Below are positions 1 to 39,792 of a DNA stretch of 39,792 nt, one piece after another (position 1 is the first letter of the stretch; the number at the start of each line of letters is the position of its first letter). This DNA is from Spirochaetales bacterium (lineage in GTDB: Bacteria; Spirochaetota; Spirochaetia; SZUA-6; JAFGRV01). The stretch is taken from positions 1-39,792 of the forward strand of contig JAFGHO010000090.1 of the NCBI GenBank assembly GCA_016930085.1, read 5' to 3'. The translations under genes and the position numbers were made by a program. The notes under the pieces are model-generated. The model was not told the DNA's origin. It made no database searches and saw nothing but the letters and a program-made list of their open reading frames with translations.

Positions 1-173
1 CTCATGTCCGCCGAAGCGTACGGGAGGTTTGTCGCGGGCATATAGATGGCATATTCGCTGAATATGTGACAGCCCGAAAATCCCAGGAGAAAGACTGATT
101 TTGACATTGAAAGGCGGCGTAGGCGGGCCGGCCCGTTTCCCCTCTTTATATATACTGAAATATGCTTTTCTCT

Positions 174-202
174 TTGCAATGCCGGACTGAATATACTATA
201 CT
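174..202 (+). promoter_or_regulatory. Sigma-70-type promoter for the first exported-protein gene
   Basis: The -35 box TTGCAA (174-179) and the -10 box TATACT (197-202) are separated by exactly 17 bp. The start codon of the downstream gene is at 236, so the leader would be about 27 nt and contains a strong AAGGAGG Shine-Dalgarno at 224-230. Confidence 0.65.
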
Positions 203-235
203 TCATTTCGCAATATCTTTTTTAAGGAGGAACAT

Positions 236-931
236 ATGCAACGGGGCAGTATGATTTTTTTAGTCTTTGTAACACTCGCGGGCCTTTTCGTTTTGGGGGG
301 GTGCGAGCAGGAGTCCAGCTACATTATCGACGCTTCGGTGAAACTGGATGATTTTGGCGAGACGATTCAGGTCGCCATCATGAAGGGGCTCTTCGATTTC
401 CCCGACGATGCGGCCGTCACGATCAATGATGTCGACCTCGAATTTAACGGATTATGGTATTACGCATCGTCGGATATCGGTATTTTTCCCGGCGAAACCG
501 TTACGCTTTCCATCGAAATCGATACGGTCGACCTGACCGAAACCCTCACGATGCCTGCCGCTTTACCCGTTGTCACCGATCCGTATGATGGGGGCGGAAG
601 TGGAGGAGAAGGCGAATATGATATTACCCAGGCAATCGAGGTCGCATGGACTTGGACGGAAACAGATCCGCAGAAATTTATCGTCGAGATATGGCCGGGT
701 GATCTTCAGGAAGGTGATGATTCCTATACCGCCGAAAAGTCGGGAGCCTCGCGTACCCACGATATCCCGGCAGATACCTTAGCCGAAACCGATATGTTTG
801 GGGCGTATGTATATGTACAAGCCGTAAACAGCATGTCTCTCTCCGGAGACGGTGTCAAATCGGGATCGATATTTACGGTATACTGTGAAGGTGAAAGCGA
901 GGAGTTTTTTACGTATACTCCTCCGGAATAA
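236..931 (+). CDS. Putative lipoprotein of unknown function
   Basis: The product has 231 residues. I do not recognise the family. The N-terminus is a lipoprotein signal peptide: a hydrophobic stretch at residues 6-20 ends in the lipobox LGGC with the lipidated Cys at 23. The mature part is acidic and rich in beta-strand patterns. A Gly-rich stretch near residue 120 (GGGSGGEGE) separates two halves, and the second half has the Trp/Tyr spacing of a fibronectin-III-like or other Ig-like module. There are no catalytic motifs. ATG 236 is chosen because AAGGAGG lies 5 nt upstream and a good promoter precedes it. It heads a group of three small exported proteins. The likely location is a membrane anchored by lipid, exposed to the periplasm or cell surface. 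Confidence 0.8.
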   Translation: MQRGSMIFLVFVTLAGLFVLGGCEQESSYIIDASVKLDDFGETIQVAIMKGLFDFPDDAAVTINDVDLEFNGLWYYASSDIGIFPGETVTLSIEIDTVDLTETLTMPAALPVVTDPYDGGGSGGEGEYDITQAIEVAWTWTETDPQKFIVEIWPGDLQEGDDSYTAEKSGASRTHDIPADTLAETDMFGAYVYVQAVNSMSLSGDGVKSGSIFTVYCEGESEEFFTYTPPE

Positions 932-1030
932 ACATTCTTGAGGGAAATTCTTCATCCGGTAACGCAGGATTACCGTTACACCCGTTTCCGGTTTCGCGTT
1001 ACTTTTAATAAGTGCAAAGGGGGCAGTGAA

Positions 1031-1483
1031 ATGAGGCAGTCAAAGACGTTGATCGCGTTTTTTATTGGTATACTGATTTTCCCTTCTCTCTTTGCCATGC
1101 CGCAGTCCGAAGCTTCCGGCAGTGAAAAAAACGGCGGGGGGCTTCGGGCTGTATACGGGCAGCGGGAGCTGGGACCGGTCATTCTTTTCAACCTCACCGT
1201 CGAAGACGGCATGCTTCGATTTATCGCCGCCTCCGGCGGGTGCACGACGAAAGCCGATTTCCGCGTGAATGTTCACCGGGAAGCGGGGGTCTCGGAGAAG
1301 GTTCCCCATTACGGGCTTTCCATTGAACGTGTCGTCCCGGACGAGTGCAAGGGCTTTTTCCCCGAAGGGGCGGTCATCGAGTTCGATCTGGAAAAAGACC
1401 TCGGGCTCAAAGGAACGTACACCGTCTCGATCGCCAATCCGGTGTTTCCCCGGGCGGCAGGTTTTTTTGAAGGAGGCGGGTGA
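1031..1483 (+). CDS. Small exported protein of unknown function
   Basis: The product has 150 residues and I do not recognise the family. The reading frame is open further upstream, to a TTG at 938. ATG 1031 is preferred because a purine-rich GGGGG lies about 7-11 nt before it and because it gives a clean Sec signal peptide at residues 1-20 (hydrophobic core IAFFIGILIFPSLF, then a plausible SLFA/M cleavage site). The mature part is a compact predicted beta protein of about 130 residues. Its two cysteines (the CTTKADF and DECKGFF contexts) could form a disulfide, which fits a periplasmic or secreted location. It ends one base into the next gene (TGATG overlap), so the two are probably translationally coupled. 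Confidence 0.7.
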   Translation: MRQSKTLIAFFIGILIFPSLFAMPQSEASGSEKNGGGLRAVYGQRELGPVILFNLTVEDGMLRFIAASGGCTTKADFRVNVHREAGVSEKVPHYGLSIERVVPDECKGFFPEGAVIEFDLEKDLGLKGTYTVSIANPVFPRAAGFFEGGG

Positions 1484-2067
1484 TGAAAGGAATACCTGTT
1501 TTTGCCGCCGTTCTTGTTTTTCTGGGGTTCATCGTGTGCTGTGTCGATACCGGCGGAAGCGGGACGGGGTTGAAAGCGGCGCTCCTCGAAGCGACGATCA
1601 CCGCGCTTCAGTTGGAGATAGGCGGATACGAAAAGAAGCTCGAGGCGGCGGAAGGTGGACTCGGGCCAGAAGGGAATGCAGAGATATTCGGGGCGAGAAT
1701 AGCGGAGCTGCGAAAAGAACTCGGCCGTTTTCAGGCGATGAAGCCGGAAGACTATCCCGATCCGGTTACCTCTCTGCCCGGGGAGGGGCATCTGCCGCCG
1801 GACGATGGTTACGGACCCGTCTTTCCCGCGGAAAAAAAGAATATTTTCGTCACCGTGGGAAACGAATACGCTTACGGTTCCCTCCTCGATGTTGACGGTT
1901 CGAGCCGTTCCGGGCCGTTTTTCCGGCTGGCCGGTATCAAAGGAGGAGATCCGGGTGTGCTGAAAAAGGGGAGGCGCTATACCCTTGAGGTCTATTGCGT
2001 CTACAGGCGGGAGTACTTCGGGTTTATCGAAGATTATTATGTGTATGTTTCAGGGATCGGTAAGTAA
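1483..2067 (+). CDS. Exported protein or lipoprotein with a coiled coil
   Basis: The product has 194 residues of unknown family. A GTG at 1480 is in frame, but ATG 1483 is preferred because AAGGAGG (1470-1476) is then 6 nt upstream. The N-terminus is a signal peptide ending in FIVCC; one of the two Cys residues may be lipidated through a relaxed spirochaetal lipobox. Residues about 30-65 (LEATITALQLEIGGYEKKLE and following) form a heptad-like coiled coil. A Pro/Gly-rich linker follows, then a C-terminal beta-rich domain ending in VYVSGIGK. The start codon overlaps the stop of the preceding gene, so co-expression is expected. The coiled coil suggests oligomerisation. No function can be assigned. 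Confidence 0.75.
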   Translation: MKGIPVFAAVLVFLGFIVCCVDTGGSGTGLKAALLEATITALQLEIGGYEKKLEAAEGGLGPEGNAEIFGARIAELRKELGRFQAMKPEDYPDPVTSLPGEGHLPPDDGYGPVFPAEKKNIFVTVGNEYAYGSLLDVDGSSRSGPFFRLAGIKGGDPGVLKKGRRYTLEVYCVYRREYFGFIEDYYVYVSGIGK

Positions 2068-2113
2068 CAACCCCGGTCAATCTTTGTCACATTTTTTCCC
2101 CGCCTCGTTATTG

Positions 2114-2165
2114 CCGGGCCGTCATTGATTTCCTAACCTCCGTCCCCGGTTTTTTCTTTTTTTAT
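2114..2165 (+). terminator. Possible Rho-independent terminator with a large loop
   Basis: A 5-bp stem (CCGGG at 2114-2118 with CCCGG at 2145-2149) is followed at once by a long T-rich run (TTTTTTCTTTTTTT). The T tract is convincing. The 26-nt loop is large, so the call is weak. It lies about 50 nt after the third exported-protein gene. Confidence 0.3.
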
Positions 2166-2291
2166 TTGCAAATCATTTTCACTTATAATAAGATTAATCA
2201 ATATGGCTTATATGATCCGAACTTTTCATCTGTTTTATTCATTTTTCCGGGTAAAGACATTTCGGATAAGTGTGTGTAAGGAGAACATGAT

Positions 2292-4316
2292 ATGAAACGA
2301 TATCTCTTTGTGTTGTTTCTTTCGACGGTGTCATTCTTTCTTTTTCCGGGAGGTATTCCGGTCGCCATTATGGATATGGAACCGATCGGGATACTCCCGG
2401 ACAAGGCCCTGACTGTCAGCGAGCTGCTTCGTGTCGAGTTTATCAAGCTTCCGGTATTCAAAGTCGTGGAACGGAAGGATCTGTTGCACGTACTCGGTGA
2501 ACAGGAATTGCAGCTTTCGGGCCTCACGAATGCCGGCGACGCGGTTAAATTCGGCAGGATGCTCAACGTGAAAAAGATATTGCTGGGCAGTCTGGCAAAA
2601 TTCGAGGGCAAATTCGTGCAGTACGTGTTGAATATCAGGATGGTCGATGTGGAAACGGGGTCGGTTGAGATAGCGGAAAGCATGGATATCGCGAATGACG
2701 ATGAAATAAGAAAGACCTGTCATGCGATAGCCGGGAAGGTCGCGGGAACGATCAGCATTGTGGGGGAAGTCGTTTTAATCGAGGGTGATGATGTCTATAT
2801 CAACCTTGGCATCGATGTCGGGCTGCGGGAAGGAGATCATCTTGAGGTATTCGATGTTGAGCTGGTCAAGGATAAACGGGGTAATATCCTGCTGCGTGAA
2901 GAAAAGGATGTCGCGTACCTGAAAATATCCTCCGTTGACAGGGAGGCAAGCAGATGTACGGCCGTCCGGAGAGTGAAAGAGATCGCCAATGGAATGGTCG
3001 TCAGAAAAAGTACAAACCAACTCGAACCGGAAAACGGGCGTGCCGCGAGCATTACCTTCACGTCGATTCCGGAAGGGGCCAAGGCGTATATCAACGGCGA
3101 GTTTGTCGGTATCACGCCCGTTACTATGGAAGATTTCAAACCGGGGATATATTCGGCGGAGATGCGGTATCCCGGTCACCGTTCCTACGCGGGTAAAATA
3201 AGGCTTACCGAAGGCAGGCAGATCACCGTGGAACGGGAACTGGAAAAAATCGTCGAAGTGGAAGATATGCTCGAAGGGGGGAAAATCCCCAGAAAGACGA
3301 CCGATCCGGGTGAGGCGCTTACCTGGGCGCTCATCCCCGGAGGCGGACAATTTTACAACAAATACGAAACAACGGGACTCGGGATAAGCGCCATGACATT
3401 TATGGGATTGGCGGGGGGAGGCCTCTTTCTGTACAATTACCTGAATGAGGTCGATACAAGGGACGCCGGTGAATATGACGAGTTTTATAAATACGTGCTC
3501 GACTATAAAATAAGCGGCAACCTGCTGGACTGCGGAATCATCGCGGGAACGGCATTGGCCGTCTATCTGGTATCGATTCTTGAAAGCGCGCAGTCGGCTT
3601 CTTCCCCGTTCAAATACTACGAATATACAGAGATAAAGTTCGGTGGGCTGGGAGTATATACGAACAGCTCCCAGTATCCGAATACCTTCACCGGAAGCGG
3701 GCCGGAGGTGTACGCGAATCCCGTTCTCGACGAAAAAACGGCCGATATGTCCGGGACTGATCTGGGCGCGTTCATTTCAGCGGGAATTCGAAGCCGTTAT
3801 TTCGATATGTCGTTTGAATTCGGTTTTTCAACGGAACTGAGTCTCATGGGACTTGCCGGACGGCTAAAGCTTCCCGTTTTCACACCCGTGACCGTTTCGG
3901 CGGGCATAGCATATATCAGCAACATGAATGATACCCGGGAAGTCGAGTACACGGAGGAAGATCCGGTTGCCTTTTTGCGTTCAATGGTCGCCCCGGTTGT
4001 CGGCCTGTCATTCGAGATGCCTTCGTTTTTGTTTATTTTCGAGGGGACCCCCTTCGCGTTCGGGGCGGCCGACTTTTTCTATACCACCGACCCGGGGGAG
4101 AGCTGGACAAAGGCGTTGTACCTGCAGTCATTGCTGGGAATGTATCTCTACGGCCGGCTCGATTATTATTTCAGCACGCGAATCGGTGTTTCGATCGAAG
4201 CGCGCTATATCAGTTTTTACGGCATGCTCGATACGGAGGCGAAGGACGCGGGCATTCCGGTTTTTCAGTATCATGATACCATTTTCATCACAATCGGTTC
4301 GATTTTCAGATTCTAG
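2292..4316 (+). CDS. Exported CsgG-like / PEGA / beta-barrel protein
   Basis: The product has 674 residues. A signal peptide (1-20) is followed by a CsgG/FlgO-like domain (about 22-150) with the typical VVERKDLLHVLGEQELQLSG segment and an LLGSL strand. Residues 155-240 form a small beta domain resembling the FlgT C-terminal domain (GIDVGLREGDHLEVF). Residues 252-320 are a PEGA domain (FTSIPEGAKAYINGEFVGITP). Residues 340-430 carry two membrane-type segments beginning ALTWALIPGGGQFYNKYETT, the pattern of small integral proteins often found beside PEGA modules. The last 230 residues have alternating aromatic/hydrophobic strands ending in ITIGSIFRF, as expected of an outer-membrane barrel. It probably sits in the outer membrane or bridges the envelope; PEGA domains are generally thought to bind cell-wall or surface polymers. 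ATG 2292 has AAGGAGA 7 nt upstream. Exact role unknown. Confidence 0.8.
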   Translation: MKRYLFVLFLSTVSFFLFPGGIPVAIMDMEPIGILPDKALTVSELLRVEFIKLPVFKVVERKDLLHVLGEQELQLSGLTNAGDAVKFGRMLNVKKILLGSLAKFEGKFVQYVLNIRMVDVETGSVEIAESMDIANDDEIRKTCHAIAGKVAGTISIVGEVVLIEGDDVYINLGIDVGLREGDHLEVFDVELVKDKRGNILLREEKDVAYLKISSVDREASRCTAVRRVKEIANGMVVRKSTNQLEPENGRAASITFTSIPEGAKAYINGEFVGITPVTMEDFKPGIYSAEMRYPGHRSYAGKIRLTEGRQITVERELEKIVEVEDMLEGGKIPRKTTDPGEALTWALIPGGGQFYNKYETTGLGISAMTFMGLAGGGLFLYNYLNEVDTRDAGEYDEFYKYVLDYKISGNLLDCGIIAGTALAVYLVSILESAQSASSPFKYYEYTEIKFGGLGVYTNSSQYPNTFTGSGPEVYANPVLDEKTADMSGTDLGAFISAGIRSRYFDMSFEFGFSTELSLMGLAGRLKLPVFTPVTVSAGIAYISNMNDTREVEYTEEDPVAFLRSMVAPVVGLSFEMPSFLFIFEGTPFAFGAADFFYTTDPGESWTKALYLQSLLGMYLYGRLDYYFSTRIGVSIEARYISFYGMLDTEAKDAGIPVFQYHDTIFITIGSIFRF

Positions 4317-4690
4317 GAGAAACGAACAGACGTCATCCGGATGAGTATTCTCTCCAATGATGGTGGATGTTTACGCTCTATTCTCGAAAACGCATAATCG
4401 ATTGCACGGATGCAATGTTGATTATCTCCTTCCAATATAAAGAAATAAATTTGTTTCTGGATGCGCCGACCGCACCGGTTTGCGGTGGTGCAATAACGCT
4501 TTCGGTAACTGCCCGGGGAGAATCGGCGTATTTTTTTAGAAGCGGTCGAATGACGTTCATAATTCCTTCTATCTTTTTACAGGAACGTATGTTAGCGGCA
4601 GTACCCGCTGCTCTTTTTTTTTTCGCAGCCGGATGGGAATTGACCATAATTGGCATAATTATTGCAAAATAAATATATCAATTTCTTTTG
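4317..4690. other. Intergenic region without a convincing gene
   Basis: Open frames exist on both strands (plus 4367-4672, minus 4378-4656). Neither has a Shine-Dalgarno, a recognisable motif or a signal sequence. A perfect 12-bp palindrome, TCATCCGGATGA, lies at 4333-4344, shortly after the preceding stop. The second half is AT-rich and leads into the promoter of the dockerin-vWA gene. Confidence 0.4.
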
Positions 4691-4695
4691 AATTA

Positions 4696-4704
4696 TGGTA
4701 TAAT
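4696..4704 (+). promoter_or_regulatory. Extended -10 promoter for the dockerin-vWA gene
   Basis: The sequence TGG-TATAAT matches the extended -10 consensus exactly (TGn at 4696-4698, TATAAT at 4699-4704). No good -35 box lies 17 bp upstream, which extended -10 promoters tolerate. The start codon at 4768 gives a leader of roughly 57 nt. Confidence 0.5.
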
Positions 4705-4767
4705 GAGCATTCACAATGATGCAAACGGGAAATTGACAAGGCAATTTAATAAAAAAGGAGTATGATT

Positions 4768-6756
4768 ATGAAAAAGTTGCTATCGGTTTTATGTATTCTG
4801 GTCCTGGGGCCGGCAGTGTTCGCGGTCACAGGCGATGTCAATAACGACGGGACGGTGAACATCGTCGATGCCCTGTTGACCGCACAATATTCGGTGGGTC
4901 TTCCGCTGTCCAATTTCGATGCCGCGGCGGCGGATGTCAATGGCGACGGTGCCGCCAGCATCATCGACAGCTTATTGATCGCCCAGTACTATGTCGGGAT
5001 GATCTCCTCTTTTCCCGCCGATGGAACACCCACGAATCCGCCGTCAACGACCTCCGTCGCACCGGCAACGCCGCTACCGACAGCGGTTGGTACAAGCGCC
5101 CCTGCCACGACATCGCTTCCCGGCGTGACGAATCCCCCGTCTGCAACGGGAGCGCCGTCGGCGACATTGCCTCCGGGTGTGACGAGTGCCCCGGTGATTA
5201 CCTCGGCGCCTTCTTCCGGTGAATCCGGGCTCGAGGCGGGCTACGCCGACGACAATGAAGAGTTCAACAGCTTCCTGAGTTTTCTTGATGAATACAGCAG
5301 TGTAAAACATTACGAACTCAAAATATATGAAAGAATCATTTTCCATATACAGGATATAAACGGCGAATCCCTGTCCAATGCCGGGATCGAAGTATTTAAT
5401 GAACTGGAAGAACTCATCTGTGAAGGGACCTCGTACGCGGACGGGACCTTCATGTTTTTCCCCGCCGAATACGGTGATGACGAAAATTATATCGTGAAAG
5501 TGACCTTCCGGTTTCAGACAAAGGAAATGAATGTCGAGCGAGACGGTGTACGGAATATCGACGTGGTTTTTGATTTCGACAGGCCGGCCTACGACAATGT
5601 TCCGCTCGATATGCTTTTTGTCCTCGATACCACGGGCAGTATGGGAGAAGAGATCAACCAGCTCAAAACCACCATCGAGCTTATCAACCAGCATCTCAGC
5701 ACCCTCCCCTCGAATCCGCTTGTCCGTTTCGGTATGGTGCTTTTCAGAGACCGGGATGATGCCCAAACGACCTATTTGACGCAGGTCGTCCCCCTGACCG
5801 ATAACCTCGATCTGTTTCAGACCGAATTGAGTCAGGTGACAGCCAGGGGCGGCGGCGACAAGCAGGAGAATCTCGAACAGGCCCTCGAAGAAGCGATGCA
5901 TGAGATCGACTGGAATGAAGACGGGATCAGGCTGGGGTGGATCATCACCGACGCCGGCCCCAAGCTGTATGAAGATGAAACCTACCGATACGTGGATGCG
6001 GCGCGGGACGCACATGAGGCGGGCATCAAGTTTTTCAGCGTCGGGGCGGGGGGGCTCGAACTCGGCGGCGAATACGTCCTCCGCCAGATCTCCCAGTACA
6101 CCTGCGGCAAGTTTATCTTTCTCACCTATGGTGAAACGGGGCCGAGTGAAGGCGGCGTGCCCGGCAGCGTCAGCCATCACACGGGAGACGACTTCGAAAC
6201 CGATACTCTCGAATCGATTCTCATACATTTCGCGGAAGAGGAATTGAGCCACCTCACCGACGAGTCCGAGGAAAAGGAGGAAGCATATTTTGAGGCGGTC
6301 AAAATCGATGAAGAAACAAAGGAAGAAACACTCGCCAAATTGTTCGATATGGCGGTCGATCAGCTGATCGATTACTCGAGCCTTGCCATCGAAGAAGGAA
6401 CGGTGATTCCCTGTCTTCCGGTCGTGGGCGTACACGGCGAATACGGAGTGGAAGAGGAATATTTCACCGGGCTGCTTGAAGGTTCACTCGATGAAAAAGA
6501 CACCGTCACCATGATTGAAGATGATTTGGAGACGATTCTCGACAGCCTGGATCTCGAGATGACGGATTATGCGGAAGACCTCGATGCCGTTGCTGAAGTG
6601 GGCGAGTATCTCGAAACCGAAGTAATGATCTGTTCCCAACTGCAAAGCGTCGAAGACCATTACGAAATGGTCATGGGCCTTTTCCGTGTTGAAACTGCGG
6701 AAATGCTGGGCCGGGTATTGCTTAAAATCGATCCGGAACTGGGTCCGGCATATTAA
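4768..6756 (+). CDS. Secreted protein: dockerin, Pro/Thr linker, vWA domain
   Basis: The product has 662 residues. ATG 4768 is preferred over ATG 4762 because AAGGAG (4755-4760) is then 7 nt away. A signal peptide (about 1-19, ending VFA) is followed immediately by a type I dockerin-like pair of calcium loops, DVNNDGTVNIVD and DVNGDGAASIID, each followed by an AQY helix. A low-complexity Pro/Thr/Ser/Ala linker covers about residues 80-150. Next comes a beta domain of carboxypeptidase-regulatory type (about 175-275), then a von Willebrand A domain starting near 280 with the MIDAS motif DTTGS (Asp287). The C-terminal 200 residues are very acidic and helical. vWA domains bind ligands through a metal, and dockerins bind cohesins, but no cohesin is visible here. 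The domain calls are firm; the partner is unknown. Confidence 0.85.
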   Translation: MKKLLSVLCILVLGPAVFAVTGDVNNDGTVNIVDALLTAQYSVGLPLSNFDAAAADVNGDGAASIIDSLLIAQYYVGMISSFPADGTPTNPPSTTSVAPATPLPTAVGTSAPATTSLPGVTNPPSATGAPSATLPPGVTSAPVITSAPSSGESGLEAGYADDNEEFNSFLSFLDEYSSVKHYELKIYERIIFHIQDINGESLSNAGIEVFNELEELICEGTSYADGTFMFFPAEYGDDENYIVKVTFRFQTKEMNVERDGVRNIDVVFDFDRPAYDNVPLDMLFVLDTTGSMGEEINQLKTTIELINQHLSTLPSNPLVRFGMVLFRDRDDAQTTYLTQVVPLTDNLDLFQTELSQVTARGGGDKQENLEQALEEAMHEIDWNEDGIRLGWIITDAGPKLYEDETYRYVDAARDAHEAGIKFFSVGAGGLELGGEYVLRQISQYTCGKFIFLTYGETGPSEGGVPGSVSHHTGDDFETDTLESILIHFAEEELSHLTDESEEKEEAYFEAVKIDEETKEETLAKLFDMAVDQLIDYSSLAIEEGTVIPCLPVVGVHGEYGVEEEYFTGLLEGSLDEKDTVTMIEDDLETILDSLDLEMTDYAEDLDAVAEVGEYLETEVMICSQLQSVEDHYEMVMGLFRVETAEMLGRVLLKIDPELGPAY

Positions 6757-6784
6757 GGGTCGATTGTAAAAAGAAACATATCAG

Positions 6785-6811
6785 GCGCGTCTTTCGGGGC
6801 GCGCTTTTTTT
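6785..6811 (+). terminator. Rho-independent terminator after the dockerin-vWA gene
   Basis: A 7-bp GC-rich stem (GCGCGTC with GGCGCGC, one G-T pair) with a 6-nt loop is followed directly by TTTTTTT. It begins 28 bp after the stop codon and separates this gene from the next promoter. Confidence 0.8.
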
Positions 6812-6829
6812 GTTTGTTTTGACGTGTGG

Positions 6830-6858
6830 TTGAAAAACGATGTCTGAAATAATATAAT
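6830..6858 (+). promoter_or_regulatory. Strong sigma-70-type promoter for the tube-like protein
   Basis: TTGAAA (6830-6835) and TATAAT (6853-6858) are 17 bp apart, which is close to consensus. The predicted transcript start is only about 14 nt before the ATG at 6879. Confidence 0.7.
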
Positions 6859-6878
6859 AATAAATACAGGGTGTCGTT

Positions 6879-7412
6879 ATGAAACAAATAGTATTTCCTA
6901 TAATCGTCATTATGACGATGGTGGCATATTGTCTTGCATGTGAAAGGCAATGTCCGGATATATGCTCAGGCGATATGCTGTCCGTTGGGGCAATCGGCTA
7001 TTTCATGCCGGAAAACGACATCATTATACCGGTTAAATTTGACCCCCGCAGTTTCAGGATCGAACGAAAAAACAACTATGCGGCATACCGCTCCGCTGAT
7101 TCATATGATATTCATCAAGCGTTTAACGGACCGGAGACGACCGTCGTAAAAGTATGTCTGTACTTTGAAAGTACGGATGCCGCGGAGGATATCAGGTTCC
7201 GGACAAAACAGATTTCAGATTTGATGACAATCGGAGAATCCCTCAATGTACCCCCGCTTCTTGTTTTTACATGGGGAAGAATCTCCTATCATGTTGTGAT
7301 TGAAAGTATATCGGAGCACTACCGGGATATTCATGCAAACGGTCTTCCGTCAAAAGCAACTCTGAAAATAGAGTTCAGGGAATACCGGCCTTTTTCCAGC
7401 GATATGGAATAG
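6879..7412 (+). CDS. Exported orphan contractile-injection tube/baseplate-like protein
   Basis: The product has 177 residues. Residues 48-171 read like the N-terminal domain of contractile injection system tube/LysM-baseplate proteins (the CIS_tube family; compare Afp7/PVC7-like proteins). The sequence shows KFDPRSFRIERKN near the start, a long strand KVCLYFESTD, the helix IRFRTKQISDLM, then NVPPLLVFTWG, a VVIESISEHY strand, and LPSKATLKIEFREY at the end. The usual downstream LysM domain is absent. Residues 1-20 are a hydrophobic signal sequence, followed by Cys21, Cys25 and Cys29. Cys21 could be a lipidation site in a relaxed lipobox (CLAC). The Shine-Dalgarno is weak (AGGGTG). An in-frame ATG at 6975 would give a cytoplasmic form. 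No sheath, tube, spike or ATPase gene lies in the window, so the protein is an orphan. The family call is from memory of conserved motifs; export is inferred from the N-terminus. Confidence 0.65.
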   Translation: MKQIVFPIIVIMTMVAYCLACERQCPDICSGDMLSVGAIGYFMPENDIIIPVKFDPRSFRIERKNNYAAYRSADSYDIHQAFNGPETTVVKVCLYFESTDAAEDIRFRTKQISDLMTIGESLNVPPLLVFTWGRISYHVVIESISEHYRDIHANGLPSKATLKIEFREYRPFSSDME

Positions 7413-7492
7413 TATCCTGACTTTTCCGTTCTGTTTGTATTTCCGCTTTTCGTTCTCTTTGGGACCGGTTTCAAGTATAAAATAATTATATA

Positions 7493-7521
7493 TTGAAAAA
7501 TATTGGGTTATGCAATAAACT
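7493..7521 (+). promoter_or_regulatory. Sigma-70-type promoter for the hybrid kinase gene
   Basis: TTGAAA (7493-7498) and TAAACT (7516-7521) are 17 bp apart. The start codon at 7656 lies about 130 nt downstream, so the leader is long. An ATG-initiated 33-codon frame (7526-7627) lies inside it but has no ribosome binding site. Confidence 0.5.
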
Positions 7522-7655
7522 TAATATGAGGTTTGTCGAGTTGAACGCTGAACTTCCTGATGTTTATTATCATCCAGGTATGACAAGATACAGTGAATTA
7601 TACCTAACTTTCCTCGCCCTGCTATAAAAAATGAGAAAAGGAGGAGTAAATAAAA

Positions 7656-9590
7656 ATGGATAATTTCTCTGAATCAGATAATTTAAAAAAGACACAAGAG
7701 GCATTATGCGCTTCGGAGCTAAAATACAGGCGGCTTTTCGAAACGGCAAAGGATGGAATACTCATTCTCGATGCAGAAACCGGGCAAATAATCGATGCAA
7801 ATCCATTTTTAATTGATTTATTGGATTACTCATTCGAACAGCTTGTCAATAAAAGAATCTGGGATATCGGATTTTTCAAGGATATTATCGCAAACAAGGA
7901 TAATTTTATTACATTGAAAAAGAATAAATACATCCGTTATGAAGACATGCCCCTGGAGACAGCAAACGGAAAAAAAATCGATGTCGAGTTTGTAAGTAAC
8001 GTTTATCAGGAGAATCAGCATTATGTGATCCAGTGTAATATAAGAGATATTACTGAACGTAAAATGACTGCCGCCTTTATCGAGGCCGAACGGGAAAGGC
8101 TGTCCGTCACTCTTCGAAGCATCGGTGACGGTGTCATCGCAACCGATGCATGCGGCAATATTGAGATAATGAATGTTATCGCAGAAGAACTGTGTGGATG
8201 GACCCAAAATGAAGCACGGGGAAGACCACTGGCCGACGTGTTTAATATAATATGTGAGAAAACCCGTGAACCTCATGAAAATCCGGTAGATAGAGTACTG
8301 TCAACCGGAAAAGTCATCGAACTTGAAAATCATACAGTCATTATTTCAAAAAGCGGCAGAGAGCGGATTATCTCAGACAGTGCCGCACCGATTAGAAACA
8401 AGGCCAATGAGATTATCGGCGTGATTTTGGTATTTCGGGATATTACCGAAAAACAAAAATTACTTGAGAGTTCCCAACGGAATCAAAAACTTGAATCACT
8501 CGGCTTGCTGGCAGGCGGCATCGCCCACGATTTTAATAACCTCATGGGCGGTATTTTTGGATATATCGATTTGGCAATCTTAAAATCGACAGACAGTATC
8601 GTCAATCAGTATCTTTCCAAAGCAATGAATACCATAGAGATAGCGCGCAGCCTCACGCGGCAATTGATTACATTCGCAAAGGGCGGCGCTCCTGTAAAAA
8701 AACCGACATCAATATTCCGGTTTATTGAGGAAGCTGCGCAATTCGGGCTTAGCGGATCGAATGTTTCGTGTCATATCGATATGCCTGAAACGCTATGGAT
8801 GTGTAATATTGACATCAATCAGATTTTTCAGGTTGTCAACAATATCGTTATCAATGCGCAGCAGGCTATGCCTCAAGGCGGAACGATCGAAATATCGGCT
8901 CGAAATATCACTTTAGGCGATGATGACGTTCATCTGCGGTTAAAAGGAGACTATGTTAAATTCTCAATCAAGGATTATGGTGTTGGAATCTCGAAAAAAA
9001 TATTACCTTTTATATTCGATCCTTTTTTTAGTACGAAATTACAAGGTCATGGAATAGGTCTTTCAATTTGTTACTCGATTATCAAGCGCCACGGCGGTAC
9101 AATTGATGTCGAGTCTGTCATAGACAAAGGCAGTACATTCCATATTTATCTGCCCGCACTCACAGAAACGGCCGGTTTTTCAATTGATGCAACCGATGTC
9201 GACCATACGGGAAGCGGCACAATGATTGTCATGGACGATCAGGAAGTTGTCACGGAAGTTATTGCGGGCATGCTTGAAACATTCGGATATTCCGTCGTAT
9301 GTGCACATAACGGCAGAGAGGCATTGGAGTTTTTTATTAATGAAACCAATGCAAAACGAAATATAACCGGATTAATTCTGGACCTTACTGTGCCGGGTGG
9401 TATGGGAGGAAAAGATATTATCAAGGAAATACGAACATTAAATGCCGGGATTCCTGTTATTGTTGTAAGTGGATATGCAGATGATCCTATAATGAAGAAT
9501 CCTGAAAAATATGGATTTACGGCGAGTATATGTAAACCTTTTCGAAGAACCGATCTCGCTAAAATACTGGAAAAGTATATGATGATATAA
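7656..9590 (+). CDS. Soluble PAS-PAS hybrid histidine kinase
   Basis: The product has 644 residues. Two PAS domains occupy about 15-140 (YRRLFETAKDGILILDAETG) and about 150-270 (SIGDGVIATDACGNIEIMN), each ending in an I-R/F-DITE motif. The HisKA helix has the phosphoacceptor His291 in GGIAHDFNNL, the form common in two-component kinases with a C-terminal receiver. The ATPase domain follows (NNIVINAQQAM N-box, DYGVGI G1 box, GHGIGLSI G2 box). The C-terminal receiver has the acidic pair Asp527-Asp528, phosphoacceptor Asp576 and Lys in CKPF. There are no membrane segments, so it senses an internal signal. No partner regulator is adjacent. AAAGGAGGA precedes ATG 7656 by 10 nt. By eye the gene is clearly more AT-rich than carB next to it, which may indicate a different origin. 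Confidence 0.93.
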   Translation: MDNFSESDNLKKTQEALCASELKYRRLFETAKDGILILDAETGQIIDANPFLIDLLDYSFEQLVNKRIWDIGFFKDIIANKDNFITLKKNKYIRYEDMPLETANGKKIDVEFVSNVYQENQHYVIQCNIRDITERKMTAAFIEAERERLSVTLRSIGDGVIATDACGNIEIMNVIAEELCGWTQNEARGRPLADVFNIICEKTREPHENPVDRVLSTGKVIELENHTVIISKSGRERIISDSAAPIRNKANEIIGVILVFRDITEKQKLLESSQRNQKLESLGLLAGGIAHDFNNLMGGIFGYIDLAILKSTDSIVNQYLSKAMNTIEIARSLTRQLITFAKGGAPVKKPTSIFRFIEEAAQFGLSGSNVSCHIDMPETLWMCNIDINQIFQVVNNIVINAQQAMPQGGTIEISARNITLGDDDVHLRLKGDYVKFSIKDYGVGISKKILPFIFDPFFSTKLQGHGIGLSICYSIIKRHGGTIDVESVIDKGSTFHIYLPALTETAGFSIDATDVDHTGSGTMIVMDDQEVVTEVIAGMLETFGYSVVCAHNGREALEFFINETNAKRNITGLILDLTVPGGMGGKDIIKEIRTLNAGIPVIVVSGYADDPIMKNPEKYGFTASICKPFRRTDLAKILEKYMMI

Positions 9591-9638
9591 AAATACAGTC
9601 ACTTTAAGGTCAATAAACGTTTGACTAACATAATCAAA

Positions 9639-9664
9639 CCTCCTGCTTTGGAGGCGGTGTTTTT
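9639..9664 (+). terminator. Weak terminator-like hairpin after the hybrid kinase
   Basis: CCTCC (9639-9643) can pair with GGAGG (9650-9654) around a 6-nt loop. CGGTG then precedes the TTTTT tract (9660-9664). The stem is only 5 bp and the T run is slightly displaced, so the call is tentative. Confidence 0.35.
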
Positions 9665-9768
9665 ATCAAGCGGTGCTGCCGTTTCCGGAAATATATCCTT
9701 TCATTTGCATTGTGTACCCGGGATTATAATTCCATATGTGTAATATTATTGGTGCATGCATCAAATCA

Positions 9769-9825
9769 GAGGTGTGCCTCCCCCTTGCACTTAATGCGGG
9801 CATAGGGTATAAAGGGTGCAGGAGG
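9769..9825 (+). promoter_or_regulatory. carB leader with mutually exclusive hairpins over the SD
   Basis: The Shine-Dalgarno GGAGG of carB (9821-9825) and the adjoining GTGCA (9816-9820) can pair with CCTCC (9777-9781) and TGCAC (9786-9790), giving a 10-bp stem with a 4-nt bulge that would hide the ribosome site. The same CCTC (9777-9780) can instead pair with GAGG (9769-9772) in a small hairpin that would free it. This is a switch-like arrangement seen by eye; no known riboswitch class is recognised. A TATAAT at 9725-9730 may be the -10 box, but no well-spaced -35 was found. Confidence 0.35.
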
Positions 9826-9835
9826 AAGCTGGAAT

Positions 9836-12800
9836 ATGTCTCGCAGAAATGATATCAGGAAAGTTATGATTATCGGCTCGGGGCCGATCATTATCGGGCA
9901 GGCGTGTGAGTTTGATTATTCGGGAACCCAGGCGTGCAAGGCTCTGAGGGGACTCGGTTATGAGATTGTGCTCGTCAATTCGAATCCCGCCACGATTATG
10001 ACTGATCCGGGAATGGCGGATGTCACCTATATTGAACCCCTTACGCTCGAATCAATGACGAAAATCATCGAAAAGGAACGCCCAGATGCCCTGTTGCCGA
10101 ATCTCGGCGGTCAATCCGGGCTCAACCTTTCATCCGAGCTGGCAAAGGCCGGGGTACTCGAAAAATACGGGGTGAAGGTGATCGGCGTCGAGGTCGATGC
10201 GATCAAGCGCGGCGAAGACAGAACCGCGTTCAAGGAAACGATGAACCGTCTCGGGATCGATATGCCGGAAAGCACGGCAGTATACAGTGTCGAAGAAGCT
10301 GAAGCGGTGGCCGCCCGCCTGAAATACCCGGTGGTGATCAGGCCGGCCTACACACTCGGCGGGACCGGCGGGGGGCTTGTCTATAATGTGGATGAACTGC
10401 GTGTCGTTGCAAGCAGGGGGATCGCGGCCAGTCTGATCGGTCAGATTCTGGTCGAGGAGTCCGTACTCGGGTGGGAGGAACTCGAACTCGAGGTCGTACG
10501 GGACGCGAAAAACCAGATGATCACGGTCTGCTTTATCGAGAACGTTGACGCGATGGGGGTGCATACCGGCGATTCCTACTGCACTGCGCCGATGCTCACC
10601 ATCGATCCGGCTCTTCAGAAAAAACTGCAGGAATATTCATACAAAATAGTCGAAGCGATCAGAGTGATCGGGGGGACGAACATACAGTTCGCGCACGATC
10701 CTTTGACCGGCCGTGTGGTCGTCATCGAGATAAACCCCAGAACCTCCCGTTCGTCGGCACTCGCTTCAAAGGCGACGGGTTTCCCGATCGCGCTTGTATC
10801 GTCGAAACTGGCGGGCGGGCTTACCATGGACGAAATTCCCTACTGGCGGGACGGTACCCTTGAAAAATACACACCGTCGGGGGATTACGTAGTAGTCAAG
10901 TTCGCCAGGTGGGCGTTCGAAAAATTCAGGGACGCTGAAGACAAACTGGGTACACAGATGCGGGCGGTCGGTGAGGTCATGAGTATCGGCAAGAATTACA
11001 AGGAAGCCTTTCAGAAATCGATCCGGTCTCTGGAGATCGGGAGGTATGGATTGGGCTTCGCAAAGGATTTTAACAAACGGTCCCTTGAAGAATTGATGCA
11101 GATGCTGAAAGAACCGACAAGCGAACGGCAGTTTATCATGTATGAGGCACTCAGGAAGGGCGCGACAGTCGAAGAATTGAATAAAAAAACATATATCAAG
11201 TCGTGGTTCATCCGGCAGATGAAAGAACTGGTCGATCGCGAGGAAGAGATTCTCAAGTATCAAGGAGGGCTTCCCCCCGACGATTTGCTGGTACAGGCGA
11301 AAAAGGACGGATTCGCGGACAGGTACCTGGCAAAGCTGCTCGGTGTTACTGAAAAAAAAATCCGTGAAAAGCGTATCTCGCTTGGTATTGTGGAAGGCTG
11401 GGAACCGGTTCCGGTCAGTGGTGTGGAAAACGCGGCGTACTACTATTCCACCTATAATGGTCCCGACAAAACGGGAAGCAGCGACAGAAAAAAGGTGATG
11501 ATTCTCGGCGGCGGACCCAACAGGATCGGGCAGGGAATCGAGTTCGACTATTGCTGCGTTCACGCGGCTTTTGCTTTGCGTGACGAAGGACTCGAGACGA
11601 TTATGGTCAACTGCAATCCGGAGACGGTCTCCACCGATTATGACACTTCGGACAAACTTTACTTCGAACCGCTTACCCTTGAAGACGTATTGGCGATCTA
11701 TCAAAAAGAAAAACCGGAGGGTGTTATCGTCCAGTTCGGCGGGCAGACACCGCTCAACCTGGCCCAGGACCTCGCGGCGGAAGGGGTGAACATCCTTGGA
11801 ACCCAACCATCGATTATCGACCTTGCCGAAGACAGGGACCGGTTCAGGAAAATGATGGAGGAAATGAATATCCCGATGCCCGAATCCGGAATGGCAAGCA
11901 CGCTTGAAGAAGCGCTTGAGGTCGCTGAACGGATCGGATATCCCCTTATGGTACGCCCGTCGTATGTCCTCGGCGGACGGGGTATGGAAGTCGTTTATGA
12001 CAGTGAGATGCTCGAGACCTATGTCACGGCCGCGGTCGATGTGACGCCCGACAGGCCGATCCTCATCGACAAGTTTCTGGAAAACGCCGTCGAGGCGGAA
12101 GCGGACGCTCTTTCCGACGGAGAAGAAGCTTTTGTTCCCGCGGTCATGGAACATATCGAGCTTGCCGGTATTCATTCCGGAGATTCGGCGTGCGTGATTC
12201 CGCCCGTCAGTATCCCCCGGAAGCATATCGATACGATTTGCCGCTATACGACGAGGATTGCCCGTGAATTAAAGGTCGTCGGGCTGATGAATATCCAGTA
12301 TGCGATCGCAAAGGATACGGTGTATGTGCTCGAGGCGAATCCGCGCGCATCACGGACCGTTCCCCTCGTCTCAAAGGTCTGTAATGTTCAGATGGCGCGT
12401 ATCGCGACATTATTGATGCTCGGCAGAAAGCTTGTCGAACTCGGGCTGCAAAAGCGGGATATCCCCCATTACGGGGTAAAAGAAGCCGTCTTTCCCTTTA
12501 ATATGTTTCCCGAAGTCGACCCGGTGCTGGGTCCTGAAATGCGCTCGACCGGCGAGGTCCTGGGCATCGCGGACTCGTTTTCGTTCGCCTTTTACAAGGC
12601 ACAGGACGCGGCGAAAAGCGGGCTGCCGGAAAACGGAACCGTCCTTATCAGTATATCGAAAAGGGAAAGGGAACAGGCACTCGAAGTGGGAAGGCGGTTT
12701 AAGCAACTCGGTTTCAGGATTCTTGCAACGGGAGGGACCCATGATTTTCTGAAAGCACACGGTATCGAGTGCGAAAAGATCCTCAAACTCCATGAAGGCA

Positions 12801-13054
12801 GGCCGAATATCGTGGATGCGATTAAAAACGGGGAGATCAACCTGGTTATTAATACCCCGGTGGGTAAATTGAGTCAGTACGATGACTCGTATATTCGTAA
12901 ATCCGCGGTAAAGCACAAGGTTCCCTACATGACGACAATTCCCGCCGCCCTTGCGGCCGCGAAGGGGATCGAGGCCTACCGGAAGGGGGTTCCGCCCGTC
13001 AAGTCACTTCAGGAATATCATAGGGATATCAGCGATTTTCCGGCCGGCGAATAA
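9836..13054 (+). CDS. carB: Carbamoyl phosphate synthase large subunit
   Basis: CarB makes carbamoyl phosphate from bicarbonate, ammonia (delivered by the glutaminase subunit CarA) and two ATP, feeding pyrimidine and arginine synthesis. The 1072 residues match the usual full length. The two homologous halves are clear: the first starts with KVMIIGSGPIIIGQACEFDYSG and has an ATP-grasp domain with RPAYTLGGTGGG, and the second starts with KVMILGGGPNRIGQGIEFDY with RPSYVLGGRGME. Both contain the EINPRTSRSS / EANPRASRTV metal-binding segments. The C-terminal MGS-like allosteric domain begins near residue 940 (ISISKREREQALEVGRRF) and includes ATGGTHDFL. GGAGG precedes ATG 9836 by 10 nt. No carA is adjacent, so the subunits are encoded apart. 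The 3' end overlaps purE on the other strand by 26 bp. Confidence 0.98.
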   Translation: MSRRNDIRKVMIIGSGPIIIGQACEFDYSGTQACKALRGLGYEIVLVNSNPATIMTDPGMADVTYIEPLTLESMTKIIEKERPDALLPNLGGQSGLNLSSELAKAGVLEKYGVKVIGVEVDAIKRGEDRTAFKETMNRLGIDMPESTAVYSVEEAEAVAARLKYPVVIRPAYTLGGTGGGLVYNVDELRVVASRGIAASLIGQILVEESVLGWEELELEVVRDAKNQMITVCFIENVDAMGVHTGDSYCTAPMLTIDPALQKKLQEYSYKIVEAIRVIGGTNIQFAHDPLTGRVVVIEINPRTSRSSALASKATGFPIALVSSKLAGGLTMDEIPYWRDGTLEKYTPSGDYVVVKFARWAFEKFRDAEDKLGTQMRAVGEVMSIGKNYKEAFQKSIRSLEIGRYGLGFAKDFNKRSLEELMQMLKEPTSERQFIMYEALRKGATVEELNKKTYIKSWFIRQMKELVDREEEILKYQGGLPPDDLLVQAKKDGFADRYLAKLLGVTEKKIREKRISLGIVEGWEPVPVSGVENAAYYYSTYNGPDKTGSSDRKKVMILGGGPNRIGQGIEFDYCCVHAAFALRDEGLETIMVNCNPETVSTDYDTSDKLYFEPLTLEDVLAIYQKEKPEGVIVQFGGQTPLNLAQDLAAEGVNILGTQPSIIDLAEDRDRFRKMMEEMNIPMPESGMASTLEEALEVAERIGYPLMVRPSYVLGGRGMEVVYDSEMLETYVTAAVDVTPDRPILIDKFLENAVEAEADALSDGEEAFVPAVMEHIELAGIHSGDSACVIPPVSIPRKHIDTICRYTTRIARELKVVGLMNIQYAIAKDTVYVLEANPRASRTVPLVSKVCNVQMARIATLLMLGRKLVELGLQKRDIPHYGVKEAVFPFNMFPEVDPVLGPEMRSTGEVLGIADSFSFAFYKAQDAAKSGLPENGTVLISISKREREQALEVGRRFKQLGFRILATGGTHDFLKAHGIECEKILKLHEGRPNIVDAIKNGEINLVINTPVGKLSQYDDSYIRKSAVKHKVPYMTTIPAALAAAKGIEAYRKGVPPVKSLQEYHRDISDFPAGE

Positions 13055-13439
13055 TCCGTTCCGCGAGGTGCACGGCGTTCAGCACTCCCTGTTTGCCCAG
13101 TCCCATGGTGGCGACGGGAATTCCTTTGGGGAGTTGAAGAATCGAAAGAAGGGCGTCGATTCCGGAAAGCGGCCCCGCCGTAAGGGGGACGCCGATAACC
13201 GGACAGGACACCTTTGATGCGACGACCCCGGGAAGGGCCGCCGAGAGTCCCGCCGCCGCGACGACAAGACGAAAGTTTTTTTCCTCCTGTTCGAGAAAGT
13301 GAAGAAGTTCGGTGAGATTTCGGTGCGCCGAATACACATGGAGTTCAAAAGTCAATCCCTTTTGCCCGCTCAACTCAAGCGCGGGTTCAATAGCGGATCG
13401 ATCCGATTCCGAACCGATGATGAAAAGAATGTCTTTCAT
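13029..13439 (-). CDS. purE: Short PurE, N5-CAIR mutase / AIR carboxylase
   Basis: PurE acts at step 6 of purine synthesis and yields carboxyaminoimidazole ribotide. The 136 residues show GSESDRS near the start, SAHRN with the likely catalytic His39, AAAGLSAALPGVVAS, and IPVATMGLGKQGVLNAV near the end. Arg after SAH is typical of class I enzymes, which use N5-CAIR made by PurK; class II enzymes usually have Lys there. The loop lacks the His of the common AAHLPG motif. The protein is shorter than typical 160-170-residue PurE because the C-terminal helix is missing. No purK is in the window, so the substrate class is open. It starts 5 bp after purD and probably shares its transcript. Its stop lies inside the 3' end of carB on the other strand. 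Confidence 0.9.
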   Translation of the reverse strand: MKDILFIIGSESDRSAIEPALELSGQKGLTFELHVYSAHRNLTELLHFLEQEEKNFRLVVAAAGLSAALPGVVASKVSCPVIGVPLTAGPLSGIDALLSILQLPKGIPVATMGLGKQGVLNAVHLAERIIRRPENR

Positions 13440-13444
13440 GAAGT

Positions 13445-14701
13445 TTATTCCCCGTCGATAAAGAATTTTTTTCCGATGTCTTTCCTGTACCAGGCGCCTT
13501 CGAAGCTGATTGCATCGATGTTGGAGTAGGCCATGGAAGCCGCTTCGATCGTGTCCTTTCCAAGACCGACAACGGTAAAGCATCTTCCCCCGCCGGTGAC
13601 AACCTGCCGGTTCTCGTCGATTTTCGTCGTTGCATGGAAAATCAGGGCGGACTTTTCAGGGACTTCCCGGATCGGCCGGACCGGTATCTCTTTTCTGTAT
13701 GAACCCGGATATCCGGCACTCGCGACGACCACCCCGACTGCTGATGAAGGATTCTCCGATATCGGAATAGAGTCGAGTGTCGTGTTGGCTATTGCCTCTG
13801 TGACGTCACCGAAGTCGGTTCTGATCATGGGAAGGAGTACCTGCGTTTCGGGATCACCGAACCGGACGTTATATTCGAGTAATTTCGGGCCGTTTTTTGT
13901 GATCATGAGACCGAAGTACAGGATACCTTTATAAATGAGGTTATCCTTTCTGAGCCCGTCAAAGGTCGGCTCGATTATTTCCCGTTTTATCCGTTCTTTC
14001 AGAGAAAGATCGACCCACGGAACGGGACAGATCGAACCCATGCCGCCCGTATTCGGGCCTTTATCGCAATCATACGCTTTTTTAAAATCGGAGCATGGGG
14101 GGAGGATCACGAAATTTTCCCCGTCACAAAGTGCGAATATCGAGACCTCATAGCCTTCAAGGAACTCTTCGACCAGAAGGGAGTCGTTGGTGAGAATATT
14201 ACTGCCGAACTCGATAAGATGGACCTTGTCGTCCGAATCGAGTACCCCTTTCCCTGAGGCAAGGCCGCTTTTTTTTATGACGAGTCTTCCTTCCGACGAA
14301 TTGATATATTCGATAAAGGATGCGGTATCGGAAAAAGTTTTTGCCCCTGCTGTCGGAATACCGTGGCGCTGCATAAAGGCTTTCGAGAATGTCTTGCTCG
14401 CTTCAAGTTGTGCGGCCTCTTTATGCGGACCGATGACGTTAATATGGCCTTCCCTGATAACATCGACGACACCGGCGGCAAGAGGATCTTCCGGGCCGAC
14501 AAAGACATAATTGATCCTGTGTTCCCTGCAGACCTTGAGGATCGCATCAAAATCCATCGGATCGACATCGAGATTGGTACCGACTTCGTATGTTCCCGCA
14601 TTTCCGGGTGCGGCAAATAACCCTGCCAGACGCTTACTCTTTGAAAACATCCAGGCAAGGGCGTGTTCCCGTGCTCCGGAACCAAGAATAAGAATTTTCA
14701 C
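13445..14701 (-). CDS. purD: Phosphoribosylamine-glycine ligase
   Basis: PurD joins glycine to phosphoribosylamine with ATP (step 2 of purine synthesis), forming GAR. The 418 residues match the family. The N-terminal motif ILGSGAREHALAW, the ATP-grasp segments VIKKSGLASGKGV and KGPNTGGMGSICP, and the metal-binding EYNVRFGDPETQ are all visible. The start is GTG at 14701, supported by AGGAGG ending 7 nt upstream on the minus strand; the product then begins directly with MKILILGSG. It lies 179 bp downstream of purM. That gap is too long for tight coupling, so a promoter or RNA element may sit in it, although I could not place a well-spaced promoter. purE follows after 5 bp. Confidence 0.97.
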   Translation of the reverse strand: MKILILGSGAREHALAWMFSKSKRLAGLFAAPGNAGTYEVGTNLDVDPMDFDAILKVCREHRINYVFVGPEDPLAAGVVDVIREGHINVIGPHKEAAQLEASKTFSKAFMQRHGIPTAGAKTFSDTASFIEYINSSEGRLVIKKSGLASGKGVLDSDDKVHLIEFGSNILTNDSLLVEEFLEGYEVSIFALCDGENFVILPPCSDFKKAYDCDKGPNTGGMGSICPVPWVDLSLKERIKREIIEPTFDGLRKDNLIYKGILYFGLMITKNGPKLLEYNVRFGDPETQVLLPMIRTDFGDVTEAIANTTLDSIPISENPSSAVGVVVASAGYPGSYRKEIPVRPIREVPEKSALIFHATTKIDENRQVVTGGGRCFTVVGLGKDTIEAASMAYSNIDAISFEGAWYRKDIGKKFFIDGE

Positions 14702-14880
14702 GTTTGGCCTCCTTTGTTATCAGATAATCTGTGATTACGGGTTTCGATCAGGAATAGCAGTCCCCCCCTGTCAGGGCAACAGGTCTTTTTCCCTCCCCAA
14801 ATCCATGTGTGATAAACTATAATATATAAGCCGGAATTGGTGAATATTAAAAAACACTCTTTTTTCTTTTTTTCCATTGT

Positions 14881-15864
14881 TTATCGATGCAGAGTTTTCC
14901 TCCGGACAAGCCGTCCCATTTTTATCAGGGAAATCTTTTTTGTCTTCGCCGACCGCATCAATATGTCCGCTTTCTCTTTTTTTACGATAAGGGCGATACC
15001 GATACCGAGATTGAATACCCGTTTCATTTCGTCGTCACCGATATTACCCCTTGTTCTGATTTTTTCGAATATATGCGGTACCTCCCAATTGAAATCGAGT
15101 TCGGGTTCAAGGTGTACAGGAATCACCCTCACGATGTTTCCGTAAAGCCCGCCCCCGGTAATATGCGCCGCGCCGAGTACCCCCCCCGCGGGAATGAGGG
15201 TTTTCAGTTCTTCCGTGTATATTTTCGTCGGGACGAGGAGGTCCTGCCACAATTCTTTTTCACTGTCGGGGATCACCTTTCGAGCGAGCGACAGACCGTT
15301 TGAATGAATCCCGTTTGACGGCAGTCCGAATACGAGGTCTCCTTCATCCATTTTATTCTTTTTTGGCAGGATCCTTTCCTTTTCTGCAATTCCCACTGCA
15401 AAACCCGCCAGATCGATATCGCCCGGTTTATACATATCCGGCATTTCCGCCGTTTCTCCGCCAGCGAGTTTTACCTGTCCGATTTCACATCCCCGGATAA
15501 TCCCTTTCATCACCTCCTGAAGCATATCCTCCCTGATCTGCCCGCAGGCGATATAATCGAGGAAGAGAAGCGGTTCGGCGCCGCATACGATGAGGTCATT
15601 GACGCACATGGCGACCAGGTCGATCCCGATGGTCGTATAACAGGCAAGCCGCTGCGCGATGAGCAGTTTCGTCCCCACGCCGTCGGTGGTGGTGAGGAGA
15701 ACGGGCCTTTTATAACGCTTCACATCCAGCTCGATACCGCCGGAAAAGGCCCCGATCCCGTTCAGGATCGCTTTTGAGGCATAGGTTTTAATAAAATCGG
15801 CGAATCTGTCTCCTTTTTCGATATCGACGCCCGCGTCTTTGTAACTTGAAATCATATTTTTCAT
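14881..15864 (-). CDS. purM: Phosphoribosylformylglycinamidine cyclo-ligase (AIR synthetase)
   Basis: PurM closes the imidazole ring of FGAM using ATP, producing AIR (step 5 of purine synthesis). The 327 residues show the family order: SYKDAGVDIEKGDRF at the N-terminus, GGIELD, TTTDGVGTKLLIA (nucleotide and phosphate binding), GIDLVAMCVNDL, KLAGGETAEMPD, GLPSNGIHSNGLSLAR and HITGGGLYGNI. It is slightly shorter than the common 340-350 residues. ATG 15864 has AAAGGAA 7 nt upstream. It begins 3 bp after the purF stop, so the two are co-transcribed and probably translationally coupled. PurE uses its product, directly or after the PurK step. Confidence 0.97.
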   Translation of the reverse strand: MKNMISSYKDAGVDIEKGDRFADFIKTYASKAILNGIGAFSGGIELDVKRYKRPVLLTTTDGVGTKLLIAQRLACYTTIGIDLVAMCVNDLIVCGAEPLLFLDYIACGQIREDMLQEVMKGIIRGCEIGQVKLAGGETAEMPDMYKPGDIDLAGFAVGIAEKERILPKKNKMDEGDLVFGLPSNGIHSNGLSLARKVIPDSEKELWQDLLVPTKIYTEELKTLIPAGGVLGAAHITGGGLYGNIVRVIPVHLEPELDFNWEVPHIFEKIRTRGNIGDDEMKRVFNLGIGIALIVKKEKADILMRSAKTKKISLIKMGRLVRRKTLHR

Positions 15865-15867
15865 GAT

Positions 15868-17265
15868 CTATTCCTTTCTTCTTATCGCAGGGTCTTTGAC
15901 CCGGACAGGATAATTCCCGCTGAAACAGGCATAGCAGAAATTATCCGGATCGTTCACGCATTTTTTCAGGGATTCGAGGGGAAGGAATCGCACCGAATTC
16001 GCCCCGATAAATCCGGCGATTTCATCCGGGGACATCCTGTTCGAGATGAGTTCTTCCCTCGTGGGAATGTCGATGCCGTAAAAGCAAGGGTACCTGATTT
16101 CGGGGGCGGAAAGACGAAGGTGGACCTCTTTTGCCCCGGCTTCCTTGAGCAGCTTGACGATAAGTCGTGAGGTAGTTCCGCGTACGAGCGAATCGTCAAC
16201 GAGAATAATTTTTTTATTTTCTATCGAATCCTTTAGCGGGTGTAGTTTCATCCTCACCCCGAACTCACGCTGGGAGGGCGCGGGCTGTATGAATGTTCTT
16301 CCCGAATAGTGATTTCGAGCCAGACCGATGTCGAGGTTAATACCGGAGGCCAGTGAATACCCCAGGGCGGCGCTGTTTCCGGAATCGGGAACAGCGCAGA
16401 CGATATCTCCCCCGATGTCGTCGCTTTCGGCAAGCAGCTGCCCCATTTTTTTTCTGACGGAATGAACGTGGTGACCGAAGTGAAAGGAATCCGGCCGTGC
16501 GAAATAGATCAATTCGAATATACACCGGCTCTCTCCTTTGCTGTGTCTGAAGGTCGATTGACTCATCCCGGACTGATCCAGAAAGAGACATTCTCCGGGC
16601 TTAACCTCCCGCACGAATTCCGTCCGAAGAATGTCAAGGGCGCATGTTTCGGATGCGAAAACAGTGAATCCGTTTTTCCTGCCCATCACAAGCGGCCTGA
16701 ATCCATTGGGATCGCGCGCGGCGATGAGACTCGTGTCGTGTATCAGAACAAGACTGAATGCCCCTTCCAGACGGGTCAGTGTTTCGAGAAGGGCTTCCCT
16801 GAAATCGGTTTTTCTTGAACGGGCGATAAGGTGAAGGATCAGTTCGGTGTCGGAAGAACTCTGGAGAATCGAACCTTCCCTGAAGAGTTCACGGCGGAGT
16901 TCCTCGGAATTGGTGATATTGCCGTTATGGGCGACCGCGATGTCACCCTTGTTGCAGGAAGCCGATACCGGCTGAGCATTTTCGATCCGGTTCCCCCCGT
17001 GGGTCGAATATCGAACATGCCCGATACCGATAAACGAAGGGTGATCTTCTTCGAGATAATGGGAAAGCACGCCGCTTACCATGCCGAGATCCCTGTAAAC
17101 GACGATATCGCCGTGACGGTGGTAGGCGATCCCGCAGCTTTCCTGTCCCCTGTGTTGAAGGGAAAAGAGGGCGTAAAAAAGCCGTTCCGGCATATTGACG
17201 AGTGTATCCGAGATTATTCCGGTAATACCGCAGTAATGAGCGGGCCGATCGTTTATGGGGTTCAT
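15868..17265 (-). CDS. purF: Glutamine PRPP amidotransferase
   Basis: PurF catalyses the first committed purine step, making phosphoribosylamine from PRPP and glutamine. With ATG 17265 the product has 465 residues and an 11-residue propeptide (MNPINDRPAHY) before Cys12 of CGITGI. This equals the propeptide length of the Bacillus subtilis enzyme, which is cleaved to expose the catalytic Cys. The frame is open to a TTG at 17304, but that start has no better ribosome site. Visible motifs are LQHRGQESCGI, GHVRYSTHG, AHNGNI, SSSDTELI, the PRPP loop ILVDDSLVRGTTS, and Cys residues in CIFELIYFARPD and FCYACFSG. Those cysteines suggest the 4Fe-4S, oxygen-sensitive type of PurF. It lies 59 bp after a DUF5312-like gene and 3 bp before purM. 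Confidence 0.95.
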   Translation of the reverse strand: MNPINDRPAHYCGITGIISDTLVNMPERLFYALFSLQHRGQESCGIAYHRHGDIVVYRDLGMVSGVLSHYLEEDHPSFIGIGHVRYSTHGGNRIENAQPVSASCNKGDIAVAHNGNITNSEELRRELFREGSILQSSSDTELILHLIARSRKTDFREALLETLTRLEGAFSLVLIHDTSLIAARDPNGFRPLVMGRKNGFTVFASETCALDILRTEFVREVKPGECLFLDQSGMSQSTFRHSKGESRCIFELIYFARPDSFHFGHHVHSVRKKMGQLLAESDDIGGDIVCAVPDSGNSAALGYSLASGINLDIGLARNHYSGRTFIQPAPSQREFGVRMKLHPLKDSIENKKIILVDDSLVRGTTSRLIVKLLKEAGAKEVHLRLSAPEIRYPCFYGIDIPTREELISNRMSPDEIAGFIGANSVRFLPLESLKKCVNDPDNFCYACFSGNYPVRVKDPAIRRKE

Positions 17266-17324
17266 GTATCGTTGTATCACGGAAGAACACACTTGGTCAA
17301 GCAATGCCGGGCATACACGGACGT

Positions 17325-18923
17325 CTATGGTTCTCTTTCGGCGAGTTTTTTAACGTTTTCATGAATGATCGTGAAATTCTGAATAATCGAGATCAGTTTT
17401 CGTATCCGGTCATGATTCTCAATTAATCCGGAAAGCAGTTCACTGTTGCTGTCTCCCCCGATGACCCTGATATTGTTAACGATAGAAGGATGTTTCTGTT
17501 TGGCGTCACCGATTATCTCAAAGAGGCGGGTCGCGAGGCTGTTGAAGAGGTTGATCTCCTTTTCGAGAATCATGGCGGCCCGCTTATCGATCGCATCGAT
17601 AAACATTCCAAGGTCCTCAGGGTCCGATCCTTCAGGATTTCCGCCTTCCACGGCGCTGTGTATTTTGGCAAGGGGACTTGATGCATCGTCGATCATAGAT
17701 TTTTCAAAATCGGCGATTCTGTTAAGGGATTCATTGCAGCCATTGAAAATATCTGAGAGATTTATTCGAAACTGCCTGTCTTCGAAGTAGCCCTCGAAGA
17801 GAAGCTTCGTGATCGCCGATTTCTGTGTCTGGCCGAAGTGCCGGAGGATAAAATTTTTCAGGATAGTCAGCGGTTTGACATTAGTGAACGCGGGTAGTCC
17901 GTTCCGATGTAACATGTCGCATTCATCGTCATTATAGCCCAAAATAGGAACGAGCGGTTGTCCGTTTAAAAGCTCCTTGATATCCTTGACGAGGGCGTTC
18001 TCATTGAGTTCTTTCAATGCCGTATCCAGATTTTTCGTAAACCGGCCGTTCAATGTATCCAGATATCGTTTCATATAAGGGATATTCTCATCGCTTGTCT
18101 CGGCCGTGAAATCAGGATCGCTTTTGATCGCCTGCAGAAGCGAAAGAAGAATCGATTGTGTCAGGTACCTTTTTTGAATCGATTCGATCCGTGTCAGAAC
18201 CGTTTTCATCCTGTCTCGAACTTTGTCGCCATCTTTGAGTTTTAACCTGTCGAGGAGAAGAAATATATTTTTTTCGATATCTCCGGAAAGCGGCAGATCG
18301 GCGGAAATGAAATAGAAGTCGAGGAGTTCCGGGATGATATTCGAGGCCTGGACAGGTTTGAATGACGGTTTCCCTTTTTTACGTGAGATATCGATATCCG
18401 GTGAAAAGTATGCGAGAAGGTTTTCGAAATTATGCTGACAGAGGGTAACGAATCGGTATAATTCATTCAGGGACAAATCGATACGCGCGAACCCGGGCTT
18501 GCCGAAAAGCTTTATATACTCCCTGAACTCATGATTGATTTTTTTTATTTCCTCCTCCGCCGATACCGCGGAAACAAGCCGGCCGTACAGTGCCTTGTGC
18601 TCAAAATACTGCCGTTTCAGCCGTTCGTCTTCCGGAAGATGGCACTCGATCAGATAATCGTGATACCGTCTGGCCAGTTTCTGGTCGCTTTGGAGGATCG
18701 TTTTTTCGAACAATGAACGTACAAACAGAAGGGTATGGGCGAACTCGTATACCACACGGGCGAAACCGGGGAGTACCTGTTGTGTCTGCGGACGGTAGTA
18801 TTGGGGGGATAGCGATTGAAGCCGGGCGTGGATTTTTTTCAGTTCTTTTCGCTGTTCAGCGGCTTTGGGGTCCCAGTTGAAGAGATTGGAAAGCAGGTTC
18901 CAGATATATTTCCATAAGTTCAT
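17325..18923 (-). CDS. Large alpha-helical protein, DUF5312-like
   Basis: The product has 532 residues, highly charged and almost entirely helical by pattern, with no signal peptide, so it is probably cytoplasmic. The N-terminus is amphipathic (MNLWKYIWNLLSNLFNW). The overall character agrees with a spirochaete-restricted family that I recall as DUF5312; that name is from memory and needs a profile search. There are no catalytic motifs. No Shine-Dalgarno precedes ATG 18923, and the mapped promoter would start transcription about 6 nt before the codon, so the mRNA may be nearly leaderless. purF follows 59 bp downstream on the same strand and may be co-transcribed, but no functional link to purine synthesis is evident. 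Confidence 0.8.
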   Translation of the reverse strand: MNLWKYIWNLLSNLFNWDPKAAEQRKELKKIHARLQSLSPQYYRPQTQQVLPGFARVVYEFAHTLLFVRSLFEKTILQSDQKLARRYHDYLIECHLPEDERLKRQYFEHKALYGRLVSAVSAEEEIKKINHEFREYIKLFGKPGFARIDLSLNELYRFVTLCQHNFENLLAYFSPDIDISRKKGKPSFKPVQASNIIPELLDFYFISADLPLSGDIEKNIFLLLDRLKLKDGDKVRDRMKTVLTRIESIQKRYLTQSILLSLLQAIKSDPDFTAETSDENIPYMKRYLDTLNGRFTKNLDTALKELNENALVKDIKELLNGQPLVPILGYNDDECDMLHRNGLPAFTNVKPLTILKNFILRHFGQTQKSAITKLLFEGYFEDRQFRINLSDIFNGCNESLNRIADFEKSMIDDASSPLAKIHSAVEGGNPEGSDPEDLGMFIDAIDKRAAMILEKEINLFNSLATRLFEIIGDAKQKHPSIVNNIRVIGGDSNSELLSGLIENHDRIRKLISIIQNFTIIHENVKKLAEREP

Positions 18924-18935
18924 GATGTTGAGTAA

Positions 18936-18964
18936 AATTTATAAAATGTCCGGCCTATTTTCAA
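18936..18964 (-). promoter_or_regulatory. Promoter very close to the DUF5312-like start codon
   Basis: On the minus strand TTGAAA (18964-18959) is 17 bp from TAAATT (18941-18936). An overlapping TATAAA gives a 15-bp spacer. The expected transcript start is near 18929, only about 6 nt before the ATG at 18923, which fits the lack of a Shine-Dalgarno there. Confidence 0.45.
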
Positions 18965-19090
18965 GGACTTTTCCCGGTTGAATTCGAAAAGGGGAGATAT
19001 GGTGGAATTTTTTTTATATAAGGGAACCTCTAAAAAATATCCAATATTTCGTAATGACGGAATAAACCGTGCAGCGGTCGAGAATCCCGG

Positions 19091-21334
19091 TCATTCGACG
19101 AGTTTTTTCATTTCTTCCCCGTATGCTTCCCTCAGATATTCGAGGTCCCCGTCTTTCATCATGAGTATTGAAAGCGACGGTTTCATCCCGAGTGCGACTT
19201 CGAGCCAGAGAAGCGCCATTTTCCCTTTTTTGAGACGTGAATAGGCGCATGCCGTATTGTAGGCAAAGTAGTAGCAGGGCGCGTCCGCCTCCCTTTCGTG
19301 TTCCCACTTTTCGAGGCGGAGTGAAAGAAGCCGTTCCGGCGTGTAAAGGCCGATAATGTCCTGCGGTGTATAGGAATATGGATCAGGAAGGAGCGTCCAG
19401 AAGGGAGGGGAGCCGTTCATGAGGGAACGCGTTGCCCGGTATCGAGTTTCCCGGTTATAGGTATCGAAATAATTTCCCGATGAGGTCCACGAGTCGTCTT
19501 CAACCCACAGCAGTAAAGAACCCGCGGCAGACCCTTCGATTGTCAGATAATCGAAAAGCGGACTGGTGACGCAATCAGCGATCCCCGTTCTGTAGTGCGA
19601 TATGGCCTTTTCAAAATGACCATTGATAAAATAATAGTTTGCCAGTGCGTAATGAGCCCTCCGAAGCAGACTGCGTTTTTCAAAGAGAAGGATATAAAGA
19701 ATCGAGGAAAGGTCGTTTGATGCCTCGGAAAATATTGTGGTGAGAGTACCTTTCTGCAACACATCATGCAACGAGAGAAGTATTTTTTCCAGTTTCCTGA
19801 TTTCACCGGTGTCCGCCTTCTTATTCCATACCAGATTTGTCAAGGCGACAAGATAATCGAGATATATATCGGTAATGTTAACCTGGATATTGTCCATCAT
19901 GGAAAAATCGGTTATTTCCTTAGTGTTTTCGCATTCGCAAAGCAGCATGGCGTCGAATGTTTTTCCGAAAGCGGTTTCCAATGCCTGTCTTTGATCCGCC
20001 AGCAGCGATTCGAATTTTTTTTGATTGTATAAAGCGAAGAGTTTCATGAGGTACTCGTTCCGGAATTGAAACCCGCCGTCGCGGTCGAGGATAAAGCCGC
20101 TAAAAGGAGAAGCTCGAAGCAGAAGGGAAGCCTTGCGGATCAACCGTTCCTGCATCGGATTGTTTTTCAATGCCGAAATGATCCGGTTCATTTTGTCCGT
20201 TTCCCTTTTATATTCCTCGTTTGTTTCTCTTTCGAGTCTCGCATACGCTTTATCGACGAGATTACCGGACGGTGAACGGCCGGGATTTTTCCGGATGTCT
20301 CCGAGGATAAAACCGGTAAAGAGATTCGACAACGAAGGATCGGCAAGCTTCCTGGAATAGTAATCCCTGAGTGCATTGTCGACCATGTTCTTGTTTAGTC
20401 CGGATTCTCCCCATGACGACTTCTTTTCAATTTCGGAATTAAAAAATCCAAAAGCCGGACAACTTTTTTCCGCTACCATGTAAATATATTCACAATAAGC
20501 ACCGATCGATTGTTCCTCTTTGAGGTTTTCTTCGAAATAACCGCCGGGGCGTCCTTTCTTTTTTTCGTTAAATGAAAAATCAGAGAAATCTATACGGATA
20601 TCATTTTCAGGTATAAAATCTTTCAGATCCCAGGAAAAAACAGTATAGGGCGGGCCTGCGGATGATTTTACGGTGTAGGCGCCCGGGGATTCCGGGACGT
20701 TCAGCACCTTGTCGGTAAAATGAAAACGTATATCGATATCCGCTCTGCCGATGGGAGCGGTAAGGGCATGTGCGCTTTTCAATATATACTGTACCGAACT
20801 TTCAGTATCTACAGACTCCCTGAAATAAACGATATTCGTGTAAAAGACATCGATTGTCTTCTCTTCCCCTTTCCCGATTTCCGCCTCGAACCCGTAGACC
20901 TCGTCATAATCGATCATCTGCAACTCGCTGTTGATTCCGTGAATGTATTTTCCGTACGGGACTTTTTTACCGTCGACCGTTATGCGGCATTCTGTGAAAA
21001 GCGGATTTGATGGTTTTAAGCCATAAAAAAGATAGTATCCGTACCGGACCGGAAACCCGAGCCAGAAATTCGACCGCTTTCCCGTGTTTTTATAGCGGTA
21101 GGTACATCGGTATTCTAGATAGAGGTACGGGATAGGGGGGAGGGGATCGTCGGGATTGAAATTATCCGCACCGAGATATGCGTCGATTACGATCTTTTCA
21201 TAGGTCATTGCAAGGTCATACTGCCTGAAGGGGGTAAGTGTGCCCCACGCGCCCGGCATATAGGAGACGACATTCGCGGAAAGAAAACTTACCGCCCAAA
21301 GCGTCAATATAAGGATAAAACATGGCCTTTTCAT
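19091..21334 (-). CDS. Exported protein with beta N-terminus and TPR-like C-terminus
   Basis: The product has 747 residues and I do not recognise the complete family. A Sec signal peptide covers about 1-20 (ILILTLWAVSFLSA). Residues about 25-270 are beta-rich with many Tyr, and describe a chain ending in WDLKDFIPENDIRIDF, the layout of exported DUF4424-like domains. Residues about 300-560 are helical. The C-terminus holds TPR-like units: RAHYALANYYFINGHFEKAI, and a final unit with YNTACAYSRLKKGKMALLWL plus DLEYLREAYGEEMKKL, the pattern that closes many bacterial TPR proteins. It is probably periplasmic and binds a protein partner. GGAGGGAGA lies just before ATG 21334. It has its own promoter and no close operon partner. 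Confidence 0.8.
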   Translation of the reverse strand: MKRPCFILILTLWAVSFLSANVVSYMPGAWGTLTPFRQYDLAMTYEKIVIDAYLGADNFNPDDPLPPIPYLYLEYRCTYRYKNTGKRSNFWLGFPVRYGYYLFYGLKPSNPLFTECRITVDGKKVPYGKYIHGINSELQMIDYDEVYGFEAEIGKGEEKTIDVFYTNIVYFRESVDTESSVQYILKSAHALTAPIGRADIDIRFHFTDKVLNVPESPGAYTVKSSAGPPYTVFSWDLKDFIPENDIRIDFSDFSFNEKKKGRPGGYFEENLKEEQSIGAYCEYIYMVAEKSCPAFGFFNSEIEKKSSWGESGLNKNMVDNALRDYYSRKLADPSLSNLFTGFILGDIRKNPGRSPSGNLVDKAYARLERETNEEYKRETDKMNRIISALKNNPMQERLIRKASLLLRASPFSGFILDRDGGFQFRNEYLMKLFALYNQKKFESLLADQRQALETAFGKTFDAMLLCECENTKEITDFSMMDNIQVNITDIYLDYLVALTNLVWNKKADTGEIRKLEKILLSLHDVLQKGTLTTIFSEASNDLSSILYILLFEKRSLLRRAHYALANYYFINGHFEKAISHYRTGIADCVTSPLFDYLTIEGSAAGSLLLWVEDDSWTSSGNYFDTYNRETRYRATRSLMNGSPPFWTLLPDPYSYTPQDIIGLYTPERLLSLRLEKWEHEREADAPCYYFAYNTACAYSRLKKGKMALLWLEVALGMKPSLSILMMKDGDLEYLREAYGEEMKKLVE

Positions 21335-21373
21335 CGATTCTCCCTCCGGTTCCCGGCGTTTGTGACGGATTCG

Positions 21374-21402
21374 ATTATATCACGGAAACGGAGAAATAAA
21401 AA
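21374..21402 (-). promoter_or_regulatory. Extended -10 promoter for the 747-residue exported protein
   Basis: On the minus strand TGA-TATAAT (21382-21374) matches the extended -10 consensus. The hexamer 17 bp upstream is TTTTTA, a poor -35. The start codon at 21334 is about 40 nt downstream. Confidence 0.5.
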
Positions 21403-21464
21403 GGGGAGATTATGTGCGGTTACTTCGCGTCACGTTTCATGGTGAAATCGGGCCTTGACCGTGA

Positions 21465-22508
21465 TCATTCAGGCAACTCCCGCCCGCGGTGTAAATACGA
21501 TTTCACGATACCTTCATACTCTTTCAGGCTTTTTGCTCTGACGCACGACTGCCTGATCGCCGAGGAATCGGGAAGCCCCCTGGTGTAAGCGCAAAAGTGC
21601 TTGCGCATCTCAATGCACGCCTTCGCCTCTCCTTTGCTCCTTACGGCGCGCCGAAGATGATCGATGGCGCATCCGAGTCTTTCTTCCGCGGAAATATCGG
21701 ATTCATATGTTCCTTTTGTCAGGAGGTCGCGGATTTCGGTGAAAATAAAGGGATTGCCGATTGCACCCCGGGCGATCATGACCCCGTCGCATCCTGTCGT
21801 TGCGAGCATCCGGCACGCATCATCCGGTGTGAATAGGTCGCCAGAGCCGATGACGGGAATGTCGCTTTCCCGTTTGAGTATGGCAAGATGCTCCCATCTG
21901 GCTTTTGCCTTGAATACTTCGACCGCGGTTCTCGGATGCAGGGTGACGAGTGAGACCCCGGCTTCTGTTGCGGCGGCGCAGACTTCGAGGTAATTGAGTG
22001 ACGCCTCGTTCCATCCGGACCTGATTTTGATCGAAAGGGGAATATCGGTCTCATTCTTCATGGTGCGGATGATCTTCCCGATTAGCCGCGGATTCCGGAG
22101 CAGGGCGGCACCGGAACCCGATTTTACTATTTTTGGAATGGAACAGCCGCAGTTGAGGTCGATTATTGATGGGGCGAGACCGATAATTTCACGGACCGCT
22201 TGTGCTATGGGCGTTGCCGAGGAGGTAAACAATTGGATACCGAAATAAATCTCGTTTTCCGCACGATTGCAGAGGGTGAGGGTCTTTTCGTTTTTTCGCG
22301 AGAGTGCTTCCGCTGATACCATTTCCGTCCAGGTGAAAAATACCCCCTTGTCGATGCAGACGGAACGAAACGCGGCGTCCGTATAACCGGCCATAGGGGC
22401 AGAGAAGATATTACCGGGAATCGTCAATCCGGGAAGCGCTATCGGATGCAGTACGGGCCGTTGAGGAATATCGGCGTATGTCTTTCCCGGGTTACGCGGT
22501 GATTCCAA
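21465..22508 (-). CDS. tRNA-dihydrouridine synthase, DusB-like
   Basis: Dus enzymes use FMN and NADPH to reduce uridines in tRNA. The 347 residues show the TIM-barrel order: FSAPMAGYTDAAFR (FMN binding), TEMVSAEAL, the active-site segment LNCGCSIPKIVKSGSGAALL with the expected catalytic Cys122, PLSIKIRSGW, LVTLHPRT, IPVIGSGDLF and GVMIARGAIGNPFIF. The motif order fits the DusB branch, but Dus subtypes are hard to separate by eye. The start is uncertain: TTG 22508 overlaps the tatD stop by 17 nt and has no clear Shine-Dalgarno, yet the conserved core begins only about 25 residues later. It lies directly behind tatD and is probably translated from the same mRNA. Confidence 0.92.
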   Translation of the reverse strand: MESPRNPGKTYADIPQRPVLHPIALPGLTIPGNIFSAPMAGYTDAAFRSVCIDKGVFFTWTEMVSAEALSRKNEKTLTLCNRAENEIYFGIQLFTSSATPIAQAVREIIGLAPSIIDLNCGCSIPKIVKSGSGAALLRNPRLIGKIIRTMKNETDIPLSIKIRSGWNEASLNYLEVCAAATEAGVSLVTLHPRTAVEVFKAKARWEHLAILKRESDIPVIGSGDLFTPDDACRMLATTGCDGVMIARGAIGNPFIFTEIRDLLTKGTYESDISAEERLGCAIDHLRRAVRSKGEAKACIEMRKHFCAYTRGLPDSSAIRQSCVRAKSLKEYEGIVKSYLHRGRELPE

Positions 22509-23265
22509 AGAAGTTCAGGCTGTTTTGATACAGAGTTTCCGTTACCGGCTCGAGTTCCTCGTTACGAAGCTGGGCGATGAATTTTGCCGTTTCGATAATA
22601 TAGGAAGGTCTGTTTCGCTTGCCCCTGTACGCCGACGGAACCATAAAGGGAGATTCGGTTTCAATAAGCATCCGGTCCAATGGCATTTTCTTTGCCGTTT
22701 CGTGGAGGTTTTTTGCATTCCGGTAGGTTACATTGCCCGCGAACGATATATAGAGGTTGAGTTCGAGGGCTTTTTTCGCATATTCGAAATCTTCCGAATA
22801 GCAATGGAGAATGCCGCCTTTTCGCGGGAGTTCTTCTCTGAGGATATCCAGAACATCATTGCCGGCTTCCCTGTTATGGATGATAACGGGGAAATCGAGT
22901 TTTTGGGCCAATTCGAGTTGCCGTATGAACAGTTCGATCTGCGAATCCCTGTCACCGAACTTATGGTAATAATCCAGGCCTATTTCTCCTATGGAGACGA
23001 CCCTTTCCCGCTTTGTCCCCTCTTCTATTGTTACCTCCCAATCGTCACCCGGATTCGAAACTTCTGAAGGAGAAACGCCGATACTATGATATATATGGGC
23101 TTCCGTTTTCAGGTTTTCATATATCTGGAAAAAATCTCTCAGATTATTGGATATGCTGACAATACCGTCAACGTTTTCCTGTTTTGCTTCCTGAACGATG
23201 ATGAGTTGTTCAATAGGGTCTTCATTAATAAGCCCTATATGGGCGTGAGTATCGAAGAATTTCAT
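22492..23265 (-). CDS. tatD: TatD family metal-dependent hydrolase
   Basis: TatD proteins are metal-dependent DNases linked to DNA repair and quality control; some act on D-aminoacyl-tRNA. The 257 residues match the family length. Metal-site motifs are seen in order: DTHAHI, GEIGLDYY, FPVIIHNR, GILHCYSED (usually HCFSG), IETESPFMVP and RGKRNRP. The family normally has ETD[AS]P at the fifth site, so here the metal-binding Asp appears as Glu, which could alter metal affinity. ATG 23265 has TGGAG upstream. It leads the tatD-dus unit and is driven by a promoter back-to-back with that of the M23 gene, with a leader of about 150 nt. Confidence 0.92.
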   Translation of the reverse strand: MKFFDTHAHIGLINEDPIEQLIIVQEAKQENVDGIVSISNNLRDFFQIYENLKTEAHIYHSIGVSPSEVSNPGDDWEVTIEEGTKRERVVSIGEIGLDYYHKFGDRDSQIELFIRQLELAQKLDFPVIIHNREAGNDVLDILREELPRKGGILHCYSEDFEYAKKALELNLYISFAGNVTYRNAKNLHETAKKMPLDRMLIETESPFMVPSAYRGKRNRPSYIIETAKFIAQLRNEELEPVTETLYQNSLNFFGITA

Positions 23266-23424
23266 ATTACTCCACTATTTATTAAAATTGATACGTGTAT
23301 AGCTCCAATTAAGGTTTATTTCTATCCACTTTCTCCAGTATTGTCCATTTTTCTAAATTACGCAACGCTTATTTTAAAAAATGCTGGTAATATTATAAAA
23401 ATAAACCTATAATGGATTATTATC

Positions 23425-23454
23425 ATAATATCACAAATAAAATAGATAAGTCAA
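23425..23454 (-). promoter_or_regulatory. Minus-strand promoter for tatD-dus
   Basis: On the minus strand TTGACT (23454-23449) is 18 bp from TATTAT (23430-23425), which is preceded by TGA as in extended -10 promoters. It lies back-to-back with the plus-strand promoter at 23463-23491. Confidence 0.5.
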
Positions 23455-23462
23455 GATTTTAT

Positions 23463-23491
23463 TTGACAATTATTTATGTTTATGGTATGGT
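23463..23491 (+). promoter_or_regulatory. Consensus promoter for the M23-bactofilin-yaaR-ricT unit
   Basis: TTGACA (23463-23468) is a perfect -35 box, 17 bp from TATGGT (23486-23491). A TGG just upstream adds an extended -10 element. The leader to GTG 23540 is about 42 nt. Confidence 0.7.
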
Positions 23492-23539
23492 CGCTGTAAT
23501 TAAAAAGAGCGTCAAAATCTTTTGGTTGAGGAGTTTACC

Positions 23540-24583
23540 GTGTCCCCGGCAGAAAATTTTAAAAAGAAAGAAACAATTATCGTTGAAAAAATCATAAAAA
23601 TCTTGCGAATTACTGCTGGAGCAATTGTCAATTTTTTCAGGATGATTCTCCAAAAAGGGAAACAGCGTTTTACCGTTATGTTTATTCCTCACTCGGAAAA
23701 GAAAATATTGAATTTTCATGTTTCCGTCTTTTCTCTTGTTTTTTTGACTTTTCTCCTGTTTGTCATTATTCTGGGATTTTTTTATCTGGCAACATATTTT
23801 ACCGGTTCGGAAGCAAAGGTTGATGAACTCACATACAATCTCGATATGAGTACGCGTAACCTCGAGCGATACAGGGATGAAATAAAAAAATTCAGCAGGA
23901 CGATAAAAACCTTTAAAAAAAGCATGGAAAATATTCTGGGGGTAATCAAAGGAGAAAGTTTCAATACCTTCCAGCAAAAGGGTGAAGGGGGAGATCTGTC
24001 TTCGATGAGTCCCTATGAAGGCGACTTCGAAGGAGAGAATGAAATCTGGGAACTCCAGACCCTCACCGCTTATATTAATAACGCAATAACCCCCCTGGAA
24101 GAGATCAAGGATGTTCTTCTGCAGCAAAAAAACCTGCTGGTCGATATTCCCAATCTGTGGCCCGTGTATGGCGGCAGGGACCGGCGTGTCGGTAATATTA
24201 CCGATATCTTCGGTCCGGGGAAACATCCCCTCACGGGAAAGTTCCGGATTCATAAGGGTGTCGATATCGCATGGAGTTCAGGTACCCCGATTGTCGCCAC
24301 GGCGAACGGTGTAATCCGCGGCGTGGACTACAATCCCACCGGGCTCGGACATTATATAACGATTCAGCATAAATACGGATTTTTTACCAGGTACGGCCAT
24401 CTTCAGAAGGCCCTCGTCACCCGCGGCCAGAAAATATCCCGTGGGGATATTATCGGTTATATGGGATCTACCGGTCTATCCACAGGTCCTCACCTCCACT
24501 ATGAGATATGGATGGGTATCCAGGTGGTGGATCCCATGCAATATCTTGATATCGATCATGTATTAATAGAAAAATATAAATAG
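23540..24583 (+). CDS. Membrane-anchored M23 peptidoglycan endopeptidase
   Basis: M23 enzymes are zinc metallopeptidases that cut peptide cross-links in peptidoglycan. GTG 23540 is chosen because GAGGAG (23528-23533) lies 6 nt upstream; an in-frame TTG at 23522 has no such site. The product has 347 residues: a basic cytoplasmic N-terminus, one membrane helix at about 65-90 (SLVFLTFLLFVIILGFFYLA), a coiled coil at about 95-135, then the M23 domain. The zinc ligands are present: His238 and Asp242 in HKGVD, and His320 in GPHLHYE, with catalytic His318. It should therefore be active, in the periplasm. A bactofilin gene follows after 12 bp; such pairs set cell shape in several bacteria, including helical ones. 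Confidence 0.93.
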   Translation: MSPAENFKKKETIIVEKIIKILRITAGAIVNFFRMILQKGKQRFTVMFIPHSEKKILNFHVSVFSLVFLTFLLFVIILGFFYLATYFTGSEAKVDELTYNLDMSTRNLERYRDEIKKFSRTIKTFKKSMENILGVIKGESFNTFQQKGEGGDLSSMSPYEGDFEGENEIWELQTLTAYINNAITPLEEIKDVLLQQKNLLVDIPNLWPVYGGRDRRVGNITDIFGPGKHPLTGKFRIHKGVDIAWSSGTPIVATANGVIRGVDYNPTGLGHYITIQHKYGFFTRYGHLQKALVTRGQKISRGDIIGYMGSTGLSTGPHLHYEIWMGIQVVDPMQYLDIDHVLIEKYK

Positions 24584-24595
24584 CCAGGGTGTTAC

Positions 24596-25090
24596 ATGCA
24601 AGATAATCTGATTCCTGATGGGACGCTTATAAATTCCATTATCGGAGAAGGAACACGGTTCAAAGGGGAGTTTGATCTCAACGGCCTTTTGCGCATAGAC
24701 GGGGATTTCTCCGGTGTCATCAGAACTAAGGGGAAAGTACTCGTCGGCAGCAATGGAAGGGTCGAATGTACCATGTACGCCGGAACCGTCGTTATCGGCG
24801 GTATGGTCCGCGGTGATATTTATTCGACGGAAAAGGTGATTATCCTTTCGACGGGGATGGTCATCGGAAATATTCAGACACCGCGTCTCATCGTCGAGGA
24901 CGGCGTTATTTTTAACGGAAATTGTAAAATTGTAGAGCACGCGACAGTCAGGGAGTCGGAAAACGAGGGAAGCGGGGCTGTATTGCAGGATAACCATCGG
25001 AATAATGAAGATAATAATAACAAATCACCATATCAGAAGAACGATGCGGGTTACCCCCCTCCCCTTGATGAAAAAGTTATTTCGTTGTAA
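24596..25090 (+). CDS. Bactofilin (first copy)
   Basis: Bactofilins self-assemble into cytoskeletal filaments without nucleotide and often localise peptidoglycan enzymes. The 164 residues hold the beta-helix core at about 10-110: IIGEGTRFKGEF, LLRIDGDFSGVI, VLVGSNGRVECTM, VVIGGMVRGDI, VIILSTGMVIGNI and LIVEDGVIFNGNC, with the rung periodicity usual for the family. The tail (about 120-164) is disordered and rich in Asn, Glu and Pro. It begins 12 bp after the M23 peptidase gene, and the preceding ribosome site is weak (AGGGTG). Together they form the common M23-bactofilin cell-shape pair, and a second bactofilin is encoded at 33072-33485. Confidence 0.94.
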   Translation: MQDNLIPDGTLINSIIGEGTRFKGEFDLNGLLRIDGDFSGVIRTKGKVLVGSNGRVECTMYAGTVVIGGMVRGDIYSTEKVIILSTGMVIGNIQTPRLIVEDGVIFNGNCKIVEHATVRESENEGSGAVLQDNHRNNEDNNNKSPYQKNDAGYPPPLDEKVISL

Positions 25091-25106
25091 TTAATACACA
25101 GGTATT

Positions 25107-25592
25107 ATGGAAAAGATCGATAATCTGGGTAATAAGTTCACGTTTAGACGGTCGGAGAAAAAAAAGAAAAGCGAATCTCCGCCTGTAAAAAAGAAGGATT
25201 TTTCCGAATTGTTGAATCCCATAAAGGAATCGGATGAAACGGTTTTTCATCCGCGTGAAGAGGAAGAGGAACGCCAAACCCTCGAGGATATGCTGGATGA
25301 TATTTATGAAGAGGGTGACAAATTAAAAAAAGCGCCTACCTTCGCTCATATCAAAAGTTATCGCAATTCCGTAAAGCGGTTCCTCAAGTATATAACGGAT
25401 CATATGGTGGGGGTGGAAGAAAAGGTTTCGGGGATAAATATCCTGAAAAGAAAACGTTTCACGCTGATTTCAGTTATCGATCAAAAACTGGAAAATCTTG
25501 CTGCGGAAGTGCTTTCCACTCAGCATGAACAATGTGCAATTCTGAAAAAAGTCGATGAGATCAACGGATTACTCGTCGATCTCGTACGATAG
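25107..25592 (+). CDS. YaaR family protein (DUF327)
   Basis: The product has 161 residues. A basic, disordered N-terminus (about 1-60) precedes the helical YaaR/DUF327 core, visible as DMLDDIYEEGDKLKKAPTF, SVKRFLKYITDHMVGVEEKV, KRFTLISVIDQKLENLA and KKVDEINGLLVDLVR. The function of the family is not established. In Bacillus the yaaR gene lies near yaaT (ricT), and the same pairing occurs here with ricT 20 bp downstream. This conserved neighbourhood is the best hint that the two act together. No signal peptide or membrane segment is present, so it is likely cytoplasmic. Confidence 0.88.
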   Translation: MEKIDNLGNKFTFRRSEKKKKSESPPVKKKDFSELLNPIKESDETVFHPREEEEERQTLEDMLDDIYEEGDKLKKAPTFAHIKSYRNSVKRFLKYITDHMVGVEEKVSGINILKRKRFTLISVIDQKLENLAAEVLSTQHEQCAILKKVDEINGLLVDLVR

Positions 25593-25612
25593 AGGAAATT
25601 TGGAGAAAATAA

Positions 25613-26680
25613 ATGGATGATATTGAAAAACAGCCGGACGAAAATGAAAATATACCACGGAAGGAATCGGATCCGTCCGACATTAATCTCGAAAAACACG
25701 ATGAAGCGGAGAATAACATACATACATCGGTGAAGGACGATCAATCCGATAACGAGACCGCTCTCAAGGATGAGGCCGATGCGGAGCTTGAAGAATCGGA
25801 AAAAGGAAAAGGGACGGAGAATGCCGAAGCGGTTGTCGATCTTGACGGTAAAACAGTGTACAGGGTTAAAGTCGTTCATTCGAATGCGACGGAGTTTTGT
25901 GTATGCAGACCTGACCTCGAGGTCGAACAAGGTGATTTCGTCATCCTGCCGACACGCTACGGACGCGATCTGGGGAGGGTACAGGGGATTGTCACCAATC
26001 TCACTGAAATAGGAACGAACCAGGTGATTACATTACAAAGAAAAGCGACTGAAAGAGATCTTAAACTCTATGAAGATAACAAGGAAAAAGATAAAAAGGC
26101 GTTTTCCATCTGCAAGGAAAAAATCGAGCAGCATCAACTCGAGATGAAACTCGTCTCGGCGCACTATCTTTTGGACGAGCCCAAAATACTCTTTTTTTTC
26201 ACGGCAGAGGCACGGGTCGATTTTCGCGAGCTCGTCAAGGACCTTGTCGCCGTTTTCAAGACCAGAATAGAGCTCAGGCAGATCGGTGTCCGCGATGAAT
26301 CAAGACTGCTTGGCGGATTGGGAATGTGCGGCAGGGGGTTCTGCTGCAATACGATTACCGACAAGCTGCAACCCGTTTCGATAAAAATGGCGAAAGAACA
26401 GGACCTTTCACTCAATTCATTAAAAATATCCGGCGCGTGCGGCAGACTTCTCTGTTGCCTCGCATATGAATACCAGTATTATAAAGATCGAAAAAGCAAT
26501 CTTCCTTCTCCCGGTGAGAAAATCATACATGACAATAACAGTTTTGCCGTCACCGATGTCAACCTTTTCACCTGCACCATCGCGCTCAAAGATTCCAAAG
26601 ACAATATCGTCAAGGTGAATTTTGATAATATAAAAAGAAACACAAAAAACGATCGATGGGAAATTACTTCCCTCGCTTGA
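25613..26680 (+). CDS. ricT: PSP1-domain protein, RicT (YaaT) homologue
   Basis: RicT is part of the Ric (Y) complex that in Bacillus affects RNase Y-dependent mRNA processing, sporulation and biofilm regulation; the complex carries 4Fe-4S clusters. The 355 residues start with an acidic disordered region (1-75). The PSP1 core at about 80-310 shows VYRVKVVHSNATEF, GDFVILPTRYGRDLGRV, KLVSAHYLLDEPKILFFF, FREL, and two Cys-rich stretches, LGMCGRGFCC and SGACGRLLCCLAYE, which match the cluster-binding cysteines. The region SLPSPGEKI lies just after them. No RicA or RicF partner is in the window. It starts 20 bp after the YaaR-like gene and closes the M23-bactofilin operon. Confidence 0.92.
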   Translation: MDDIEKQPDENENIPRKESDPSDINLEKHDEAENNIHTSVKDDQSDNETALKDEADAELEESEKGKGTENAEAVVDLDGKTVYRVKVVHSNATEFCVCRPDLEVEQGDFVILPTRYGRDLGRVQGIVTNLTEIGTNQVITLQRKATERDLKLYEDNKEKDKKAFSICKEKIEQHQLEMKLVSAHYLLDEPKILFFFTAEARVDFRELVKDLVAVFKTRIELRQIGVRDESRLLGGLGMCGRGFCCNTITDKLQPVSIKMAKEQDLSLNSLKISGACGRLLCCLAYEYQYYKDRKSNLPSPGEKIIHDNNSFAVTDVNLFTCTIALKDSKDNIVKVNFDNIKRNTKNDRWEITSLA

Positions 26681-26741
26681 GTATGGGACCGCTTTATCCC
26701 GCCGGACAGTATTCGTTGCCGTGTTTTGGGTAGCCGGAAGG

Positions 26742-27089
26742 TTAATCGACGATGGTTAAAAAGCCGCGTGACTCCTGTTCTGAAAGAATATGGAAATAAG
26801 TGATCAGATTCGACGACTCGAAAACAAGCCGTATATGTTTTGGGATATGATAGAGGTAGAAGTTGATATTCAGGTTTTGTGCCAGTGAATGGGCTTTCAT
26901 GAGGGAGCTGATCGCCGCAGAATCGATTTTTGTGATATCCGCCATGTCGACCGCGATGGTTCTTGTCTGGCTGTTGAGTAGATTGCGTATCGTGTTTTCA
27001 AACGTTTGGCGCTTGTTGATATCAAACCGTTGCTTCATGATGATGTTGATAACGTGTTTTCCTATTCGTTTTACTTCCATAATATTCAT
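26742..27089 (-). CDS. Single-domain STAS anti-sigma-antagonist-like protein
   Basis: The product has 115 residues and consists of one STAS domain: KHVINIIMKQRFDINKRQTF, TIAVDMADITKIDSAAISSL and the helix MKAHSLAQ. Ser57 in the DSAAISS loop is at the place where antagonists such as SpoIIAA are phosphorylated by an anti-sigma kinase. No such kinase or phosphatase is adjacent, so the partner is unknown. Two starts are possible, ATG 27089 and ATG 27080, and neither has a strong ribosome site. It converges on ricT across a 61-bp gap without an obvious terminator. It is probably cytoplasmic and may belong to a partner-switching circuit. Confidence 0.85.
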   Translation of the reverse strand: MNIMEVKRIGKHVINIIMKQRFDINKRQTFENTIRNLLNSQTRTIAVDMADITKIDSAAISSLMKAHSLAQNLNINFYLYHIPKHIRLVFESSNLITYFHILSEQESRGFLTIVD

Positions 27090-27216
27090 CCCGGCATGGT
27101 GGCCGTCTGTCGTTTATTTTCCTTTCATGGAAATCCGTTCACTCTTTATTGTATCGTATTCCGTTATAAAATACAAGGTATCGTTTACCTTAATATTTTT
27201 CATTTTATAGTCATTT

Positions 27217-27243
27217 CTAAAAACCTGCTTTGCAGGTTTTTAG
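27217..27243. terminator. Perfect 12-bp hairpin, likely bidirectional terminator
   Basis: CTAAAAACCTGC (27217-27228) and GCAGGTTTTTAG (27232-27243) pair perfectly around a TTT loop. The A-rich foot on one strand is a T-run on the other, so it can stop transcription both ways. It lies in the 314-bp gap between the STAS gene and the HAD gene and would serve the minus-strand HAD transcript. A small hairpin (GCCC-ACAA-GGGC, near 27265-27275) follows. Confidence 0.7.
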
Positions 27244-27286
27244 AACCACAAAACATTTCCTTGAGCCCACAAGGGCACCTAAAGTG

Positions 27287-27388
27287 AAAACTATCTTTTT
27301 ATTTTATAAAGAAATATAATTATCTATTTGTCTTGATCTGTTTTCTATAGTTAATATGATATATTTACATTATTAAAAAGATAGTTTT
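27287..27388. repeat. 15-bp perfect inverted repeat around an AT-rich spacer
   Basis: AAAACTATCTTTTTA (27287-27301) is the exact reverse complement of TAAAAAGATAGTTTT (27374-27388), with 72 AT-rich bases between. CACCT (27276-27280) and AGGTG (27391-27395) extend the symmetry outside after short unpaired stretches. The whole 120-bp unit resembles the ends of a small non-coding element, but no target-site duplication was found. It fills the rest of the gap before the HAD gene, and no gene is visible in it. Confidence 0.6.
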
Positions 27389-27403
27389 TGAGGTGTCTTT
27401 ATT

Positions 27404-28114
27404 TCAGGATACCTCATGTGCAAAATCCCTCAATTCACGCAGATCACTTATTATATAATCCGGCTGTATTTTGTCGGCCGGGTAGATACATGGCGTACCG
27501 ATATACCAGCATGTATGGAAACCGGCACGATGGGCTCCTTCGATATCCGCCGAAGGAGAATCTCCGACACAGAGTATTTCGTGAGGCGATAGATGAAGTG
27601 TTTCGGCGGCCCTGGCGAAAAACATCGGATCCGGTTTTGATACGCCGATTTCTTCGGAAACTATAATATCATGAAAAAAAATATCTATTCCAGCCCGTGA
27701 AATACGTCCCCGTTGTACTATCGAGATTCCATTGGTACCAAGGCAGATCATGGCCCGCCGGGAAAGAAAATCGAGTACTTCAACCGCGTGAGGAAGCATA
27801 TAGGTTTTTTTCGAGAGTTCCCGAAGGAACGTTTCCGAAAGCTTTCCGGCATCGGCTTTGATACCAAGTAATCTGACGAGAATGGAAAAGCGCTCCGTTT
27901 TCAGCTGTTCGATTGATATTTTTTTCTTTTCCATCACCTTCCAGAGATTTTTATTGATATGGGTAAATTTATCGTACAGCGCGGAGGCCGGTTCGGAAGA
28001 CGGAAGCGATTCGCATGTCTTCATGAATGCTTCGCGTTCGGCCCGCTGGAAATCGAAAATCGTGTTGTCGGCATCGATTAAAAAACCGAGATATTTATTC
28101 GTTCCGTATTTCAT
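27404..28114 (-). CDS. HAD-superfamily phosphatase, YjjG-like
   Basis: Proteins of this subfamily are small-molecule phosphatases; YjjG acts on pyrimidine nucleoside monophosphates including non-canonical ones. The 236 residues carry the HAD motifs: I LIDADNTIFDF with nucleophile Asp14 and Asp16, II CLGTNG, III with the conserved Lys in GVSKPDPMFF, and IV CVGDSPSADI. A helical cap domain covers about 20-95. The start IDADNT is characteristic of the YjjG/YfnB group. The ribosome site AAGAGGG abuts the ATG at 28114, so the start is not certain, though no better one exists. It is a single-gene unit divergent from mtnA. The stop codon lies in the loop of a hairpin (27390-27415). Confidence 0.87.
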   Translation of the reverse strand: MKYGTNKYLGFLIDADNTIFDFQRAEREAFMKTCESLPSSEPASALYDKFTHINKNLWKVMEKKKISIEQLKTERFSILVRLLGIKADAGKLSETFLRELSKKTYMLPHAVEVLDFLSRRAMICLGTNGISIVQRGRISRAGIDIFFHDIIVSEEIGVSKPDPMFFARAAETLHLSPHEILCVGDSPSADIEGAHRAGFHTCWYIGTPCIYPADKIQPDYIISDLRELRDFAHEVS

Positions 28115-28181
28115 CCCTCTTCCGATCAGGAAATTCAGGTTTTTTAGAATAACAGTATATATCGATTTTCATGATTCTTCA

Positions 28182-28289
28182 ATATCCTGTTTCCGGATAT
28201 CGGTATTATTGATTATTCCGGTGACATCGTGTCCGTTTGTATCTGTTCCTTGCCATAAGGAAACTGCTTTCAAAGGAAGTTTTTCCTTT
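28182..28289 (+). promoter_or_regulatory. Hairpin-rich region upstream of mtnA
   Basis: Three hairpins lie in a row: ATATCC/GGATAT (28182-28187, 28195-28200), TTCCTT/AAGGAA (28246-28251, 28257-28262) and CAAAGGAA/TTCCTTTG (28270-28277, 28282-28289). The last two share complementary sequence, so segment 2 can also pair with segment 4 and segment 1 with segment 3. This permits alternative folds. I do not recognise a known riboswitch. It is not known whether the region is transcribed towards mtnA. Confidence 0.35.
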
Positions 28290-28383
28290 GGGGGTGGTGT
28301 TTTGACTTCTCAAAAAAGGTGCGGGGTATCGGCTGTTTTCAAAAGTACTTGCCTTTTTCGCCGATTGTCTCTATTATTCCACC

Positions 28384-29499
28384 ATGCTTGTCGCAGGAAA
28401 ACATTATAGAACCGTATGGCTCGAAGATCATGTCGTCAATATGATCAATCAGCCCCTTATACCGCACAGGTTCGAGATTCACCGCTGTGCCTCCTACAAA
28501 GAAACAGCTTACGCAATATCTTCGATGATCGTCCGCGGCGCGGGGGCGATTGGTGCAACTGCCGGCTATGCGATGGCACAGGCGGCATATGAAGCACCCG
28601 CGGATAATTTCACGTCCGCGATCGAACAGGCGGTTTCCGTAATCAGAAACACGAGACCGACCGCGCAAAATCTTTTTTATGCCGTCGACAGGGTGTATAA
28701 TGTCATACGGGAAGCGGTAAAGAACGACAGGACTCTCGATGAAATCCGTGAAGAAGCGGCCGCAGAAGCCGGCGCTATCGCGGACGAAGACGCTTTTTCG
28801 TGCAGTACAATAGGGAAACTCGGAAGCGGTTTGATTAATGACGGCTGCCGAATACTCACGCACTGCAACGCAGGCTGGCTCGCCTTTGTCGATTGGGGAA
28901 GCGCGCTTTCTCCCGTGTACAATGCCAAACGGGAGGGCAAGCGCGTATTCGTCTGGGTGGATGAAACCAGGCCGCGCTGTCAGGGCGCGCGGCTTACAAG
29001 CTGGGAGTTGAAACAGGAGGAGATACCTTTCGCCCTCATTGCGGATAATGCCTCCGGTTTTTTTATGAGGAGGCGTGAGGTCGACATGGTAATCACCGGT
29101 AGCGACAGAATTGCACGAAACGGAGATGTCGCAAACAAGATCGGGACATACGAAAAGGCCGTGCTTGCAAAGGAAAACAATATTCCTTTTTATGTAGCGG
29201 CACCCGGTTCGACGATCGATTGGGAGTGTGCGTCCGGGGATCATATCCCGATCGAGGAACGGAGTGAGGAAGAAGTAACCGGAATAACCGGCAGGGACGC
29301 CGACGGCGTGATACGGAGTGTCTCCATCGCGCCCGGGGATATAACGGCAAGAAATCCCGCCTTTGATGTGACGCCGGCTGCCTATATTACGGCAATCATT
29401 ACGGAAAATGGCATTTGTCGGCCGGATGAATTGGAAAAACTGCGACGGACAGAGGATCGTGCGGGAAAAAGGGGCGAAAGCACTCCGAATGTGTATTAA
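28384..29499 (+). CDS. mtnA: 5-methylthioribose-1-phosphate isomerase
   Basis: MtnA isomerises methylthioribose 1-phosphate to methylthioribulose 1-phosphate in methionine salvage; homologues can also serve 5-deoxyribose disposal. The 371 residues fit the family. Visible motifs are MIVRGAGAIGATAGYAMA, NTRPTAQNLFYAVDR, ILTHCNAGWLA with Cys161, FVWVDETRPRCQGARLT, and VITGSDRIARNGDVANKIGTY with Asp241. Cys and Asp at these places correspond to Cys160 and Asp240 of the Bacillus enzyme. No Shine-Dalgarno precedes ATG 28384, and the frame has no better start. No other methionine-salvage gene is nearby, so it is an isolated pathway member here. It is divergent from the HAD gene and shares a 269-bp intergenic region with it. 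Confidence 0.95.
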   Translation: MLVAGKHYRTVWLEDHVVNMINQPLIPHRFEIHRCASYKETAYAISSMIVRGAGAIGATAGYAMAQAAYEAPADNFTSAIEQAVSVIRNTRPTAQNLFYAVDRVYNVIREAVKNDRTLDEIREEAAAEAGAIADEDAFSCSTIGKLGSGLINDGCRILTHCNAGWLAFVDWGSALSPVYNAKREGKRVFVWVDETRPRCQGARLTSWELKQEEIPFALIADNASGFFMRRREVDMVITGSDRIARNGDVANKIGTYEKAVLAKENNIPFYVAAPGSTIDWECASGDHIPIEERSEEEVTGITGRDADGVIRSVSIAPGDITARNPAFDVTPAAYITAIITENGICRPDELEKLRRTEDRAGKRGESTPNVY

Positions 29500-29630
29500 A
29501 AATTTTTAACACTTTTTCGATATATGAATACTATATCCGGAGGAACGATCTCCGGAGGAAGGCACTCTTTTTCCCCTTTCGTTTTGGCAAAAATACATGT
29601 GCTTTAATAGCTTATTTTTACCGCTGCCAC
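29500..29630 (+). other. mtnA downstream region with duplicated TCCGGAGGAA
   Basis: The decamer TCCGGAGGAA occurs twice (29536-29545, 29551-29560). CCGGAG (29537-29542) can pair with CTCCGG (29550-29555), giving a 6-bp stem. A T-run follows only about 13 nt later, so it is at best a weak terminator. Otherwise the stretch up to the rpsT promoter holds no recognisable gene. Confidence 0.35.
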
Positions 29631-29659
29631 TTGACAAAAAGCCGATATTTGTATATCCT
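29631..29659 (+). promoter_or_regulatory. Consensus promoter for rpsT-hup-lnt
   Basis: TTGACA (29631-29636) is 17 bp from TATCCT (29654-29659). The leader to the rpsT start at 29813 is about 147 nt, long enough for feedback control by the ribosomal protein; the leader structure itself was not resolved. Confidence 0.7.
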
Positions 29660-29812
29660 GCATAACGATATTGTGAATATAGACACCGGTTTTTTAGTGC
29701 TATAATAATGCATATCGCATAATATTAGCCGGCAGGTTTATCGTCAGGGCCGGAATACGGCCGTGATAAAACATACATATCATACTTTAGGTTAAAACTG
29801 GAGGTAGTAAGG

Positions 29813-30082
29813 GTGCAGGTAAACAAATCTGCGATAAAGAGACACAAGCAAAGCGAAGTCAGACGATTGCACAACAGGATGATCAAATCCAAAATAAAGA
29901 CATGGGCACGCAAAATAAGAGAAGCTGCGGCGAATGATCAAAAAGAAGATGCGTTAAAGATCTATAAGGAATATAGCAGCCTTGTTGATCGGGCAGTATC
30001 AAAAGGAATATACCATGTCAACAATGCTGCGAGAAAAAAATCAAGACTCTTCCGCATAGTAATGACGAACAGAAAATCGTAG
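29813..30082 (+). CDS. rpsT: 30S ribosomal protein S20
   Basis: S20 is a primary 16S rRNA-binding protein of the small subunit. The 89 residues match its usual size and composition: very basic, all-helical, with NKSAIKRHKQSEVRRLHNR at the start, AWARKI-like KTWARKI in the middle, and the conserved end GIYHVNNAARKKSRL. The start is GTG 29813, with GGAGG 8 nt upstream; GTG or TTG starts are common for S20 and may keep expression low. It is followed by an HU-type gene and lnt, an order I recall from treponemes. Confidence 0.97.
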   Translation: MQVNKSAIKRHKQSEVRRLHNRMIKSKIKTWARKIREAAANDQKEDALKIYKEYSSLVDRAVSKGIYHVNNAARKKSRLFRIVMTNRKS

Positions 30083-30119
30083 AATCGTCGTTATAACGGG
30101 TAATCGGAAAGGATGAATT

Positions 30120-30425
30120 GTGTCTCAATCAAAACTGACTAAATCGGAAATCGTCGAGAATGTTTTTGAAGCCGTGAAGGATGTCAGCAAGAAAAAGATA
30201 CATGCAATCATGGATCTTTTTCTTGAAGAAGTGAAAAAGGGTATTACAAACGATAAGGTAATCGAGTTAAGAGGATTCGGTACGTTTGAATTGCGGCTTC
30301 GAAGAGCGCGGAGTAAAGTACGAAATCCGAAAACCGGTGAAATTTTTCCGGGCAAAAATCATGGAGTTGTCATTTTCAGACCGGGTCAGGAACTCAAAAA
30401 AATCGCCTGGCCAATGAGGGGATAA
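30120..30425 (+). CDS. hup: HU/IHF-family DNA-binding protein
   Basis: HU-type proteins bend and compact DNA as homodimers. The 101 residues show the family signature: LTKSEIVENVFEAVKDVSKKKI (helical body), IELRGFGTFELRLRRARSKVRNPKTGE (saddle and DNA-binding arm with the RNPKTGE tip) and the C-terminal GVVIFRPGQELKK. The extra N-terminal residues and basic tail are small additions. The start is GTG 30120 with AAAGGAT upstream. It lies 37 bp after rpsT and its stop touches the GTG of lnt, so the three are probably one transcript. Whether it is closer to HU or IHF cannot be decided by eye. Confidence 0.95.
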   Translation: MSQSKLTKSEIVENVFEAVKDVSKKKIHAIMDLFLEEVKKGITNDKVIELRGFGTFELRLRRARSKVRNPKTGEIFPGKNHGVVIFRPGQELKKIAWPMRG

Positions 30426-32060
30426 GTGAGACCGGCTCAGGAAAAAAAGTTCCCGTTCCTGAAGAATTACCGCTTTCTTTTAAATACGGCTATTGAGATC
30501 GGCCTGCTTATGCTGGCCGCCCTATGTTTCGCCCTTTCATTTCCCAGTTTTCTTTCCGTCGACGGATGGGGTATGCTGGGATTTGTCGCGTTATGCCCGC
30601 TTTTTATTGTTGTCCACAGAAGCGGGTGGGTGAGAGTCTTCATTTATGGAGCACTTTTCGGCTTCGCCTGTTACGCAATAAGCAATTTCTGGCTTGCCAC
30701 ATTTCATCCGCTCGCGATTTTCGTCGTGCCCGTCATTTATGCCGCCTATTTTTTTGTTTTTCTTCCCATTCTCAAGCTTATCGATACCCTTTTCCCGGAT
30801 TACGGATACATTCTGCAGGCCATTGCCTGGGTGGCATATGAATATCTGAGAACCCAGGGATATCTCGGCTATGCATATGGAATCCTGGGGTATACGCAAT
30901 ATCAGTTTTTACCATTAGCCAGGTGCGCTTCAATCACCGGCATCTGGGGGGTTACCCTGATGGTGATTTTCCCATCGGCCTTGCTGGGAAACGGTCTCAA
31001 AAACGGATTTTCCTCTTTTCTTCCTTTTCTCAAAAAGATGATTCCTGTATTATCGGTGTACGGCATTGTCTTTTCGGTATGTGTGGTTTATGGAGCATGC
31101 GATACGGTTGATAATAAAGGCGCCGGAATCTTGAGGGCGGCCCTTATTCAGCAGAACAACGATCCCTGGAAAAACGACTACGATGCCTATGAGGAAACAC
31201 TCGACAAACTCATTGTATTGAGTACAAAAGCGTTAAACGAAAAACCGGAAATGATCATCTGGTCCGAAACCGCTTTTGTCCCCGCTATTGATTATCACTT
31301 TAGGTATCGTGAAAACAGGGAAGCGTATATCGTCGTAAAAAAGCTCCTCGATTTTCTTGAGACCCAGACAATTCCTTATGTTATCGGAAACGACGATGGA
31401 AGAAAAGCGACCGTAATGACGCCGGGGGGGAACCTCGGGGAGCGAAGGGTTGATTATAATGCGGCTATTCTCTTTCGGGGGGCAGAGATTGTCGATATAT
31501 ACAGAAAAATTCATCTCGTACCGTTTGCGGAGCATTTTCCGTATGAGGATATCCTCCCCTGGATGTACAGGATGCTTATCGAGGCGGATACCCATTTTTG
31601 GGAAAAGGGAACGGAGTATACGGTTTTCGAAGCAGCCGGAGTGAAATTTTCCACCCCCATTTGTTTTGAGGATACATTCGGTTATCTGTGCCGGCGGTTT
31701 GTACGCCATGGTGCCGGGATCCTGGTCAATATGACAAATGACTCGTGGTCGGGATCTGTCGTTTCCGAGGTACAACATATGGCGATGGCGGTCTTCAGGG
31801 CTATCGAAAACAAACGGTCTTTGGTACGGGCGACAAATTCTGGGATTACCTGTATGATAACCCCGGACGGGGAGATAAAAAACCGGCTCGAACCCTTTAC
31901 AGAAGATTATGTCGTCGTCGATGTGCCCGTTTATACGGAAACGACAACCCTGTATAATGAATGGGAAGACTGGTTCGCCATTGTCGCATTGATAGCAGCA
32001 ATCGCTCTGATACTTGCAGGATTTGTGAAAATCGCTATAATAAAATTAAATAATGATTGA
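30426..32060 (+). CDS. lnt: Apolipoprotein N-acyltransferase
   Basis: Lnt adds the third acyl chain to the N-terminal Cys of lipoproteins, the last step of their maturation, in the inner membrane. The 544 residues comprise about seven hydrophobic membrane segments (residues 15-235, then one at the C-terminus, about 515-535) around a periplasmic nitrilase-like domain (about 235-500). The catalytic triad is visible: Glu281 in WSETAF, Lys361 in YRKIHLVPF and Cys413 in PICFEDTF. The start is GTG 30426, immediately after the HU stop, with GAGGGG (30416-30421) as ribosome site. Its presence fits the many lipoproteins in this window and a diderm envelope. Confidence 0.96.
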   Translation: MRPAQEKKFPFLKNYRFLLNTAIEIGLLMLAALCFALSFPSFLSVDGWGMLGFVALCPLFIVVHRSGWVRVFIYGALFGFACYAISNFWLATFHPLAIFVVPVIYAAYFFVFLPILKLIDTLFPDYGYILQAIAWVAYEYLRTQGYLGYAYGILGYTQYQFLPLARCASITGIWGVTLMVIFPSALLGNGLKNGFSSFLPFLKKMIPVLSVYGIVFSVCVVYGACDTVDNKGAGILRAALIQQNNDPWKNDYDAYEETLDKLIVLSTKALNEKPEMIIWSETAFVPAIDYHFRYRENREAYIVVKKLLDFLETQTIPYVIGNDDGRKATVMTPGGNLGERRVDYNAAILFRGAEIVDIYRKIHLVPFAEHFPYEDILPWMYRMLIEADTHFWEKGTEYTVFEAAGVKFSTPICFEDTFGYLCRRFVRHGAGILVNMTNDSWSGSVVSEVQHMAMAVFRAIENKRSLVRATNSGITCMITPDGEIKNRLEPFTEDYVVVDVPVYTETTTLYNEWEDWFAIVALIAAIALILAGFVKIAIIKLNND

Positions 32061-32108
32061 CAAAGGAGGAGAAGTCTGGGAGAATAGTAAAAACTCCTGG
32101 AGAATTCT

Positions 32109-32846
32109 ATGAAAAGAAAAATACTTATTGTCGATGATGAACCGATCAATCTCGAGTTTTTTGAGGTGATGCTCAGTAAGCTTGGTTTTGAGGTCGGTAA
32201 AGCCGTTAACGGTGAAGAGGCACTGGAAAAGGTCGTGGAGTTCGAACCGGACCTTATCATATTGGATAATATTATGCCCAAACTGACCGGCTGGGATGTC
32301 ACGAAAAAACTGAAGCAGGATGAAGAGTTCAAGGATTTCAGTTCGATTCCGATCATCATGTTTTCGGCAATGGACGGCGTCAATGATAAAATCGAGGGAT
32401 TGGAGTTGGGTGTGGATGATTATATCACCAAACCTTTTGTCTTTCGGGAAGTACTCGCGCGTATCAAGGCGGTAATGCGGCACAGGGAACTTGCTCTGCA
32501 AATCGAACGCAGGGAAAGAAGAATCGAGGTGACCGAATCGTTAAACGGTATGCTCCTGGCCTTTTTCGATTATGTGAGAACACCGCTTCAAACACTTCTC
32601 GATAAACTCAATAATGTCGATCCCGCGAATAAAAACGAGTCGGCTTCGTTTTATGAACTTGTCAAAGAAAAAGGCGAGGATATTCTCTCGAAATTTCAGG
32701 GCCTCGAAGAAAAGATCGAAAATCTCAAGATAAAAGGCAATGATCTCAAAAAAGGAGATCTCAGCCCGGAGGAACTCGAAAGGCAGTTTATCGAACGTTT
32801 CAAGGATTATCAGCAGACCCTGAAGGATGAAGAGGACCGGGAATGA
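32109..32846 (+). CDS. Response regulator with a His-less DHp-like helical tail
   Basis: The product has 245 residues. The receiver domain (about 1-122) has the acidic pair in VDDEP, phosphoacceptor Asp53 in ILDNIMP, and Lys108 in TKPF, so it should be phosphorylated. No DNA-binding or enzymatic output domain follows. Instead residues 125-240 are helical. The segment FFDYVRTPLQTLLDKL looks like a histidine-kinase DHp helix (H-E-x-R-T-P-L), but Asp154 stands where the phosphoacceptor His belongs. The tail probably dimerises or docks to a partner. GGAG lies 7 nt before ATG 32109. The stop overlaps the next gene by 4 nt (ATGA), so a small TPR protein and a bactofilin follow in the same unit. Confidence 0.9.
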   Translation: MKRKILIVDDEPINLEFFEVMLSKLGFEVGKAVNGEEALEKVVEFEPDLIILDNIMPKLTGWDVTKKLKQDEEFKDFSSIPIIMFSAMDGVNDKIEGLELGVDDYITKPFVFREVLARIKAVMRHRELALQIERRERRIEVTESLNGMLLAFFDYVRTPLQTLLDKLNNVDPANKNESASFYELVKEKGEDILSKFQGLEEKIENLKIKGNDLKKGDLSPEELERQFIERFKDYQQTLKDEEDRE

Positions 32847-33064
32847 TCTCCGATCAAAAAAAAGAGGTGCTTGCACTCTTTGCTGAAGGACTCAAACATT
32901 ATAAACTCATGGAGTTCAGGGAAGCGAAGAATTATTTTATAAAAGCCGCCGAAGTGGATCCGAATGACGGCCCTTCAAAAAAATATATCGAACGATGTAA
33001 TAATTATATTGAAAATCCTCCGCCCCCCGACTGGGACGGTGTCTATACAATGACGAAAAAATAG
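32843..33064 (+). CDS. Small free-standing TPR protein, cyclase-tail type
   Basis: The product has 73 residues: one TPR-like helix pair (EVLALFAEGLKHYKLMEFRE with KNYFIKAAEVDPNDG) followed by PSKKYIERCNNYIENPPPPDWDGVYTM. This exact layout, including DGPS, the YIERC helix and the closing PPPxDWDGVY, is what I recall from the C-terminal tail of class III adenylate/guanylate cyclases, including spirochaetal ones. Here it is a separate protein with no cyclase domain. It overlaps the response regulator by 4 nt (ATGA) and lies 7 bp before a bactofilin, so translation coupling is likely and it may bridge the two. The function is inferred, not shown. Confidence 0.8.
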   Translation: MISDQKKEVLALFAEGLKHYKLMEFREAKNYFIKAAEVDPNDGPSKKYIERCNNYIENPPPPDWDGVYTMTKK

Positions 33065-33071
33065 AAAAGGT

Positions 33072-33485
33072 ATGACCAAAAATAACGAACCTGTTGTCAA
33101 GGAAAAAATACGAACGACACTCGGCAAGGAAACGAATTTCAACGGCATCATGCGTTTCAGAGATTCACTAAAAATCGACGGAGTTTTTCAGGGTGAAATC
33201 GTATCAAAGGGTTTTCTCTATATCGAGAGCGGCGCGACGATAACGGCGGACATACGGGTCGGCTCGATCGTTATCGGCGGAATCGTGAAAGGTAATGTCG
33301 AAGCCACCGAACGGCTTGAAATACTTTCGACGGGACAGGTCTTCGGAAACATCAGAACATCGAAACTCAAAATAGCGGACGGTGTTATTTTTGACGGCAA
33401 ATGCGAAATGATCAGAAATCCGAATAACATCGAGATTTTTTCAAATAGCGTGGAAGGATTAAAGCAATCGACCCAAAGTGTGTGA
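33072..33485 (+). CDS. Bactofilin (second copy)
   Basis: The product has 137 residues. The beta-helix core (about 14-112) repeats the rung pattern of the first bactofilin: TTLGKETNFNGIM, LKIDGVFQGEI, LYIESGATITADI, IVIGGIVKGNV, EILSTGQVFGNI and IADGVIFDGKC. It lacks the long disordered tail of the first copy. The ribosome site AAAAGG lies only 1 nt before the ATG, which is tight, yet no other start exists. It follows the response regulator and TPR gene and overlaps the cinA start by 8 nt. The separate regulatory context suggests it serves a different structure or time than the M23-linked copy. Confidence 0.93.
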   Translation: MTKNNEPVVKEKIRTTLGKETNFNGIMRFRDSLKIDGVFQGEIVSKGFLYIESGATITADIRVGSIVIGGIVKGNVEATERLEILSTGQVFGNIRTSKLKIADGVIFDGKCEMIRNPNNIEIFSNSVEGLKQSTQSV

Positions 33486-34737
33486 CGGTAACCGGTGCTC
33501 GATTCTGTGCCTTGGTACTGAATTAACCAGGGGCCATATTCAGGATAAACATGCAGTTTTTCTTTGCCGGGAGCTTGAAAAGGCGGGATTATCCGTATCG
33601 AGGATCGTGCTGATCCCCGATAAAAAAGATATCGTACAACATGAACTGGAGCGTGCAGTCACCGAAAACGATGTGATTATCGTAAGCGGCGGTCTCGGTC
33701 CGACATCGGATGATATCACCAGGGATAGTATTTCGACGGTGACGGGGAAAAAACTCCTGTTTCATGAAGATCTCTGGGAACAGATAAAAAGAAGGTATCA
33801 CGGGCGAAGGGTGCCTGAATCCAATAAACGCCAGGCATTAATCCCTGAAGGTTTTACCGTCATGGAGAATCCGAGGGGGACCGCCTGCGGCTTTATGGGA
33901 GAGGCAGGGAAGTGCCGTATAATCGCTTTGCCCGGTCCGCCGACAGAGCTTCAACCGATGTTTCTTGAAAGTGTCGTACCGGTGTTATCCGGTATCGATC
34001 GAATGAAAGCGAAAAACAAGCGTAATGAACTTTCGGCATCCGCTTTTATGGTCGGTGAATCGTCACTTGAAGATGCGTATCGGCATACGCTTCCCGGTGA
34101 TGTCGGTCTGATGACAAGATTGGCGGAAGACAGAGTCATATTCACGTTGTACGGCAGTACGTTGTCGCGACGTGAAACGATATTTACCAGAATCAGGAGG
34201 GTATTCGGACCGATTCGAATAAGGAAAGGGAACGATTCGCTTCCTGTACTACTGTTGAACAGGTTGATTGAAAGGAAAAAAAGTATTGTATGCGCGGAAA
34301 GCTGTACGGGTGGACTGTTGGGGAAATGGCTGACGGACATACCGGGCAGCTCGGCTGTTTTTTGGGGTGGTTTCATCACGTACTCCAATAAGGCAAAAGA
34401 GAAAATACTGGGTGTCGGACATTCTCTCATCCGGGCCGCGGGCGCTGTTTCGGGTGAGGTTGCCTCTGCAATGGCTACGGGTGCTTTGGCTTTGGGGAAA
34501 ACGGATGTCGGTATCGCGGTATCAGGCATCGCCGGTCCCGGGGGCGGCACCCCGGAAAAACCGGTCGGTACCGTATGGATTTCCGTGATTGTCAGAAATA
34601 AAGAAGAAATAACAAAGCCTTTTTATTTTACGGGAAACAGGGATGCGGTAAGGAGAAAAACCGCGATTGCGGCGTTTCTTATAGCAGAATCGATTTTATC
34701 CGGTGAAGAAGTACTTGACATACCGGCTGAGTGGTAA
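33478..34737 (+). CDS. cinA: CinA-like protein, MoCF domain plus NMN deamidase domain
   Basis: CinA proteins combine an N-terminal molybdopterin-binding-like domain, acting in pyridine-nucleotide recycling (ADP-ribose pyrophosphatase), with a C-terminal NMN amidohydrolase (PncC) domain. The 419 residues show LCLGTELTRGHIQDKHAVFL, VSGGLGPTSDDITRD, IALPGPPTELQPMF, then in the C-terminal domain CAESCTGGLLGKWLTDIPGSS, FITYSNKAKEKILGV, GEVASAMATGAL and GIAGPGGGTPEKPVGTV. The start GTG 33478 lies 8 nt inside the bactofilin gene with no strong ribosome site, which implies coupling. The last codons contain the -35 box of the rho promoter. Confidence 0.94.
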   Translation: MCDGNRCSILCLGTELTRGHIQDKHAVFLCRELEKAGLSVSRIVLIPDKKDIVQHELERAVTENDVIIVSGGLGPTSDDITRDSISTVTGKKLLFHEDLWEQIKRRYHGRRVPESNKRQALIPEGFTVMENPRGTACGFMGEAGKCRIIALPGPPTELQPMFLESVVPVLSGIDRMKAKNKRNELSASAFMVGESSLEDAYRHTLPGDVGLMTRLAEDRVIFTLYGSTLSRRETIFTRIRRVFGPIRIRKGNDSLPVLLLNRLIERKKSIVCAESCTGGLLGKWLTDIPGSSAVFWGGFITYSNKAKEKILGVGHSLIRAAGAVSGEVASAMATGALALGKTDVGIAVSGIAGPGGGTPEKPVGTVWISVIVRNKEEITKPFYFTGNRDAVRRKTAIAAFLIAESILSGEEVLDIPAEW

Positions 34738-34743
34738 TATATT
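34715..34743 (+). promoter_or_regulatory. Consensus promoter for rho, inside the end of cinA
   Basis: TTGACA (34715-34720) is 17 bp from TATATT (34738-34743). The -35 box lies in the final codons of cinA and the -10 box starts directly after its stop. The leader to the rho ATG is about 118 nt, AT-rich, and could host Rho autoregulation. Confidence 0.65.
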
Positions 34744-34867
34744 ATTATATAGAGATTCTGCGAATAAGATTAAACCAAATCAGCGCACAACCTCCTGTCT
34801 TATTTAATGGGCTTACAGTTTATTAGTTGAGTAGATATTTGGGAAAAAAGCAGGAGAAAAGAATAAT

Positions 34868-36628
34868 ATGACAGATAATGAACGTAATAAATCCGAGGTC
34901 ATCCAGAATGAACTCGAATTTTCCGGCAATGACCTGAATAATGCAAATGAACGATCCATTGGAGAATCACAATATATAGTCTCTGAATCACAATCGACGT
35001 ATAATCATGGAGGTAATCATAAAAAGGCAATGGCACCAGCGAAAAAACCAATAAGAAAGCGGAAAATTCGGGTAGAACTCATCAAGGATTCCAACTCGAA
35101 TAAACATGACGACAATGAAAATCATGACAGGAAAATCACTGTCGGTGATAATCTTTACAACAATGATACAACTTTTAAAGGGGACGGCGGTATGATAGAC
35201 GATACTCACACAAACAACAATGCTGAAAAAATCGAAGAAAATCAGAAACATGAGATTGTCGATAACAACCACAACTCTGAAAAATCAGAGATAAAACGTG
35301 GAAATCACGATTTCAGGGAAGAAGATCGATACTCAGCAAATGACGAGTCTATTGCCCGCCTCAATATCAATGATTTGACCGGAGCGAGTATGCCGGAGTT
35401 GCGTGCACTCGCGACGAATTACGGAATAAGCAAAGAAACCCTCCTCTCGATGAAAAAACAGGAGATTATTTTTGCGATACTGAAAGCGCATACGGAACGA
35501 AACGGTATAATTCATGCGTACGGAGCACTGGAGATACTTCCCGACGGATACGGATTTTTGAGATCGCCCAACTATAGTTATCTGCCTGGCCCGGATGATA
35601 TCTATATTTCACCCTCACAGATACGACTTTTTAATCTGAGGACAGGTGATACGGTCTCCGGACAGATACGGCCCCCCAAAGACGGCGAACGTTTTTTCGC
35701 GATGCTCCGTGTCGAATCGGTAAATATGGACGATCCGAATATCGCTCAGACGAGGATACCCTTCGATAACCTCACCCCCCTGTATCCGAATGAAAAACTG
35801 CACCTCGAGACCGTAACGGAGCAGATTTCGGCGCGGCTTATCGATCTTTTTTGCCCGATCGGGAAAGGTCAGCGGGGGCTTATCGTTTCTCCGCCGAGAA
35901 CGGGAAAAACCATTCTGCTGCAGAAGATAGCCAACGCGATTACGGCAAACCATCCGGAGGTCTTTATTTTTGTTCTGCTCATCGATGAACGGCCGGAAGA
36001 AGTCACGGATATGCAGCGTAACGTCAAGGGTGAAGTCGTTGCCTCGACCTTCGACGAACAGGCGACCCGCCACGTCCAGGTCGCGGAAATGGTCATGGAA
36101 AAGGCAAAACGGCTCGTCGAACACAAGCGGGATGTCGTCATTCTTCTCGATTCGATTACCAGGCTCGCACGGGCTTACAATCAGACCGTCCCGACATCGG
36201 GCAAGATACTTTCGGGCGGCGTCGATTCGAATGCCCTGCACCGCCCAAAGCGGTTTTTTGGTGCCGCGAGGAATATCGAAAACGGGGGAAGTCTGACAAT
36301 TGTCGCGACCGCGCTTATCGATACGGGGAGCCGGATGGATGAAGTGATTTTCGAGGAATTCAAGGGAACCGGCAATATGGAGATCCATCTGGACAGAAAG
36401 ATCTCGGACAGGCGGCTTTTCCCTGCAATTAATATAAAGAAGTCCGGTACAAGGAAGGAAGAGCTGCTGCTTACGGAAGAAGAAATAAATAAAATGTGGA
36501 TTTTGAGAAAAGTGATCAACCCCATGGATGATATTGAAATTATCGAATTGCTGATCGATCGCATGAAAAAGACAAAAACCAACGAGGCGTTTATGCGATC
36601 CATGAATACAAATGCGGGAGTACAGTAA
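34868..36628 (+). CDS. rho: Transcription terminator Rho with long disordered extension
   Basis: Rho is the hexameric RNA helicase that ends transcription. The 586 residues divide into a 164-residue N-terminal extension and a normal 420-residue Rho. The extension is low-complexity, rich in Asn, Asp, Glu, His and Lys, and contains a basic patch ([13 protein letters not shown]). The Rho core begins near Leu165 ([22 protein letters not shown]), then the RNA-binding cold-shock domain ([20 protein letters not shown]), the Walker A loop at about 341-348 (SPPRTGKT), [16 protein letters not shown], and the Q/R-loops with [25 protein letters not shown] lies 11 nt before ATG 34868. Such extensions occur in several phyla, and in Bacteroides one drives Rho condensates. 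rpmE follows 58 bp downstream. Confidence 0.97.
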
Positions 36629-36686
36629 AAAACAACTGGACATTTTTGAAAAAAACAGATATCTTACTGCAACAGAGGAGGTACGT

Positions 36687-36890
36687 ATGAAAAAAGGTAT
36701 ACATCCAAAATACGAGCCCACCACTATTACGTGTGCGTGCGGCAATGTCATTGAAACCCGATCCACAATGAAGGATATCAAGATAGAAATTTGCTCAAAA
36801 TGCCATCCCTTTTTCACCGGGAAGCAGAAACTTATTGATACAACCGGACGGGTCGAGCGCTTCAAAAAACGTTATAATATCAAGGATTAG
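36687..36890 (+). CDS. rpmE: 50S ribosomal protein L31, zinc-binding type
   Basis: L31 is a small subunit-bridging protein of the large ribosomal subunit. ATG 36687 is chosen because GAGGAGG (36675-36681) precedes it; the frame is open further upstream but without such a site. The 67 residues start [20 protein letters not shown] and contain the two cysteine pairs CACG and CSKCH typical of the zinc-binding (C+) form, then [25 protein letters not shown]+ forms are usually replaced by a zinc-free paralogue under zinc limitation; no paralogue is seen here. rho lies 58 bp upstream, an order I recall from treponemes. Confidence 0.97.
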
Positions 36891-37229
36891 TTCGTTTTTC
36901 CCGCACACAGCCTCAATCCAAAGATAATTGTTCTCCCGGAAGGTATCCCGATTACAAGCAAGCGGTTTTATAAACCGCGGCGTGACAAAGCGGGTGTCGG
37001 GAAAGCTTCCGGTTATTCAATACATATCCGCTGTATCCGTGAACCATAAGCCGTTTAAACGGAATGAAATGTTTCCGGATATCTCCGAAAAGGTTTATCC
37101 ACCGTTTACCCGCGATTTTAGAAGAAAACCGTTTTTCCCGATACTTAAACAATGTTATTTCCGTAAAAACTGTAACATCAATCGACATTTTTTGTTATTA
37201 CTGAGGGATCTCAAAACAAGGAGTATACG
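36891..37229 (+). other. Intergenic region with two palindromes, no clear gene
   Basis: The stretch carries a perfect 7-bp hairpin, GCGGTTT-TAT-AAACCGC (36962-36978), and a perfect 12-bp palindrome, CCGTTTAAACGG (37051-37062). Neither is followed by a T-run, so they look more like protein or RNA structure sites than terminators. An open frame (36928-37233) overlaps the next gene start and has no ribosome site or recognisable motif. No well-spaced promoter was found for the following gene. Confidence 0.4.
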
Positions 37230-39425
37230 ATGAAAAGAACAGCTTTCCGCAGTGTATATGTATTTTCAATTATCTGGGCGTTCGCATCCTGTGCGTCTCT
37301 TGCCAATTACCGGATCGCCTCTCCGGATGAGTGGATTGAGCAGAAACCCTATCCGCTCGTTATACGGTTCGGAAATGCGGATAAAGTCGAATCCTGTACC
37401 CTTTTTTATTCGCTTGACATGGAAAAAGAAGAGAAGGTCGACCTTAGCCCGTTCGGTGATGAATACCGGTTTGTGATTCCCGGTGAATACATGCGGGAAG
37501 GGATCCTCTCCTATTATTTCATTGTCCGGGGTGAAAAGGACGAGCATACGAGCAAGGTCTATAAAGTCCGTATTCTGAGTCACCGGGCAGCGCGTGAAAA
37601 GAAGCGCGAGGAGCTGCGTGCCGGCGTCGTTTTTGTTCCGCCGCCTTCCATGCCGTTTTTTGAGGATGCCGTTCTTCCTCTCATCGTTCGCGATATATCG
37701 GGGACAGAGGTGGTCCTGCACTATAAAGGGGCGGATGATCCCGCTTATAAAACAAGCGAATGCCGGGAATCCTTTGGCGTTTTCAGGGGGATCGTTCCAA
37801 AAGAAACCCTCGAAGACGGACCGGTCTCATACTGGTTCGGTATACGGGAAGAGGATGAGGACCTGGGTACGATCGAAGTAACGGTTCCCTCCTCCGGCGA
37901 AGAAACTCCCTATCGCTTTCGCATACTCCGGGAGGACGATATGCTTGCGATCATGGAATCGGAAATGGCGAAAAGCGTGTTTCACGAACCGGTGAGCGAA
38001 GCCGTCGATTTCGAGGACCTCGAAATATCGGTTGACATCAGATACCCGGAAAACTCCTACCTGAAACGGCTTTCCCTCAGCGACTGCGTGGTCGACCTTG
38101 TTTACGCCGGTTCATCCGGAAAGATCCCGATGAGAAAAGCCGCCATGCAGGAGAAGGGCGGTGCATTTACTTCTATCCTGTCGTCGCAGGCGCTCAAAGA
38201 CGGTTACGACAGCTATTATTTTGTCGTCACCGATCGGACCGACTATATCGGAAAGGTGGAATATGTGGCCAGAGATAATGGTGCAATGTTTTCCTTTCCC
38301 GTTTATACGTTCGAAGAAATGGCCGGCCGCAGAAAGGATCAACTGGCAGCCCTCGTTTCGTCCGGTTCGCCCGGGGAGATCGATCCGCTTGAGGATTATG
38401 TGGTGGATCTTGTCTTCAGCGAAGTTCCGTCCGCAACGGACGTCGCCTTTTATATCGGAAAAAGCGACCGGAGGAAATTCAGGGAGCGTGAGACGTTGAG
38501 GGAAGGAAACGTCTTCAGCGGCCGTATAACGGCGGAAGAGATGTATGAGGGTTACGACCGTTATTATTTTACGATCACCTCACGATATCCCGATGTGGGG
38601 AAGATCACCGTCTTTTATCCCGAAGCGGGAGAAAAGAGACCGATGCGAATACGGCTTCCGGATTACGAGCAGGTGAAAAGAGAACTCCGCGCCGGTCTTC
38701 TGAAACGGATCGAACATATACCGCCCCTCAAGGCGGACGAGTTGAGTGATCTAAAGCTTTCTGTCGTGATAAAAAATCCGGAACCGGAAACGGTTGTCAT
38801 CCTCAATTACCTCACAAAAGGCGGGCGCACCGCCCGGACGGCGGACGCTTCGAAAACGGGGAACGAATGGAAAGCGGTCATCCCGAAAGAAGAGGTGAGG
38901 AAGGGGTATTCCCGGTATTATTTCACGGTCACGGAACACCGTTTTCCGGGCGACATTTCCGTCACCCTGCCGGAAAACGGCGCCGCCAGGCCGTTCGAGG
39001 TGACGGTCGAACGGATAGAAGAAGCGGTCCTTTCGGGGGTGACGTTCGAGGAAATTCGCGAAGTCCGTCCCAATCAGTCTGTCCGGGCCGAAATCAGTGT
39101 CAATAGAATTCCTTCGGGAATGACGGTGTATCTGAAATACCTGGTGGAAAAGGAATCAGGCGAGGCGTTTGTCGTCGAAATGACAGGCGACCGGAACACG
39201 TATACGGCAACATTCGCCCCGTCGCTATTAAAACCCAAAAGGAGAGTGGAGTATTATTTTCTTTTCAGCATCCCGCAGGAGGGAATCGAGTTTACGTATC
39301 CCGAAAAGGGCAGGAAATATTTTTCATTCGTCGTCAATGACAAGGACGAGAAAAACGCGGGCGATGAAAAGGAAGAGAAGGATAAGGATAAAAAAGACGA
39401 AAAGGAGGGGAAGAACGGCGAATGA
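37230..39425 (+). CDS. Large exported lipoprotein with about six repeated beta modules
   Basis: The product has 731 residues and I do not recognise the family. The signal peptide ends in FASC, giving a likely lipidated Cys21. The rest is made of about six modules of roughly 110-120 residues, each closed by a related motif: LSYYFIVRG, VSYWFGIREED, YDSYYFVVTDR, YDRYYFTITSRY, YSRYYFTVTEHR and VEYYFLFSI. Most are followed by a strand of the form G-x-I-x-V and a P-x-x-G turn (FYPEAGEKRP, TLPENGAARP, TYPEKGRKY). The look is Ig-like, with each module opening on a basic helical linker. The last 28 residues are a Lys/Glu/Asp-rich tail. It is probably anchored at the cell surface or in the periplasm. 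AAGGAG precedes ATG 37230 by 6 nt. Confidence 0.8.
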   Translation: MKRTAFRSVYVFSIIWAFASCASLANYRIASPDEWIEQKPYPLVIRFGNADKVESCTLFYSLDMEKEEKVDLSPFGDEYRFVIPGEYMREGILSYYFIVRGEKDEHTSKVYKVRILSHRAAREKKREELRAGVVFVPPPSMPFFEDAVLPLIVRDISGTEVVLHYKGADDPAYKTSECRESFGVFRGIVPKETLEDGPVSYWFGIREEDEDLGTIEVTVPSSGEETPYRFRILREDDMLAIMESEMAKSVFHEPVSEAVDFEDLEISVDIRYPENSYLKRLSLSDCVVDLVYAGSSGKIPMRKAAMQEKGGAFTSILSSQALKDGYDSYYFVVTDRTDYIGKVEYVARDNGAMFSFPVYTFEEMAGRRKDQLAALVSSGSPGEIDPLEDYVVDLVFSEVPSATDVAFYIGKSDRRKFRERETLREGNVFSGRITAEEMYEGYDRYYFTITSRYPDVGKITVFYPEAGEKRPMRIRLPDYEQVKRELRAGLLKRIEHIPPLKADELSDLKLSVVIKNPEPETVVILNYLTKGGRTARTADASKTGNEWKAVIPKEEVRKGYSRYYFTVTEHRFPGDISVTLPENGAARPFEVTVERIEEAVLSGVTFEEIREVRPNQSVRAEISVNRIPSGMTVYLKYLVEKESGEAFVVEMTGDRNTYTATFAPSLLKPKRRVEYYFLFSIPQEGIEFTYPEKGRKYFSFVVNDKDEKNAGDEKEEKDKDKKDEKEGKNGE

Positions 39426-39792
39426 TATGACTTCCCCGGCGGGATGAATACAGGGGGATAACGCGATGCGAAGACGGTATTGGCGGACTCCGTTGTCAAG
39501 ATATCACGAGCAGTTTCAGGGTTTTGTGGTTTCACGATTATGCCGGTTCAAATACAGTCCCGGGCGGTATTTAATTTTTTTTTGGTAAAATTGGATTACA
39601 TTAAATATTTATGCAATAAACAGTACAAACCAGACAGAATCTTAACCCGAACTTCTAATAAAGGGTATTTTTTTAGATAAGCTGGATATTTATTTATTAT
39701 ACAGTAGTCTACGGGCGTTACGATGGTTTTGGCGCTTTTCTAATTTACTCAACTTTCGCACCATTTTATCAGTAATTTTTGCTTAAAGAAAG
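39426..39792. other. Downstream region with no convincing gene
   Basis: Apart from a terminator-like hairpin (39550-39583), nothing gene-like is supported. Short open frames occur on both strands (for example minus 39690-39764, 24 basic residues), without ribosome sites or recognisable motifs. The last 200 bases are AT-rich. Confidence 0.4.
39550..39583 (+). terminator. Terminator-like hairpin after the modular lipoprotein
   Basis: AAATAC (39550-39555) pairs with GTATTT (39567-39572) around an 11-nt loop, followed after AA by nine T residues (39575-39583). The stem is short and AT-rich, but the T tract is strong. It lies about 125 nt after the lipoprotein stop codon. Confidence 0.45.

What the first reader, a model, noticed from the sequence alone, without database searches (positions are those of the whole stretch)
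6879..7412. Exported, orphan copy of a contractile-injection tube/baseplate domain
Residues 48-171 carry the motif series of the CIS_tube / LysM-baseplate N-terminal domain (KFDPRSFRIERKN, PPLLVFTWG, SKATLKIEFREY). The protein begins with a hydrophobic signal sequence and three Cys after it, it lacks the LysM part, and no sheath, tube, spike or ATPase gene is near. Classical members are cytoplasmic parts of contractile machines. An exported, possibly lipid-anchored stand-alone form would be a new use of the fold: an envelope docking ring, a remnant, or an immunity or decoy factor.
Basis: partly seen in the sequence, partly recalled or inferred. Interest (0 to 1): 0.75.

Follow-up and report, generated by a model that had tools for sequence, protein, structure and literature searches.

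The report
Exported lone injection-tube ring domain
A spirochaete gene encodes, alone and behind what looks like an export signal, the ring-forming domain that normally sits inside a phage-tail-like injection machine; it is a real but so far one-of-a-kind sequence whose role is unknown.

Summary
Confirmed: ORF 6879-7412 (177 aa) carries a CIS_tube domain (PF19266, 50.3 bits, cut-off 27, E 2.8e-13). Its alignment-based AlphaFold model matches the Cis7/Afp7/Pvc7 tube initiator of solved contractile injection systems best (VIA Z 11-13). There is no LysM part, no LysM remnant downstream and no CIS gene in the 39.8 kb window. Of 70 related loci (some duplicates), 67 sit beside recognisable CIS genes, and none of those read begins with a signal-like segment. 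The same genome holds one ordinary eCIS cluster on another contig, with its own LysM-type Cis7 (123 bits).

Export is well supported but unproven. A terminator, an 11/12 promoter and a ribosome site serve ATG 6879; shuffles give a comparable signal segment in under 0.1%. However, every homologue starts at the position of in-frame ATG 6975, no orthologue exists to test the extension, and the classical lipobox is not met. The protein keeps 19 of 40 family-conserved residues, on a very long branch.

Best reading: an exported, tethered or periplasmic descendant of the Cis7 ring domain, no longer a machine part; its exact job is inference. Rivals: internal start, or decaying remnant. New variant of a known kind, known from one genome.

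The parts
6783..6806 (+). terminator-like hairpin with T run that closes the upstream VWA/dockerin gene
   Evidence: consensus scan, 10 pairs, 6 GC pairs
6830..6858 (+). promoter-like site TTGAAA-17-TATAAT, 11 of 12 matches
   Evidence: consensus scan; not proof of activity
6867..6873 (+). ribosome-binding-like CAGGGTG, five bases before ATG 6879
   Evidence: duplex energy -6.4 kcal/mol against -3.3 for ATG 6975; the same motif precedes the window gene at 24596
6879..7412 (+). stand-alone CIS_tube gene, 177 aa
   Evidence: PF19266 50.3 bits, cut-off 27
6879..6938 (+). residues 1-20: hydrophobic signal-like or anchor segment
   Evidence: mean Kyte-Doolittle 2.53 over 15 residues; comparable in 0.085% of shuffles
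6939..6974 (+). residues 21-32: Cys-rich linker CERQCPDICSGD, absent from all homologues
   Evidence: alignment and Cys positions
6975..7394 (+). residues 33-172: complete tube-initiator barrel domain, beginning at the canonical start of the family
   Evidence: alignment from Met33, model pLDDT 82.9 and fold matches

Best explanation
The gene makes an exported, single-domain descendant of the Cis7/Afp7 tube-initiator protein of contractile injection systems. Shown by computation: a complete CIS_tube barrel domain, no LysM coupling module, its own promoter-like and ribosome sites, a signal-like N-terminus, and no CIS genes around it. Inferred: the N-terminus sends the protein through the Sec pathway and, cut after Ala20 or left as an anchor, places the barrel on the periplasmic or outer side of the envelope behind a short Cys-rich linker. 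Also inferred: having lost the LysM part that ties Cis7 to the baseplate and about half of the family-conserved residues, it no longer takes part in building a machine and has been taken over for an envelope role, most likely as a small tethered ring or binding adaptor.
For: CIS_tube match well over cut-off; tube-initiator fold, VIA Z 13.2 to 11 against Cis7/Afp7/Pvc7 chains; domain complete from Met33, residues 1-32 an addition; no LysM remnant; terminator, promoter and ribosome site point to ATG 6879; signal-like segment rare in shuffles; no CIS neighbour here against 67 of 70 related loci with one; intact frame and retained core despite about 27% identity and a branch of 3.41, which argues against a recent dead copy.
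Against: No orthologue with the same N-terminus in any collection searched, so selection on the signal cannot be tested. All homologues start at the equivalent of Met33. Classical lipobox not met. The model depends on relatives' alignment; the single-sequence fold is uninformative. Export, ring formation and the envelope role are inferred.
Confidence: 0.5

Rival explanations
1. Internal start: the real protein begins at ATG 6975 (145 aa). It is a cytoplasmic, LysM-less Cis7 paralogue that may still join the tube of the cell's own eCIS on contig C99 as an alternative or accessory initiator ring.
For: All homologues start exactly there; LysM-less CIS_tube proteins occur beside CIS genes, e.g. 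Deinococcus L026, 190 aa; an eCIS cluster is present.
Against: Weaker ribosome site at 6975 and a leader of about 110 bases; promoter and ribosome site fit 6879; the signal-like extension is unlikely by chance; half of the conserved residues are lost.
Confidence: 0.22
2. Remnant: a horizontally acquired or old duplicate of a Cis7 gene that lost its LysM half, landed behind a signal-like sequence and has no present function.
For: Found in one genome only; longest branch, 19 of 40 conserved residues kept; lower GC3 than most neighbours (0.46 against about 0.6, although the next gene has 0.39).
Against: Frame intact, fold core kept, clean promoter, ribosome site and stop; no LysM debris downstream.
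Confidence: 0.18
3. Self-protection or decoy: the exported ring domain binds the tube or hub of the cell's own or a neighbour's injection particles at the envelope and blocks or positions them.
For: The genome encodes its own eCIS and the domain is the tube-hub interface module of that machine (PMC8894136; PMC10966104), apparently placed outside the cytoplasm.
Against: Conserved stretches that may serve contacts are changed (QxFTxF to EHYRDI); the gene is unlinked to the CIS cluster; same-family genomes with eCIS lack it; no PADLOC match.
Confidence: 0.1

Closest known systems
Cis7 / Afp7 / Pvc7 tube initiator of eCIS (CIS_tube PF19266 + LysM)
   Same: The same barrel domain from its first strand to its last, same core residues, best fold matches
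   Different: No LysM part, no CIS genes nearby, an added signal-like N-terminus and Cys linker, half of the conserved residues changed
LysM-less CIS_tube proteins inside CIS clusters (e.g. Deinococcus psychrotolerans WP_124874208.1)
   Same: Single CIS_tube domain without a listed LysM part
   Different: Encoded next to a VgrG-related gene and without a signal-like N-terminus
CisA, membrane adaptor of the Streptomyces CIS (PMC12237407)
   Same: A membrane protein outside the particle linked to CIS function
   Different: CisA is bitopic with a long cytoplasmic N-terminus, belongs to the CIS gene cluster, and is not described there as a tube-domain protein
Phage tail tube initiators and P2 GpU-like proteins
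   Same: Shared fold (8kea, 6u5b, 9vzk) and a sub-threshold GpU match
   Different: Virion parts encoded in tail gene clusters; no export signal reported

Membership tests
CIS_tube domain family (PF19266) | Profile score above the curated cut-off | tested here: met
   50.3 bits against 27
CIS_tube domain family (PF19266) | Tube-initiator barrel fold | tested here: met
   Alignment-based model, Z 13.2 to 9gtp_M, 12.7 to 6j0n_b; a model without relatives was uninformative
Cis7/Afp7/Pvc7 tube initiator | C-terminal LysM (or alpha/beta) part that ties the tube to the baseplate | tested here: not met
   Protein ends after the last barrel strand; no LysM remnant downstream
Cis7/Afp7/Pvc7 tube initiator | Encoded in a CIS gene cluster | tested here: not met
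   No CIS gene in the window; the genome's cluster is on contig C99
Cis7/Afp7/Pvc7 tube initiator | Cytoplasmic, no export signal | tested here: inconclusive
   Signal-like N-terminus with matching promoter and ribosome site, but homologues start at Met33
Cis7/Afp7/Pvc7 tube initiator | Assembles as a hexameric ring on the spike and starts the tube | not testable with these tools
   Needs purified protein or complex prediction
Bacterial lipoprotein | Lipobox (PROSITE PS00013-style pattern) | tested here: not met
   YCLAC fails at -4 and -3, while window genes 236 and 37230 pass; spirochaete-specific SpLip was not available
Self-immunity or anti-phage defence protein | Match to a known defence family | tested here: not met
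   No PADLOC model at E up to 1

The most novel reading that the evidence does not exclude
An injection-machine tube-ring domain has been taken out of the machine, given an export signal and put to work in the cell envelope, for example as a membrane-tethered ring that blocks or docks injection tubes.
Probability: 0.3. Interest if true: 0.65.

Novelty: new variant of a known kind. Interest (0 to 1): 0.42.

Why it matters
Cis7 is among the most constant parts of contractile injection systems (638 of 639 clusters in one survey, PMC12210884), where it works inside the particle. A version that leaves the cytoplasm would show that this ring domain can be reused on its own, and could point to how producers tolerate or position their own injection particles. 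With one sequence and no known function, it is a lead rather than a result.

Tried and rejected
Search for orthologues with the same N-terminus: single-protein and alignment scans of genome contigs, viral contigs, plasmids and phages, spirochaete samples, two other phyla. Only LysM forms, in-cluster forms or fused forms came back; none of those read has a signal-like N-terminus (a few loci were not caught by the reading script). Part of a CIS island cut by a contig end: rejected, the gene lies 6.9 kb inside a contig of housekeeping genes, and the genome's only other CIS_tube gene and its two tube genes lie on C99. Assembly contaminant: unlikely, carB is 75-84% identical to same-family genomes and the VWA neighbour 68% to one. 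Recent truncated copy of the genome's own Cis7: not supported (27% identity), though grouping with the spirochaete clade is not rejected (p-AU 0.246). Synteny: VWA and carB loci in relatives lack the gene and share no order with the window. Part of the VWA operon: unlikely, a terminator lies between. First MAFFT alignments with the full N-terminus misaligned the start codons. Single-sequence fold was uninformative. NCBIfam, PADLOC and PDB sequence searches: nothing; PHROGs gave only weak sub-significant matches. Rfam: nothing in the window.

Full report
Observation. The ORF at 6879-7412 encodes 177 residues. Pfam CIS_tube (PF19266) matches residues 50-171 at 50.3 bits against a cut-off of 27, E 2.8e-13; Phage P2 GpU is just below its own cut-off. 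NCBIfam, PADLOC and PDB sequence searches give nothing, and PHROGs only weak tail-protein hits.

Domain extent. Aligned from Met33, the protein runs almost collinearly with its homologues from their very first residue, with a one-residue gap and a two-residue insertion. In the alignment-based AlphaFold model of residues 33-177 (pLDDT 82.9, pTM 0.72) the first strand starts at full-length residue 35. The domain is therefore complete and residues 1-32 are an addition. The best solved matches are Cis7-type tube initiators: 9gtp_M Z 13.2 (rmsd 2.8, 140 residues), 6j0n_b 12.7, 9qgl_7A 12.4, 6rao_G 12.3 (Foldseek). The model leans on relatives: folded alone, the protein gives pLDDT 34.9 and says nothing reliable.

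What is missing. Published structures describe the tube initiator as a tube-compatible barrel plus a second part; [quoted passage not shown] compare PMC10966104). Here the protein stops just after the last strand, and the 240 bases downstream hold no LysM remnant. The window has no other CIS gene.

The genome. The window is contig C90 of a 5.36-Mb spirochaete genome. A profile search finds one other CIS_tube gene, on C99 (123 bits, LysM form). Around it lie two gp19-type tube genes, a sheath, a GPD-like spike, an AAA ATPase and an eCIS_core protein: an ordinary eCIS cluster. gp19-type tube genes occur only there.

Which start codon? For 6879: an upstream terminator at 6783-6806, a promoter-like TTGAAA-17-TATAAT ending at 6858, a CAGGGTG ribosome site five bases before the ATG (-6.4 kcal/mol, against -3.3 for 6975), and a 15-residue segment of mean hydropathy 2.53 behind Met-Lys-Gln. 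In 20,000 dinucleotide shuffles of the upstream region 14.8% had an in-frame ATG extension, 0.085% a comparable signal-like one and 0.01% one with a lipobox-like Cys. The thresholds were set with the observed values in view, so these figures are indicative. For 6975: every homologue starts there. On balance I favour 6879 at about 75%. The classical lipobox pattern is not met (YCLAC), so lipidation is open; signal-peptidase cleavage after Ala20 or an uncleaved anchor would serve equally.

Uniqueness. No protein with this N-terminus was found in about 435 spirochaete genomes, in GTDB contig scans, IMG/VR, plasmids, phages, or samples of two other phyla. Scans with exact peptide patterns can miss relatives of middling identity, and metagenomes could not be scanned. 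Of 70 CIS_tube loci tested, 67 have a recognisable CIS neighbour (some loci are duplicates, and the three without one are short or cut by a contig end). None of the N-termini read looks like a signal sequence.

Evolution. The protein keeps 19 of 40 family-conserved positions: the structural core (F54, P56, L94, D104, R106, P125, P126, F130, W132, G133, G155, P157, A160, F166 among them) stays, while N55, D97, Q146, F148, T149, F151, R159 and others (family letters) change, many conservatively. Its branch is the longest in the tree (3.41 changes per site) and its place is unsure; descent from the spirochaete Cis7 clade is neither shown nor rejected (p-AU 0.246). So much change with an intact frame argues for constraint over most of its history, though part of the divergence may predate the loss of LysM. 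Synteny gives no help.

Mechanism. Shown by computation: domain, architecture, isolation, regulatory signals. Inferred: export, tethering by the N-terminus, ring formation. Because the LysM coupling part is gone and the protein would sit outside the cytoplasm where particles are built, I think it is no longer a machine part. The likeliest use is an envelope ring or adaptor; decoy or self-protection against injection tubes is possible given the genome's own eCIS, but the changed residues speak mildly against binding the standard partners.

Verdict. It is filed as a member of the CIS_tube domain family, not as a Cis7 tube initiator, whose LysM and cluster-location features it fails.

Noticed in passing
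window 4762-6756 (+); G000:C104 about 60685-64512; relatives G002-G004: Cohesin/dockerin system in a spirochaete family: the VWA protein next door carries a type I dockerin; same-family genomes G002-G004 have on the order of a hundred or more dockerin-like matches each; cohesins over cut-off occur in G000 (5, four of them in one 1724-residue open frame), G002 (7), G003 (12) and G004 (19) but not G001.
   Followed up: partly
L089/L090 (G436:C902): Two enlarged CIS_tube proteins (open frames of 324 and 407 residues) side by side with long N-terminal additions, in a Chloroflexota genome that also has a LysM-type Cis7.
   Followed up: no
L011 4646-8332 (-): A 1228-aa protein without any Pfam match lies in the eCIS cluster beside the eCIS_core protein; it could be a cargo or an accessory part.
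   Followed up: no
window 2292-4316 (+): A protein combining CsgG-like, FlgT_C-like (weak) and PEGA matches, two genes upstream of the finding.
   Followed up: no
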